This document shows, in pieces, positions 1-64,000 of a DNA stretch of 64,000 nucleotides. Position numbers and translations under genes: made by a program. The stretch spans positions 62,001 to 126,000 of the forward strand of contig NZ_JAGQCS010000007.1 of NCBI RefSeq assembly GCF_024346315.1, read 5' to 3'. The DNA is from Cyanobium sp. ATX 6F1 (GTDB taxonomy: Bacteria; Cyanobacteriota; Cyanobacteriia; PCC-6307; Cyanobiaceae). The notes beneath the pieces were generated by a model that was not told the DNA's origin, made no database searches, and saw only the letters and a program-made list of their open reading frames with translations. Position 1 is the first letter of the stretch, and each line of letters starts with the position of its first letter.

Positions 1-197
1 CGCACGGAGCCGTTTTCGCTGGGGCTCACCTCCACCGCGTGACCCTCACGGCGCAAACCCTCACCCACGGAACGCTCCGGCTCCCCCGCCTCCAGATCCA
101 CCCACAGGCACTCGCCGGGCTCGATCGCCTCAAGGGCCAACCGGGCGCGGATGAAGTTCACCGGACAGGGGGTACCGCGCAGGTCGAGGGCGTGCAT
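1..197 (-). CDS. TusA-family sulfurtransferase (3' end cut by window edge)
   Basis: The reading frame starts at the ATG at 197-195 and runs off the left edge after 65 codons. The N-terminus reads [20 protein letters not shown], with the Cys-Pro pair and following hydrophobic helix typical of TusA/SirA-like proteins, which carry persulfide sulfur on that cysteine. The start codon overlaps the dnaJ stop codon by one base (TGATG), so the two genes are probably translationally coupled. The physiological sulfur acceptor cannot be told from the sequence, and the C-terminal end is not in this window. It is a small family, usually about 75-85 residues, so most of it is visible. Confidence 0.8.
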   Translation of the reverse strand, partial: MHALDLRGTPCPVNFIRARLALEAIEPGECLWVDLEAGEPERSVGEGLRREGHAVEVSPSENGSV

Positions 198-1309
198 CAA
201 CCGAACAGCCCGCCGAACAGGCCGCTCTTGTGGGGATGGTCCTTGCTGGCGTGGTGACCGGCCAGTTGATCGAGCAGGGAGCGTTCCTCGCTCGAGAGCT
301 TGGTGGGCAACTTCACCTTGATGGTGAACTGATGATTGCCTCGCGCCACAGGGTTGCCGAGCTTGGGCACCCCCTTGCCCGTCAGCGTGAGCACCGCGCC
401 GGGCTGGGTGCCGGCTGGAATCTCAAGGGTTTCCGGGCCATCCACCGTTTCCACCTCGATGCGATCGCCCAGGATCGCCTGCAGGTAGCTGACGCTGACC
501 TCGGAGTGGATGTGGATCCCGTCGCGGCGCAGCTGGGAATTGGTCTGAACGGTCAGGAACACATACAGATCCCCCGCGGGGCCGCCCCGCTGGCCAGCGT
601 TGCCCTCACCGGCCACCCGCAGGCGGGTGCCGGAATCGACCCCGGCGGGAATGTTCAGGCGCAGCTTCTTGCGCACCTGCTGCAGGCCCTGGCCACCACA
701 GGCATTGCAGGGGTCGGCGATCACCTGGCCGGTGCCCTCACAGGTGGGGCAGGGGGCCACCTGGGTGAAGCTGCCGAAGGGAGTGCGGGTGGCCCGACGC
801 ACCTGGCCGGCACCGTTGCAGGTGCCACAGGTGGTGGGCCCGCTGCCTGATTTCGCCCCGGAACCACTGCAGGTGGTGCAGGTTTCCAGATGGCGGATCT
901 GCACGTCCCGCTCCTGGCCGAAGATCGCCTCCTTGAAGCTGATCGTGAGGTCAAGGCGCAGGTCATCCCCCTGGCGAGGGCCGCGGCGGCGGGGGCCCGG
1001 AGCGCCGCCAGCTCCGCCGAATCCGCTGAAGAAGGTCTCGAACAGGTCGGCGAACCCGCCCATATCGCCCATGTCGGGGGCTCCGGCGGCACCGCCCAGG
1101 CCCGCCTCACCGAACTGGTCGTAGCGGGAGCGGGTCTGGGGATCGCTGAGCACCTCGTAGGCGCGACCGATTTCCTTGAAGCGATCCTCGGCGCCGGGAT
1201 CCTTGTTGATGTCCGGGTGGTACTGGCGAGCCAGACGGCGGTAGGCCCGCTTGAGGGTCTCGGCGTCTGCCTCCCGTGGCACCCCAAGCAGGTCGTAGTA
1301 ATCCGCCAT
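197..1309 (-). CDS. dnaJ: Chaperone protein DnaJ (Hsp40)
   Basis: A 370-residue type I DnaJ, the co-chaperone that stimulates DnaK ATPase activity and delivers unfolded clients in the cytoplasm. The J domain occupies about residues 1-70, with the HPD motif at 31-33. A Gly/Phe-rich linker follows, then a zinc-binding region with four CxxCxGxG-type repeats ([32 protein letters not shown]), then the beta-rich client-binding domains. Length and all zinc ligands match the family. It lies downstream of grpE on the same strand (91-bp gap) and overlaps the TusA-like gene by one base. A TAGGGT hexamer 20 nt before the start is a candidate -10 element. Cyanobacteria carry several DnaJ paralogs; the full domain set suggests the general housekeeping form. 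Confidence 0.96.
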
Positions 1310-1329
1310 CGGCCCTGTCAGTCGCTGCC

Positions 1330-1335
1330 ACCCTA
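1330..1335 (-). promoter_or_regulatory. Candidate -10 element of dnaJ (TAGGGT)
   Basis: The minus-strand hexamer TAGGGT lies 20 nt before the dnaJ ATG. It matches the recurrent TANNNT pattern found 19-23 nt before many start codons in this window. No convincing -35 element was seen. Inference only. Confidence 0.4.
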
Positions 1336-1400
1336 AAACTCACCAGCGGCCACTCCGAAGGGGTGAGAACCGACCCCCGCGCCTGGGACCAGCAGAGGTC

Positions 1401-2114
1401 TCAGCCCGCCTGGACGTCCTGCGCTGCCGGGTTGGGGGCGTCACCGGAGCTGGGACCAGGGCCCATCGACACCTTCACCAGTGCGTGGCGCAACACACGC
1501 CCATCGAGGTGGTACCCCCGCTGCAGCTCGGCGATCACCACGTCTTCGGGGTGCTCCTCACTTGGCTCCCGCAGCACCGCCTCGTGCAGGCTGGGATCAA
1601 AGGGTTCCCCCTCCACCCGCATCGGGGACACCCCCAACTGCTTGAACACGTCCACCAACTGTTTGTAGAGACCCTGGTAACTGCGATGCAGGCTCAGGGC
1701 CTCCTCCCCCTCGGGGTTGAGCTGCTGGCGAGCCCGATCGAAGTTGTCCACCACCGGCAGAACTTCGCTCAAGGTGGAACAGATGATCTGCTGCTTGAGG
1801 TCGTCCTGATCGCGGCTCTGGCGCTTGCGGAAGTTGTCGAAATCGGCGGCAATGCGCATGTATTGGGCCCGCAGGCTCTCGTTGTCGGCCTTGAGGCGCT
1901 CGATCTCGGCTTCGAGAAGGGGACGTCGCTCGGCATCGCCCCCTTCCGCCTGAGGAGCCCGAAAGGCGTCAGCCTGGGCCGAAGCGTCTACCGGCTCGCC
2001 CGCCGCCTGGCCGGCGTCGGCCCCGAGCCCGTTGAGGTCATCCACCGGGTGGTCTGACGCGCCCTCGGCGGCATGGTTGCCCTGGGAAGAGGAAGGCGTG
2101 GCTTCGCCGCTCAT
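1401..2114 (-). CDS. grpE: Nucleotide exchange factor GrpE
   Basis: A 237-residue GrpE, which releases ADP from DnaK. The first ~85 residues are acidic and low-complexity. A long coiled coil follows (from about [18 protein letters not shown]), then the compact beta domain with the family signature around [13 protein letters not shown] and [18 protein letters not shown]. The ATG at 2114 was chosen because the family-like acidic N-terminus begins there; an upstream frame extension has no GrpE character. It is divergent from pilB (102-bp gap) and upstream of dnaJ on the same strand. The cognate dnaK is 45 kb away in the window. No CIRCE element is visible upstream. Confidence 0.95.
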
Positions 2115-2216
2115 GCTGACTGAACCAGAATTTGGACTTAGACATGTTGAACGTCTGGGCCCGCCTCCCACAAGCGGGGGAAGCCCGCACCTTTGAACCT
2201 CCAGCCTGCCGTCGCC

Positions 2217-4052
2217 ATGACCCTCACGCCCGCCCGTCCGGTTCCCGCTGCCAAGACCGTGGCCCAGCAACGGCTTGAAGTGGAGTTGCTGATGGGGGAA
2301 CAGGTGCTGCGGCCGGACGTGCTGGCCCGTGGCGGCGCCGAAGCCAGCGGCAACGAAGCGGTGCTCAGCCCTGAACGCAGCCGCGAACTGGGCTGTCTGG
2401 TGGTGGGCAGGGAGGGGAACCGGGCAACGATCGCCATCCCTACGTTCTGGGGCCTGGAGCAACGGCTGGCCCTCGGGGAAGAACTGACCGCCAAGGGCCT
2501 CGAGACCGAGCTGCGGATGGCACTGCAGGAAGAGATCGAAGCCGCCCTCAGCGGTCAATCCCTCGTCCCCGACGACAGCGATGCCGGCGCCCTGCTGGAG
2601 GAGCCCATCGAGGGGGAAGGCGAGGAAGAGTTACCACCAGTTCGGCTCTCCCTGCTTGATGACCTCAACATCCCCGGACGGTTGGAGGAGTCCCAGGAGG
2701 AGGACCCCAACAACATGGACCTGGAGTCCAGCATCAACGCCTCCAACGCCTCACCGATCATCAGCCTGGTGGACAAGATCCTGATCCAGGCGCTGAGTAC
2801 GGGCACCAGTGATATTCACGTCGAACCACAGGAAGATGGCCTGGTGATCCGTTTCAGGCAGGACGGGGTGCTGCAACAGCTGGAAAAACTGCCCAAGAAC
2901 ATCATTCCAGCGGTCACCTCACGCTTGAAAATCATGTCCGAGCTGGACATCGCCGAGCGTCGCATGCCCCAGGATGGCCGCATCAGACGGGTGTTCAGGG
3001 GCCGCACCTTCGATCTTCGGGTCAGCACACTTCCTACCAAGTATGGGGAGAAAGTGGTGATGCGGCTGCTGGACAGCGGCGCCACCCAGCTGGGCCTCGA
3101 CAAGCTGATCACCGATCCTGTTGCCCTGGAAACCCTTCGCGACCTTGGTTCGAAACCCTTCGGCATGATTCTGGTGACCGGGCCCACAGGCTCGGGTAAA
3201 TCCACCACGCTCTATTCGCTCCTGGCTGAGCGCAACAGCCCGGACATCAACATTTCCACGGTCGAAGATCCAATCGAATACACCCTCAAGGGCATCACCC
3301 AGAGCCAGGTGAACCGTGAAAAGGGCTTCGACTTCTCCCTGGCGCTGCGGGCCTTCATGCGTCAGGATCCCGACGTGCTCCTGGTGGGGGAAACCCGGGA
3401 CCTGGAAACCGCCAAGACCGCCATTGAGGCGGCCTTGACCGGACACTTGGTGCTCACCACCCTCCATTGCAACGACGCCCCCAGCGCCATCGCCCGCCTG
3501 GCGGAAATGGGTGTGGAGCCGTTCATGGTCAGCGCCTCCCTGCTTGGGATTGTCTCCCAGCGTCTGGTGCGCCGCGTCTGCCCCAGCTGCCGCATGGAGT
3601 ATCACCCCTCTTCGCAGGAATTGGGGCGCTTCGGACTGCTCAGCAGCTCTGAGGAAAATGTCACCTTCTACAAAGCCAAAAAAACCAACCATGTCGGCAG
3701 TGGCATCTGCCAGACTTGTCAAGGCAGCGGTTATAAGGGTCGGATCGGAATCTATGAAGTTCTGCGAATCAATGAAAATCTGACCTCGGCGATCTCCCAG
3801 CAAGCCACCACTGATCAGATTCGCAAAATTGCGATCGAATCGGGCATGAAGACCTTGCTTAGCTACGGACTAGATCTGGTCCGTCAGGGCTACACAACCC
3901 TGGAGGAAATTGAACGCATGATCCTCACCGACTCAGGTCTGGAATCGGAGCGCCGGGCCCGAGCGATCACCACGAGCACCTGCCGGGGCTGCGGCGCCGG
4001 CATGCGCGATGAATGGCTCGAGTGCCCCTACTGCCTGACAGCCCGTGGCTGA
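2217..4052 (+). CDS. pilB: Type IV pilus assembly ATPase PilB (GspE family)
   Basis: A 611-residue hexameric ATPase that powers type IV pilus extension from the cytoplasmic face of the inner membrane. An N-terminal MshEN/GspE-N-like region precedes the motor domain. The motor has an Asp box (DIHVEPQ), Walker [10 protein letters not shown] near residue 322, the Walker B region ([12 protein letters not shown]) and a tetracysteine zinc site (CPSC near 455, [12 protein letters not shown] near 498). The last ~25 residues carry a further CRGC...CPYC pair, a possible second zinc ribbon absent from textbook PilB. The ATG at 2217 is preferred over a TTG at 2193. It is followed by pilT and pilC on the same strand, giving the whole cytoplasmic motor set. 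Confidence 0.95.
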
Positions 4053-4061
4053 AACTCGTTT

Positions 4062-4111
4062 CGATGCTTGCTGTTTGCCTTCTGATCGAACACAATAGGC
4101 GAAAAGCATCG
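4062..4111 (+). promoter_or_regulatory. Long hairpin between pilB and pilT
   Basis: CGATGCTT (4062-4069) and AAGCATCG (4104-4111) are perfect inverted repeats. Inside them, TTTGCC and GGCGAA can pair with one G-U, leaving a 4-nt bulge and an A/T-rich loop. The structure fills most of the 64-bp gap and ends 5 nt before the pilT ATG, where no Shine-Dalgarno sequence is visible. It has no U-tract, so a role in mRNA processing or translation of pilT is more likely than termination. Function is inferred. Confidence 0.5.
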
Positions 4112-4116
4112 CGGCC

Positions 4117-5196
4117 ATGGAGCTCTTGATCGAAGACCTGATGATGAAAGTGGTCAAGGATGGCGGCAGCGACCTTCACCTCGCCACAGGACACCCTCCC
4201 TACGGTCGATTCAATGGCCAACTTCAGCCGATCACAGAAGACAAACTCTCCGAGGAAGACTGCAACCGGCTGATTTTTTCCATGGTGAACAATGCTCAGC
4301 GCAAACAGCTGGAGCAAAACTGGGAACTGGATTGTTCCTACGGCCTCAAGGGCGTGGCCCGCTTTCGGGTCAACGTCTACCGCCAGCGAGGTACTTACGC
4401 CGCCTGCCTGCGGGCCCTGGGCAACGACGTTCCCAGCCTGGAATCCCTCAACCTGCCTCCTGTGGTGGAGGAAATGAGCCGCAAGCCCCGGGGCCTGGTG
4501 CTGGTCACCGGACCCACCGGATCAGGGAAAACCACCACGCTGGCGGCCCTGCTCGATCACATCAACCACACCAGGGCCGAACACATCATCACGGTCGAAG
4601 ATCCGATCGAATTCACCTACAAAAACGATAAATCTCTGGTGCATCAACGCCAGCTCCATGACGACACCAAGAGCTTCGCCAATGCCCTGCGGGCAGCCCT
4701 GCGCGAAGACCCGGATGTGATTCTGGTGGGGGAAATGCGCGACCTGGAAACGATTCAGCTGGCCATCACCGCCGCCGAAACGGGCCACCTGGTCTTCGGA
4801 ACCCTGCACACCAGCTCCGCCGCCCAGACCGTGGACCGCATGGTGGATGTGTTTCCGGCGGCCCAGCAGACCCAGATTCGGGTGCAGCTGAGCAACAGCC
4901 TTCTGGCCGTCTTCTCGCAGACCCTGTGCAAGCGGCTCAATCCTGAGCCCGGTCAGTTCGGCCGGGTGATGGCCCAGGAGATCATGATCAACACGCCCGC
5001 CCTCGGGAACCTGATCCGTGAAGGCAAGACAGCCCAGATCTACTCCCAGATCCAGACCGGTGCCACCTTCGGCATGATCACCCTGGAGAAGGCCTTGGCC
5101 GATATGGTTCTCAGAGGCGAGATCAGCGCCAAAGAGGCCCAGGGCAAAGCCAGCAAGCCAGAGGAATTGAACCGGCTGCTCGAAAACAAGATTTGA
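4117..5196 (+). CDS. pilT: Twitching motility / pilus retraction ATPase PilT
   Basis: A 359-residue retraction motor ATPase of the GspE superfamily. It shows Walker A GPTGSGKTTT near residue 131, an Asp box (HIITVEDPIEF), the Walker B region DPDVILVGEMRDLETI, and the PilT-typical AIRE-like segment near NTPALGNLIREGK. Unlike PilB it has no zinc site. Length matches the family (about 345-370). It sits between pilB and pilC, so extension and retraction motors are encoded with the platform protein. The ATG at 4117 is supported by family alignment; a stable hairpin lies directly upstream and there is no clear ribosome binding site. Cytoplasmic, acting at the pilus base in the inner membrane. Confidence 0.96.
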   Translation: MELLIEDLMMKVVKDGGSDLHLATGHPPYGRFNGQLQPITEDKLSEEDCNRLIFSMVNNAQRKQLEQNWELDCSYGLKGVARFRVNVYRQRGTYAACLRALGNDVPSLESLNLPPVVEEMSRKPRGLVLVTGPTGSGKTTTLAALLDHINHTRAEHIITVEDPIEFTYKNDKSLVHQRQLHDDTKSFANALRAALREDPDVILVGEMRDLETIQLAITAAETGHLVFGTLHTSSAAQTVDRMVDVFPAAQQTQIRVQLSNSLLAVFSQTLCKRLNPEPGQFGRVMAQEIMINTPALGNLIREGKTAQIYSQIQTGATFGMITLEKALADMVLRGEISAKEAQGKASKPEELNRLLENKI

Positions 5197-5219
5197 TTCA
5201 TTCCCTCTCTTAACGATCG

Positions 5220-6482
5220 ATGCCCACCTTCACCGCCACCTACACCAACACCCTGGGTCAGCAACGACAGCTGAAACTCACAGCGGCCGATCAAAATGCG
5301 GCCAAACGGGACCTGCGGCGCCGGGGCATCGCCCCTTCAAGCCTGGTGGCCGGCAATGGCGCCCAAGCCGGAGCCAAGGGGGGAGCCGAGAAGAAAGGCG
5401 CCAATTCACTCCTCAGCATGGAACTGGGCGCAGCCTTTGAAAAGGTCCCAGGGGTGAAGGACAAGGCGATCTTCGCCACCAAATTGGCGGCCATGGTCGA
5501 TGCGGGCGTGCCGATCGTGCGCAGCCTTGATCTGATGGCCCACCAGCAGAAGTTGCCCATGTTCAAACGGGCGATCAGCCAGATCAGTGTGGATGTGAAC
5601 CAGGGCGGCAACCTGGGAAGCTCCATGCGCAAGTTTCCCAAGATCTTTGATCGGTTGTTCGTGGCCATGGTGGAGGCGGGCGAGGCCGGCGGTGTGCTGG
5701 ATGAAACCCTCAGGCGCCTGGCGATTCTGCTCGAGAACATCTCAAAGCTTCAGAACCAGATCAAGGGGGCCCTGGGCTATCCCGTTGCCGTGTTCGTCAT
5801 CGCCATCGGCGTTTTTCTGGGAATGACGATCTTCGTGATCCCTCAATTTGCCGATATCTTCAAACAACTGGGCGCTGAACTACCCGCCTTCACGCAAGCC
5901 CTGGTGAATCTCAGCGCTCTGTTGCGATCCTCCTTCTCCTTCTTTCTGGTCGGTGGAATCATGCTGGCGGCCTGGCTTTTTGGCCGCTTTTATGCCACAC
6001 CAGCGGGGCGACGCAAGGTGGATGCCTTGATGCTTAAGGTTCCCCTCTTTGGTGACCTCATCCAAAAAAGCGCCACCGCCCAGTTTTGCCGCGTCTACAG
6101 CTCCCTGAGCAGGGCAGGCGTGCCGATCCTGCTTTGCCTGGAGATCGTTCAGGAAACCGCCGGCAACACGATCATCTCCGATGCGATCGGCGCCTCCAGA
6201 AAAGATGTGCAGGAGGGCATCCCCCTCAGCAGCTCCTTGAACAAGGGAAATGTGTTTCCAGAGATGGCGATGAGCATGTTGGCGATCGGCGAGGAAACCG
6301 GTGAAATGGATAAGATGCTGACCAAAGTGGCCGACTTTTACGAGGACGAAGTGAGTACTACCACCAAAGCACTGACGGCCTTGATCGAACCGTTCATGAT
6401 CGTGATCGTCGGCGGCATGGTGGCCTCCATCCTGGTGGCGATGTATCTACCGATGTTCTCCGTCTTCGACAAGATCCGCTGA
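5220..6482 (+). CDS. pilC: Type IV pilus inner-membrane platform protein PilC
   Basis: A 420-residue GspF/PilC-family membrane protein, the platform on which PilB and PilT act. It has the two repeated GspF domains (about residues 80-200 and 285-410), with hydrophobic segments near 185-210, 230-255 and the C-terminal MIVIVGGMVASILVAMYLPM. Family signatures FATKLAAMVDAGVPIVRSLD and FCRVYSSLSRAGVPILLCLE head each repeat. The gene begins 23 bp after pilT and is probably in the same operon. Its 3' end overlaps the end of the convergent BaiN-like gene by 36 bp. Confidence 0.95.
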   Translation: MPTFTATYTNTLGQQRQLKLTAADQNAAKRDLRRRGIAPSSLVAGNGAQAGAKGGAEKKGANSLLSMELGAAFEKVPGVKDKAIFATKLAAMVDAGVPIVRSLDLMAHQQKLPMFKRAISQISVDVNQGGNLGSSMRKFPKIFDRLFVAMVEAGEAGGVLDETLRRLAILLENISKLQNQIKGALGYPVAVFVIAIGVFLGMTIFVIPQFADIFKQLGAELPAFTQALVNLSALLRSSFSFFLVGGIMLAAWLFGRFYATPAGRRKVDALMLKVPLFGDLIQKSATAQFCRVYSSLSRAGVPILLCLEIVQETAGNTIISDAIGASRKDVQEGIPLSSSLNKGNVFPEMAMSMLAIGEETGEMDKMLTKVADFYEDEVSTTTKALTALIEPFMIVIVGGMVASILVAMYLPMFSVFDKIR

Positions 6483-7730
6483 CGCGGCCAACGCCCGTCC
6501 CGCGAGCCAACCGGAGCTCCAGCAGTGCTGGAAATTGAAGCCACCGGTGATGCCATCCACATCCAATAACTCTCCGGCGAAATACAGCCCGGTCAGCTTG
6601 CGGCTGGCCATGGTGGCCAGGTTCACCTCCCCGAGGCTCACCCCCCCAGCGGTGACGAACTCTTCGCCAAAGGGGCCACGACCCCCCACCGCGTAGCGGC
6701 TGGCCCGAAGGGCGTCGATCAGGGCCTTTTGCTGGGGCCGCCGCAGCTCCGCCCAACGGCCCGTGCCCTCGATGCCGCAAACGGCCAGCAGATGCAGCCA
6801 GAGCCGGCGGCTGAGCTCGGGCCAGGGCCGCCAGCTGCTCAACTGACGACGGGCCTGATCACGCCGCAGTCCCTCGAAGGCAACCTCCAGATCCTGCTGG
6901 CTGCGGCCACCGCTCCAATCCACCCGTAGCTGAGCGCGGTATCCCTGCTCCTTCAACGCCCGGGCGGCGAAGGCGGTCAGCCGCAGGGTGGCCGGACCGC
7001 TGAGGCCCCAGTGGGTCACCAGCACCGGCCCCTGCTGCTGGAAGCGAGCTCCCGGAAGCTCCAACTGCAGGCGCACCGGATCCATGACCACCCCGGCTAG
7101 CTCCTGCAACGGGTTGGGTTTCAGCGCCAGCGTGAACAGCGAAGGCACCGGCGGCACGAGCGTGTGGCCGAGGCGCGCGGCGATCTGACGGCCGCTGGGG
7201 TGACCGCCGGTGGCCAGCAGCAGCTGGCAGCAGCGCAACTCCGTGGGGCCTTCGCTCGCTCGCAGGCTCAGCTCAAAACCCTCTGGCTGGAGCGCTTCGG
7301 CCGTTTGCAGGGCCGCACCGGTGCGCAGGGTCACCCCCGCCGCCTGGGCCGCCTCCCGAAGGCTGGCCACCACCGCACTCGAGCGGTTGCTGCGGGGGAA
7401 CAGGCGCCCATCGGCTTCCTCCACCAGCTCCAGGCCGTGGGCCTTGAACCACTCGACCGCCTCGGCAGTGGCAAAGCGGCTGAAGGGACCCAGTAACGCC
7501 CGGCCGCCCCGGGGGTAATGGCCCACCAACGCGCGGGGGTCCCAGCAGGCGTGGGTGACATTGCAACGGCCACCACCGCTGATCAACACCTTCGCCAGGG
7601 GTGTGGGGGTGGCCTCCAGCAGCAGCACCCCTTTGAGCCCCGCTTCGGCGGCGCTGATCGCCGCCATGAACCCCGCTGCACCACCACCGGCCACCACCAG
7701 GGGCCAGGGGGTCGCAAACGCTGGAGGCAT
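6447..7730 (-). CDS. NAD(P)/FAD-dependent flavoprotein (BaiN/HI0933 family)
   Basis: A 427-residue flavoprotein of the HI0933-like/BaiN family. The N-terminus has the Rossmann dinucleotide fold (VVAGGGAAGFMAAISAAEAG), followed by the family motif SGGGRCNVTH, an internal ATGGHPSG segment, and a C-terminal FAD-contact region (GLYFAGELLDVDGITGGFN). The physiological substrate of most members is unknown, so none is given. It is divergent from dusA with only 31 bp between start codons and convergent with pilC, whose end it overlaps by 36 bp. The ATG at 7730 places the Rossmann glycines close to the N-terminus as expected. Confidence 0.88.
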   Translation of the reverse strand: MPPAFATPWPLVVAGGGAAGFMAAISAAEAGLKGVLLLEATPTPLAKVLISGGGRCNVTHACWDPRALVGHYPRGGRALLGPFSRFATAEAVEWFKAHGLELVEEADGRLFPRSNRSSAVVASLREAAQAAGVTLRTGAALQTAEALQPEGFELSLRASEGPTELRCCQLLLATGGHPSGRQIAARLGHTLVPPVPSLFTLALKPNPLQELAGVVMDPVRLQLELPGARFQQQGPVLVTHWGLSGPATLRLTAFAARALKEQGYRAQLRVDWSGGRSQQDLEVAFEGLRRDQARRQLSSWRPWPELSRRLWLHLLAVCGIEGTGRWAELRRPQQKALIDALRASRYAVGGRGPFGEEFVTAGGVSLGEVNLATMASRKLTGLYFAGELLDVDGITGGFNFQHCWSSGWLAGRALAASADLVEDGEHR

Positions 7731-7761
7731 GGGTGGACCGGGCGAAGGGCAGCATGGGGCG

Positions 7762-8751
7762 ATGGATGACGTCTTCGCCGCCCATCGCTTCAGTGTGGCT
7801 CCGATGATGGACTACACCGATCGGCACTTTCGGGTGCTGATGCGCCAGATCACCCGCCGCAGCCTGCTCTACACCGAGATGGTCGTGGCCCAGGCCCTGC
7901 ACCACGGCAGGCGGGAGACGCTCCTGGCCTTCGATCCCAGCGAGAAACCCCTGGCCCTTCAGGTGGGTGGCGATGATCCGGCCCAGCTCGCCCAGGCCGC
8001 CCGCTTGGCCGCCGACTGGAATTACGACGAGATCAACCTGAACCTGGGCTGTCCCAGTGAAAAGGTGCAGAAGGGCCGCTTCGGGGCCTGCCTGATGGCT
8101 CAACCGGACAGGGTCGCCCAATGCGTGGCGGCCATGGCCGCCGCCGGGCCCCTGCCCGTGACCGTCAAGCACCGCATCGGCATCGATGCGCTCGATTCCT
8201 TCGAAGCCCTGCTGGCCTTCGTCGACCGGGTGGCCGCCGCCGGAGCGAGTCGCTTCAGCGTGCACGCGCGCAAGGCCTGGCTCAGCGGCCTCGACCCCAA
8301 GCAGAACCGCACCATTCCCCCCCTGCGCCCCGAGCTCGTTCACCAGCTCAAGCAGGAACGGCCGGAGCTGCGCATTGAACTCAATGGCGGTCTGCAGCAC
8401 CTGGAGGACTGCCGTCCCCACCTGGAGCATCTCGACGGGGTGATGGTGGGGCGGGCCGCCTACGACCACCCCCTGCGCTGGCGGAGTGTGGACCGGGACC
8501 TGTTCGGCGAGAGCGGGGCAACGCTGGCCTCGGCCTCATCGGTGGTGCGGGGCTTGGTTCCCTATGCGGAGCGCTGGTGTGCCGGCGGCGGGCGGCTATG
8601 GCCGATCGCCCGCCACCTGGTGCAGGTGGTGGAAGGGGTGCCTGGAGCGCGCCACTGGCGCCGGCAGCTTGGTGAAGCCGCCGGGGCCAGAGGCGCGGGG
8701 CCGGAGGTGCTGGTGAGGGCGGCCCTGCAACTGGAGGACCGCGGCCTCTGA
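7762..8751 (+). CDS. dusA: tRNA-dihydrouridine(20/20a) synthase DusA
   Basis: A 329-residue FMN-dependent enzyme that reduces uridine 20/20a of tRNA to dihydrouridine. It has the DusA-type N-terminus (VAPMMDYTDRHFRVLMRQ), the catalytic-cysteine segment NLGCPSEKVQKGRFGACLM, the HARKAWLSGL segment and GVMVGRAAYDHP near the FMN phosphate. Length fits DusA. The ATG at 7762 was chosen because an upstream in-frame extension (to 7555) is only a shadow of the opposite-strand gene. It faces the RRM gene tail-to-tail, with 60 bp between stops. Confidence 0.93.
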   Translation: MDDVFAAHRFSVAPMMDYTDRHFRVLMRQITRRSLLYTEMVVAQALHHGRRETLLAFDPSEKPLALQVGGDDPAQLAQAARLAADWNYDEINLNLGCPSEKVQKGRFGACLMAQPDRVAQCVAAMAAAGPLPVTVKHRIGIDALDSFEALLAFVDRVAAAGASRFSVHARKAWLSGLDPKQNRTIPPLRPELVHQLKQERPELRIELNGGLQHLEDCRPHLEHLDGVMVGRAAYDHPLRWRSVDRDLFGESGATLASASSVVRGLVPYAERWCAGGGRLWPIARHLVQVVEGVPGARHWRRQLGEAAGARGAGPEVLVRAALQLEDRGL

Positions 8752-8811
8752 ATCAAGCCGGCTGATTACCCTGCACCGGCAGATCCCCGGGACCAAGGGA
8801 GCGGCCCTGGC

Positions 8812-9387
8812 TCAGACCTCAGCCCCGCCGTAGCCATCGTCGCTGGAGCTGTCGGCTCCAGCACCGGTGCTGCCGCTGCGCCGCCGGCGGCTGCGGCCCT
8901 CCTCGAAGCCCTCGGCGCCACCGCCGTAGCTGCGGTCCTCCCAGCCGCTGGCCCCGGAACCCCGTTCGGTCTCCGCGCCGGACGCGGGGCTGGCGGCACC
9001 CCGATAGCCGCCACCGCCACCGCCACCCACGCCATAACCACCACCACCGCCGTAGCCACCGCGCTCGGCCGGACGATCACCGCCATAGCCTCCACCACCG
9101 CCGCCGCCGCCGTAACCGCCACCCGAACGCCTGGGGGCGCCACTGCCACGGGGCTCTGCCTTGTTGATCCGCAGCGGACGGCCCATCAATTCGGCGCCCT
9201 GCAGGGCGTCAATAGCGCGGCCTTCGGCGGCATCATCGGCCAGTTCGACGAAGGCGAATCCCCGCTTGCGCCCGGTGTCCCGCTCCAGGGGGAGGGAGCA
9301 ATTGACCACACCACCGAAGGGGGCAAACAACTCCGCCACGTCTTCCTGCTCCGCGCGGAAGGGGAGGTTACCGACAAAAATGCTCAC
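8812..9387 (-). CDS. Glycine-rich RRM RNA-binding protein
   Basis: A 191-residue protein. One RRM domain occupies residues 1-80 and carries RNP2 (IFVGNLPF) and RNP1 (RKRGFAFVEL). A tail of Gly/Tyr/Arg-rich repeats (GGYGGGGGGGGYGG and similar) follows, then an acidic/Ser-rich end. This is the cyanobacterial Rbp type, studied mainly for cold-inducible RNA-binding proteins and mRNA localisation. The GTG at 9387 puts the RNP2 strand at the N-terminus, as in the family; another GTG at 9426 is in frame but lies within a hairpin. A TAATCT hexamer at 9470-9475 is a candidate -10, giving a leader that contains the nested hairpin at 9419-9459. Confidence 0.88.
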   Translation of the reverse strand: MSIFVGNLPFRAEQEDVAELFAPFGGVVNCSLPLERDTGRKRGFAFVELADDAAEGRAIDALQGAELMGRPLRINKAEPRGSGAPRRSGGGYGGGGGGGGYGGDRPAERGGYGGGGGYGVGGGGGGGYRGAASPASGAETERGSGASGWEDRSYGGGAEGFEEGRSRRRRSGSTGAGADSSSDDGYGGAEV

Positions 9388-9418
9388 GGACGGATGGGAC
9401 CGAATGACCGGGATCGGG

Positions 9419-9459
9419 GAGGTCACAGCACACGATCCAAGGATCGAATCAGTGACCTC
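9419..9459 (-). promoter_or_regulatory. Nested hairpin in the leader of the RRM gene
   Basis: GAGGTCAC (9419-9426) pairs perfectly with GTGACCTC (9452-9459). Inside it, CGATCC (9433-9438) pairs with GGATCG (9441-9446) over a 2-nt loop. The element ends 31 nt before the GTG start of the RRM gene and begins just after a candidate -10. Leaders of cyanobacterial rbp genes are known to matter for cold response and autoregulation; a role here is inferred. Confidence 0.5.
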
Positions 9460-9469
9460 TCACCTTCCA

Positions 9470-9475
9470 AGATTA
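9470..9475 (-). promoter_or_regulatory. Candidate -10 element of the RRM gene (TAATCT)
   Basis: The minus-strand TAATCT lies 82 nt before the GTG start and about 10 nt before the nested hairpin, so a transcript starting here would carry the whole hairpin. No clear -35 element was seen. Confidence 0.35.
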
Positions 9476-9516
9476 GTCCGAATGGGACATCCGACCACGC
9501 CCCGAAAAACGCACGT

Positions 9517-10947
<1,431 letters not shown>

Positions 10948-10999
10948 CGGGGCCGCTGAACAACCGCAATCCTTCAGCTTGGCACCCGACGCCAAGGGT

Positions 11000-12448
11000 T
11001 CAGATCGGCAACGGGGGCAGCGCCACCTCCTCCCGCACCTTGAGCACCACCATCGAGGCGTCGTCCTCAAGCTGGCGATCGGGACCGACAAAGCGATCCA
11101 GGCGGCCGAAGAGCTGATCGAGAATGCCCTGGGCGCCGATGCCGGAGCGACCGGCCGTCTGCAGGGCCCGCATCAACCGCTCCTCATCGAAGCGCTCGCC
11201 GGAGAAACCGGCGGCCTCGGTGACCCCATCGGTGTAGTAGAGGAGCACGTCACCCGGCTCCAGCACCAGTTGCTCGCTGCCGTAATCGGCATCGGGCTGC
11301 AGGCCGATCAGCAGGCCCGGCGCATCGAGCCGATCGACGCTGTTGCGCTGACGGCGCCAGATCAGCGGCGGGTTGTGGGCCGCGTTGGCGTAGCGCAGCA
11401 GGCGGGTGCGGGGGTCGAAGTCGGAATAGAAGAGCGTGACGAAGCGGTGGGAGTGGGCCAGGTCCTCCTGGGCCAGCTGGTTGAGGTCATGGAGGATGCG
11501 ATCCGGTGGCAGGCCGCTGAGCACCTCAGCCCGCAGCATTCCCCGCAAAAGAGTCATCAGCAGCCCGGCGGGCACCCCCTTGCCCATCACGTCCCCCATC
11601 ACCAGGGCCCAGCGGCCCTGCTCCCGCAGACGACCCAGCAGTTGGGGGCGGGTGGGGATGAAGTCGTAGTAGTCACCTCCCACCTGGAAGGCGGGGCGGC
11701 AACGGGCCGCCAACTCGACACCTTCGATCACCGGGCAGTGGTCCGGAAGGAGCTGGGCCTGAATCTCGGCGCCGGTGCTGAGCTGACGGTCCAGGCGCTC
11801 GTGCAGGCGCCGGTCCTGCACCAGGGCTTCGCTCTCCAGGGCCACGCCAGTGAGATCGGCCACCAGTTGCACGTGACGGCGGTGCACGTCGCTCCAGTTC
11901 AGAGATTCCCTCGCGCCGAACACATAAAGGCGCCCCCGCTGGCGGTTACGCGCCACCACGGAGGTGCCGAAAAAGAGCTGATCCTTGAGCAGGCGGCCCA
12001 GGTGCTGATCGAGCCGTTGGGCGACCACCTCCTCGCCCGCCTCGATCGCCAGCTGGCGGTCCTCGAGCCGCCCCAGCTGGCGCAGCCGCTCCCCATAGGG
12101 TTCAGGGGCGCTCACCTGCAATTGCTCCCGCCACAGCCTGCCATCGCTGTGGAACACCACCAGCACGGCTCCCTCGGCCCCCACCAGACGGGAGGCCACC
12201 AGGGGCACCAACTCCAGAAAGCGGTTGAGGTTGGTGTAGCTGCGCAGGGCAAAGCCCAGGGAACTGAGCAGTTCCAGATTGCGGCGTTGCTCGCGGCTGA
12301 GGCTGTCCAGCAGCTCCCGCAGCGAGGCCGCAGCAGTGGCCGCTCCCGCTGCCTTCAGCGGCGCCGAAGACGGCAGGGGGGAACCGAAAGCGGACGGCTG
12401 GCTGCTCAACGGAGCGGCCGCGGAGGACTCGAAAGGTAGCAGCGGCAC
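11000..12448 (-). CDS. SpoIIE/RsbU-type PP2C serine phosphatase with GAF-like domain
   Basis: A 482-residue protein. An Ala/Ser-rich N-terminus (about 1-45) precedes a GAF-like sensory region (about 60-240), then a short helical linker ([14 protein letters not shown]) and a SpoIIE/RsbU phosphatase domain. Metal-binding motifs are visible at [23 protein letters not shown] and YYTDGVTEA. Such proteins usually dephosphorylate a STAS anti-anti-sigma partner; no STAS or RsbW-like gene is in this window, so the partner is unknown. The start is a GTG at 12448. A TAGGGT hexamer (12470-12475) overlapping the ftsY stop codon is a candidate -10, suggesting its own promoter. Confidence 0.88.
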
Positions 12449-12469
12449 CTGGGTATCCCAGGGCCGTGG

Positions 12470-12475
12470 ACCCTA
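12470..12475 (-). promoter_or_regulatory. Candidate -10 element of the SpoIIE phosphatase gene (TAGGGT)
   Basis: Minus-strand TAGGGT, 21 nt before the GTG start. Its first three bases are the TAG stop codon of ftsY (12475-12473). Inferred from the recurring hexamer pattern. Confidence 0.4.
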
Positions 12476-13954
12476 GATCGCCAACAGAGCCTCAACGAAC
12501 TCAAAGCTATTGAACGGCCGCAGGTCGCGGATCGTTTCGCCGGCGCCGATGAAGCGGATCGGCAACCCAGCCTCGGAGGCCACGGCCACCGCCACCCCAC
12601 CCCGGGAGCTGCCATCGAGCTTGGTGAGCACCACACCGGTGAGCCCGGCGGCCTTGGCGAAGGCCATCGCCTGGCGCAGGCCGTTCTGGCCCTGGCTGGA
12701 ATCGAGCACCAGCAGGGATTCCACCGCGGCCTCCGGCGCCAGGCGATCAATGATGCGCCGCACCTTGGCCAGCTCCTCCATCAAGTTGTGCTTGGTCTGC
12801 AGCCGTCCGGCGGTGTCCACCAGCACCAGATCGAGGCCCTTGGACTGGGCCGCCCCGATCGCATCGAAGACCACGGCGGCAGGATCAGCATTGGCTGAGG
12901 TGTTGGCGATCACGGCCACACCGCTGCGCTCAGCCCAGACCTTCACCTGTTCCACCGCCGCGGCCCGGAAGGTGTCGGCGGCGGCGATCAGGCAGGAGTA
13001 GCCGCTGCGCACCGCCAGGTTGGCCAGCTTGCCGAGGGTGGTGGTCTTGCCCACACCGTTCACCCCCACCAGCAACCACACGTTCAACCGGCCCCGCTCC
13101 GGGGCCAGCAGGGGACGCCCACTAGCGTTGATCGGCCGCTCCAGCAACTCCTGGAGCTGCTGCTTGAGGAAGCGGATCCCCTCGGAGGGGTCCACCACCT
13201 GCTCGTTGAGTCGGCGGCGCAGGGCTTCGAGCACCTGATCGGTGGCCGTGACGCCCACATCCGCGCGCAGCAGCAGGGATTCGAGGTCCTCGAGCACCTC
13301 CGGCCCGAGCGGGTCATCACCGAAGGTCTCCAGAAGCTGGGTGACCAGCCCCTGGCGGGACTTCTCCATCCCACGCCGCAGACGCGAGAGCCAGTCGATC
13401 TCCTCCAGGGAGACCTGATCGAGCTCACGGCCCTGGGCCGCCAGCACCTCCGCCGACCAGGTGAAATCGGCGTCGAAGGCGCCCAGCTGGGGCTGATCCT
13501 CATCGTGTGCCTCCGGCGACTGGGGAGCGCGCTCCAGCAACTCCCGTTGGCGCTGACTGCGCTCGGCCGCGGCCTGCTCCAGCAGCGACAAGCCCGCCTG
13601 GGGTGGCTCGACCCCAGAAGGTTCGGGAGGAGCGGCCACCGAAGGGGCCGGCGCCTGGGCCTCGGGCGAAACGACGGCGACCTCCAGCCCTGCTGCCGTC
13701 TCAGCGGCCAGGCGCTCGGCCTCCTGCTTCTGCTTCAGCCGCGCATAGGCCTGGCGCGCCCAGTCGAGGGCCTCCTCGCGGGCCTGATCAGCCGCTGCCG
13801 CGGGGGCCGGTGCGGCAGGTTCAGGCGGGGGAGGAGCCTCCAGCGGAGCGGTGGCGCCTGGGATCGGCTGTTCTGGGATCGGCCCAGGCTCAGGCGTGGG
13901 GGCCGCGCCCTCACTGGCCGCGCTGCGACCCCGCTGGAACCAGTCGAACTCCAT
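12473..13954 (-). CDS. ftsY: Signal recognition particle receptor FtsY
   Basis: A 493-residue SRP receptor GTPase that docks SRP-ribosome complexes at the membrane. A long Pro/Ala/Glu-rich N-terminal region (about residues 1-190) replaces the acidic A domain. The NG domain follows, with G1 GVNGVGKTTT near residue 297, the DTAGRLQTK G3 motif, TKLDGSSRGG (G4) near 441, and the closing GAGETIRDLRPF. The ATG at 13954 lies 3 nt after the nusB stop, so the two genes are likely coupled. The membrane-targeting A domain is typically variable, so its composition is not diagnostic. Confidence 0.95.
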   Translation of the reverse strand: MEFDWFQRGRSAASEGAAPTPEPGPIPEQPIPGATAPLEAPPPPEPAAPAPAAAADQAREEALDWARQAYARLKQKQEAERLAAETAAGLEVAVVSPEAQAPAPSVAAPPEPSGVEPPQAGLSLLEQAAAERSQRQRELLERAPQSPEAHDEDQPQLGAFDADFTWSAEVLAAQGRELDQVSLEEIDWLSRLRRGMEKSRQGLVTQLLETFGDDPLGPEVLEDLESLLLRADVGVTATDQVLEALRRRLNEQVVDPSEGIRFLKQQLQELLERPINASGRPLLAPERGRLNVWLLVGVNGVGKTTTLGKLANLAVRSGYSCLIAAADTFRAAAVEQVKVWAERSGVAVIANTSANADPAAVVFDAIGAAQSKGLDLVLVDTAGRLQTKHNLMEELAKVRRIIDRLAPEAAVESLLVLDSSQGQNGLRQAMAFAKAAGLTGVVLTKLDGSSRGGVAVAVASEAGLPIRFIGAGETIRDLRPFNSFEFVEALLAI

Positions 13955-13957
13955 CGC

Positions 13958-14572
13958 TCAGGACACCGCCTGGGTGAAACGGCGCAGCACGCCATTGATC
14001 ATCCGCCGGCCCTGCTCGTCGCTGTAGCGATTGGCGAGTTCCACGGCCTCGTTGCAGGCCACCGCCGGCGGCGTGCCGAAGGCCTCGATCTCCGCCGCCG
14101 CCAGGCGCAGGATGTCGCGGTCAATGCGCGGCAGGCGGGTGAGGCGCCAGCCTTCCATCACCCCATCGAGGCGGGCATCCAGGGCCTCCCGCCGCTGGAG
14201 CACGGCCCGGGCGCGATCCAGCGCACCCCTGCGCACTCCCTCCTGGTCAGCCAGCAGCAGCAGCCGCGGCAATTCCAGGCTGGCGGAAAGCTGGTTGAGC
14301 GCCAGCTCCGCCTGGGTGAGGCCCTGCTGCAGGTGGTCGCGCACCTGGGGCAGGCGGTCCTGGCCATCGAGCAACTCGCTCTCAAGCAGATGCTCTTGCG
14401 CCTCCTGAAGGGCGCTGGCGGAGCGGTCGAGGGCTTCACGCACGTGCTGGGCCAGGGTCGCCAAGGCCTGGTTGAGCAGCCCATCCAAGGCCAGATCGGC
14501 GGCGGGAACGCGGTCGTTGGTCTGGCCCAGCATCAGCAGGGCCAGTTCTCGGGCAACGGATCGACTCTGCAT
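13958..14572 (-). CDS. nusB: Transcription antitermination protein NusB
   Basis: A 204-residue NusB, the partner of NusE (S10) in rRNA antitermination. It begins MQSRSVARELALLMLGQ, matching the arginine-rich N-terminal helix, and ends with the family segment VACNEAVELANRYSDEQGRRMINGVL. It is longer than E. coli NusB (139 residues) because of an inserted helical middle region (about 30-110), which I recall as usual for cyanobacteria. It lies 27 bp after the DUF502 gene and 3 bp before ftsY. Confidence 0.92.
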   Translation of the reverse strand: MQSRSVARELALLMLGQTNDRVPAADLALDGLLNQALATLAQHVREALDRSASALQEAQEHLLESELLDGQDRLPQVRDHLQQGLTQAELALNQLSASLELPRLLLLADQEGVRRGALDRARAVLQRREALDARLDGVMEGWRLTRLPRIDRDILRLAAAEIEAFGTPPAVACNEAVELANRYSDEQGRRMINGVLRRFTQAVS

Positions 14573-14599
14573 CGGGCACCTGGTGAGACCAGCCTGGGC

Positions 14600-15349
14600 T
14601 CAGGCCTTGTTGGGGGGAGGAGTGGAATAAGCGGGGGCCCGCAGCTGGGCGAGCAAGCTGGAAAAACTCCGGCTGGCCGGTGTTTCACGCTCATCCGGGC
14701 TGACGATGCCGGCCGAGATGATCGTGCGGAAGGCATCCTCCACCGACAGGTCGATGTCCTGAACGGCCGTCTCGGGCACGACGGCATACCAACCGGTGGT
14801 GGGATTCGGGGCGGTGGGGATGAACACGCTCAGCATCGGCTGAGGAAATCCCGCCTGCACCGAAGATCCGATCACCCCGGTGACGAAACCAAGCGCATAG
14901 AGACCCTCGCGGGGGTACTCCACCAAGACCACCCGCCGAAAGCGCGTGGAGTTGTCGCGCAGGAAGGTTTCCAGCAGCTGCTTGAGGGTCTTGTAGACCG
15001 ATCCCGCCAGGGGGATGCGCAACAGGGTTCCTTCGCCGAACTCCAGCAGCCAGCGACCGACGATGTTGCGGGCCATCAGACCGATCAGCAGGATCCCCAG
15101 CAGCGGCACCAGCAGACCCACGCCGAGGTTGATCAGCTCCTGCAGCAGCGGATTGAGGGTGTTGAACGGGTTGAACTGCTTGGGGATCGTGGTCAGGAAC
15201 GCCAGCACGAAACGGCTGACCGTGGTGGCCAGCCAGATGGTGGTCGCCAGCGGAATCACCACCAGCAGACCAGCGATCAGGTCGTTCTTGAGATCCTGCT
15301 GGAGCCTGCTGGGCAGCGGTTGATCGGTTCGGGGACTGGATTGAACCAA
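14600..15349 (-). CDS. DUF502 family membrane protein
   Basis: A 249-residue protein of unknown function. Two N-terminal hydrophobic segments (about 23-50 and 68-95, including LIAGLLVVIPLATTIWLATT) are followed by a soluble C-terminal half with the family segment RIPLAGSVYKTLKQLLETF. The annotated start is a TTG at 15349; the sequence directly after it matches what I recall for picocyanobacterial members. It is the first of a probable DUF502 - nusB - ftsY unit. A perfect 7-bp inverted repeat and a TAGGTT hexamer lie upstream. The function of DUF502 is not established. Confidence 0.85.
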   Translation of the reverse strand: MVQSSPRTDQPLPSRLQQDLKNDLIAGLLVVIPLATTIWLATTVSRFVLAFLTTIPKQFNPFNTLNPLLQELINLGVGLLVPLLGILLIGLMARNIVGRWLLEFGEGTLLRIPLAGSVYKTLKQLLETFLRDNSTRFRRVVLVEYPREGLYALGFVTGVIGSSVQAGFPQPMLSVFIPTAPNPTTGWYAVVPETAVQDIDLSVEDAFRTIISAGIVSPDERETPASRSFSSLLAQLRAPAYSTPPPNKA

Positions 15350-15359
15350 GTGGCGACCC

Positions 15360-15384
15360 GGAGATCCGGCGGTCGTAGATCTCC
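15360..15384. repeat. Perfect 7-bp inverted repeat upstream of the DUF502 gene
   Basis: GGAGATC (15360-15366) and GATCTCC (15378-15384) are separated by 11 nt. The repeat lies 11 nt before the TTG start and just downstream of a TAGGTT hexamer (15389-15394, minus). It could be an operator or leader hairpin; no regulator can be named. Confidence 0.35.
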
Positions 15385-15402
15385 GTGCAACCTAGCCAGC
15401 CG

Positions 15403-16056
15403 TCAGAGCGCCGAGGCGAGCGCCAGCAAGGTGAAGGCCACCGCCAGCACCAAGGCCGAGCCCGTGCCGCCGAACCGACGCTGGTTGATCGACAGATCCC
15501 GGGCCCGTTCGGCCTGCTGAATCTGCTTGTCCGCCTGCTGCAAGCGGCTCTCGAACTGCACCTTCACCAGCTGAAGTTTCTGCTCGGCCGTGCCGCCCGG
15601 AGGCAGCTGTCCGGACTGCTCCAACTGGGCCACCAACTGCTCGAGGGCCTGGGGGTTCTTCATCTGGGCACGGGCTGCCTGCACCTGGCTGCGCTGGGCG
15701 GCCAGCTGCTGCTCGGCCTGGTCGGAGAGCGCCCGATCGCCGCTGATCGACACCGGCACGGCCACCAGCAGGGCGATCGCCAGCACGGCACTGATGCCGG
15801 TGACCAGCCAGCGGACGGGGGTGTGCTTCTCGTTGGGATGGTCGAGGCGTGAGGAGAGCAGCACCAGCAGCAACCCAAGCAGGGCCATGGGCGCCTGGCT
15901 CACCAGGCGTTCCACCACCAGCTGACGGAAAGCCTCCTCGCTCCAGGCCCAGGGAATCAAGGTGGCCACGAGCTGCAGCAGGAGCAGCACCACAAGGGTG
16001 AGGCCGAGCCAGCGCAGAACGGTGGAGAAACGCCCGGAGGCGGCAAGGGTGGTCAC
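15403..16056 (-). CDS. HpsJ-like membrane protein
   Basis: A 217-residue predicted membrane protein. Three hydrophobic helices (about 12-36, 55-72, 82-105) precede a Gln/Ala-rich coiled coil (about 112-190), and a final hydrophobic helix ends at the C-terminus. This arrangement resembles the cyanobacterial HpsJ family, named from a hormogonium polysaccharide locus; the match is by architecture and memory, not by alignment. The GTG at 16056 was chosen because the first membrane helix follows soon after it and queG starts divergently only 31 bp away. Function in a unicellular host is unknown. Confidence 0.65.
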   Translation of the reverse strand: MTTLAASGRFSTVLRWLGLTLVVLLLLQLVATLIPWAWSEEAFRQLVVERLVSQAPMALLGLLLVLLSSRLDHPNEKHTPVRWLVTGISAVLAIALLVAVPVSISGDRALSDQAEQQLAAQRSQVQAARAQMKNPQALEQLVAQLEQSGQLPPGGTAEQKLQLVKVQFESRLQQADKQIQQAERARDLSINQRRFGGTGSALVLAVAFTLLALASAL

Positions 16057-16087
16057 ATCACAATGACGATGTCGCGCAACTGTACGG

Positions 16088-17023
16088 GTGAGAACCGACC
16101 TGGCCCAGCGGCTGAAACAGGAGGCGAAGGCGCTGGGCTTCGATCCGGTCGGCATCGCCGCCGTGCCCGGTGGCGCCAATCTGCGCCTGCGCACCGCCGC
16201 CCTGGAGCGCTGGCTCCAGGCGGGCCACCAGGGGTCGATGGGCTGGATGGCGGACCCCCGCCGCACCCGGGTGGAAGGCCTGCTGGAGGGGGTGCGCAGC
16301 CTCGTGGCGGTGGGGTTGAGCTACCACGTGGCCGCCGGGCGGGCCCCCGGCTCCCTGGCGATCGCGCGCTACGGCTGGGGCCGGGATTACCACCGGGTGA
16401 TCGATGGGCGGTTGCGGCGACTGGGGCGCTGGCTGGGGCAGCAGGTGCCGGACAGTCGCTGGCGGGTGTGCGTGGATGCGGCACCACTGCTGGACAAGGC
16501 CTGGGCGGAGGAGGCGGGCCTGGGCTGGATTGGCAAAAACGGCAATCTCATCCACCGGCACAGGGGCTCCTGGCTGCTGCTCGGCCACCTGCTCACCACC
16601 GTGGAGCTGCCCGCCGACAGTCCTGCGGAGCCCCTCTGCGGCAGCTGCAGCCGCTGCCTCGAGGCCTGCCCCACCGGCGCGATCAGCGAGCCCTTCGTGG
16701 TGGATGCCCGCCGTTGCCTGGCCTTCCACACGATCGAAAGCCGCGAACCAACCCTTCCGGCTGCGATCAAGGCAGGCCTGGGGCCCTGGGTGGCCGGCTG
16801 TGACATCTGCCAGGACGTCTGCCCCTGGAACGGGCCGGCGTTGGAGCCCTCCAGCGATCCGGATGTGCAGCCGCGGCCCTGGATGCTGAACCTGGAACCC
16901 GAGCAGGCCCTGGGCTGGAGCGACGCGGAATGGGATGAACGGCTGAGGGCCTCAGCCCTGCGCCGCATCAAACCCTGGATGTGGCGACGGAATGTCAGGG
17001 CCGCCCTGGGGCGAGACCCCTAG
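16088..17023 (+). CDS. queG: Epoxyqueuosine reductase QueG
   Basis: A 311-residue cobalamin- and iron-sulfur-dependent enzyme that makes the last step of queuosine synthesis in tRNA. Two 4Fe-4S cysteine clusters are visible: CGSCSRCLEACPTGAI and CDICQDVCPWN. The N-terminus is family-like (KALGFDPVGIAAV), and the segment GWIGKNGNLIHR is characteristic. The start is a GTG at 16088. It is divergent from the HpsJ-like gene. Its TAG stop codon forms part of a TAGGCT hexamer that may be the promoter of the following TPR gene. Confidence 0.95.
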   Translation: MRTDLAQRLKQEAKALGFDPVGIAAVPGGANLRLRTAALERWLQAGHQGSMGWMADPRRTRVEGLLEGVRSLVAVGLSYHVAAGRAPGSLAIARYGWGRDYHRVIDGRLRRLGRWLGQQVPDSRWRVCVDAAPLLDKAWAEEAGLGWIGKNGNLIHRHRGSWLLLGHLLTTVELPADSPAEPLCGSCSRCLEACPTGAISEPFVVDARRCLAFHTIESREPTLPAAIKAGLGPWVAGCDICQDVCPWNGPALEPSSDPDVQPRPWMLNLEPEQALGWSDAEWDERLRASALRRIKPWMWRRNVRAALGRDP

Positions 17024-17026
17024 GCT
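17021..17026 (+). promoter_or_regulatory. Candidate -10 element of the TPR gene (TAGGCT)
   Basis: TAGGCT lies 23 nt before the ATG of the TPR protein gene. Its first three bases are the queG stop codon. Inferred from the repeated hexamer pattern in this window. Confidence 0.4.
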
Positions 17027-17049
17027 GCTTCAAATCACGACAGACCTCC

Positions 17050-17958
17050 ATGATTCCCCGCTGGTTGCGGTCACTGGCGGCCGCTCCACTGGCCTTCGGC
17101 CTGGTGGCCGGTGGCCTGGAGGTGGGGACGGCGCCGGCGGCCCAGGCGTTCGTGCCCTACGTGTACATCCCTCGCCCCCAGGAACTGGAGGCGTCCGGCC
17201 TCGGCATCGCCCAGGCGGCCTCTCGCCTGCTGCGGCTGGGTCAGCCCGAGGATGCCGCCAAGCTGGCGGCCCTGACCGTGCAACTGCTGCCCGGTGACCC
17301 CCGGGGTTGGGTGCTGCTGGCGGAAGCCCAGTTGCGCAGCAACCAGCCCAAGGAGGCCTCCAAAGCGTTGGCGCGGGCCAAGCAGCTGGATCCCCGCAAC
17401 CCGGGCATCCTGTTCGCCCAGGGCTCCCTGGCCCTGCGGGACGGCCAGCCGAAGCAGGCGCTTGGCTACCTGGAGCAGGGTCTCAAGCTGAACGGCAAGA
17501 ACCCCGGGGCCCACTTCGACCTGGGCAACGCCCAGATTCTGCTCAACAACCCCACGGCCGCCCTCGGCTCCTTCGAGAAGGCCGCCTCCCTGCGCAAGGG
17601 CTTCTGGGAGGCGATCAACAACCAGGCCCTGGTGCTGTTCGAGCTGAGCCGCCCGCGCGAGGCGATCGAGCGCTGGCGTCAGGCCCTGCAGATCAAATCC
17701 AGCGCCTCCGAGCCCACCCTGGCCCTGGCCGCGGCCCTTAACGGCAGCGGCAACAACAACGAGGAAGCCCTGCGCTTGGCCAAGCGCGCCCTGGAGGGGG
17801 AACCCAGCTACGTCCTGGAGACGTACCAGAAGGAACAACTCTGGGGCAACAAGCTGCGGGCCGCCACCAAACGGCTGTTGGGCCGTCCCGAGCTCAAATC
17901 GGTGGTCGAACGTGCCCTGGCCAATGCCGGCAACGGCAGCCAGGAACCCGACGAATGA
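17050..17958 (+). CDS. Secreted or periplasmic TPR-repeat protein
   Basis: A 302-residue protein. A signal-peptide-like N-terminus ends near AQA-F (residue 34). Several tetratricopeptide-like helical repeats follow, recognisable from G-W-x-L-L-A and N-x-x-A/P spacing (for example GDPRGWVLLAEAQLRSNQ, NPGILFAQGSLALRDGQ, NPGAHFDLGNAQILLNN). TPR proteins are assembly scaffolds; no specific partner is shown by the sequence. It is conserved, as I recall, between queG and gyrA in picocyanobacteria. The ATG at 17050 gives a proper signal peptide; a longer in-frame extension upstream lies in queG sequence. Confidence 0.82.
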   Translation: MIPRWLRSLAAAPLAFGLVAGGLEVGTAPAAQAFVPYVYIPRPQELEASGLGIAQAASRLLRLGQPEDAAKLAALTVQLLPGDPRGWVLLAEAQLRSNQPKEASKALARAKQLDPRNPGILFAQGSLALRDGQPKQALGYLEQGLKLNGKNPGAHFDLGNAQILLNNPTAALGSFEKAASLRKGFWEAINNQALVLFELSRPREAIERWRQALQIKSSASEPTLALAAALNGSGNNNEEALRLAKRALEGEPSYVLETYQKEQLWGNKLRAATKRLLGRPELKSVVERALANAGNGSQEPDE

Positions 17959-17996
17959 GGCTCTCTCAGGGGTTTTGGTGCCCGCAGCGAGATCTG

Positions 17997-18002
17997 TAGG
18001 CT
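17997..18002 (+). promoter_or_regulatory. Candidate -10 element of gyrA/parC (TAGGCT)
   Basis: TAGGCT lies 32 nt before the ATG at 18035, in the 76-bp gap after the TPR gene. Inferred from the recurrent hexamer. Confidence 0.35.
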
Positions 18003-18034
18003 GAGCCCCTTCCGCCCCTTGAGCCCGAACCCGG

Positions 18035-20491
18035 ATGGCCGAGGAGCGCATCCAGCCCATCGCCCTGCATCACGAGATGCAGCGCTCCTACCTCGAGTAC
18101 GCCATGAGCGTGATCGTGGGGCGGGCCCTGCCGGACGTGCGCGACGGCCTCAAACCGGTGCAGCGGCGCATTCTCTTCGCGATGCACGAGCTGGGGCTGA
18201 CCCCGGATCGGCCCTACCGCAAGTGCGCCCGGGTCGTGGGCGATGTGCTGGGCAAGTACCACCCCCATGGCGACCAGGCGGTCTACGACGCCCTGGTGCG
18301 GCTGGTGCAGACCTTCGCCAGCCGCCATCCCCTGCTGGACGGCCACGGCAACTTCGGTTCGGTGGACGACGACCCGGCCGCCGCCATGCGCTACACGGAG
18401 ACGCGGCTGGCACCGATCTCCCACGAGGGGCTGCTCGATGAGATCGGCAGCGACACCGTCGATTTCGCTCCCAACTTCGACGGCTCCCAACAGGAGCCCA
18501 CGGTGCTGCCCGCCCAGCTGCCCTTCCTGCTGCTGAACGGCTGCTCGGGCATTGCCGTGGGCATGGCGACGAACATTCCCCCCCACAACCTCGGGGAAGT
18601 GGTGGACGCCGTGATCGCCCTGGTGCGCAACCCTGACCTCAGCGACGAGAAGCTGCTGGCCCTGGTGCCCGGCCCTGACTTCCCCACCGGCGGAGAGGTC
18701 CTCCTCGGCAGCGGCGTGCGCGACACCTATCTCAACGGCCGCGGCAGCATCCCCATGCGCGGGGTGGCCCACATCGAAGAGGTCCAACCCGGCAAGGGCC
18801 GCCACCGGCGCTCTGCCGTGGTGATCACCGAGCTGCCCTATCAGCTCAGCAAGGCGGGCTGGATCGAGAAACTGGCCGAGCAGGTGAACGACGGCAAGAT
18901 CGGCGGGATCGCCGACATCCGCGATGAAAGCGATCGCGACGGCATGCGCGTGGTGGTGGAGCTGCGCCGGGATGCGGAAGCCGACAAGGTGCTGAGCGAA
19001 CTGCAACGGCGCACGGCCCTGCAGAGCAACTTCGGCGCCATCCTGCTGGCCCTGGTGAATGGCAAGCCCCAGCAACTGAGCCTGCGCCAGCTGCTGGAGC
19101 AGTTCCTGGAGTACCGCGAACGCACCCTGATCCGCCGCACCAACCATGCCCTCAAGCGCGCCGAGGACCGACTGGAGGTGGTGGAGGGGCTGATCAAAGC
19201 CCTTGATTCCCTCCAGCGGGTGATCGAGCTGATCCAGGCGGCCAGCGACGCCGCCTCAGCCAAGGCCAGCCTGCAGGTGCACCTCGACCTCAGCGAACGG
19301 CAGGCGGAGGCCGTGCTGGCCATGCCCCTGCGCCGGCTCACAGGCCTGGAGCAGGACGGCCTTCGCAGCGAAGCCAAGGAGCTGCGGAACGAGCGCACGC
19401 GGCTGCGGGAACTGCTCGACAACCGCAGCAGCCTGCTCGAGGCGCTGGTGCATGAGCTCAAGGTGCTCAAGAAGCGCTTCAACACCCCCCGCCGCACCCG
19501 CCTGGTGGAGGGGGGCGATGCCCTGGTGGCCCTGCGGGCGGCGGCGGTGCGTCCCAACGCCGAACAACAACGCCAGCAGGCCTACGGAGCCCTGGCCAGC
19601 GATGGCCGGCTGCTGATCAGCAGCGATGGCCAGGTGCGGATCGTGGCCCCCCAGACCCTGGGACGACTGCACCTGGAGGAGCCCGTTGAGCTGGGGGAGC
19701 ACCCGGCCCCGGCCCGACTGATCCTGCCGATTACCGGACAACCGAGCCTGCTGGCCTTAACCAGCGGTGGCCGGGTGGCCCTGCTGCGCTGGGAGTTTGC
19801 CGGTCAGCAACCCGGCAACCTGGAGAAGTTCCTCCCCGACAGCCTGGAGGGCGAACGGGTCGTGCAGGTGCTCCCCCTGGAGAGCGATCCAGCCCTCAGC
19901 CTGGGGCTGCTGAGCAGCGATGGCCGCTTCAAACGCCTGCCGATCAGCGAGTTCCAGGAGCTCTCCGGACGGGCCATCAGCGTGCTCAAACTCCGCGATG
20001 AGGTGGTCCTGCGGCGGGTGGTCTGCTGCAGGGAAGGGGACGACCTGATCGTGGCCAGCAGCACCGGACGGGTGCTGAAACTGGAGGTGAATGAGGCCAA
20101 CCTGCCGGTGATGGGGCGCACGGCCCAGGGGCCCGTGCTGATGCGGCTGCTGCCGGGGGAAGCGGTGGTCGGAGCTGTGGCCGCTGGGGAGGGTGACGAC
20201 GTGCTGCTGGCCAGCCGTGGCGGTCAGCTCAAGCGCCTGCGGGCCGCCGGCCTGCGCCGCTGCCAGCGCGGTGACCTCGGCCAGATCGGGATGCACTTCA
20301 AGGACCGCAGCGATCAGTTGGTCGACCTGCAGGGCCTGGGCTCTGCGGTGGTGAGTGTGCTGGTGGGCGACAAGCGCCACTTCCGCCTCCAGGCAGACCA
20401 GCTTGAATCCCAGGAGGCCAGTGGCAGCGGCCAGCTGTTCCCCCTGCCGGCGGGCGAGAGCGTTGAGGAGCTGGTTCCCCTGATCCGCTGA
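18035..20491 (+). CDS. DNA gyrase / topoisomerase IV subunit A
   Basis: An 818-residue type IIA topoisomerase A subunit. The breakage-reunion domain is complete: [20 protein letters not shown], the helix-turn-helix region, and the catalytic tyrosine in AAMRYTE (about residue 125). A coiled-coil tower follows, then a C-terminal beta-propeller. I find no canonical GyrA box (QRRGGxG) in the propeller, only a degenerate CQRGDLG segment. Picocyanobacteria encode two A-type subunits, and the one beside purF may act more like ParC, hence the dual name. It is on the plus strand, facing purF tail-to-tail with 86 bp between stops. Confidence 0.9.
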
Positions 20492-20577
20492 GCCGATCCC
20501 ACGGATCCATCAGCCCAGACGAGCGGCCCCTCAGCCCAGCGAGCCATCGGGGCAGATCCTGGCAGCAAGCTGAGGCC

Positions 20578-22044
20578 TCAGACCGTGGCCGCGAGCCCGG
20601 TTGGTTCGAGCATCAATTTGCTGGAGCGCATCTCTTCCTCCATCTCGATCGGGTAGTGGCCATCGAAACAGGCCGTGCAGAAGTTGGCGGAGGCGGCATG
20701 GGCCGCTTCGACCATGCCCTCCTTGCTCAGGTAGGCCAGGGAATCCACCCCCAGATGGGCTTCGATCTGCTGGAGGGTGAGACGAGCCGCAATCAATTGG
20801 TCCTGGTTGTCGGTGTCAATGCCGTAGAAGCAGGGATGGGTGACCGGCGGTGAACTGATGCGCATGTGCACCTCGGTGGCCCCCGCATCGCGCAGGGCCG
20901 CCACCAATTTGCGGCTGGTGGTGCCACGCACGATCGAGTCGTCGATAACCACCACACGCTTGCCAGAGAGCACATCGGGCAGGGGATTGAGCTTGACCCG
21001 GATGCCCGCTTCGCGCATGGCCTGGGTGGGCTGGATGAAGGTGCGGCCCACGTAGCGGTTCTTGATCAGCCCATCGGCATAGGGGAGGCCGCTGTGCTTG
21101 GAATAACCGATGGCGGCAGGAATGCCTGAATCCGGCACCCCGATCACGATGTCAGCTTCGACGGCGGATTCCCGTGCCAGCACCTCACCGATGCGGTGGC
21201 GATAGCTGTAGAGCGATTCGCCAAAGAAGCGGCTGTCCGGGCGGGCGAAATAAATCATCTCGAACACGCACAGCTTCGTGGGCTGCTCGATCCAGCGGGC
21301 GCGCTCGGGTTCCGTTGCGCCGAAGCGGAACGCCACCAGTTCCCCGGGGGCCACCTCGTCGATGTAGGTGGCGCCGATGATGTCGAGGCCACAGGATTCA
21401 CTGCTCACCACCCAGTGGCGTTCGTCGCCATCGCCGAAGACACCGAACACCAGCGGGCGGATGCCATGGCCATCGCGCAGGGCGAACAGACCCTCCGGGG
21501 TGCCGATCGCCAGACTGAAGGCGCCGTGGCAGCGGCCGACGGCGCAGCGGATCGCCGCCTCCCAGCCCAGGCCGCCGTTGACCGCCTCCTGGAGGGCGAA
21601 GGCGATCAACTCCGAATCGGTGGTGGAGGTGAGCTCGGCATCGGTGGCGGCGATCGCCGCCCGCAGCTCGCCGGCGTTGACGAGGTTGCCGTTGTGGGCC
21701 AGGGCGAAGGGTCCCAGGCGCGTCATCAGCACCACGGGCTGGGCATTGCAGACGCGACTGCTGCCGGTGGTGGAATAGCGGTTGTGTCCGATGGCCAGAT
21801 CACCGGGCATGCGGGCGAGCACGTCCTGGTCGAACACCTGGCTCACCAGGCCCATGTCCTTGTGCAGGCGCACCTTGTCGCCGTTGAAGACGGCGATGCC
21901 GGCCGACTCCTGGCCGCGGTGCTGCAGGGCGTAGAGGCCGAAGTAGGTGAGGTTCGCCACCTGCTGGCCCGGGGCCAGCACGGCGAACACGCCGCAGGCC
22001 TCCTCGGGTTTATCAGGGCGCTCAGGCCGATCAGCGGTGCTCAC
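20578..22044 (-). CDS. purF: Amidophosphoribosyltransferase PurF
   Basis: A 488-residue enzyme that makes phosphoribosylamine from PRPP and glutamine, the first committed step of purine synthesis. The glutaminase nucleophile is Cys17 in EEACGVFAVL, with the short N-terminal propeptide usual in this branch of the family. ALQHRGQESAGIAVF and the PRPP-binding segment VVVIDDSIVRGTTS are intact. The start is uncertain: GTG at 22044 is used here, but GTG at 22074 and TTG at 22116 are in frame. It follows purL on the same strand, so the pair is probably co-transcribed. Confidence 0.93.
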   Translation of the reverse strand: MSTADRPERPDKPEEACGVFAVLAPGQQVANLTYFGLYALQHRGQESAGIAVFNGDKVRLHKDMGLVSQVFDQDVLARMPGDLAIGHNRYSTTGSSRVCNAQPVVLMTRLGPFALAHNGNLVNAGELRAAIAATDAELTSTTDSELIAFALQEAVNGGLGWEAAIRCAVGRCHGAFSLAIGTPEGLFALRDGHGIRPLVFGVFGDGDERHWVVSSESCGLDIIGATYIDEVAPGELVAFRFGATEPERARWIEQPTKLCVFEMIYFARPDSRFFGESLYSYRHRIGEVLARESAVEADIVIGVPDSGIPAAIGYSKHSGLPYADGLIKNRYVGRTFIQPTQAMREAGIRVKLNPLPDVLSGKRVVVIDDSIVRGTTSRKLVAALRDAGATEVHMRISSPPVTHPCFYGIDTDNQDQLIAARLTLQQIEAHLGVDSLAYLSKEGMVEAAHAASANFCTACFDGHYPIEMEEEMRSSKLMLEPTGLAATV

Positions 22045-22112
22045 CGATCCAAGGGGATGTTCGCTGAGCGACACAGGGCCTGGCGCCTTGAAGGGGTGAT
22101 GAACAGTCTGCC

Positions 22113-24482
22113 TCAACTCCGGGCCCCGAGGCGGCGGGGCAGGGCCTGCTCATAGCGCTCGCGCAGGGACTCGATGGCGCTGGTGAGCAGTGGCTGATCC
22201 GCCCGGCTGACGGTGAGCTGCGGCTCGGCGCTCACCTGCCCCAGGCGCTGGGCCCAGGCCTGCTCCCCCAAGGCACCAGCACTCTCCAGGGCTACCTCCC
22301 AGGCAGCTGCCTGTGACGCCGGCACCGACACCAGGATTCGGGCGCCGCCCTCGGCAAACAGCAGACGATCGAGCCGAACCTCACCGGGAGGTACTTGCAC
22401 CGTCGCCCCGAGGCCCGAGGCGATCGAAGCCTCCGCCAGGGCCACCGCCAGACCGCCGTCGGCCAGGTCGTGGGCGGAGACCACCAGGCCTGCGCTGATC
22501 GCCTGGCGCAGGAAAGCCTGCACCCGAACCTCCAACTCCAGATCGGTGTGCGGCGGCCGGCCGGTGGCCAGGCCGTGGATCCGCTCCAGGTAGCTGCTGC
22601 CTGACAGCGACAGGCGCTCCTCGACAGCGGCACTCTCCACAGAAGCCTCCAGGGGAACCCCCAGCAACCAGATCGCATCCCCCGGGGTTCGCCAGCCCAG
22701 ACCGGTGACCTGGGCCAGGTCGTGCACCAGCCCCACCATGCCCACCACCGGGGTGGGGTGGATCGGCTGCATCCGTCCATCACTCAGGCGGATCTCGTTG
22801 TAGAGCGAGACGTTGCCGCCCGTGACCGGGGTGCCGAGGGTGCGGCAGGCCTCCGCCAGACCGCGGCAGGCCAGGGCCAGCTGCCAGTAGCCCCGGTCGG
22901 TGTCGGGGGAGGGAAAGTTGAGGTTGTCGGTGACCGCCAGGGGTTCGGCGCCCACGCAGCTGAGGTTGCGGGCCGCCTCGGCCACCGCCGCGATCGCCCC
23001 ACGTTCGGGGTCGAGGGCCACCCAGCGGTTCGGGCAATCCACGGTGGCCGCCACCCCACGGGTGACCGCAGCGAGGGAACCGGCACCCTGCTGGGGCCTG
23101 AGGCGCACCACGGCGGCATCGGCGCCGCCCGGAAGCACCACGGTGTTGGCCTGCACCTGGTGGTCGTACTGGCGCCAGACCCAGCGCTTGCTGGCGATGG
23201 TGGGATCATCCAAAAGCTTCTCCAGCACAGCGTTCCAGGTCAGGGTTCCGCTGGGGGTGGCGATGCCAGCATCGGTGGCCTCGGGCAGCTCAGCTTCGCT
23301 CCAGCGCCAATGGGTCAGCAGGTCCGCCGGCGGTTCACTGATCAGCTCGTGGCGGTTGATCGGGGTGTCATCGGCCAGGGCATGGGCGGGAACTTCAGCG
23401 GCCACCTGCCCGTGCTGCAGCACCCGCACGATCGGCTCCGCCAGCACCCTTCCCACCACGGCGGCCTGGAGCCCCCAGCGGCGGAAGCGTTCCATCAGCG
23501 GCTGCTCCCGCCCGGCCCTGACCACGAACAGCATGCGCTCCTGGGATTCCGAGAGCAGGTACTCGTAGGCGGTCATGCCGGCTTCGCGGGCGGGCACCAA
23601 ATCGAGATCCAGCTCGATGCCCACGCCGCCCTTGGCGGCCATCTCCGAGCAGCTGCAGGTGAGTCCGGCGGCCCCCATGTCCTGGGCGGCCACCACATCG
23701 CCGCTCTGGAAGGCCTCCAGACAGGCCTCGATCAGTCCCTTCTCCAGAAACGGATCCCCCACCTGCACGGCGGGGCGATCGTCGAGGGAGGCCGCGCTGA
23801 GTTCTGCCGAGGCAAAGCTCGCACCGCCCATGCCATCGCGGCCGGTGGTGCTGCCCACGTAGACCACCGGATTGCCCACCCCCTCGGCGCCGGAGCGCAC
23901 GATCTCCGGCGTTTCCATCAGCCCCAGGGCCATGGCGTTCACCAATGGGTTACCGCTGTAGCTGGGGTCGAAGGCCACCTCACCGCCCACGGTGGGCACC
24001 CCCACGCAGTTGCCGTAGTGGGCGATGCCGGCCACCACACCTTCCATCAGGCCCACGTTGCGCTCGTCTTCCAATGGGCCGAAGCGCAGGGCGTTGAGCA
24101 GGGCAATCGGCCGCGCCCCCATGGTGAAGATGTCCCGCAGGATGCCGCCCACACCCGTGGCCGCCCCCTGGAAGGGCTCCACGGCCGAGGGGTGGTTGTG
24201 GCTCTCGATCTTGAAGGCCAGGTGCTGACCTTCGCCAAGATCCACCACACCGGCGTTTTCACCCGGGCCCACCAGGATGCGCGGCCCCTCGGTGGGAAAG
24301 CCCTGCAGCAGTGGCCGTGAGTTGCGGTAACAGCAGTGCTCCGACCACATCACCCCGAACATGCCCAGCTCAGCCCGGTTCGGGGCCCGGCCCAGGCGCC
24401 GAACGATCTCGTCGTAATCGGCCTGGCTCAGGCCCTCCTTGCGCAGCGCATCGGCGACCGAAAAGGAGGAGCTGGCAACCAC
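22113..24482 (-). CDS. purL: Phosphoribosylformylglycinamidine synthase subunit PurL
   Basis: A 789-residue small-type PurL, the ATP-dependent synthetase subunit that works with PurS and PurQ. The FGAM synthase signature appears early ([15 protein letters not shown]), then [46 protein letters not shown] and [12 protein letters not shown]. PurS and PurQ are not in the window. The start is a GTG at 24482. It lies between the PRC-barrel gene and purF; this dnaN-to-purF order is a hallmark I associate with picocyanobacterial origins. Confidence 0.96.
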
Positions 24483-24525
24483 GGAGCGGAGGCAAGAGAG
24501 CGCCAGTCTGGCTGAGGGGAGTCAC

Positions 24526-25359
24526 TCAGATCCAGGGATCCTCCTCAGATCCGGGGTCACGGGGTTGCCGGCGCCGGCTGGCGGCCTGACGGGGCGGAGA
24601 CTCCTGATCCTCCGGGCGCTGCTGCTCCCAGCGCTCCTCGGGGTCCATGGCTTCCCAGGGCTCCCGCTCCTCGAAGGAGACCTGGCGCTCCTCCCGCTCG
24701 CCCCTCGGGTTCTCCTCCCACGGGGGCTCCTCCAACCAACCCTCCAGCCGATCCTCGAAGCGATCCCCCACCTGCTGGAACTGGTCCCGCAGCCGGGCCG
24801 TCTCCTGGCCCACCTGCTCCCGCCAGCGGCGGGAGCGCTGCAGGAATTCCTGGCGCAGGCTGGCCTTGGCCAGGGGTAGATCATCCAGGCCAGCCACGGC
24901 GGTCACCACCTGGCCGGGCTGCTGGTCGAGGATGCGATCCGGGGACAGGCGCCAGCGGCTGCTGCCGGGCAGCCGGGGATCACTGCGGGCCACCAGGTAA
25001 TGGAGGATCCGGCCCGTTCGCAGCTCCACCGCCAGGTCCACCAGGGTGCCGATCGGCTCTGCGGAACGGTTCACTAACACCGCCTCCAGGAGCGTGGGCA
25101 GACGGGCCAGGGTGTCGGGCTCCGTTTCCGCCGGATCCCCCTGCACCAGGGCCTCCTGCTCCCCCAGGCCCCGCAACTGATCCAGACGCCAAACCAGCGG
25201 CCGGGAGCCAAAACCGGCCGGTTTGCTCACCCAGCCCAGCAGACGGTGGACCGGCGGATGCATCCAGCCCTGCTGGCCGGCGCCGCGATCGAGACCCTGG
25301 TCGCAGCGAACCCGCAGCCGCAGCAGGTCACTGAGCAACAGGTGCTCCGGCAGGGCCAC
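24526..25359 (-). CDS. PRC-barrel domain protein of unknown function
   Basis: A 277-residue soluble protein. Two PRC-barrel-like beta regions are visible (about residues 5-75, LLLSDLLRLRV..., and about 88-165, including GTLVDLAVELRTGRILHYLV). A charged coiled coil follows (about 170-215) and then a very acidic, Arg/Pro-rich tail that looks disordered. PRC barrels often occur in RNA-processing or photosynthetic assembly proteins, but nothing here identifies the role. It starts with GTG 4 bp after dnaN, so it is very likely co-transcribed with dnaN. Confidence 0.8.
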   Translation of the reverse strand: MALPEHLLLSDLLRLRVRCDQGLDRGAGQQGWMHPPVHRLLGWVSKPAGFGSRPLVWRLDQLRGLGEQEALVQGDPAETEPDTLARLPTLLEAVLVNRSAEPIGTLVDLAVELRTGRILHYLVARSDPRLPGSSRWRLSPDRILDQQPGQVVTAVAGLDDLPLAKASLRQEFLQRSRRWREQVGQETARLRDQFQQVGDRFEDRLEGWLEEPPWEENPRGEREERQVSFEEREPWEAMDPEERWEQQRPEDQESPPRQAASRRRQPRDPGSEEDPWI

Positions 25360-25363
25360 GGGC

Positions 25364-26515
25364 TCAGGTCCGAATCTGAATGGGCATCACCAGGTAGGTG
25401 AAGCCCCCATCCTCCACCGGCGCCAGCACGGCCGGAGTGGTGGGGGCGTTGCAGCGCAGCTCCACCCGCTCGGCGACCATCGCCTTGAGGCCATCGAGCA
25501 CATAGCGCACGTTGAAGGCGATCTGGATCGGTTCACCGCTGATCGAGGCCGCCAGGGCCTCCGAACCGCTGCCGACGTCCTGGGCATCGGCGCTGATCGC
25601 GAGCTGGCCGTTGGCTGGATCACTGCTGAGCTTGACCACGTTGTTGTGCTGGTCCGCCAGCACCGCCACCCGTTCGAGGGCAGCGATCAGACCGCGGCGG
25701 TCCAGCTCCAGCACCCGGTTGAAGCTGTCGGGGATGAGCTGGCGGTAGTTGGGATAGGTGCCGTCGAGGCTGCGGCTGGTGACCACCTGGTCACCCCAGA
25801 GGAACACCACCTGACCTCGGTCGCAGAAGAGGTTGACCGGCTCGGCCGCCGGGCGTGCCGACAGCAGCCGCTCCAGTTCGCGCAGGGAGCGGGCCGGCAC
25901 GGTGACGGCGAAGGGCTCCCCTTCTCCCGGCTCGCTGGCGCCCCCGGGCAGGGCGTTGGCCAGCCGCAGCACGGAGAGCCGGTGGCCATCGGTGGCGGCG
26001 AACTCCAGATCCTGGCCCTCCAGGCTCAGATGCACACCGGTGAGCAGCTGCTTGGCCTCATCACCGCTGCTGGCGAACAGGGTGGCCCGCAGGCCCCTCA
26101 CCAGGGCCTCGGCCTCCAGGCGGATCGGCACGCCGGTCTGGAGCAGGGGCAGATCGGGGAAGTCTTCCGCCGCCAGGCCGCGCAACTGGTAGCTGCCGGA
26201 GAGGCTGGTGAGCTCCACCTGCTCGCTCTCCTCAGGGCTGTGCAGGGTGATCGGGCTCTCACTGGACTGGCGCGAGACGATTTCACCGAACAGGCGCGCC
26301 GGCAGGGTGATCGCACCGCTGGCCTCCACCGATGCCGCCAGGCTGGTCTGGATGCCAAGGCTGAGATCGAAGCCGGTGAGGCTCAAGCGACCGGTGCCCG
26401 CATCGGCCGTCAGCAACACATTGGCCAGCACGGGGTGGTTAGGACGGGCGGTGACAGCCCGGCTCACCAGCTGGAGACTGGCATTCAGTTCGGCCTGGGA
26501 ACAGACCAGCTTCAT
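25364..26515 (-). CDS. dnaN: DNA polymerase III beta subunit (sliding clamp)
   Basis: A 383-residue beta clamp that tethers the replicative polymerase to DNA. It starts MKLVCSQAELNASLQLVSRA at 26515; the in-frame extension further upstream has no clamp character. Family segments include HPVLANVLL, the domain 2 start FLWGDQVVTSRSLDGTYPNYRQLIP and the C-terminal YLVMPIQIR. It borders the only long intergenic region of the window, which contains DnaA-box-like sites, matching the known location of cyanobacterial oriC beside dnaN in Synechococcus elongatus. Confidence 0.97.
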   Translation of the reverse strand: MKLVCSQAELNASLQLVSRAVTARPNHPVLANVLLTADAGTGRLSLTGFDLSLGIQTSLAASVEASGAITLPARLFGEIVSRQSSESPITLHSPEESEQVELTSLSGSYQLRGLAAEDFPDLPLLQTGVPIRLEAEALVRGLRATLFASSGDEAKQLLTGVHLSLEGQDLEFAATDGHRLSVLRLANALPGGASEPGEGEPFAVTVPARSLRELERLLSARPAAEPVNLFCDRGQVVFLWGDQVVTSRSLDGTYPNYRQLIPDSFNRVLELDRRGLIAALERVAVLADQHNNVVKLSSDPANGQLAISADAQDVGSGSEALAASISGEPIQIAFNVRYVLDGLKAMVAERVELRCNAPTTPAVLAPVEDGGFTYLVMPIQIRT

Positions 26516-26657
26516 CGACGCAGACCCGGGCTTGAAACGATGGATGGCCCATCGGGCGACACCAAGCTTCCACAAGGCGGTCGGATCCGCAACGGCCCGA
26601 TCGGGAGTCCGTACCAAGATCGACCTGGAACCGACCGGTTGGGTTCGGCCCGACGGA

Positions 26658-26690
26658 TCAAGAAAGGATTGATTTCTTGAATCAATAAAA
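26658..26690. other. A/T-rich palindromic segment, candidate duplex-unwinding element
   Basis: TCAAGAAA (26658-26665) and TTTCTTGA (26673-26680) are perfect 8-bp inverted repeats. A second palindrome, TTGAT/ATCAA (26669-26673 and 26681-26685), overlaps it, and AATAAAA follows. This is the most A/T-rich run I noticed in the region and lies 18 bp from the first strong DnaA-box-like pair. Confidence 0.45.
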
Positions 26691-26708
26691 CCTCGTAGTC
26701 GTAGGGCC

Positions 26709-26902
26709 TGTGGAAATCGTGGAAAACAGTGCAAAGGGCCTGCAAGAGAATGGATGAGCGCTCAGATCCCTTGGGGAGAGTGAGCGCGAATGAATCGATT
26801 TCGAGCTGTTTTCCACTCTTTCCCCCGACTGGGGAAAAACAATGACCATCCATGACCCGGCTGAGCCCGTCGTTTTCCATGGAACGCCAGCGCTTTTCCT
26901 CA
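26709..26902. promoter_or_regulatory. Cluster of DnaA-box-like 9-mers
   Basis: Compared with TTTTCCACA: ATTTCCACA (26717-26709, minus, 8/9); TTTTCCACG (26726-26718, minus, 8/9), directly adjacent; TTTTCCACT (26809-26817, plus, 8/9); TTTTCCCCA (26838-26830, minus, 8/9); TTTTCCATG (26873-26881, plus, 7/9); TTTTCCTCA (26894-26902, plus, 8/9). Matches were counted by eye. Confidence 0.6.
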
Positions 26903-26958
26903 GCCCCAGGTCGACCTGTTGGGGACCAGTTCCTGAAATGACCCGGCTCTGATCGGGA

Positions 26959-28062
26959 TCAGAAGCCCATCACCTTCGCCACCGTGGCCACGTCGGGGGA
27001 CAGATCGGGGTGGAAGGTGGCGTCATTGTTCTCGATCGCGCAGTTGGGATCTTTCAGGCCGTTTCCGGTGAGCACGCAGACCACCGTGGCTCCGGCGGGC
27101 ACCGCCTCGGCCTGTTGCAGCAGCCCCGCCACCGAGGCGGCGCTGGCAGGTTCACAGAACACCCCCTCCTGGCTTCCCAGCAGCTTGTAGGCGCTCACAA
27201 TCTCGGCGTCGGTGACGGCATGGAAGGCGCCTCCGCTCTCGCTGCGCACCTTGAGGGCCTTTTCACGGTTGGCCGGGTTGCCGATGCGGATCGCCGTGGC
27301 GATGGTGTCCGGCTGCTCAACCGTGTGGCCCAGCACCAGGGGGGCGGAACCACTGGCCTGAAAGCCCATCATCTTGGGCAGCTTGCGGCTCAGGCCCGCC
27401 TGGCGGTATTCCTGGAAGCCCATCCAGTAGGCGCTGATGTTGCCGGCGTTGCCCATGGGGATGCAGAGCCAGTCGGGGGCGTCACCGAGGGCATCCACCA
27501 CCTCGAAAGCGGCCGTCTTCTGGCCCTGCAGGCGGTAGGGATTGAGGGAATTCACCAGGGTGACCGGATAGCGCTCGGCCACCTCGCGCACGATCGTCAG
27601 GGCCTGGTCGAAGTTGCCGCGCACCGCCAGCACCTCGGCGCCGTAGAGCAGGGCCTGGGCGAGTTTGCCCTGGGCCACGTAGCCGTCGGGGATGAGCACG
27701 AAGGCGCGCATGCCGGCCCGGCGGGCATAGGCGGCGGCGGCGGCGGAGGTGTTGCCGGTGCTGGCGCAGATCACTGCGCTCGAGCCCGCCTCCTTGGCCT
27801 TGCTGATCGCCATCGTCATGCCCCGGTCCTTGAAGCTGCCGGTGGGGTTGAGACCGTCGTATTTGAGGAACACCCTCACGCCCCGGCCGATGCGTTCGGC
27901 CACGGCGGGGGCCGGAATCAATGGCGTGCCCCCTTCCCGCAGCGTGATCACCGGGGTGCGCTCCGAGACCGGCAACCAGCGCCGGTAGCCCTCGATCAGC
28001 CCTGGCCAGTCTTGGAAGGCCGGCTTTCTGCCCAGGTTCCGCAGGGAGTCAAGCAGCGGCAC
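26959..28062 (-). CDS. thrC: Threonine synthase
   Basis: A 367-residue PLP enzyme that converts O-phosphohomoserine to threonine. The PLP lysine lies in [12 protein letters not shown], and the phosphate-binding [13 protein letters not shown] and the [12 protein letters not shown] segment are present. The start is a GTG at 28062, about 10 residues before the conserved region. A TAGATT hexamer 23 nt upstream is a candidate -10. Its 3' end faces the origin candidate, so it would be transcribed towards oriC, against the rightward fork. Confidence 0.95.
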
Positions 28063-28085
28063 AGCAGCAGAAGGGGGCTCTGGCG

Positions 28086-28091
28086 AATCTA
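28086..28091 (-). promoter_or_regulatory. Candidate -10 element of thrC (TAGATT)
   Basis: Minus-strand TAGATT, 23 nt before the GTG start, in the 52-bp gap after the DUF1400-type gene. Inferred from the hexamer pattern. Confidence 0.4.
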
Positions 28092-28114
28092 CGTGTCAGG
28101 GGCGTGGTCCTGAT

Positions 28115-28690
28115 TCAGGAGGAACCCTTGGGGTTGCTGGTGGATTTCAGACCATCGAGGGGCGATTCCGAGAAGAAGCGCACCAGCTCGGCGATCGAAC
28201 TGGCTTTGCTCATGGTGCCCATCAGGGCGGGAAGGCTGATCGCCAGATCGTCGTTGGGGTAGGCCCGCAGGAAACCCACGGCCGAGAGGCTGTCGTTGTT
28301 GCCGTTGAGGCCGAGGATGGTGGCGGCCCGAAGGGCGGGAACGGCCACGCCTTTGGCGTTCAGGGGGTAGACGATCACGGCCACCCGGCTGAGCACCGCT
28401 TCACCGATGCGGGTGTTGAGCAGGCGGCTGGTGAGCTCCAGGGGCAGGCTGATCTGCTGGTTGAGCAGCTTGGCCACGTCCTGGGGCTTTTGCTTGCCCA
28501 GCCGCAGCAGGTCTGCCAGCAGCCCCTGGGCCTGGCCGGACTTGGCCAGCAATTCCAGGTCAGCCACGGGAATGGAGCGCCGGAAGGCACCGCTCACGAA
28601 CACCACCTGCTCGGCGGCCAGGGCGCCCTGGGGGATGGCGGTCAGGGCCAGACCCAGCAGGGCGGACGTGAACAGGCGGGGCTGTCGCAA
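28115..28690 (-). CDS. Stand-alone DUF1400-type exported protein
   Basis: A 191-residue protein with a signal peptide ending near ALA-A and a helical domain resembling the N-terminal DUF1400 module of cyanobacterial alpha/beta hydrolases: SIPVADLELLAKSGQAQG, DVAKLLNQQISLPLELTSRLL, VGFLRAYPND. No hydrolase domain follows. The TTG at 28690 is preferred because GGAG lies 7 nt before it; a TTG at 28711 is in frame but lacks such a site. TAGAGT 23 nt upstream is a candidate -10. A full-length DUF1400 hydrolase is encoded at 35.4 kb. Function unknown. Confidence 0.72.
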   Translation of the reverse strand: MRQPRLFTSALLGLALTAIPQGALAAEQVVFVSGAFRRSIPVADLELLAKSGQAQGLLADLLRLGKQKPQDVAKLLNQQISLPLELTSRLLNTRIGEAVLSRVAVIVYPLNAKGVAVPALRAATILGLNGNNDSLSAVGFLRAYPNDDLAISLPALMGTMSKASSIAELVRFFSESPLDGLKSTSNPKGSS

Positions 28691-28713
28691 GGTGAGACTC
28701 CAATCGTTCAAGA

Positions 28714-28719
28714 ACTCTA
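28714..28719 (-). promoter_or_regulatory. Candidate -10 element of the DUF1400-type gene (TAGAGT)
   Basis: Minus-strand TAGAGT, 23 nt before the TTG at 28690. The spacing supports that start over the TTG at 28711, which would leave almost no leader. Confidence 0.4.
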
Positions 28720-28730
28720 GGAGGCGCCCT

Positions 28731-30620
28731 TCAGGGGGCGACGACGGCGCTGCGGGTTTCCGTTGTCACGAGCACATCCCGCAGCAAGCGAACCACCCCA
28801 CGCTCGGCCAGGCGACGGGCCAGCTCCAGCCCCATCTGCCGCAGGTCGGGTTCCCGCAGCAGCCGGGGCAGGCGACTGAGCAGGAGTTGGGGGTCGAACC
28901 CAGGCAGTTCGCGCAGGATCGCCACCAGCCGCGCCACGGGCTCGAGCGACAGCAGTTCCAGGTCCTTGTTGCTGATTGGGTCGAGGCCCCGCAGACCGGG
29001 TGGCTGCAGCCGCCTGGGCAGCCGCTGACCCAGCCGTTGGACGGTCTGCCAGCCGATGGCATCCATCTGATCCACCGCAGCCTCCACCAGTTGCTCCCGC
29101 AGCATCCCGCCGCCGGGGGAGAACAGGAAATCCAGCACCTGATCGAGGAGGCCCTCGAGGTCGAGCTGATCCTGCAGGGAGGCGCTGGTGATCAGGTTGT
29201 CCAGCCGTTGCCAGCGGAACTGATCGCCGTCAAAGAGCATGTCCCGCAGGCTCTCGCGCAGCTCGGGATCGGGATCCTCCATCAGCCGGCGGGCGAAGTA
29301 GGGGTAGGCGGCCCCGAGAATCTTGAAGCTCGGATCGACGCTCAGGGCAATCCCCTCGAGGGTGACGAGCGAACGGATGATCAGGGCGTAATAGGGCGGC
29401 ACCTGGAACGGGAAGCGATACATCACCCCGGAGAGATCGTCGGTGACGGCCTTGAAATCCATCCGGCTCACGCCCTGCTCGATCGCCTGGCCGAACACCT
29501 TTTCAAAGGCGGGCACGATCGGCTCGAGATCCACGGTTTCGGCCAGGAAGCCGAGTTGCACGAAATCGTGGGAAAGGGCAGGGAAGTTGCGGTTGACCAG
29601 GTGCACCACCGCCTGGATCAGGCCCGTGCGTGAGCTGCGGCTCACCTCGCTCATCATTCCGAAATCCAGGTAGGCGAGCCGGCCGTCCGCCAGGGCCAGC
29701 AGGTTGCCCGGGTGGGGATCGGCATGGAAGAAGCCGTGCTCCAGCAACTGCTGCAGGCTGCAGTTCACGCCCACCTGCACCATGTCGTCGGGATCGAAAC
29801 CGAGGGCCTTGACCGCCGCCAGGTTGGTGAGCTTCACGCCGTCGATCCAGTCCATCGTCAGCACCCGACGGCTGGTGGCCCCGTGATGGATGGCCGGCAC
29901 CGCAATGCGGCGGTTGTGGCGGTGCAGCGCCGCGAAGCGTTCGGCGTTGGCGGCCTCGTTGAGGTAGTCCATCTCCTCGAACACCCGCTGACCCAGTTCG
30001 TCGATCAGGGCCACCAGATCGCTGCGGATCAGCCCCACGTTGCGGTTGATCCAGGCGGCGATCAGGCGCACGATGTAGAGGTCAAGGGTGATCTGCTCGC
30101 GCAGACCCGGCCGCTGCACCTTCACGGCCACCGGAACGCCACCCTTGAGCACGCCCTTGTGCACCTGCCCCAGGGAGGCGGCGGAGATCGGCTCACGGTC
30201 GAGCTGCTCGTAGATCGCCTCCACCGGCTGTCCCAGGTCTTCTTCGATGCAGGCCATCGCCAGGGCTGAATCGAAGCCCGGCAGTTGGTCCTGCAGCAAG
30301 GCCAGCTCCTCCAGCAGCAGCGGCGGCACGACATCGGGCCGGGTGGAGAGGGCCTGACCGGCCTTGATGAACGCCGGCCCCAGCTGCACCAGCAGATCGG
30401 CGCATTCCTTGGCCCGGGCCCGGGCCCGCTCGGCATTGGCCAGCAGGCCGGTGGACCAGTCAAAGCCGACCCCCAGCAGATAGAGGCCGATGGGCACCAG
30501 CGTCTGCCACAGGCGGCGCAGCAGCCGCTGCGGATGGCCGGCGTAGATGCGGCGGATCGCGGCCGGGTCGTAGCTGAGCAGACCGGCAGCTTCGATGAAA
30601 TCGCCGGTCGCACCGACCAT
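28731..30620 (-). CDS. ABC1/AarF/UbiB-family atypical kinase
   Basis: A 629-residue protein of the UbiB/ADCK family. The diagnostic KxGQ segment is seen in LGPAFIKAGQALSTRPDVVP, with an Ala-rich nucleotide loop (ISAASLGQVHKG), the lysine in VAVKVQRPG, the catalytic-loop equivalent HADPHPGNLL and the metal-binding LDFGMM. Hydrophobic stretches near residues 40-55 may associate with membranes. Family members support quinone or isoprenoid lipid metabolism; in cyanobacteria plastoquinone or tocopherol metabolism is a reasonable guess, not shown here. Start ATG at 30620, divergent from recN with a 74-bp gap. Confidence 0.9.
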   Translation of the reverse strand: MVGATGDFIEAAGLLSYDPAAIRRIYAGHPQRLLRRLWQTLVPIGLYLLGVGFDWSTGLLANAERARARAKECADLLVQLGPAFIKAGQALSTRPDVVPPLLLEELALLQDQLPGFDSALAMACIEEDLGQPVEAIYEQLDREPISAASLGQVHKGVLKGGVPVAVKVQRPGLREQITLDLYIVRLIAAWINRNVGLIRSDLVALIDELGQRVFEEMDYLNEAANAERFAALHRHNRRIAVPAIHHGATSRRVLTMDWIDGVKLTNLAAVKALGFDPDDMVQVGVNCSLQQLLEHGFFHADPHPGNLLALADGRLAYLDFGMMSEVSRSSRTGLIQAVVHLVNRNFPALSHDFVQLGFLAETVDLEPIVPAFEKVFGQAIEQGVSRMDFKAVTDDLSGVMYRFPFQVPPYYALIIRSLVTLEGIALSVDPSFKILGAAYPYFARRLMEDPDPELRESLRDMLFDGDQFRWQRLDNLITSASLQDQLDLEGLLDQVLDFLFSPGGGMLREQLVEAAVDQMDAIGWQTVQRLGQRLPRRLQPPGLRGLDPISNKDLELLSLEPVARLVAILRELPGFDPQLLLSRLPRLLREPDLRQMGLELARRLAERGVVRLLRDVLVTTETRSAVVAP

Positions 30621-30665
30621 GCCGCTGGAATCGCTGCACCCCTTCTAAACGAATCCGACAGCCGC

Positions 30666-30671
30666 TACGGT
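30666..30671 (+). promoter_or_regulatory. Candidate -10 element of recN (TACGGT)
   Basis: TACGGT lies 23 nt before the recN GTG, between the half-sites of a 6-bp inverted repeat (TCCGAC 30654-30659 and GTCGGA 30670-30675). No LexA-type box was recognised. Confidence 0.35.
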
Positions 30672-30694
30672 CGGACCAATGACCGGAGGCCGGC

Positions 30695-32383
30695 GTGCTC
30701 ACGGGTCTGCGGCTGCACCAGATTGCCTTGATCGAGGCGCTCGAACTCAGTTTCGAGCGGGGTTTCACGGTGCTCACCGGCGAAACCGGCGCCGGTAAGT
30801 CGATTCTGCTCGATGCCCTCGATGCCCTGCTCGGCGGCGGCCAGGGCAGCGCCGGAGTGCGGCTGCTGCGGCCGGGGAGCGAGCGCAGCACGATCGAGGC
30901 CAGTTTCAGCCTCAACCCGCCGCTGCTCGATTGGCTCCAGGAGCAGCAGCTGGACACGGCTGAGGAGGAGCTGGTGATCACTCGCGAGTGGCGCCGCCTG
31001 GAGGAACGCATCAACAGCCGCAGCCGCGTCAACGGTGTGGTCGTCAGCCGTGCCCAGTTGCTGGAGCTGCGGCCGCTGCTGCTGGAGCTCACGGTTCAGG
31101 GTCAGACCCAGCAGCTGGCCCGGCCCGGGCAGCAGCGCCGCTGGCTTGATCGTTTTGGTGGCGATTCCTTGCTGGCGGGCCTGGAGCCGGCCCGCAGTGC
31201 CCAGCGGCTCTGGAAACAGGCGGAGGCCGCCCTGGAGCGGGCCCGCGGCGACCGCGAGCGGCTGGAGCAGGAGCGCCAGGGGCGCCAGCAGTTGCTGGAT
31301 GAATGGGAGGCGGCGCGGCTGGAGGATCCCTTCGAGCGCCAGGCCCTCGAAGCCGACCAGGACCGACTCGTGCACGGGGTGCGTCTCCAGGACGGGGTGA
31401 TGACCCTGATCGGCCGCCTGCAGGAGGGAGCCGACGGGGCCCCTTCAGTGCTTGATCACCTGGCGGCCTGCGAGCAGGAGCTGCAGGCGATGGCGGTGCT
31501 CGATGGAACGTTGCAGCCCCAGCTGCTCGCCATTGGGGAAGCCCTGGCCCAGGTTCAGGATCTGGCGCGCGACCTCGACCGCTACGGCGCCGGACTGGAG
31601 AGCGACCCTGAAACCCTGGCCACGCTCCAGGACCGCATCGCCCAGCTGCGCAGCCTGGAGCGGCGCCATGGCCTCGATCTGAGCGAGCTGATCGCCGAGC
31701 GGGACCGGCTGCGGGAGTTGCTGGGCCCTGGTGGGGCCGCGGCCTCCCTGGCGGAGCTGGAGCGCTCGGAAGCGCAGGCTCGCCAGATACGTGAACGCGT
31801 GCACGGGCAGCTCAGTGCCCTTCGGCGTCAGGCGGCCGCCCAGCTGCAGGACCAGCTGATGGAGGCGCTGCGGCCCATGGGCCTGGCCAACGTGCGCTTC
31901 GCCGTGGCGGTGGATCCTGCCCCCGCCAGTGAGGACGGATCCGATGCGGTGCAGTTTCTGTTTTCCGCCAACCCGGGCCAACCGCTGGCCCCCCTGGCGG
32001 AGGTGGCCTCCGGCGGCGAGATGAGCCGTTTCCTGCTGGCCCTCAAGACCTGCCTGGCGGCTAGCGATCCCCACGTCACCCTGCTGTTCGATGAAATCGA
32101 TGCCGGCGTGAGCGGGCGTGTGAGCGGCGCCATGGCCCAGCTGCTCCACCGCCTGGCCGAGCGGCGACAGGTGTTCTGCGTCACCCACCAGCCGCTGGTG
32201 GCCGCCGCCGCCGACCACCACTTCCGTGTCAGCAAGGAGGTGCAGGGCGGCCTCACGCTCACGGGAGTGTCCCAGCTGCGGGACACTCAGGAGCGCCAGC
32301 GGGAGCTGGCGGAACTGGCAGGGGGCGACAGCGGTGAGGCCCACAGCTACGCCGCCAGCCTGCTGGAGAAGCGGGTGGCCTGA
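30695..32383 (+). CDS. recN: DNA repair protein RecN
   Basis: A 562-residue SMC-like ATPase of double-strand break repair. Walker A GETGAGKSILLDAL lies near residue 30, a long coiled coil spans about 150-390, and the signature ASGGEMSRFLLALK and Walker B TLLFDEIDAGVSGRV complete the C-terminal half. It starts with GTG at 30695 preceded by GGAGG at a 6-nt spacing. It lies head-to-head with the UbiB-like gene and upstream of uvrA on the same strand (51-bp gap), grouping two DNA repair genes. uvrA has its own candidate -10, so co-transcription is not certain. Confidence 0.95.
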   Translation: MLTGLRLHQIALIEALELSFERGFTVLTGETGAGKSILLDALDALLGGGQGSAGVRLLRPGSERSTIEASFSLNPPLLDWLQEQQLDTAEEELVITREWRRLEERINSRSRVNGVVVSRAQLLELRPLLLELTVQGQTQQLARPGQQRRWLDRFGGDSLLAGLEPARSAQRLWKQAEAALERARGDRERLEQERQGRQQLLDEWEAARLEDPFERQALEADQDRLVHGVRLQDGVMTLIGRLQEGADGAPSVLDHLAACEQELQAMAVLDGTLQPQLLAIGEALAQVQDLARDLDRYGAGLESDPETLATLQDRIAQLRSLERRHGLDLSELIAERDRLRELLGPGGAAASLAELERSEAQARQIRERVHGQLSALRRQAAAQLQDQLMEALRPMGLANVRFAVAVDPAPASEDGSDAVQFLFSANPGQPLAPLAEVASGGEMSRFLLALKTCLAASDPHVTLLFDEIDAGVSGRVSGAMAQLLHRLAERRQVFCVTHQPLVAAAADHHFRVSKEVQGGLTLTGVSQLRDTQERQRELAELAGGDSGEAHSYAASLLEKRVA

Positions 32384-32406
32384 TCCAACCCTTGCCGGTG
32401 CCTCCG

Positions 32407-32412
32407 TAGACT
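32407..32412 (+). promoter_or_regulatory. Candidate -10 element of uvrA (TAGACT)
   Basis: TAGACT lies 22 nt before the uvrA ATG in the 51-bp recN-uvrA gap. Inferred from the recurrent hexamer. Confidence 0.4.
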
Positions 32413-32434
32413 CCGCTGTTCTCGTGGTCAATGG

Positions 32435-35431
<2,997 letters not shown>

Positions 35432-35439
35432 AGCCCCCG

Positions 35440-36987
35440 ATGACCCTGCTCCATCGCACTCACCGCGCCCTGGCGCTGGCACTGGCATCCGGGGCCCTGT
35501 TGGCCGGCGCTGCCCAGCCTGCGGCGGCCCTGGAGGAGATCCAGCTGCGCATGCCGCTGCTGGACACCAACTTCACCATCAAGCTCAGCGAGCTGAGCAA
35601 TCCTGATCGGCTGTTGGCCGGCACCAGCGACCTGGCCCAGCTGAATCAGGCCAGCAATGGCGCCATCGGCCTGAAGTTGGTGGAGCTGCTCAATTCACCC
35701 CTCCCCTTGCGGACCAAGGCTGTGATGAGCGAGTCGGTAGGTTCCCCGCTGGTCTCGCAGGCCCTATTGCTCGTGTCCGCCCTGATCGGTGTGGATGGCG
35801 TGCCGATCAACCTCACCAGCATGGCCCTGGAGTCGGCGCTTCAGCAGGCGAGCGCCAAGGGCACCCTCACCATGCTCAAGGTGCTCCAGGCGATGCCGGG
35901 GACGACCGCCTCGATCGACCTGGAGCGCGGGCTGTTCGCTCTCAAGCGCCTCGCCAGCCAACAGCAGCCAGCCGATCGCCTGCTGGCGGCCCAGCCGGCG
36001 GGCAGCGTGAGCCCGGCCCTCAGCAAGCCCGGGCCCCTGACGGTGCAGCGCCGTGAGGCGAGCCTTTCTGTGCCTTACCGGCCGGAGCCCCTGAGGCTGG
36101 TGGTGATCAGCCCCACCCAGGGGGCCAATGGCCGCCTGGCACTGATCTCCCACGGTCTCTGGGACAGCCCTGCGAGTTTTGAGGGTTGGGCCCGTCACCT
36201 GGCCAGCCATGGCTACACCGTGCTGATGCCATACCACCCCGGCAGCGACAAGAGCCAGCAGCAGGCCATGCTCTCAGGCAAGATGCCGCCCCCAGGGCCG
36301 GCCGAGTTGCGGCAGCGGCCCATGGATGTCAGCGCCCTGATCGACGGGGCGGCCGCCGGAAAGCTGGGGTTACCGCCAGGCCTGAAGACCGATTCCGTGG
36401 TGGTGCTCGGCCAATCCTGGGGGGCCACCACAGCGCTGCAGCTGGCCGGTGCCACCCCCAGTGCGGCCATGCTGCAGAAGTTCTGCGGGGATGTGATGAA
36501 CCCTTCCCGCAACCTCAGCTGGGTGTTGCAGTGCAGTTTCCTGAGCTCCGCCGATCGGGCTGGACTGAGCGATCCCCGCGTCAAGGCGGTGGTGGCGGTC
36601 AGCCCGCCCATGTCGCTGCTCTTTTCCGCTGGCGCGGCCAAAGCCATGAACGCCCGGGTGCTGCTGGTGAGTGGTAGCCGGGATTTCGTCGTCCCTGCGG
36701 GGCCCGAAGCGATTGTTCCCATGGCCAATGAGGCCCGCGCCCTCGGAGGTGGTCACCGGCTGGTGCTGGCCAAGGGCGGTGATCACTTCAACCTGGGATC
36801 CCCTTACGCAGAGGCCGGAGGAGCGCTGCGGGGCCTGATTCTGGCCTGGGTTAACGGGGCCTTTGCCGCTGGGGCGGCCGCCGTTCCCGGTCCGTCGGCC
36901 CCGTCTTTGCTGCCGCCGAACGGCTGGGGTGATGCCACGATTCCCCTGGCCGATGTCACCGCTCAGCTCAAGGGCTGGACCCCCTGA
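35440..36987 (+). CDS. DUF1400-containing exported alpha/beta hydrolase
   Basis: A 515-residue protein. A signal peptide ends near AAA-L (residue 31). A DUF1400 helical domain (about 32-175) follows, then an alpha/beta hydrolase domain. The nucleophile serine sits in GQSWGA (GxSxG), the likely acid in SGSRDFVVP and the histidine in GGDHFNL; LISHGLWDSPASF provides the oxyanion-hole region. A lipase or esterase role is plausible, but the substrate is unknown. It starts 8 bp after uvrA, so it may be co-transcribed. The stand-alone DUF1400-type protein at 28.1 kb shares only the N-terminal module. Confidence 0.85.
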   Translation: MTLLHRTHRALALALASGALLAGAAQPAAALEEIQLRMPLLDTNFTIKLSELSNPDRLLAGTSDLAQLNQASNGAIGLKLVELLNSPLPLRTKAVMSESVGSPLVSQALLLVSALIGVDGVPINLTSMALESALQQASAKGTLTMLKVLQAMPGTTASIDLERGLFALKRLASQQQPADRLLAAQPAGSVSPALSKPGPLTVQRREASLSVPYRPEPLRLVVISPTQGANGRLALISHGLWDSPASFEGWARHLASHGYTVLMPYHPGSDKSQQQAMLSGKMPPPGPAELRQRPMDVSALIDGAAAGKLGLPPGLKTDSVVVLGQSWGATTALQLAGATPSAAMLQKFCGDVMNPSRNLSWVLQCSFLSSADRAGLSDPRVKAVVAVSPPMSLLFSAGAAKAMNARVLLVSGSRDFVVPAGPEAIVPMANEARALGGGHRLVLAKGGDHFNLGSPYAEAGGALRGLILAWVNGAFAAGAAAVPGPSAPSLLPPNGWGDATIPLADVTAQLKGWTP

Positions 36988-37052
36988 AGGAGCACAGGCC
37001 GGCTCGGGGCCGATGGGGCTGAAGCCGTCGAGGCGGCTAAACCCCGCTATCG

Positions 37053-38564
37053 ATGGGGAGACGGCGCCGGCTTCGGGTGGGGCTCTACCTCCTACATCTT
37101 CATCTCCACGGTCTGTTTCGCGGCCGTGACCTGGAGTTGGGGCGGGATGCCGACACCGGCGGCCAGACCACCTACGTGCTCGAACTGGCGCAAGCCCTGG
37201 CCGCACGGCCAGAAGTGGAGCGGCTGGAGGTGGTCACCCGGTTGATCGACGACCGTCGCCTTTCGGCGGACTACGCCCGGCCGATCGAGGCACTGGCGCC
37301 CGGTGCGGCGATCCTGCGCTTCCCCTGTGGCCCTAAGCGCTACCTGCGCAAGGAGCTGCTCTGGCCCCATCTCGACCAGCTGGCCGACAGCCTGGTGGCC
37401 CATCTGAGCACCCAGGCGCGTTACCCCGATTGGATCCATGCCCACTACGCCGATGCCGGCTACGTGGGGGCCCTCGTGAGCCGGCGGCTGGGGATCCCGC
37501 TGGTGTTCACGGGTCATTCCCTGGGACGGGAAAAGCTGCGGCGGCTGTTGGCCAGTGGCGCCGACCACGATCAGATCGAGCGGCTCTATGCCATCAGCCA
37601 ACGCATCGAGGCCGAAGAGCTGGCCCTGGCCCAGGCCCTGCTGGTGGTCACCAGCAGCCTCCAGGAGGCGGACCATCAGTACGCCCGCTATGGCCACTTT
37701 CGATCCGAACGGGTGGAGGTGATTCCGCCGGGGGTCGACCTGAAGCGGTTCCATCCCGAGGGCGAGGACCTCCCAGGATCCGGCGCCCCCCCGACCGGAG
37801 AAGCCGCCGTAGCCGCGCTGCTGCAACCTTTCCTGCGCGAGCCCGAGCGACCTCCGTTGCTGGCGATCTGCCGCGCCGACCGGCGCAAGAACATCCTGGC
37901 CTTGATCGAGGCCTTCGGTCGCTCAGAACTGCTGCGGCAGCGCCACAACCTGGTGCTGGTGCTGGGCTGCCGGCAGGATCCCCGCCTGCTGGAAAAGCAG
38001 CAGCGGGACCTGTTCCAGCAGATGTTCGAGCTGATCGATCGCTTTGATCTCTATGGCCTGATCGCCTACCCCAAGCACCACAGTGCCGCCCAGATTCCTG
38101 ATTTCTACCGCTGGGCGGCCCGCCGGAGGGGTGTGTTCGTGAACCCGGCCTTGAGCGAACCCTTTGGCCTCACCCTGCTGGAGGCGGCGGCCTCGGGCCT
38201 GCCGGTGGTGGCCACCGACGACGGCGGACCCCGGGAGATCGTGGCCTGCTGCCGCAACGGTTTGCTGGTGGATGTCAGTGACCTCAAGGACCTGCAGAAG
38301 GCCCTTGAGTTGGCCCTGGGTGATCCGGCCCGCTGGCGCCGCTGGCGCGATGACGGGCTGGAGGCGGTGATCCGGCTGTTCAGCTGGGAGGCCCATGTGA
38401 GCGCCTATCTGGCGGCGGCTTCCCGCTGCTGCCGCCTCGCTCCCCCGTCGTGTTTGCCTTACGCCCCTCGGCAGGGGGGGCGCGGGAAGATCCTCTCCAT
38501 CGCCAGCTTCAACGGACTCAGGGCCGTGGCTCCTGGCTCACGTAGGCCGCGTGGTTTGGGTTGA
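37053..38564 (+). CDS. Sucrose-phosphate-synthase-like glycosyltransferase, lacking the phosphatase domain
   Basis: A 503-residue GT4-type retaining glycosyltransferase. The sucrose-phosphate synthase core is recognisable: GRDADTGGQTTYVLELAQAL, IHAHYADAGYVGALVSRRLG, FTGHSLGREKL, IPPGVDLKRFHP, CRADRRKNI and the donor-binding NPALSEPFGLTLLEAAA. Cyanobacterial SPS often carries a C-terminal HAD phosphatase domain (about 700 residues in total, from memory). Here the frame continues about 50 residues past the GT domain into Arg/Ser-rich sequence with no HAD DxD motif and overlaps the convergent LCP gene by 47 bp. It may make sucrose-6-phosphate from UDP-glucose and fructose-6-phosphate, but specificity is inferred. 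Confidence 0.82.
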   Translation: MGRRRRLRVGLYLLHLHLHGLFRGRDLELGRDADTGGQTTYVLELAQALAARPEVERLEVVTRLIDDRRLSADYARPIEALAPGAAILRFPCGPKRYLRKELLWPHLDQLADSLVAHLSTQARYPDWIHAHYADAGYVGALVSRRLGIPLVFTGHSLGREKLRRLLASGADHDQIERLYAISQRIEAEELALAQALLVVTSSLQEADHQYARYGHFRSERVEVIPPGVDLKRFHPEGEDLPGSGAPPTGEAAVAALLQPFLREPERPPLLAICRADRRKNILALIEAFGRSELLRQRHNLVLVLGCRQDPRLLEKQQRDLFQQMFELIDRFDLYGLIAYPKHHSAAQIPDFYRWAARRRGVFVNPALSEPFGLTLLEAAASGLPVVATDDGGPREIVACCRNGLLVDVSDLKDLQKALELALGDPARWRRWRDDGLEAVIRLFSWEAHVSAYLAAASRCCRLAPPSCLPYAPRQGGRGKILSIASFNGLRAVAPGSRRPRGLG

Positions 38565-39558
38565 GATCGGGCATCCAGTAGCTCACGTCGTCGTGCCAGA
38601 AGGGCTGGCCTGAGAGCCGGGTGGTGGCCAGCTTGGTGGTGCGGAGCGTCGCCAGGAGGTTGCCCAGTTCCACGGGTGAGAGGTTGGTCTTGATGTCCTG
38701 GCCGGCGATCCGCAGCAGTTGGGGCAGCTGTGCCAGAACGCTGGGCTGGGCCAGCTTGCGGAACACCTCGGCGAGCACCAGCTTCTGCCGTTCCATGCGG
38801 CCCAGGTCCCCCAGCTCGTCGTGACGGAAGCGCAGGAACCCCTCCAGATCGTTGCCCTTGAGCAGCTGTCGGCCGGGATAGAGATCGATGTAAAGCCCCT
38901 GGCGGCTGTCGGAGTAAACCATCCGTTTCGGCACCTCCACCTCCACGCCCCCCAGGGCGTCGCCCAGGTGCTGCACGGCATCGAGGTTGACGATCAGGTA
39001 GCGCTCCAGGGGCGCACCGAGCAGCTTGCCCAGCTCCTGCTCCACGGCCGGCATCCCCCCGGCGGCGAAGAGGGCATTGGCTTTGAGCACCCCGTAGGTC
39101 TCAGATTCGATGTAGGTGTCCCGGGGCACCTGGGTGAGTTCCGTGCGGCCCTCCTTGAGCTGGGCCGTGAACATGACATCGGTGTTGGTGGCCACCTGGT
39201 CGGTGCCCATCACCAGAATGCGCCCCTTGTAGGCGGGGCTGACCACGGAGCCCAGTAGTTGGGAGCCCTGGTGCAGTCCCGCCAGCGCTGGCCCCAGCAG
39301 CTGGGGGATCGGACCAGCCAGGGCGGCGCCGATCACCAGGCCCAGGCCGAAGGGAAGCAAGGGGAGCTTGCCTGTCTTGCGTGGGCGGGTCTTGACCGCC
39401 ACCGTGCCCCGTGAGCGCGAAGGGCTGGCCCCGTTGGGCAGGCTGCCGGGATCCACGGCGAAGGGGAGATCCAGCCGGTCCTTGGCTCGCAGCTTTTGGA
39501 CCTTGCCACCCGCGGGGCGGCCGCTGCTGCTGCTAGGTCGGGGTTGGGCCTGGCTCAT
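38518..39558 (-). CDS. LytR-CpsA-Psr (LCP) family protein
   Basis: A 346-residue membrane-anchored protein. A basic cytoplasmic N-terminus (about 1-65) and one transmembrane helix (FGLGLVIGAALAGPIPQLLG) precede the extracytoplasmic LCP domain, with ILVMGTDQ, TQVPRDTYIE, the conserved Arg/Asp pair in LRFRHDELGDLGRMERQK, and GGVEVEVPKRM. LCP enzymes attach glycopolymers to peptidoglycan or related acceptors; the cyanobacterial target is unclear. The ATG at 39558 is chosen because an upstream ATG at 39582 would fall inside the candidate -10 TATGGT. Confidence 0.88.
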   Translation of the reverse strand: MSQAQPRPSSSSGRPAGGKVQKLRAKDRLDLPFAVDPGSLPNGASPSRSRGTVAVKTRPRKTGKLPLLPFGLGLVIGAALAGPIPQLLGPALAGLHQGSQLLGSVVSPAYKGRILVMGTDQVATNTDVMFTAQLKEGRTELTQVPRDTYIESETYGVLKANALFAAGGMPAVEQELGKLLGAPLERYLIVNLDAVQHLGDALGGVEVEVPKRMVYSDSRQGLYIDLYPGRQLLKGNDLEGFLRFRHDELGDLGRMERQKLVLAEVFRKLAQPSVLAQLPQLLRIAGQDIKTNLSPVELGNLLATLRTTKLATTRLSGQPFWHDDVSYWMPDLNPNHAAYVSQEPRP

Positions 39559-39577
39559 GGGGGGGTCCGATCGACGC

Positions 39578-39583
39578 ACCATA
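39578..39583 (-). promoter_or_regulatory. Candidate -10 element of the LCP gene (TATGGT)
   Basis: Minus-strand TATGGT, 19 nt before the ATG at 39558. It overlaps the alternative ATG at 39582, which argues for the downstream start. Confidence 0.35.
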
Positions 39584-39612
39584 AAGGGCGCAACCCCGTG
39601 GGGCCAGAGGGT

Positions 39613-40800
39613 TCAGGGCGCTGCCACCACCTGCACCCGGGCGGCGGCCCGGTCCGCCCGGCCCTGGGCCTCGGCCCGGTCGCGGCCGCTGGCCAGGGCC
39701 ACCCCCATGCGACGCAGGGGCCGGGCCTCGGGCTTGCCGAACAGCAACACCTGGGTGCTTGGCTCCATCAGGGCTTCGGCCACCCCTTCGAAGGCCACCC
39801 GCTCCAGGGCCCGATCCGCCAGGATCACCCGGCTGGCGGCGGCTCCGGTGGAGCGGATCTCGGGGATCGGCAGACCCAGCACCGCCCGCAGGTGCAGCTC
39901 GAATTCGCTCAGGTTCTGGCCCACCAGGGTCACCAGGCCGGTGTCGTGGGGCCGGGGGGAGAGCTCGGAGAACACCACCTCCTCCTGGCCGGGATCGCCA
40001 CAGAGGAAGAACTCCACTCCGAACAGGCCGGCGCCCCCCAGGTGATCCGTCACCCTGCGGGCCATGGCCTGGGCGGTGGCCAGCTGCGCCTCGCCCAGTT
40101 CAGCCGGCTGCCAGCTGCACTGGTAGTCGCCCCGCTCCTGCAGGTGGCCGATCGGCGGGCAAAACAGCGTTGGGCCCTGCCACTGGCGAACGGTGAGCAG
40201 GGTGATCTCGAGCTCGAAGCGCAGGAATTCCTCCACGATCACCTTCGCCCCCGCGCCCCGGGCGCCGGCCAGGGCCGCCTCCCAGGCCGCTTCGATGCCG
40301 CCCGGGGCCTCCACCACGCTCTGGCCCTTGCCCGAGGAGCTCATCACCGGCTTGACCACCACCGGCCAGCCGAGGCCCTCGGCGGCGGCGGCCAGTTCGG
40401 CGGCGCTGCTGGCGTAGGCAAAGCGGGCCGTGCGCAGTCCCAGTTCCCGGGCGGCCAGGTCCCGGATGCGGTCGCGGTTCATGGTCACGGCGGTGGCCCG
40501 GGCCGTGGGGATCACGGTGAGGCCTTCAGCCTCCAGTTCGGCCAGGGCGTCCACCGCCAGGGCCTCGATCTCTGGGATCACCAGGTCGGGCCGGTGGCGC
40601 CGCACCACCGCCTTGAGGGCCTCCGGATCCCCCATGGCCACCACCTCGGCCACCTGGGCCACCTGCATCGCCGGGGCGCCGGCGTAGCGATCGACGGCGA
40701 TCACCCGGCAGCCGAGGCGCTGGGCGGCGATCGCCACCTCCTTGCCCAGTTCGCCGCTGCCGAGAAGCATCAGGGTGCGGGGGAAGGTGGTGCTGGCCAT
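39613..40800 (-). CDS. purT: Formate-dependent phosphoribosylglycinamide formyltransferase PurT
   Basis: A 395-residue ATP-grasp enzyme that formylates GAR using formate and ATP, an alternative to folate-dependent PurN. The N-terminal segment LMLLGSGELGKEVAIAAQRLG, the ATP-grasp loop VVVKPVMSSSGKGQSVV, and FGVEFFLCGD...VVFSELSPRPHDTG are typical. Length matches the family (about 390). purU, which can supply formate, is at 50.5 kb, and purF and purL are also in the window. It is divergent from a small membrane protein gene and upstream of the LCP gene on the same strand. Confidence 0.95.
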   Translation of the reverse strand: MASTTFPRTLMLLGSGELGKEVAIAAQRLGCRVIAVDRYAGAPAMQVAQVAEVVAMGDPEALKAVVRRHRPDLVIPEIEALAVDALAELEAEGLTVIPTARATAVTMNRDRIRDLAARELGLRTARFAYASSAAELAAAAEGLGWPVVVKPVMSSSGKGQSVVEAPGGIEAAWEAALAGARGAGAKVIVEEFLRFELEITLLTVRQWQGPTLFCPPIGHLQERGDYQCSWQPAELGEAQLATAQAMARRVTDHLGGAGLFGVEFFLCGDPGQEEVVFSELSPRPHDTGLVTLVGQNLSEFELHLRAVLGLPIPEIRSTGAAASRVILADRALERVAFEGVAEALMEPSTQVLLFGKPEARPLRRMGVALASGRDRAEAQGRADRAAARVQVVAAP

Positions 40801-40862
40801 GGATCGAGCGCTCTCTGGCGGGATACTGGCCTGATCTTCCTCCGGCGGGCCGCCCGATCACG

Positions 40863-41072
40863 ATGGTGTTGCAGCCTTGGCCCGATGCACTGCTGGCGGT
40901 GCCCACCCTGGCCTTCTCCACCGCCGGTGATGCGGCCCAGGGCCTGATCTTTGGCTGGAACATCGCCGATCTCCAGAAGTGGACCCTGATCTACCTGGGG
41001 GTTTCCTCCCTGGCCTTCGTGGTCGTCTGGGTGGTGGGACTGCTGCGCCGCCCAGGCCCCCCTCAGCCCTGA
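40863..41072 (+). CDS. Small membrane protein of unknown function
   Basis: A 69-residue protein with one clear hydrophobic helix (about residues 38-60, WTLIYLGVSSLAFVVVWVVG) and a short basic C-terminus. The N-terminal part (FSTAGDAAQGLIFGWN) is moderately hydrophobic. It is not recognised. Its position between purT (divergent) and the small gene at 41063 (convergent, 10-bp overlap), and its membrane-protein-like composition, support it being real. Confidence is limited by its length. Confidence 0.55.
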   Translation: MVLQPWPDALLAVPTLAFSTAGDAAQGLIFGWNIADLQKWTLIYLGVSSLAFVVVWVVGLLRRPGPPQP

Positions 41073-41311
41073 GGGTCGGGGATCAGCCCCAGCTGCTTCA
41101 CCGGGGGCTCCTCATCGATGAAGCCGTAGTCGGCGAACAGTTGGGAGTCGCTGTGGCTGATGTGCTGGCCGTCATGGCGGCGCTCCAGGCGGAAGCCCTC
41201 GGCGGCCATGCGCCGCATCAGTGCCGCCGTCTCCTCGAAGCGGGCCGCCATGGCCTCGAGGCTGGCGCAGTCGGAGCTGAGGCCAGCGTCCTTCCAGATG
41301 AAATAGGCCAT
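41063..41311 (-). CDS. Small conserved cyanobacterial protein of unknown function
   Basis: An 82-residue soluble protein beginning MAYFIWKDAGLSSDCASLEA, with an amphipathic helix (FEETAALMRRMAAEGFRLER) and an acidic end. I recall similar short proteins in cyanobacteria but cannot assign a function. The ATG lies 6 bp after the mraY stop, so it is probably the last gene of the mraY transcript. Its 3' end overlaps the convergent small membrane protein gene by 10 bp. Confidence 0.68.
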   Translation of the reverse strand: MAYFIWKDAGLSSDCASLEAMAARFEETAALMRRMAAEGFRLERRHDGQHISHSDSQLFADYGFIDEEPPVKQLGLIPDPQG

Positions 41312-41317
41312 CGGCGT

Positions 41318-42400
41318 TCAGGGCAGCAGCACAAGTCCTGCCATCACTAGTAGCAGGGATGTGGCCCAGAAGCCCACCACCACCTGCTGCTCGCTGGCGC
41401 CCCCGAGCTCGAAGTGGTGATGCAGGGGCGCCATGCGCAGCACCCGTTTCCCCTGGCCATCGGGCCCTTTGGTGGCCTTGAACACCCACACCTGAACGAT
41501 CACGGAGAGGGATTCGGCCAGGAACACCCCGCCCATCAGCAGCAGCGGCCAGAGGCTGTTGCTGAGCAGGGCGATCGCCGCCAGGGACGCGCCCATGGCC
41601 AGCGAACCGGTGTCGCCCATGAACACCCGGGCCGGATGGCGGTTGTGCACCAGGAAGCCCAGCCAGGCTCCGGCCATGGCGGCGCTGAAGCCCGCCAGGG
41701 CGGGGTCGCCTTCGTGGCCGCGCAGCATCAGCTGCAGCCCGAGACCGGTGAACACCACGGCGCCGCAGCCGGCCGCCAGCCCGTCGAGGCCATCGGTGAG
41801 GTTCGTGCCGTTGCTTTCGGCCAGCACCACGAACAGGCCGAGGGGCCAGATCAGCAGGCCCAGGGGCAGCACCCAGCCCAGGGGCAGGGCCACATCGCCG
41901 GCGATCCAACCCTGGTGGGCCGCCACAGCCAGGAAGATCAGCGCCGCCAGGGCCTGGAGCAGCAGTTTGCCCTTGGGACTCAGGCCGGTGTTGGTGCGTT
42001 TGGTGAGGCTGCGCCAGTCATCGAGGCCGCCGATCGCCAGAAAGGCCAGGCTCAGGGCGGCCACAGCCACCAGGCGCGGATCGCTGGGGGCCACCAGCCC
42101 CCCCACGATCACCCCCACTGGCACCACCAACAGGCCCCCCATGGTGGGGGTCCCCGCCTTGCCGTGATGGGCCTGGGGCCCCTCCTGGCGGATCACCTGG
42201 CCCAGTTTGAGCGCCCGCAGCCGCGGGACGCCCCAGAGGCCCAGCAGAGCGGTGATCAGCGCCGCGATCAGCAGCGGAGGGGTGAGCTGGGGGGCTCTGG
42301 CCAGACCATCGCTCAGCAGGCAACCCAGCAGCAACAGCAGGGCCAGAACCGCCGCCATGGGGCTGTTGGCGGCCTTGGAGGTCGAAGTCGGGGTGGCCAA
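41318..42400 (-). CDS. mraY: Phospho-N-acetylmuramoyl-pentapeptide transferase MraY
   Basis: A ~360-residue polytopic enzyme that makes lipid I on the cytoplasmic face of the inner membrane, the first membrane step of peptidoglycan synthesis. The [11 protein letters not shown] and [20 protein letters not shown] segments, the catalytic-region [12 protein letters not shown] and the [12 protein letters not shown] motif are all intact, with about ten hydrophobic helices. The start is uncertain: the TTG at 42400 has GGAG 10 nt upstream and is used here; an ATG at 42358 and a TTG at 42418 are in frame. The small gene at 41063 follows. Confidence 0.94.
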
Positions 42401-42470
42401 GGCGGCGAATCTCCTCAAGTGCGGCGGAGCTCGTGGCTCTCGCCTCGGCGGGACCCTAGGCCACGGGATT

Positions 42471-42722
42471 TCAGTCTTCCCAGTTCTCCTCGGCGGGCTC
42501 GTCGGCCTGGTTGTAATCCTCCTTCTCGCCCATCAGCGCCGAGAGTTCCTCCTCTTCCACCGTGCTCACATCGGGAGCGGCGGCTTCCTCATCCGCCACG
42601 AGCCGGCCGCTGGCCTCCAGCCAGCTGAGCAGATCGGGCTCTTCCCGCAAGGGCAGCACCGGAGCTGGCTCATCGCGCCGATAGCGTGTCAATGAGGGAT
42701 TGATGGTATCGAGAATGCTCAT
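42471..42722 (-). CDS. DUF3134 family protein
   Basis: An 83-residue acidic protein. The family-like core is [15 protein letters not shown], followed by a Glu-rich tail ending ENWED. DUF3134 is a small cyanobacterial family of unknown function; the match is from memory. The ATG at 42722 gives the usual [16 protein letters not shown] start; a longer frame upstream does not look like coding sequence. It is divergent from the small membrane protein gene at 42785. Confidence 0.72.
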
Positions 42723-42784
42723 GAACGCCCTCGGGCTCGCTGGGTCCTGGTGACCAATCCACGACCTTAGCGGAGCCACTTCCT

Positions 42785-43077
42785 GTGTCGATCACCACCA
42801 GCAACTCGCAGCTGCCGCTGCGCAAGTGGGCTGAGCTGGCCCTGGTGTGGCTCGCGGCCCTGGGGCTGAGTGCGCTGCTGGGCTGGGCGGGCCAGCGCTG
42901 GCCGGAACGACTGCCCATCCAGCCGTGGCTGGTGATGGCGCTGGTGTTGGGCCCCCCGGCGCTGATCGCCCTGGTGCTGGTGCTGCGCTGGCCCGCCCGG
43001 GCGCTCGGCGCCCTCCCGAACGGTGGGCTGGAGGGCGGCGGGGGAGAATCGTCGGATTGCGAAGGGGAGCAGGGTTG

Positions 43078-43078
<1 letters not shown>
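42785..43078 (+). CDS. Small membrane protein upstream of argG
   Basis: A 97-residue protein with two hydrophobic helices (about 17-35, [19 protein letters not shown], and about 48-68, [20 protein letters not shown]) and a Gly/Glu-rich C-terminus. It starts with GTG and its TGA stop overlaps the argG ATG by one base (TGATG), suggesting translational coupling. Not recognised; a membrane location is likely from composition. Confidence 0.65.
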
Positions 43079-44283
<1,205 letters not shown>

Positions 44284-44292
44284 AGACTTGTT

Positions 44293-44317
44293 GCGGCCTG
44301 AAGGCAGCTCAGGCCGC
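44293..44317. terminator. Hairpin between convergent argG and the coiled-coil gene
   Basis: GCGGCCTGA (44293-44301) pairs perfectly with TCAGGCCGC (44309-44317) over a 7-nt loop. It begins 10 nt after the argG stop and covers the stop codon of the convergent gene. There is no U-tract on either strand, so it is at best a weak or bidirectional terminator. Confidence 0.4.
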
Positions 44318-44635
44318 CGAGCTGTCGGAGCTGTGGCCCTTGAGCAGTTTGCGGGTCCAGGAACCCAAGCCGTTGGGGAAAGGCAGCTGTGGGGGCTGGC
44401 CTTCGGCCGCTCCCTGCAGGGCGAAACGGGCCTGCTCCCGCAGGGCCTGATGCTCCTCCGCCAGCAGCCTGGTGCGCTCCTGCACCGGCTGCAGTTGCTG
44501 CTGGAACTTGCGCTCAAAGATGGCGGGCAGCTCCGCCAGCAGCGTTTCCAGTTCCGCCACCTGATGGCGGGTGGCTTCCAGGTCGCGGAGCAGGGCTTCG
44601 CGGGCCGACGGCTGAGTGAATGGGGTGGTGACCAA
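44309..44635 (-). CDS. Coiled-coil protein of unknown function
   Basis: A ~108-residue protein. Residues about 10-75 form a predicted coiled coil (SAREALLRDLEATRHQVAEL, FERKFQQQLQPVQERTRLL), followed by a short tail (FPNGLGSWTRKLLKG). No enzymatic motif is seen. The start is inferred as a TTG at 44635 (LVTTPFTQPS...), because sequence further upstream in this frame looks noncoding. It lies 229 bp downstream of rpsF on the same strand and convergent to argG. Confidence 0.55.
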   Translation of the reverse strand: MVTTPFTQPSAREALLRDLEATRHQVAELETLLAELPAIFERKFQQQLQPVQERTRLLAEEHQALREQARFALQGAAEGQPPQLPFPNGLGSWTRKLLKGHSSDSSAA

Positions 44636-44801
44636 GGCGAGCGTCCATCCCGAAGGCCTTCCATCATCCCCCACATCACGGGGCGGTGATGACGCAACCG
44701 CGTCAGCTTCTGGTGATGAACAGGCCTTCAGCAGGGGCCGGCCCCAACGGGGGACCGGGGCGCGGTGGCCATCGTCCGGGAACATGCGCGGACGGTATCG
44801 G

Positions 44802-44859
44802 ATGGTTGGCCCGCCCACAAGGCAGGCCAGCACTTGGCTCCAGGCCAACGGCCAACCAT
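44802..44859. repeat. Inverted repeats between rpsF and the coiled-coil gene
   Basis: ATGGTTGGC (44802-44810) and GCCAACCAT (44851-44859) are perfect 9-bp inverted repeats. Inside the loop TTGGC (44834-44838) pairs with GCCAA (44844-44848). The structure begins 5 bp past the rpsF stop codon. It has no U-tract; it could protect or process the rpsF 3' end, or be a small RNA. Confidence 0.4.
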
Positions 44860-44864
44860 TCAGC

Positions 44865-45242
44865 TCAGGCCTCTACGGCGGCGGCGGTCGCTTCCTCTGT
44901 GGTGGAGGTGGTGGCCACGGGCACGCTGCCGGTGCGTGGCGGGGGCACCGGACCGTCCTGCTTGACGGTGAGGTAACGGATCACGTCTTCACTCAGGCGC
45001 ATGGCTCGCTCCAGGGCGATCACCTGCTGGCCGTCCCCGTTGTGGGTGAGCTGCACGTAGATCCCTTCCTTGTGCTTGGCGATCGTGTAGGCCAGGCGAC
45101 GCTTGCCCCGCATCTGTGACTCGTAGACCTCGGCGCCGGCCTCGGTCACCAGGTCGCGGTACTTGTTGACATGGGTTTCGACCTCCTCCTCCGGGATGTC
45201 CGGGCGAAGGATGTACATGGTCTCGTAATAAAGCTCGGACAT
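44865..45242 (-). CDS. rpsF: 30S ribosomal protein S6
   Basis: A 125-residue S6 protein of the small ribosomal subunit platform. The conserved N-terminal strand [11 protein letters not shown] and the segment [19 protein letters not shown] are clear. The last ~25 residues are a Pro/Thr/Ala-rich extension beyond the usual S6 length. A TAGGGT hexamer at 45333-45338 (minus strand) is 90 nt upstream and may be the promoter. No rpsR or rplI follows, which is normal for cyanobacteria. Confidence 0.95.
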
Positions 45243-45391
45243 GGAATCTCCGTTGAGGACTCTGGCCGGCGCGGGGCGGGCCGAGGGGGATGAGGCCGAT
45301 CGGCCATGGGCCTGATCAGCGACGGATTGATGACCCTATCGCGGCGCCTGATCGCCAGCCCCAGCCTCAGCTTCCTGCGGGGCGCCGGTTC

Positions 45392-45859
45392 TCAGTAGAG
45401 CTGCATGCGCACGGCCTCCGAGACGGTGGGAATGTCGGCCTCCTTACCGCGCAAGCACTGCACGGCGGCGAACAGCACCAGCACCAGGGTGCCCAGGTAG
45501 ACGGTGTTGCTCAGGGTGCGGATCGCGAAGCTGGCCCCCAGGGGGGTGAGCAGCACGTTGAAGGCCAGGGTGAGCAGCACCAGCACGATGTCCAGCAGGA
45601 TCGCCTGCAGCACGTTGAAGCGGATGAAGTAGGGCACCTTCGGGTTGCGCACCACCGCCAGGAACAGCAGCAGGAACAACAGGAAGCCGCCGAAGGGCAC
45701 CAGCTGCTGCAGCATCACCACAGGGATCACCGGCAGGCTGAGCCACTGCAAGGCGGGAAACATCCCGTAAAGGGAGCGTCCGAAGGGCACCCCCTCGCTC
45801 CAGGGCAGCAGGTAGGCCAGCAGCGCCAGCAGCCGCTGCCAGATCGGTGGTTCCGCCAT
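45392..45859 (-). CDS. Tic20-family membrane protein
   Basis: A 155-residue membrane protein with four hydrophobic helices (about 7-19, 44-68, 84-105 and 120-138) and the Tic20 landmark YFIRFNVLQAILLDI. In chloroplasts Tic20 is a channel subunit of the inner-envelope protein translocon; the role of cyanobacterial homologs is not settled. It lies 24 bp downstream of aroE on the same strand. The aroE TAG stop begins a TAGCCT hexamer. Confidence 0.85.
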   Translation of the reverse strand: MAEPPIWQRLLALLAYLLPWSEGVPFGRSLYGMFPALQWLSLPVIPVVMLQQLVPFGGFLLFLLLFLAVVRNPKVPYFIRFNVLQAILLDIVLVLLTLAFNVLLTPLGASFAIRTLSNTVYLGTLVLVLFAAVQCLRGKEADIPTVSEAVRMQLY

Positions 45860-45883
45860 GGGACCCGTTGTGGTCGCCTGAGG

Positions 45884-46801
45884 CTAGGGCCCCTCCAGCC
45901 GGTCCAGGGCCGCCCGGCGCATCGTCTCCACCGGCACCTGCTGCAGGCCGCTCCAGAGCCGCAGGGCCGCGGCCCCCTGCTGCACCAGCATCTCCAGGCC
46001 GTCGAGGCCGCGGCCGCCCCGGGCCGCCGCTTCCCGCAGCAGCCGGGTGGGCCGGGGGGTGTAGATCAGGTCATAGACCACCACGCCGGGACGCAGCCGA
46101 TCCAGCTGGCCGGGGGTGAGGGGGCAGCGCTGGGCCGCCGCCGGATCCTCCGCTGCGGCCATGCCCAGGGGCGTGGTGTTGACCACCAGATCGGCCTGGG
46201 CCACGGCGCTGGAAAGGGGGCCGTCGCCGGGGTCATCGCTGTCGTCCCAGGCCAGGGCTTCGATGCCTGGGGCCCAGGGGCGGCAGCTCTCGATGAAGGG
46301 CTCCAGGCTTGCGGCCCGGCGCCCCGCCACGCTGATCCGCTCGAGATCCAGTTCAGCGCAGCCGGCGACCACGGCCCGGGCGCTGCCGCCGCAGCCCAGC
46401 ACCAGGGCGCGTTGGCCCCGCCACGGAGCAGGTCCGTTCCCGTCCCGCAGGGGCGCGAGGAACCCCTCCACATCAGTGTTGGTGCCCATCCAGCCTCCCT
46501 CGGCCCGGCGCACCAGGGTGTTGACGGCCCCCAGTCGCCGGGCCAGGGGACTGAGCGCGTCCGCCAGTTCCGCCGCCGCCTGTTTGTGGGGCAGGGTGAC
46601 GTTGAGGCCACGGCAATCGAGGGCTTCGAGGGCGCGCAACACAGCGGCCAGTTCTGCCGCCGGCGTCGGCAGGGCCAGGTAGGCCCAGTTCAGCCCCAGC
46701 TCCGCCAGGGCGGCATTGTGCATCGCCGGTGAGAGCGAGTGACCCACCGGGTCCCCGAGAACGCCCACCAGGGCTGTGGCTCCATCGATGGTTGGGGGCA
46801 T
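45884..46801 (-). CDS. aroE: Shikimate dehydrogenase (NADP+)
   Basis: A 305-residue enzyme that reduces 3-dehydroshikimate to shikimate. The N-terminal substrate-binding segment [17 protein letters not shown], the catalytic lysine in [12 protein letters not shown], the NADP Rossmann loop [12 protein letters not shown] with NRTA-like GRRAAS, and VVNTTPLGM are intact. The ATG at 46801 is selected because family sequence begins within ten residues; the upstream frame runs into the dnaK leader. It is divergent from dnaK (133 bp). A DAHP synthase gene at 57.7 kb belongs to the same pathway. Confidence 0.94.
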
Positions 46802-46858
46802 CGGCCCGGGCTCCTCTGCGGGCTCCTCTCCAGGCACCGTACGGGAACGGTTCGGGAA

Positions 46859-46890
46859 CCACACCTCGCCTGGGCAGGCCCCTGGTGTGG
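46859..46890 (+). promoter_or_regulatory. Stem-loop in the dnaK upstream region
   Basis: CCACACC (46859-46865) pairs with GGTGTGG (46884-46890), enclosing an inner stem GCCT/AGGC (46868-46871 and 46876-46879). It ends 44 nt before the dnaK ATG. A direct repeat CGGGAAC lies just upstream (46842-46848 and 46853-46859). No CIRCE element is present. A leader-RNA role is speculative. Confidence 0.35.
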
Positions 46891-46934
46891 AGGATGCATC
46901 CAGTTCAAACCACCCGTTCCAAAGGAGGGCCCCG

Positions 46935-48836
<1,902 letters not shown>

Positions 48837-48873
48837 GCCCTCGGGTTCGCCGGGGTCCCAGCGATCCAGATCA

Positions 48874-48899
48874 GCCCCCGCTCCGGCGGGGGCTTTTTT
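48874..48899 (+). terminator. Intrinsic terminator of dnaK
   Basis: GCCCCCGC (48874-48881), loop TCCG, GCGGGGGC (48886-48893), then six T residues (48894-48899). This is a textbook rho-independent terminator, 37 nt after the dnaK stop. Its last base overlaps the stop codon of the convergent oxidase gene. Confidence 0.92.
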
Positions 48900-49978
48900 C
48901 ATGCTTCGATCTGCTCGGCCACCCAGGCGGCGCTGGCCGGTGCCAGCAGGATGCCGTTGCGGTAATGACCGGTGCTCACCAGTAGCCCGGGCCTCGGTTC
49001 GATCAGCACCGGGGCCGGCTGGCCCACGGGTCGCACCCGAAGCCCCTGCCACTGGCGCACGGTGCTGGCCTGACGCAGCCAGGTCGGGGCGTCACCCTGC
49101 AGGTTGGCCAGGTTGGTCAGCGCATCGGGGCTGGCGCTCTCGCCCGGCTCCAGGGTGGCCCCGATCCAGAGCCGCCGCTGGGGCCGGGGCACCAGGTTGA
49201 TCCCTCGCCAGACCAGTGATCCTGGCCAGAGCTCGGGGGTTGAGGCTGCCAGTTCCAGTTCCAGGGCCTGGCCCAGCACGGGCTCCAGGGGGAGTTCGAT
49301 CCCCAGCGTTTCCAGCAGGGGGGCGCTGCCCAGCCCGGCCGCCACCACGATCTTGTCGGCGCTCAGCTGCGCGCCGCCGGCCATCCGTATCCGCCAGCGG
49401 CCCGATGGACCTGGGGCGGGCTCGAGGTGCTCCACCGGTTCGTGCTGAAGGTTCAGGCCATGGGCGCGGCCATCGCACTCCAGCGCTTCACCCCAGCGGC
49501 TGGGATCGAGCTGGCCGTCACGGGGGGACCAGATCCCCCCCAGGGCGCCGCGGGGCAGGGCGGGCTCCAGCCCTTCGAGTGCGGAGGCCGTGCGCAGTTC
49601 CAGCGGCGGCCCGCTGGCTCCGCTGCGGCACACCAGGGCCTGCTGCCTCTGCCAGTCGTCGCCGTCATGGGCCAGCAGCAGCAGACCTCGCCGCAATTCC
49701 ACCGGCTGGCCCGCCGCCGCCAGCAGGCCCTGCCATTGCTCCAGCAGCGCCAGGGAGTGTTGGCGCAGGCGCCAGCCCCGGCCACTGCGGCGCCGGTAGA
49801 CGTCGGCCATCAGCAGCCCAAGGGCGGCTTCGCTGCCCCCTCTCACGCCCGCCGGCTGGCCCCCATCGATCAGCTGTACCTCGTGGCCCCGCCGGCTCAG
49901 AAGCCAGGCGCAGCAACGGCCGACGAACCCCCCGCCGATCACCACCACCGAACGGGCGGCGGCCGGCGGGGGGGCCAT
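48899..49978 (-). CDS. FAD-dependent amine oxidase (glycine oxidase ThiO-like)
   Basis: A 359-residue DAO-fold flavoprotein. The Rossmann loop VVVIGGGFVGRCCAWLLSRRG is near the N-terminus, IVVAAGLGSAPLLETLG is the second FAD segment, and the C-terminal GHYRNGILLAPASA matches ThiO/DadA-type oxidases. ThiO makes the glycine imine for thiazole synthesis of thiamine; no other thi gene is nearby, so the role is tentative. The start is ATG 49978 or GTG 49984; the GTG overlaps the psbQ stop (GTGA), so the two genes are probably co-transcribed. Confidence 0.78.
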   Translation of the reverse strand: MAPPPAAARSVVVIGGGFVGRCCAWLLSRRGHEVQLIDGGQPAGVRGGSEAALGLLMADVYRRRSGRGWRLRQHSLALLEQWQGLLAAAGQPVELRRGLLLLAHDGDDWQRQQALVCRSGASGPPLELRTASALEGLEPALPRGALGGIWSPRDGQLDPSRWGEALECDGRAHGLNLQHEPVEHLEPAPGPSGRWRIRMAGGAQLSADKIVVAAGLGSAPLLETLGIELPLEPVLGQALELELAASTPELWPGSLVWRGINLVPRPQRRLWIGATLEPGESASPDALTNLANLQGDAPTWLRQASTVRQWQGLRVRPVGQPAPVLIEPRPGLLVSTGHYRNGILLAPASAAWVAEQIEA

Positions 49979-49980
49979 GC

Positions 49981-50463
49981 TCACACCTGGTTGAGGGCCG
50001 TCTTCACTTCCTGGGGCAGCACCTGGGCATAGCGACCGATGCCGCTCGCCACCTGGATGTAGGCCTTGCGCAGGCGCTCACCGTCCTGCAGGCGGGCCGC
50101 CTCATCCAGCTGGGCCAGGGAGCTCTTGACCTGGGCCGCCAGCAGGTCGGCCGAGGGGCGATCGGCCGGCAGCAGGCGTTGGTTGATGTACAGCATCTGC
50201 CGCCCCATCTCCTGGAAGGGGCCATGGATCAAGTTGCGGGTGAAGACCCAGTTCTTGTCGTTCACCAGGGTGGCCAGTTCGGTGAGCTCGTTGCGGGAGG
50301 CCAGGAAGCCTTCGGCCTGGCGCTGGATCACCGCCAGATCGGCGGAGCTGATGGTGGGTGGTTTGGAAGGTTCACCGGAGCAGGCCGCCAGAGCGAAACT
50401 GAGCACCACCGCGAGGCCGATGGCCAGGAAGTGTCGAACGGTCGAAACCAGCAGGGCGGCCAT
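49981..50463 (-). CDS. psbQ: Photosystem II lipoprotein PsbQ (CyanoQ)
   Basis: A 160-residue lumenal lipoprotein of photosystem II. A signal peptide with lipobox LAAC (Cys28) precedes a four-helix bundle: ISSADLAVIQRQAEGFLASR, the conserved NDKNWVFTRNLIHGP segment, then QMLYINQRLLPADR and ALNQV at the end. CyanoQ stabilises the oxygen-evolving complex. This gene is direct evidence for an oxygenic phototroph. TAAAGT 21 nt upstream is a candidate -10. It is followed by the ThiO-like gene with overlapping codons and is divergent from purU. Confidence 0.9.
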   Translation of the reverse strand: MAALLVSTVRHFLAIGLAVVLSFALAACSGEPSKPPTISSADLAVIQRQAEGFLASRNELTELATLVNDKNWVFTRNLIHGPFQEMGRQMLYINQRLLPADRPSADLLAAQVKSSLAQLDEAARLQDGERLRKAYIQVASGIGRYAQVLPQEVKTALNQV

Positions 50464-50484
50464 GGGGGGGGGACGAGCTGGGCG

Positions 50485-50490
50485 ACTTTA
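50485..50490 (-). promoter_or_regulatory. Candidate -10 element of psbQ (TAAAGT)
   Basis: Minus-strand TAAAGT, 21 nt before the psbQ ATG, in the 82-bp gap shared with purU. Inferred from the hexamer pattern. Confidence 0.35.
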
Positions 50491-50545
50491 ACGGCGGTAA
50501 CCGGCACAATGCCCCGATGCTTCAGCAACTGTCCGGAGGGAAGCG

Positions 50546-51418
50546 ATGAGCGATCCCACGGCCATCCTTCAGTTGATTTGCCCGGATCGTCCGGGGTTGG
50601 TGAGTGAGCTCTCAGGCTGGGTGGCGGCCAACGGCGGCAACATCCGCCATGCCGACCACCACACCGACCTGGGGGCGGGTCTGTTCCTGAGCAGGATCGA
50701 ATGGCAGCTCGAGGGATTCGGTTTGCCGCGCGAAGCGATCGTGCCCGCCACCTCGGCCCTGGCCCAGCGGCTCGAGGGGGTGGGTCAGGTCCATTTCTCC
50801 GACGAGACGCCCCGGGTGGCGATCTTCGTGAGCAAGCAGGACCACTGTCTGGTGGACCTGCTCTGGCGCACCCGCGCCGGCGAGTTGCCGATGCAGGTGC
50901 CGCTGGTGATCTCCAACCACGGCGACCTGCGGCCGCTGGCGGAGGATTTCGGTGCCCGCTTCGAGCATCTGCCGATCAGTGCCGCCACCAGGGAGCTGGT
51001 GGAGCAGCGTCAGCTGGAGTTGCTGGCCGATGAGGGGATCGAACTGGTGGTGCTGGCCAAGTACATGCAGGTGATCAGTCCTGCTTTCCTGCAGCGCTTC
51101 GACGCCCCGGAGGCCTTTCAGCGGGTGATCAACATTCACCATTCCTTCCTGCCCGCGTTCAAGGGCGCCCAGCCCTACCACCGGGCCTGGGAGCGGGGTG
51201 TGAAACTGATCGGCGCCACGGCCCACTACGTCAGTGAAGACCTTGACGGCGGCCCGATCATCGCCCAGGCCACCGTGGGTGTGAGCCACCGCGATGAGGT
51301 GGATGATCTGATCCGCAAGGGCCGCGACACCGAGCGCTTGGCCCTGGCCCGGGCCCTGCGCCTGCACCTGCGGCGCCAGGTGATGGTCTACCGGGGCCGC
51401 ACGGCGGTGTTCGATTGA
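50546..51418 (+). CDS. purU: Formyltetrahydrofolate deformylase PurU
   Basis: A 290-residue enzyme that hydrolyses 10-formyltetrahydrofolate to formate and tetrahydrofolate. An N-terminal ACT domain (LQLICPDRPGLVSELSGWVA) precedes a formyltransferase-fold domain with VISNHGDLRPLAEDFG, VLAKYMQVISPAFLQRF, NIHHSFLPAFKGAQPY and the conserved GATAHYVSEDLDGGPII. GGAGG lies about 8 nt before the ATG. Released formate could be used by PurT (39.6-40.8 kb). The next gene begins 20 nt past its stop. Confidence 0.95.
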   Translation: MSDPTAILQLICPDRPGLVSELSGWVAANGGNIRHADHHTDLGAGLFLSRIEWQLEGFGLPREAIVPATSALAQRLEGVGQVHFSDETPRVAIFVSKQDHCLVDLLWRTRAGELPMQVPLVISNHGDLRPLAEDFGARFEHLPISAATRELVEQRQLELLADEGIELVVLAKYMQVISPAFLQRFDAPEAFQRVINIHHSFLPAFKGAQPYHRAWERGVKLIGATAHYVSEDLDGGPIIAQATVGVSHRDEVDDLIRKGRDTERLALARALRLHLRRQVMVYRGRTAVFD

Positions 51419-51438
51419 GAGATGAGGGGCCGGTCGGT

Positions 51439-52851
51439 ATGGGGCGGTTCGAGTTGATCAGGGCGCGCTGGGGTCGCCAGCTGCTGGCGGAGCGGCCTCC
51501 CCAGGCCCATCCCCTGGGCTGGCGATGCTTCCAGTTGGGTCTGTTGCTGCTCGCCTCCAGCGCCCTGTTCGGCTCCCTGCTGCTGCTGTTGGCGCTGGTG
51601 CTGGGCAGCCGCGGCCGGGAGCCGTTCTGGCGCGACCGGGTGAACCGCCTGCTGGTGCTGGCCGCCGCCCTGATGGTGCTGGGCTGCTTCACGGCCAGCA
51701 GCGGTTGGCTGGCCTGGGTGGGCCTGGGCAACTGGGTGCCCTTCTTCTGGGCGTTCTGGGGCTTCCAGCCCTACGTGGCCACGGCCGCTGCCCGGCGCAA
51801 GGCGGCCCTGTGGCTGGTGGCCGGCACGGTGCCCGTGGTGCTCACCGGTCTGGGCCAGCTGTGGTGGGGCTGGAGTGGTCCGTTCCGATCGCTCCACGGC
51901 CTGGTGGTCTGGTGGATCGAGCCGGGGGGTGACCCGCCGGGACGGCTTTCAGGCTTGTTCGACTACGCCAACATCGCCGGTGCCTGGCTGGCGCTGGCCT
52001 GGCCCCTGGCCTTGGCGGCCCTGCTGGAGCGGCGCCTGGGCTGGAAACTGCGGAGTGTTGCCCTGCTGCTGGTGCTGGGCCAGGCGGTGGCCCTCTACCT
52101 CACCGATTCCCGCAACGCCTGGGGTGCCCTGGTGCTGGCGCTGCCGGTGGTGGCCGGGCCACTCACCTGGAGCTGGCTGCTGCCCCTGCTGCTGGCTGGG
52201 TTGCTGCTGGTGGGCCTGGCCAGCCTGCCGATGGTGCCGGCGGCCCTGCAGCACGCGGCCCGGGTGCTGGTGCCCGATCCGATCTGGGTGCGGCTCAGCG
52301 ATGCCAACTTCGCCGGTCAGCGGCCCCTGGCGATCACGCGATTGAGCCAGTGGTCGGTGGCCGTGGGCCTGATCGCCGAGCGCCCCTGGCTGGGGTGGGG
52401 GGCGGCGGCCTTCAGCGTGATTTATCCCCTGCGCACGGGCCACTGGCATGGCCATCCCCACAACCTGCCGATCGATCTGGCCCTCAGCCATGGGCTGCCG
52501 GTGGCGGCCCTGTTGGTGGGCCTGGTGCTCTGGCTGTTGATCCGGGCCTGGAGGCTGGGGATGACCGCTGCCCCGGTCTTCGAGCGGGCCTGGTGGGCCT
52601 CGGCCCTGGTGCTGGTGGCCCTCCATGCCACCGACATGCCCTTTTACGACAGCCGCATCAACGTCGCCGGCTGGATCCTGCTGGCGGGCCTACGCCGCTT
52701 CGAGGGCCGGCCCGGCCGGATCGAGGGCGCTGCGGCGATGGCCGGCGAGGGTGGACTTGGGCAGGGGACCCTCCAGGTGGTCCCAGGGGAGCACCCGCAG
52801 GGGATCCCAGCTGTCGTGGATCACCTCCCCCCAGGGGGGCAGCGGGGCTGA
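51439..52851 (+). CDS. O-antigen ligase / Wzy-like membrane protein
   Basis: A ~470-residue polytopic membrane protein with about ten hydrophobic helices and a large periplasmic loop containing the Wzy_C-type HGHPHNLPIDLALSHG region and LTDSRNAWGALVLALP. Such proteins polymerise or ligate lipid-linked glycans at the periplasmic face; the substrate is unknown. The ATG at 51439 is preferred over TTG 51415; GAGGGG lies upstream. The last ~54 residues (after about GLRRFEG) are low-complexity and encoded opposite the radical SAM gene, giving a 162-bp convergent overlap. Confidence 0.78.
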   Translation: MGRFELIRARWGRQLLAERPPQAHPLGWRCFQLGLLLLASSALFGSLLLLLALVLGSRGREPFWRDRVNRLLVLAAALMVLGCFTASSGWLAWVGLGNWVPFFWAFWGFQPYVATAAARRKAALWLVAGTVPVVLTGLGQLWWGWSGPFRSLHGLVVWWIEPGGDPPGRLSGLFDYANIAGAWLALAWPLALAALLERRLGWKLRSVALLLVLGQAVALYLTDSRNAWGALVLALPVVAGPLTWSWLLPLLLAGLLLVGLASLPMVPAALQHAARVLVPDPIWVRLSDANFAGQRPLAITRLSQWSVAVGLIAERPWLGWGAAAFSVIYPLRTGHWHGHPHNLPIDLALSHGLPVAALLVGLVLWLLIRAWRLGMTAAPVFERAWWASALVLVALHATDMPFYDSRINVAGWILLAGLRRFEGRPGRIEGAAAMAGEGGLGQGTLQVVPGEHPQGIPAVVDHLPPGGQRG

Positions 52852-54279
52852 TCCTGGCTCGGGGCCCTGCTCCACCAGCTCCCGGTAGGTGCTTTTCCAG
52901 CCCCCCAGGCTTTCGTGGCGGCCGCGCACGGCGGCAATCACCGGCGCCAGGCGCCGATCGCTGCGCGAGAGCAGGGCCTGGATCACGCTCCAGCCGTAGC
53001 TCTCGGGCCGCAGTTCGATGCCCCTGGGCTTGAGGCGCTTGGCCAGCAACTTGAGGCGCTTCTCGGCCTCAGGGCGCACCCCTTCCCATTGGAACGGTGT
53101 GTGGGCCTTGGGCACGAAGGTGCTCACCCCCAGCGACAGCCTCAGCCCGGGGGTGGCTTTTTTGAGGGCCAGCAGCAGCTCGGCGGTGGCCTCGACGTCC
53201 GCCTCCTCCTCACTCGGCAGCCCGGCCATGCCGTAGAGCTTCAGGCCCGTGAGGCCACCTTCTCTGGCGTAACGGGCGGCGGCGAAGATCTCCTCGCCGC
53301 TCAGCTTCTTGTTCACCACCTGGCGCATGCGCTCGCTGCCGCTTTCGATCGCGATCGTCAGTGATTTGCTGCCGCGCTTGGCCAGGATCCGCCCCAGCTG
53401 GGGGGTGACCGTGGCGGCCCGCACCGAACTCACACTGAGGCGTATCCCATCGAAACGGTCAGCATCCAGCCAGCCCAGCAGATCTCCGAACTGAGGGTGC
53501 TGGGTCACAGAGGCCCCCAGCAGCCCCAGCCGCTGGGTGGCCCCCAGCCCCTTCTCCACCGCCGGGATCAGGCCGTCGTCGAGGGAGGGGGTACGAAAGG
53601 GCAGGGTGAGGTAACTGGCCAGGCAGAAGCGGCAGAGCTCCGGGCAGCTGCGCACCACCTCGACCATGTGAATCGAGGGCCAGGCCGCCTCGGGGGTGAT
53701 CACGGTGGAATGGCTGAGGGTGTTGCCGCCCCAGGTCTGCTTGGCCACGGTGGCGGGGATGCCCGGCTCGATCGGCTCAACGGCCAGCAACCGGCCATCG
53801 GAGCCATAGCGGGGGGCGTAGAGCGAGGGCACATAGATCCCAGGCACCTGGGCCAGGGCCCGCAGGCGCTCGGCCCTGGGCGCGCTTCGGTGCGCCTGCA
53901 CGGCGTCGATGAAGGCGGGCAGCAGCAGCTCCCCATCCCCCAGCAGCACCGCATCGAAGAAGGGGGCCAGGGGTTCTGGGTTGGCGGTGAGCACCGGACC
54001 GCCGCCGAACACGAGCGGGTCCGTCTCATGGCGATCGTGGCTCCAGATCGGGATGCGCTGTTGCTCCAGCAGGTCCAGCAGAACAGGGCCGTCCAGCTCC
54101 CAGCTCAAGGAGAGCCCGAATAGATCGAGACCGCCCCTGCCTTTCTGGTGCGGTGGGTCCCCCTGGTCGGTGAACAGCCGCCGCACATCCACATCGGGGC
54201 GTCGGGCCAGGGTCGCCCAGACCACCTGGAAGCCCAGGCTGGTGATCCCCACGGAATAGGTGCTGGGGAAGGCCAGCAC
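52690..54279 (-). CDS. B12-binding-type radical SAM protein
   Basis: A 529-residue (or longer) protein. A B12-binding-like N-terminal fold (GGGPVLTANPEPLAPFFD, LLGDGELLLPAFI) precedes a radical SAM domain with the cluster cysteines in CPELCRFC (CxxxCxxC), ASVTQHPQFGDLL and SLTIAIESGSERM. The C-terminus contains the conserved-looking WDPLRVLPWDHLEGPL. The reaction is unknown. The first canonical start is the GTG at 54279, but about 20 upstream codons (to a CTG at 54339) read as family-like (NQETLLFEPATPAADALRT) without any ATG, GTG or TTG, so the true start may be non-canonical. Confidence 0.85.
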   Translation of the reverse strand: MLAFPSTYSVGITSLGFQVVWATLARRPDVDVRRLFTDQGDPPHQKGRGGLDLFGLSLSWELDGPVLLDLLEQQRIPIWSHDRHETDPLVFGGGPVLTANPEPLAPFFDAVLLGDGELLLPAFIDAVQAHRSAPRAERLRALAQVPGIYVPSLYAPRYGSDGRLLAVEPIEPGIPATVAKQTWGGNTLSHSTVITPEAAWPSIHMVEVVRSCPELCRFCLASYLTLPFRTPSLDDGLIPAVEKGLGATQRLGLLGASVTQHPQFGDLLGWLDADRFDGIRLSVSSVRAATVTPQLGRILAKRGSKSLTIAIESGSERMRQVVNKKLSGEEIFAAARYAREGGLTGLKLYGMAGLPSEEEADVEATAELLLALKKATPGLRLSLGVSTFVPKAHTPFQWEGVRPEAEKRLKLLAKRLKPRGIELRPESYGWSVIQALLSRSDRRLAPVIAAVRGRHESLGGWKSTYRELVEQGPEPGSAPLPPWGEVIHDSWDPLRVLPWDHLEGPLPKSTLAGHRRSALDPAGPALEAA

Positions 54280-54411
54280 CGTGCGCAGGGCATCGGCCGC
54301 CGGGGTGGCGGGCTCGAACAGCAGGGTTTCCTGGTTCAGTGGAGGTGGGAGGTCGTCACTCCCCCCAGCGTGTCACCGCCCCGAGCCTCCTGGGTGGAAG
54401 CAGGCCTGCGC

Positions 54412-54861
54412 CTACTGGCCCATCAGCCCCGAGAGGGGGCCGATCAGGCCGCTGATGGCGGAGCTGGCGGCAGCCTTGTCCGGGGTGGCGCCCGCGAAGG
54501 TGCTGGTCACCTTGGCGGCGGCGGCCTCGATGGCGGGGAACTTGTCACCGGCGAGGGGCTTGATCACCGGAGCCGCCTTCTCCCAGAGCCCTTTGAAGCC
54601 AGCGATGGTGGTAGAGGCTCCGGCCAGATTGCCGCCCTCCACCTCACCCTGGCCTTTCTTGAGCAGCTCCAGCACCGGGTTCACCGCGGGCGCCAGGGCG
54701 CCTTGGGCGCCGGCCGTGGCGGCGGTCTTGGCCGCATCGACGGCACCGGAGGCCGCATCCTTGACGGTGTCGGCGGTCCTGGAGCAGCCGCTGAGGACGA
54801 GTGCACCGGCCAAGGCGGCGGAGGCGGCCAGGTTCAAGCTGAAGCGGAACGGATGGGTCAT
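54412..54861 (-). CDS. Lipoprotein of unknown function
   Basis: A 149-residue protein with a signal peptide and lipobox LSGC (Cys26). The mature part is Ala-rich and helical, with an Ala/Lys/Asp repeat region (about 28-60) reminiscent of water-stress type sequences, then a compact helical segment (FKGLWEKAAPVIKPLAG, FPAIEAAAAKVTSTF). No catalytic motif was seen. It stands alone between the radical SAM gene and acnB, all on the minus strand. Confidence 0.75.
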   Translation of the reverse strand: MTHPFRFSLNLAASAALAGALVLSGCSRTADTVKDAASGAVDAAKTAATAGAQGALAPAVNPVLELLKKGQGEVEGGNLAGASTTIAGFKGLWEKAAPVIKPLAGDKFPAIEAAAAKVTSTFAGATPDKAAASSAISGLIGPLSGLMGQ

Positions 54862-54956
54862 CCCAAGGCATGAGGGGGGTCCGTCCGCAACGTAGGGAGG
54901 TCTCTTGGGCCCGAAGGACCCCGTCGCGAGTTGTTACTCCTGCTACAAGGTTCTGC

Positions 54957-57557
54957 TCAAACCGCGGCCAGCACCTGGGCCTGTTCCGCGCTGCTCACCA
55001 CCCGTCCGTCATCCGCGAAGCCCTCGATCTGGTCGAAGTTGAGGTAGCGGTAGAGCTCGCCTGAGAGGGGATCGATCTTGGCGGCCGCAATCTCCAGGTA
55101 CTCGGCCGGGCTGGGGATGCGGCCCAGCAGGGCGCAGACCGCCGCCAGCTCGGCGCTGCCCAGGTACACCTGGGCGCCGTTGCCGAGGCGGTTGTTGAAG
55201 TTGCGCGTGCTGGTGGAGAACACGGTGGTGTTGTCTTCCACCCGGGCCTGGTTGCCCATGCAGAGTGAGCATCCGGGCAGCTCCATGCGGGCGCCGGCGG
55301 CCTCGAACTTGGCGGTGTAACCCTCGGCGCGCAGCACCTCGTCGTCCATGCGGGTGGGGGGGCAGACCCACAGCCGCGCGGCGCTGGTGCCGGCTCCATC
55401 GAGCACCGTGGCGGCGGCGCGGTAATGGCCGATGTTGGTCATGCAGGAGCCGATGAACACCTCATCGATCCGCTCGCCCACCACTTCACTGAGAAGTTTG
55501 ACGTTGTCGGGGTCATTGGGGCAGGCCAGCACCGGTTCGCTGAGCTCATCGAGGTTGATCTCGATCACCTCGGCATACTCCGCATCCGCATCGGCGCCCA
55601 TCAGCTGGGGATCCGCCAGCCAGGCCTCCATCGCCTGGATCCGCCGGGCCATGGTGCGGGCGTCGGCGTAGCCGCGGGCGATCATGTTCTTGAGCAGTGC
55701 CACGTTGCTGCGCAGGTACTCGGCGACGGTGGCTTCCGAGAGCTTGATCGTGCAGCCGGCACAGGAGCGCTCGGCGGAGGCATCCGTTAACTCAAACGCC
55801 TGCTCCAGCTTGAGATCGGGCAGCCCCTCGATTTCCAGGATGCGGCCGGAGAAGACGTTCTTCTTGTTGGCCTTCTCCACGGTGAGCAGACCCTTCTGGA
55901 TCGCCACCCAGGGGATGGCGTTGACCACGTCCCGCAGGGTGATGCCGGGCTGCAACGAGCCCGTGAAGCGCACCAGCACCGATTCGGGCATGTCGAGGGG
56001 CATGGCGCCGATGGCGGCAGCGAAGGCCACCAGCCCCGAGCCGGCAGGAAAGGAGATGCCCAGGGGGAAGCGGGTGTGGCTGTCGCCGCCGGTGCCCACG
56101 GTGTCGGGCAGGAGCATGCGGTTCAGCCAGCTGTGGATGATGCCGTCGCCGGGGCGCAGGGCGACGCCGCCGCGGGAGGCCATGAAATCGGGCAGCTCGG
56201 CGTGGGTTTTGAGGTCGACCGGCTTGGGGTAGGCGGCGGTGTGGCAGAAGCTCTGCAGCACCAGATCAGCTGAGAAGCCCAGGCAGGCGAGTTCCTTCAT
56301 CTCATCGCGGGTCATCGGTCCAGTGGTGTCCTGGGAGCCGACGGTGGTCATCAGCGGTTCGCAGCTGGTGCCGGGGCGTACGCCGCTCAGGCCGCAGGCC
56401 TTGCCCACCATCTTCTGGGCCAGGGTGAAACCCTTGCCGGTGTCGGCGGGAGCCACGGGGCGGATGAACAGATCGCTGGGCGCCAGCCCCAGCTGGGCGC
56501 GCACCTTGTCGGTCAGCGAGCGGCCGATCAGCAGCGGGATGCGGCCTCCGGCGCGCACCTCATCGGTGATCGTGCTGGGCTTGAGCTCGAAGCGGGCCAC
56601 CAGCTCGCCGGCGCCGGGTTCCCCCGCGGCCCGCTCGATCGTGCCGGCGTAGGGGCGGATCGTGATCACATCGCCGGTGTTCAGGGCGCTGACGTCGCAC
56701 TCGACCGGCAGGGCGCCGGAATCCTCAGCGGTGTTGAAGAAGATCGGCGCGATCTTGCCGCCGAGCACCACGCCGCCGCTGCGCTTGTTGGGCACATGGG
56801 GGATGTCGGTGCCGGTGTGCCAGAGCACCGAGTTGATCGCTGATTTGCGCGAACTGCCGGTGCCCACCACATCGCCCACGTAGGCGACGGGGTATCCCTT
56901 GGTCTTGAGCTGCTCGATCAGCGCCAGCCCGCCCGGCATGCGGGTTTCCAGCATCGCCATGGCGTGCAGGGGGATGTCGGGCCGGGTGGTGGCGTGGGTG
57001 GCGGGCGAGAGGTCGTCGGTGTTGGTTTCCCCTTCCACCTTGAACACCGTGACCGTGATCGCGGCGGGCAGATCCGGCTTGGCGGTGAACCACTCGGCGG
57101 CGGCCCAGGAATCGACCACCCGCTTCGCCCAGGGGTTCGTTTCCGCCAGCTCCAGCACGTCGTGGAAGGAGTCGTAGACCAGCAGGGTGCGGCAAAGACC
57201 GGTGGCGGCCTCGGCGGCGATGGCTGGATCGGCGCTGGAGAGCAGCTCGATCAGGGCGCCGACGTTGTAGCCGCCGATCATGGTGGCCAGCAGGCGGGTG
57301 GCCTCGATCGGGCTCACCAGGGGGCTCGCGCTCAGCCCCTGGGCGATGGCGCTCAACCAGCTGGCCTTCACATAGGCCGCCTCATCCACTCCCGGGGGGA
57401 TGCGTTCGCTGAGCAGATGCAGCAGAAAGCCCTGCTCACCGGCGGGGGGCTGCTCCAGCAGTTCTGTGAGGGCCTGGGTCTGGGCGGCATCCAGGGCCAG
57501 GGCCGGCACCCCCTGCGCCTCGCGATCAAGGGCGGCCTGGCGGTAGGCAGCAAGCAT
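54957..57557 (-). CDS. acnB: Aconitate hydratase B
   Basis: An 866-residue aconitase of the AcnB type, with the HEAT-like domain at the N-terminus (residues 1-160), which AcnA lacks. It converts citrate to isocitrate in the cyanobacterial TCA pathway. 4Fe-4S ligands are visible in [12 protein letters not shown] and [27 protein letters not shown] and [14 protein letters not shown] are active-site segments. The start is ATG at 57557, three bases after an in-frame GTG. It is convergent with no gene; the DAHP synthase gene starts divergently 116 bp away. Confidence 0.96.
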
Positions 57558-57634
57558 CACAGCGGTTCGATCTCAGCCCATTGTTCTTGGCCGCCGGACC
57601 GGCTTTGGTGACGATGGCTTCCAAAGCGACTGTT

Positions 57635-57640
57635 TAGGCT
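57635..57640 (+). promoter_or_regulatory. Candidate -10 element of the DAHP synthase gene (TAGGCT)
   Basis: TAGGCT lies 33 nt before the ATG at 57674, in the divergent acnB - DAHP synthase gap. Confidence 0.35.
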
Positions 57641-57673
57641 GGACGATTGGCCCGACCAGGAGACCGTCCCGGC

Positions 57674-58747
57674 ATGATCCCCACCTCCGATTTGCACGTG
57701 GTGGAGACCCGCCCCCTGGTCGCTCCCGCCCTGCTGCACCGGGAGCTTCCCCTCACCGACAAGGCGGCCAGCACGGTGCTGGGGGCGCGGGAGCGCATCA
57801 AGGCGATCCTGCGGGGCGAGGACAGCCGCCTGCTGGTGATCGTGGGGCCCTGCTCGGTCCATGACGTGGCCGCCGCCAAGGAGTACGCCACCGCCATCGC
57901 CGAGCTGCACCAGCGTCACCGCCACCAGCTGGAGGTGGTGATGCGGGTGTATTTCGAGAAACCCCGCACCACCGTGGGCTGGAAGGGCCTGATCAACGAC
58001 CCTCACCTCGATCACAGCTACGACATCAACACCGGCCTGCGCCTGGCCCGGGGGCTGCTGCTGCATCTCGCTGAGCTGGGCCTGCCCGCCGCCACCGAAC
58101 TGCTGGATCCTGTGGTGCCCCAGTACATCGCCGATCTGATCAGCTGGACCGCCATCGGCGCCCGCACCACCGAGAGCCAGACCCACCGGGAGATGGCCTC
58201 GGGGCTGTCGATGCCGATCGGATTCAAAAACAGCACCGACGGCAGCGCCGCCACCGCCATCCATGCCATGGAGGCCGCGGCCCGCCCCCACCATTTCCTG
58301 GGCATCAATGCCCTTGGCCAGGCGGCGATCGTCACCACCACCGGCAACCCCGACGGTCATCTGGTGCTGCGGGGCGGCAAGGGCGGCACCAACTACCACC
58401 AGGAGGCGGTGGAGGAGTCGGCCGCTGCCCTGGCCAAGGCCGGCCTGCCCGCCCGGGTGATGGTGGACTGCAGCCACGGCAACTCGAACAAGGACTACCG
58501 CCGCCAGGGGGAGGTGGCGGAGCAGGTGGCCGAGCAGCTGCGCTCGGGTTCGCGCCACGTGATGGGGGTGATGATCGAGAGCCATCTGGTGGGCGGTAGC
58601 CAGAAGATTCCCGCCGATCTGAGCCAGCTCACCTACGGCCAGAGCATCACCGATGCCTGCATCGACCTGGCCACCACCCGTGGGCTGCTGGAGCAGCTTG
58701 GATCGGCTGTGGCCAAGGCGCAGTCTGGGTTGATGGCGTCGGTTTGA
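57674..58747 (+). CDS. 3-deoxy-7-phosphoheptulonate synthase (type I DAHP synthase)
   Basis: A 357-residue type I-alpha DAHP synthase (AroF/G/H family), the first enzyme of aromatic amino acid synthesis. LLVIVGPCSVHD, VMRVYFEKPRTTVGWKG, ATELLDPVVPQY, the KNSTDGS segment and MVDCSHGNSNK are all present. Length matches the E. coli isoenzymes. The ATG at 57674 has AGGAG upstream (57658-57662); an in-frame TTG at 57647 is less likely. Feedback specificity (Phe/Tyr/Trp) cannot be told from the sequence. aroE is at 45.9 kb. Confidence 0.94.
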   Translation: MIPTSDLHVVETRPLVAPALLHRELPLTDKAASTVLGARERIKAILRGEDSRLLVIVGPCSVHDVAAAKEYATAIAELHQRHRHQLEVVMRVYFEKPRTTVGWKGLINDPHLDHSYDINTGLRLARGLLLHLAELGLPAATELLDPVVPQYIADLISWTAIGARTTESQTHREMASGLSMPIGFKNSTDGSAATAIHAMEAAARPHHFLGINALGQAAIVTTTGNPDGHLVLRGGKGGTNYHQEAVEESAAALAKAGLPARVMVDCSHGNSNKDYRRQGEVAEQVAEQLRSGSRHVMGVMIESHLVGGSQKIPADLSQLTYGQSITDACIDLATTRGLLEQLGSAVAKAQSGLMASV

Positions 58748-58751
58748 GTGA

Positions 58752-58778
58752 TTGGCACTCGGCTGACTCGAGTGCCAG
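58752..58778. promoter_or_regulatory. CIRCE-like inverted repeat (HrcA operator candidate)
   Basis: TTGGCACTC - 9 nt - GAGTGCCAG. The CIRCE consensus is TTAGCACTC - 9 nt - GAGTGCTAA; spacing is exact and 15 of 18 arm positions match. Pairing can extend to TGGCACTCG/CGAGTGCCA over a 7-nt loop. A TTGACA follows at 58780-58785. It lies between the DAHP synthase stop and the small gene at 58872. It has no U-tract, so it is not a good terminator. Confidence 0.5.
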
Positions 58779-58871
58779 CTTGACATCAACCAGCGCAAAC
58801 TGTTCCTGCTGAACAGAGTCTTTGGCCATCGTCTTTAGGGTGCGTTGGATCCACTCAACGCAGGCCCAGCC

Positions 58872-59204
58872 ATGGTCTATTTCCTGCAGTTCTGCGGCTT
58901 TTCCAATCCGCTCCAGGTGTTTCACCTCGAGCAGAGCGCGGTCGCCCGTGGCCCCGCCTATGCCGGCTTCCGCCCCTTTCAGCTCGACGACCTGCTGGAT
59001 TGGGCCCTCAGCGCCGCCCAGCTGAGGAACTGGGACGCCGATGTCATCCAGAGCATGGTGCTGGCGGAGTGGATGGAGCGGTCCGAGGCGATCCGCCAGT
59101 GGCAACGGCGGCTGCGTCAGGAGCCCTCCGACCGGCTGCTGGTGGCGGCCCTGGGTAGCGAAGCCGATTGGCGCGATCGCTGTGAGCAGTTGCTCAGGTG
59201 CTGA
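58872..59204 (+). CDS. Small protein of unknown function
   Basis: A 110-residue soluble protein (MVYFLQFCGFSNPLQVFHLE...) with two Leu/Trp-rich helical stretches (about 43-70 and 72-105) and no recognised domain. The ATG at 58872 is chosen; an in-frame TTG lies at 58845. It sits 94 nt after a CIRCE-like repeat and a perfect TTGACA hexamer (no good -10 was found). Its 3' end overlaps the convergent phytol-kinase-like gene by 11 bp. Not recognised. Confidence 0.6.
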   Translation: MVYFLQFCGFSNPLQVFHLEQSAVARGPAYAGFRPFQLDDLLDWALSAAQLRNWDADVIQSMVLAEWMERSEAIRQWQRRLRQEPSDRLLVAALGSEADWRDRCEQLLRC

Positions 59205-59874
59205 GCTGACTCCAGAGCACACCCACCGCCACCGGCACCGTGAAGTTGTCGAGGCCGGCCACGGCGATCTGCTCCAGCAGGGTGGCGACGAGGGTGATCA
59301 GCAGCAAGGCCGGTGCGGCCGCAGCCCAGGTGCTGGGGCCGGTGCCGCTGGCCAGGCTGAGGGCCGTCAGCACGGCCAGGCTGGCGGCGGCCATGGTGGC
59401 CGTGCCCAGCAGGGATTTGCGTTGGCCCCAGAGGGTCCAGCCGGGGGAGCGAAAGCCGGTCCCAAGCAGGCCGGCCAGGCCATCCCCCACGGCCATCACC
59501 AGCACCCCTGCCGCCACGGCCTCCGGCTGCTGCGGCCAGAACAGGGCCAACAGCAGGCTGATCGAGGCCCCGTAGGCGATCGTGCCGTAGCTGCGGCGAC
59601 CCACGTCTTCGATCGCCCCCAGCAGCCGGAAGCGGTGATTGAGGCTGGTGAGGAGGGTGGCGATGAGGGCGGCCCCCAGGGCGATGGTGCGGTTGATGCC
59701 GAAGCCCCAGGCCAGCAGCACCACCGCACCGGAGCCGATGTGAACCAGCTTGCGGCTCCACTCCTTCTGCTCCGGCCAGCGGGAGCGCAGCAACAGGGCT
59801 CCGCCCGACACGAAGGCCAGCCACAGGGCCACCGCACAGACCCCCAGCAGCTGCCGCTGCGTGTCGGGCGCCAT
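59194..59874 (-). CDS. Phytol kinase / dolichol kinase family membrane protein
   Basis: A 226-residue membrane protein with about six hydrophobic helices and the CTP-dependent kinase signature region WSRKLVHIGSGAVVLL, plus SYGTIAYGASI, AVGDGLAGLLG and LWGQRKSLLGTATM. Family members phosphorylate phytol (VTE5) or polyprenols; in a cyanobacterium phytol salvage for tocopherol or chlorophyll is plausible. The start is ATG 59874, three bases after an in-frame TTG. It lies 7 bp after the sigma factor gene on the same strand, so it is probably co-transcribed. Confidence 0.82.
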   Translation of the reverse strand: MAPDTQRQLLGVCAVALWLAFVSGGALLLRSRWPEQKEWSRKLVHIGSGAVVLLAWGFGINRTIALGAALIATLLTSLNHRFRLLGAIEDVGRRSYGTIAYGASISLLLALFWPQQPEAVAAGVLVMAVGDGLAGLLGTGFRSPGWTLWGQRKSLLGTATMAAASLAVLTALSLASGTGPSTWAAAAPALLLITLVATLLEQIAVAGLDNFTVPVAVGVLWSQLST

Positions 59875-59881
59875 CAAGGGA

Positions 59882-60928
59882 TCAGGCGGCCTGTTGGTAG
59901 TTGGTCATCAGGCGCAGCTTGAGGATCGCCTTGGCTTCCAGTTGGCGCACCCGTTCGCGGGAGACGTTGATCTGGCGGCCGATCTCGGCAAGGGTGAGCG
60001 GTTCGGCCCCTTCCAGACCGAAGCGCAGCTTGAGGATCTTCTGCTCCCGCTCGTTGAGCTGGGAGAGCCAGGCACTGAGGTGCTCCTTCTGGATGCTGCG
60101 GTCCATGGAATCCATGGGCTCGGTGCTGGCCGGGTCGGCGATCAGCTCCCCGAGGGTGCTGCGGTCGTCCTCACCGCGGGCGTGGGCATCGAGGGAGGCG
60201 CAGGGTGCGCTCTGGGCGATCAGATCCTCCAGTTCCTTGGGGGGGATGCCCATGGCATGGGCCAGCTCCAGCCGGTTGGGTTGGCGGCCGAAGCGGTGGG
60301 AGAGTTCCCGGGTGATGCGACGCATCTTCGAAAGCTTTTCACTGACGTGAATCGGCAGGCGAATCGTGCGGGCGCTGTTGTCGATGGCCCGGGTCATTCC
60401 TTGGCGGATCCACCAGTAGGCGTAGGTGGAGAACTTGTACCCCATGGCGGGATCGAACTTGTCGACGGCCCGCTCCAGGCCGATGGCCCCTTCTTGCACC
60501 AAATCGAGGAGCTCGAGCCCCTGGTTCTGGTACTTCTTGGCCACACTCACCACCAGCCGCAGGTTGGCGGCCATCATGCGGTCCCGGGCACGGGTGCCCA
60601 TGCGGATCTGGTGGCGCTGGCGGGGCGTGAGTGTTTCGGCAGGCAGCTCGTTCAGGCGCTTCATGGCCTGAACGTGATGGGCCAGTTCGATCTCTTCCGC
60701 TGCGGTGAGCAGCGGCACCCGGCCGATGGTGCTGAGATACCAACCGATGGAATCGGCACTCAGGCGACCCGCAGGGCGGGCGGCCGCACGGGAAGATTTC
60801 TTGCGTTCAGCCGGTGCGTTGGTAGCGCTGTCCGTGGCTTCGACAACAGGATCTGACGTCGAAGACGAACGCACAGGCGTCGCCTTCTCCGTGGATCGCA
60901 GAGGTGTCCCCATCACCCCGAGCTCCAT
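59882..60928 (-). CDS. Group 2 RNA polymerase sigma-70 factor (RpoD/SigA family)
   Basis: A ~348-residue sigma factor. Region 1.2 (YLSTIGRVPLLTAAEEIELA), region 2 (NLRLVVSVAKKYQNQGLELL, GYKFSTYAYWWIRQGMTRAI), region 3 and region 4.2 (LTLAEIGRQINVSRERVRQL) are complete; region 1.1 is short, and the N-terminus is Ser/Ala/Lys-rich. This length and layout fit the non-essential group 2 sigma factors that cyanobacteria use under stress. The ATG at 60928 is used; an internal ATG at 60913 is possible. A 13-bp tandem repeat array lies 163-227 bp upstream. Confidence 0.9.
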   Translation of the reverse strand: MELGVMGTPLRSTEKATPVRSSSTSDPVVEATDSATNAPAERKKSSRAAARPAGRLSADSIGWYLSTIGRVPLLTAAEEIELAHHVQAMKRLNELPAETLTPRQRHQIRMGTRARDRMMAANLRLVVSVAKKYQNQGLELLDLVQEGAIGLERAVDKFDPAMGYKFSTYAYWWIRQGMTRAIDNSARTIRLPIHVSEKLSKMRRITRELSHRFGRQPNRLELAHAMGIPPKELEDLIAQSAPCASLDAHARGEDDRSTLGELIADPASTEPMDSMDRSIQKEHLSAWLSQLNEREQKILKLRFGLEGAEPLTLAEIGRQINVSRERVRQLEAKAILKLRLMTNYQQAA

Positions 60929-61222
60929 ATTTGATTTGCGCGGAATGTAGCACTGTGGCGGAGAAAACAACGGGCCAAAAGCGCAGAGTTCCTTAATTGT
61001 CCACAAAGTTTCCTTGCGGATGCGTTTGGATGGCTAAGGATTTTGTCGTCTTCAGCACACTTCTGCGCTTTTTGATTCGCATGCGCAGGCGATCTGCATC
61101 ACTGATCTGTGCCACTGATCGGCATCAGTCATCGGCATCAGTGATCTGGATCCTTCAGCTCCAGCCCATGGCTTGCTCAGCCTGTGACCGGTTCGTCTGG
61201 TAGGCGGCTGCTCCGGTTTCGA
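60929..61222. other. Intergenic region upstream of the sigma factor gene
   Basis: A 294-bp stretch between the sigma factor start and the ppk stop. It is more A/T-rich than its surroundings and contains the 13-bp tandem array (61091-61155). An open frame on the plus strand here (60997-61203) has no coding character. No confident -10/-35 pair was identified. Confidence 0.6.
61091..61155. repeat. Five-unit 13-bp tandem repeat array
   Basis: Consecutive 13-mers in exact phase: GATCTGCATCACT, GATCTGTGCCACT, GATCGGCATCAGT, CATCGGCATCAGT, GATCTGGATCCTT. Units 3 and 4 differ at one base; units 1 and 3 at two; units 2 and 5 are more diverged (three differences from unit 1). A 13-bp period is not a multiple of three or of a helical turn. 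It lies upstream of the sigma factor gene and just downstream of ppk. Confidence 0.6.
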
Positions 61223-63358
61223 TCAACTGCGGGCGCTGAAACCACCTCGCCAGGTCTCGATCAGCTCCTTCTGCACCGCCCGTTGTTCGTCCTCCGGCTG
61301 GCGCCGCTCGAAGCTGCCGTCGCTGTGCATGTCCCAGGCGCTGCTGTTGTCGCCGAGATACGCCTCCAGCAGTTGTTCCAGTTGCCATTGCAACTGGGAA
61401 TCCTCCACCGGTGTGATCGCCTCCACTCGCCGGTCCAGGTTGCGGGGCATCCAGTCGGCGCTGCCGATGAAGAACTCCGGTTCACCGCCATTGGCAAACG
61501 AGAACAGGCGCGAGTGCTCCAGGAAGCGACCGATCACGCTGCTGACGCGAATGTTGTCGCTCACCCCCTCGACCCCGGGGCGGAGGCTGCACATGCCCCG
61601 CACCACCAGATCGATCTGCACGCCGGCCTGGGAGGCCTCGTAGAGCAGGGCGATGAGGCGCGGGTCCACCAGGGCGTTCATCTTGGCCTTGATCGCTCCG
61701 CCCCGGCCCTCGAGGGCGTGAAGTGTTTCCCGCTCGATCAGCGCCTCCATCCCCTTGCGCAGGGTGACCGGGGCCACCAGCAGCCGGCGGAAGCTCTGCT
61801 GCTTGGAGAAGCCGGTGAGGTAGTTGAACAGTTCCACAAGGTCCTGGCCGATCTTCGGGTTGGCCGTGAGCAGGCCCAGATCGGTGTAGAGCGTGGAGGT
61901 CTTGGAGTTGTAGTTGCCGGTGCCGATGTGGGCGTAGCTGCGCAGTCGTTCCTTTTCCTTGCGCACCACCAGCATGATCTTGGTGTGGGTCTTGAGCCCG
62001 AGCACGCCGTAGACCACGTGCACGCCGGAGCGCTCCAGCTGCCGAGCCCACTGAATGTTGTTGTCCTCGTCGAAACGGGCCTTGAGCTCCACCAGGGCCA
62101 TCACCTGTTTACCGTTCTCGGCGGCGCGAATCAGCGCCGCGATCACCGGCGAATCCTTTGAGGTGCGGTACAGCGTCATCTTGATCGCCAGCACCGAGGA
62201 ATCGTCGGCGGCCTGACCGATGAACTCCTCCACCGACGTCGAGAACAGATCGAAGGGGTGGTGCAGCAGCACGTCGCCCCGGCGCAGCACCGAGAACACG
62301 CTCTCAAATTCCTCGGCCTTGATCGAGCCGTCCTCCAGGCGGTTCTTCTGGGCCCGGGCCAGGGCGGGGTGGGTGCGGCCCTTGTGGGGTTTGTCCTTGA
62401 GCTTGGGCAGGGGGATCGACAACAGGCTCATCAGGTCATCGAGACCCAGAGGCCCATTGATCCGGTAGAGGTCGTCGGCCTCCACGTCGGTGCCCTCCAT
62501 CAGAAGCTCCACCACCTCATCGGGCATCTCATCGGCCACCTCCAGCCGCACCACCTCGCCGCCCCGGCGCCGTTTGCGCAGGCCCTCCTGCAGGGCCTCC
62601 ATCAGGTCGTCGGCCTCGAGGTCACGAAGTTCCAGGTCGGCGTCGCGGGTGACCCGGAAGAAGTAGTGCCCCTCGATCGTCATGCCGGGGAACAGCAGCT
62701 GCAGGTTGAAGGCCACCACCTGTTCCAGGGGCACGGCGGTGAAGATCGGGGCCGGCTCCCGGGTGCAGAGCTCGGTGGGGATCGTCACGAACCGGGGCAG
62801 GTTCTTCTGCGGCACCTTCACCCGGGCGAACTGCTGCTGGCCGGTGTCTGGGTCACGGATCAGGGCCGCCACATTGAGGCTGAGGTTGCTGATGAAGGGA
62901 AAGGGGTGGGCCGGATCAACCGCCAGGGGCGTGAGCACCGGAAAGATGGCGGTCTGGAAGTAGTCGTTGACCCAGGTCTTCTGGTGGGCATTGAGCCGTT
63001 CGTAGTCGATCAGCTGGACGCCGTGTTCCGCGAGCTGGTGCTTGAGGTAGAGGCGGTAGTGCTCCTGCTGCTGCCCCAGCAGGGGGCGCAGGGTTTCACG
63101 GATGATCTTGAGTTGTTGCAACGGCGTGTGGCCGTCGTCGCTGAGGCTGCCGACGCCCGCCTCCACCTGCGACTTCAGGGACGCCACGCGCACCATGAAG
63201 AACTCATCGAGGTTGTTGCTGAAAATCGCGCTGAATTTGGCCTGCTCCAGCAGCGGGGTGTGCTCGCTCAGCGCCTGGGCCAGCACCCGCTGGTTGAAGG
63301 CGATCCAGCTCAGTTCACGGTTGATGTAGAGCTCCGGCGCCACCATGGGTTCGCTCAT
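61223..63358 (-). CDS. ppk: Polyphosphate kinase 1
   Basis: A 711-residue PPK1 that makes polyphosphate from ATP. The N-terminal PPK domain begins YINRELSWIAFNQRVLAQAL. The autophosphorylated histidine lies in GLKTHTKIMLVVRKE, and the ATP-binding segments FEESIFNVL-like FESVFSVLRRGDVLLHHPFDL, MTLYRTSKDSPV and ELKARFDEDNNI are present. The ATG at 63358 is chosen; the upstream in-frame sequence overlaps the MFS gene. It follows the MFS gene on the same strand (46-bp gap). The sigma gene and its repeat array are downstream. Confidence 0.96.
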   Translation of the reverse strand: MSEPMVAPELYINRELSWIAFNQRVLAQALSEHTPLLEQAKFSAIFSNNLDEFFMVRVASLKSQVEAGVGSLSDDGHTPLQQLKIIRETLRPLLGQQQEHYRLYLKHQLAEHGVQLIDYERLNAHQKTWVNDYFQTAIFPVLTPLAVDPAHPFPFISNLSLNVAALIRDPDTGQQQFARVKVPQKNLPRFVTIPTELCTREPAPIFTAVPLEQVVAFNLQLLFPGMTIEGHYFFRVTRDADLELRDLEADDLMEALQEGLRKRRRGGEVVRLEVADEMPDEVVELLMEGTDVEADDLYRINGPLGLDDLMSLLSIPLPKLKDKPHKGRTHPALARAQKNRLEDGSIKAEEFESVFSVLRRGDVLLHHPFDLFSTSVEEFIGQAADDSSVLAIKMTLYRTSKDSPVIAALIRAAENGKQVMALVELKARFDEDNNIQWARQLERSGVHVVYGVLGLKTHTKIMLVVRKEKERLRSYAHIGTGNYNSKTSTLYTDLGLLTANPKIGQDLVELFNYLTGFSKQQSFRRLLVAPVTLRKGMEALIERETLHALEGRGGAIKAKMNALVDPRLIALLYEASQAGVQIDLVVRGMCSLRPGVEGVSDNIRVSSVIGRFLEHSRLFSFANGGEPEFFIGSADWMPRNLDRRVEAITPVEDSQLQWQLEQLLEAYLGDNSSAWDMHSDGSFERRQPEDEQRAVQKELIETWRGGFSARS

Positions 63359-63404
63359 GGTGGCTCTCGCATCGCCCGAAAGGTTCAGGGTGTCAACGTA
63401 GCAA

Positions 63405-64000
63405 TCAACCTTGGCTGCTTTCGGTGTTGGAGCTGCTTGCCAAAGGACCGGAACTAGGCAAGCCACCGGCCACCAGGGCGGCCACCGCAGTCAGCAGGCC
63501 CATGCTCAGCCAGAAGGGACTGGTGTGACCCGTGAGTTCGTAGGCCAGGCCCGCCAGGGGTGGCCCCAGGAAACTGCCCAGGCTCTGCAGACCTTGCAGG
63601 CTGCCCAGGGCGGCCCCCTGGCCGCTGCTGTCGAGGCGGCGGGAGACCAGGCTGCGCAGGCAGGGGGTGACCAGGCCCGTACCCAACGCCAGCACCGCCA
63701 CGGCGCTGAACACCACCGGCTGGGCGTTGGCTTTGGTGGCCAGCGGGACCAGCAGGCAGCCGGCGATCACGAAGCCCAGGCCCGCCAGGGTGAGGCGCCA
63801 TTCGCCGAAGCGCTTCACCAGCGGCCCGATCAGGCCACCCTGCACCACCGTGGCCACCACGCCCACGATCAGAAAGGCGGTGCCGGCCAGGGCCGGCCCC
63901 CAGTCGAAGGCCTGCTTGAAATAGAGCACCAGCACGGCGGTGAAGCCGTTGAAGGCCAGGAAGAACAGGAAGAAGGCCAGGCAGAGGCGGCGCACCTGGG
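63405..64000 (-). CDS. MFS transporter (5' end cut by window edge)
   Basis: The C-terminal part (about 198 residues) of a major facilitator superfamily transporter. Six hydrophobic helices are seen, beginning CLAFFLFFLAFNGFTAVLV, with loop motifs VKRFGEWRLTLAGLG and ALGTGLVTPCLRSLVSRR typical of the second half of 12-helix carriers. The reading frame continues beyond the right edge, so the N-terminal half and start codon are not visible. The substrate is unknown. It lies immediately upstream of ppk on the same strand. Confidence 0.85.
   Translation of the reverse strand, partial: QVRRLCLAFFLFFLAFNGFTAVLVLYFKQAFDWGPALAGTAFLIVGVVATVVQGGLIGPLVKRFGEWRLTLAGLGFVIAGCLLVPLATKANAQPVVFSAVAVLALGTGLVTPCLRSLVSRRLDSSGQGAALGSLQGLQSLGSFLGPPLAGLAYELTGHTSPFWLSMGLLTAVAALVAGGLPSSGPLASSSNTESSQG

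Follow-up and report, generated by a model that had tools for sequence, protein, structure and literature searches.

A probable DnaA-dependent replication origin beside dnaN in a Cyanobium-like picocyanobacterium, with cytosine in the middle of predicted DnaA-trios

In cyanobacteria, the position of the chromosomal origin (oriC) beside dnaN, with DnaA boxes of the TTTTCCACA type, is established, and in Synechococcus elongatus this was done by experiment (PMC7198777, PMC4674748). For the basal unwinding system (BUS) of Bacillus subtilis, structural work has revealed that the first and second bases of each DnaA-trio are captured, with the third facing away, and that Asn187 of DnaA contacts the amine of the middle adenine (PMC10721633). 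At this middle position cytosine is about equal to adenine, and guanine and thymine fail (PMC10721633). B. subtilis trios engineered to carry cytosine supported strand separation, and the cells grew better than those with guanine or thymine (PMC10721633). Deviant trios lacking the middle A were suspected earlier (PMC8287927). We found no report of a natural lineage with cytosine-containing trios (C-trios) in the literature searched, which covers subscription journals sparsely and leaves priority uncertain.

The thrC-dnaN region and its DnaA boxes

The window analysed here is a stretch of 64,000 nucleotides, positions 62001-126000 of contig C7 in a 2.96-Mb draft genome of 17 contigs. The nearest named relative of the host is Cyanobium sp. 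Morenito 9A2, with 92% identity in DnaN. A preliminary description, made from the sequence of the window, had proposed a chromosomal origin at 26516-26958, and these coordinates proved exact. The 443-bp stretch spans the gap from the stop codon of thrC to the start codon of dnaN, both genes being encoded on the minus strand, and we assign it as the putative oriC region on the basis of its coordinates, its boxes and a switch in strand skew. On its downstream side lies dnaN, encoding the sliding clamp (25364-26515, start codon at 26515); the conserved neighbour on the other side is thrC, named from sequence as threonine synthase (26959-28062, stop at 26959-26961). The preliminary description had called it the only gene-free stretch above 300 bp; a crude gene caller of low reliability left further gaps of such length in the window. 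No Rfam element was detected in the window at the gathering threshold, and no sigma-70-like promoter or terminator was found in the thrC-dnaN gap. Just upstream of dnaN, a conserved element on the minus strand, GTTGCGG...TTGTGGAAGC-TTGG (26562-26593), contains the weak box GCTTCCACA. In the alignment of relatives it follows the unwinding segment on the dnaN side, and it possibly has a role in dnaN expression.

Matches to TTTTCCACA with at most one mismatch occurred eight times in the 64-kb window, and five of the eight lay inside 26516-26958, where only 0.02-0.03 would be expected in a stretch of 443 bp. The cluster of DnaA-box-like sequences reported from first inspection was thus confirmed. 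When box clusters in the window were ranked, the thrC-dnaN gap was the densest, with a weighted score of 12 against 4 for the runner-up. No exact 9/9 box is present in the region, all of its boxes being imperfect. Two of them abut on the minus strand: box 1 of the pair (TTTTCCACG, 26718-26726) is followed directly by the trio-proximal box 2 (ATTTCCACA, 26709-26717). The preliminary description had pointed out this adjacent pair, and relatives show the same arrangement upstream of their dnaN. Farther upstream are the box TTTTCCACT in the opposite orientation on the plus strand (26809-26817), with the box-like CTTTCCCCC after it at 26818-26826; the box TTTTCCCCA on the minus strand (26830-26838), which has C at position 7; a weak box-like site TTTTCCATG on the plus strand (26873-26881); and a distal box TTTTCCTCA, also on the plus strand (26894-26902). 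In other bacteria, C at position 7 is a mark of low-affinity ATP-DnaA boxes (PMC8235120). The form TTTTCCCCA is that of many boxes in the family of the focal genome.

Strand skew and the initiator gene

GC skew on the 158-kb contig C7 was -0.0205 to the left of the site and +0.0236 to the right, and keto skew had its best single step at 89 kb, the site itself lying at 88.7 kb. Because the raw cumulative GC skew minimum was 12 kb off the site, the skew of this contig alone constitutes only moderate evidence. No leading-strand bias in gene orientation was seen on contig C7. In the complete relative G010, the cumulative keto minimum lay 0.001 kb (1 bp) away from where the homologous BUS had been placed, with keto skew negative in 10/10 samples to the left and positive in 10/10 samples to the right. 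In a second complete relative, G069, the minimum lay 0.29 kb from the homologous BUS. Sampled skew in G024, G106 and G124 ran in the same direction with a weak signal.

These data bear on whether the box array could be a site for titrating DnaA or regulating dnaN, the true origin being elsewhere. The array does lie upstream of dnaN, and it includes a conserved element resembling a box some 50 bp from that gene. However, the skew switch coincided with the site on the focal contig and lay within 0.3 kb in the two complete relatives, when a skew minimum elsewhere had been named at the outset as the outcome that would speak against an origin. The unwinding elements, trios and an A/T-rich segment, are present as well. 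We therefore regard a titration or regulatory site as very improbable.

The focal genome carries an intact dnaA gene, and dnaA was found in 166/167 high-quality family genomes. The only one of the 167 without detectable dnaA was G026, a picocyanobacterial genome of 1.9 Mb that is 95% complete. Its thrC-dnaN gap (L030) measures only about 150 bp and holds no recognisable BUS, the sole such case among the loci retrieved with their whole upstream region; a search of the rest of this genome with a partial BUS pattern gave no match. As a single genome of 95% completeness, G026 is no more than suggestive of a joint loss of initiator and origin.

It could be supposed that the focal site is a relic, in a chromosome replicated independently of DnaA or from multiple origins as in Synechocystis 6803, and such loss has occurred several times in cyanobacteria (PMC7198777). 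Against this, the array and the DnaA contact residues are visibly constrained, the skew is regular in the close relatives G010 and G069, and V-shaped skew is found in most species outside clades A and B (PMC7198777), so that a relic is hardly to be expected here. The preferred reading, that of a chromosomal replication origin beside dnaN as first proposed, is supported by evidence that is comparative throughout: 26516-26958 is almost certainly the chromosome replication start site of this Cyanobium-like picocyanobacterium. As an origin the thrC-dnaN site is ordinary, an oriC beside dnaN being known cyanobacterial anatomy.

Two side observations on dnaA-like sequences were made. A second, weaker match to the Bac_DnaA domain was located in G000 at contig C5:289512-289820 (L002); it covers about 106 aa, at 28% identity to DnaA. 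Similar matches are multi-copy in G124, which points to an ATPase of a mobile element (IstB-like) and not to an initiator. In genus g9, the dnaA frames carry one in-frame stop each, TGA in G171 (L271) and TAG in G009, which may reflect sequencing error or decay.

The unwinding module and the middle base of its trios

The module adjoining the box pair at 26709-26726 is the predicted counterpart of the BUS as described in B. subtilis (PMC6669920, PMC8287927). In the orientation of dnaN it reads TTTTCCACG-ATTTCCACA-GGCC-CTA CGA CTA CGA-GGTTTTATTGATTC, all on the minus strand. The G/C-rich spacer GGCC (26705-26708) separates box 2 from the trios and is 4 nt long in aligned genomes too. The DnaA-trio array CTA CGA CTA CGA (26693-26704), overlooked in the preliminary description, carries C for the middle A in trios 2 and 4 when read on the strand predicted to be bound by DnaA, which is the plus strand of the window, 3'-GAT GCT GAT GCT-5'. 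Beyond it lies the putative A/T-rich DNA unwinding element (26650-26692), T-rich and then A-rich on the minus strand. The A/T-rich segment that had been noted on the dnaN side is real, with 57-58% AT against a background of roughly 35-40% AT. The nested palindrome noted with it does exist, but its strength did not exceed that of dinucleotide shuffles (z of -1.0 in the focal sequence; mean z of -0.07 over 141 genomes) and it was not conserved among the 141 genomes; as a conserved origin element it was rejected on both grounds.

An alignment of the region across related genomes, as proposed in the preliminary description, brought out a conserved array. The BUS upstream of dnaN was aligned in 141 genomes, and the conserved module consists of the adjacent box pair, the 4-nt spacer, a trinucleotide repeat that begins with CTA, and T-rich followed by A-rich DNA. 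A pattern with free middle bases at trios 2-4 matched 77/251 family genomes, once in each, and its reversed control gave no match in the same 251 genomes. The focal locus has the co-oriented DnaA box pair beside the trios and the short spacer of 4 nt (GGCC). Its trio middles run A, C, A, C, and the published feature, an unbroken run of three or more middle-A trios, (.A.){3,} (PMC8287927), is not found in it; for this reason the array was filed as a BUS variant. It is a variant lacking one published BUS feature, not a canonical member, and appears to work in a BUS-like way. A re-implementation of the published rule, which asks for such a run no farther than 16 nt from a box, missed the focal array and recovered only 46/141 genomes in register. 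Published BUS rules miss the focal origin because the middle A is absent from trios 2 and 4.

We then examined the middle base in the 141 origins, which were extracted by a dnaN anchor and scored without regard to their middle bases. Read on the trio strand, the middle base was A in 374 cases, C in 179, T in 7 and G in 4. An additional set of 29 sites from named genomes, none identical to sites of the main set, gave A 49, C 64, T 3 and G 0. Trio 1 had A in 138/141 origins; the first base of the trios on this strand was a near-invariant G, and the third base was variable, in parallel with the captured and uncaptured bases of the B. subtilis structure (PMC10721633). Parsimony on a dnaN tree gave about 32 changes from A to C, 18.5 from C to A, 2.6 from A to G and 1.0 from A to T. 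Three kinds of control were used: four-fold sites, positions sharing the C-N-A context, and the A/T-rich segment next to the trios. At control sites the corresponding change made up 15-23% (about 20%), with p about 1e-17 to 1e-22, values that are approximate since parsimony changes were counted as independent events. A similar free-middle pattern in other cyanobacteria showed trios 2 and 3 to be almost all A, and the C-trios thus look derived within the family of the focal genome.

In a rival view, the C substitutions are neutral decay driven by G+C pressure: trios 2-4 would be drifting, and trio 1 and the A/T-rich segment would be the only parts that matter. The near-constant A of trio 1 fits such drift, as does the correlation of C-trio number with third-position GC of dnaN (Spearman 0.67). 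However, drift predicts at least as much G as C on the trio strand, whereas the observed ratio of C to G was 179:4, and the parsimony changes were 32 against 2.6. The control sites, moreover, favoured the opposite G+C-raising change, 199 to 141, and the first bases of the trios have remained near-invariant. These results make neutral decay unlikely. The best reading appears to be that G+C pressure acts on the middle base, and that selection for the amine lets only C pass.

The contact residues of DnaA were placed by alignment to 8btg. E183, N187, I190, I193, R202 and E228 were invariant in 30 sampled DnaAs whatever their trio type, so that no co-variation of trio-contact residues with trio type was seen among these 30 proteins; at the position of N196, the contact for the third base, the compared DnaAs have D or G. 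The A/C pattern might be kept by another ligand, either a protein that binds double-stranded DNA or a second regulator, instead of by nucleobase capture. In favour of this, the commonest deviant array, CTA CGA CTA CGG (21 genomes), alternates A and C. Yet register, spacing and strand agree with the B. subtilis BUS, the rule fits measured chemistry (PMC10721633), and the DnaA contact residues are intact, which leaves another ligand with little probability. Under nucleobase capture, the natural restriction to A and C matches what would be expected from the B. subtilis amine rule (PMC10721633).

A working model can be proposed on this basis. DnaA-ATP would bind the upstream boxes and the adjacent pair at 26709-26726, and the pair would load DnaA onto the trio strand (the plus strand of the window) across GGCC, in the direction of dnaN. 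Each DnaA subunit would capture bases 1 and 2 of one trio, and the captured trios would lead to opening of the A/T-rich segment at 26650-26692, where helicases would be loaded for bidirectional replication. Genomic G+C pressure would have put C in place of the middle A in trios 2 and 4, and C retains the exocyclic amine gripped by a conserved Asn of DnaA (Asn187 in B. subtilis), and the C-trio array would still work because C keeps this contact. We infer that C-trios are functionally equivalent in the focal species, and that DnaA binding and melting take place there too. As a whole, a single DnaA-dependent chromosomal origin whose trios have changed from A to C with the amine kept is very likely the best explanation of the locus.

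Comparison with known origins

As far as the literature searched shows, the trio sequence 3'-GAT GCT GAT GCT-5' is the new part, the origin itself being known anatomy. It is probable, with somewhat less assurance than for the origin as a whole, that deviant trios of the type 3'-GCN-5' occur naturally in picocyanobacterial origins, with A and C, but not G or T, exchanged in evolution at the captured base, that the amine rule is a general code of origin opening, and that the middle of the BUS trio is properly written [A/C]. In the trio pattern, evolution has in effect tested how DnaA recognizes the strand that it opens. The simple [A/C] rule allows the 15% of bacterial origins reported without trios to be scanned again, and C-trio origins provide a ready-made system in which to test the amine rule.

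Like the oriC of Synechococcus elongatus PCC 7942 and other cyanobacteria (PMC4674748, PMC7198777), the focal region is adjacent to dnaN and has TTTTCCACA-like boxes and an A/T-rich segment, with dnaA elsewhere in the genome and a skew switch; unlike them, it has boxes that are all imperfect, C in trios 2 and 4, and thrC as its neighbour. With the BUS of Bacillus subtilis oriC (PMC6669920, PMC10721633, PMC8287927) it shares two co-oriented boxes, a short G/C-rich spacer, and trinucleotide repeats starting with 3'-G that are followed by A/T-rich DNA, and it differs in having natural 3'-GCT-5' trios. In this respect it resembles the engineered cytosine-substituted trios of B. subtilis (PMC10721633), which also have C in the middle position. 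Those, however, are laboratory mutants of trios 1-3, whereas the C-trios of the focal family are natural and fall almost only in trios 2-4, with A kept in trio 1.
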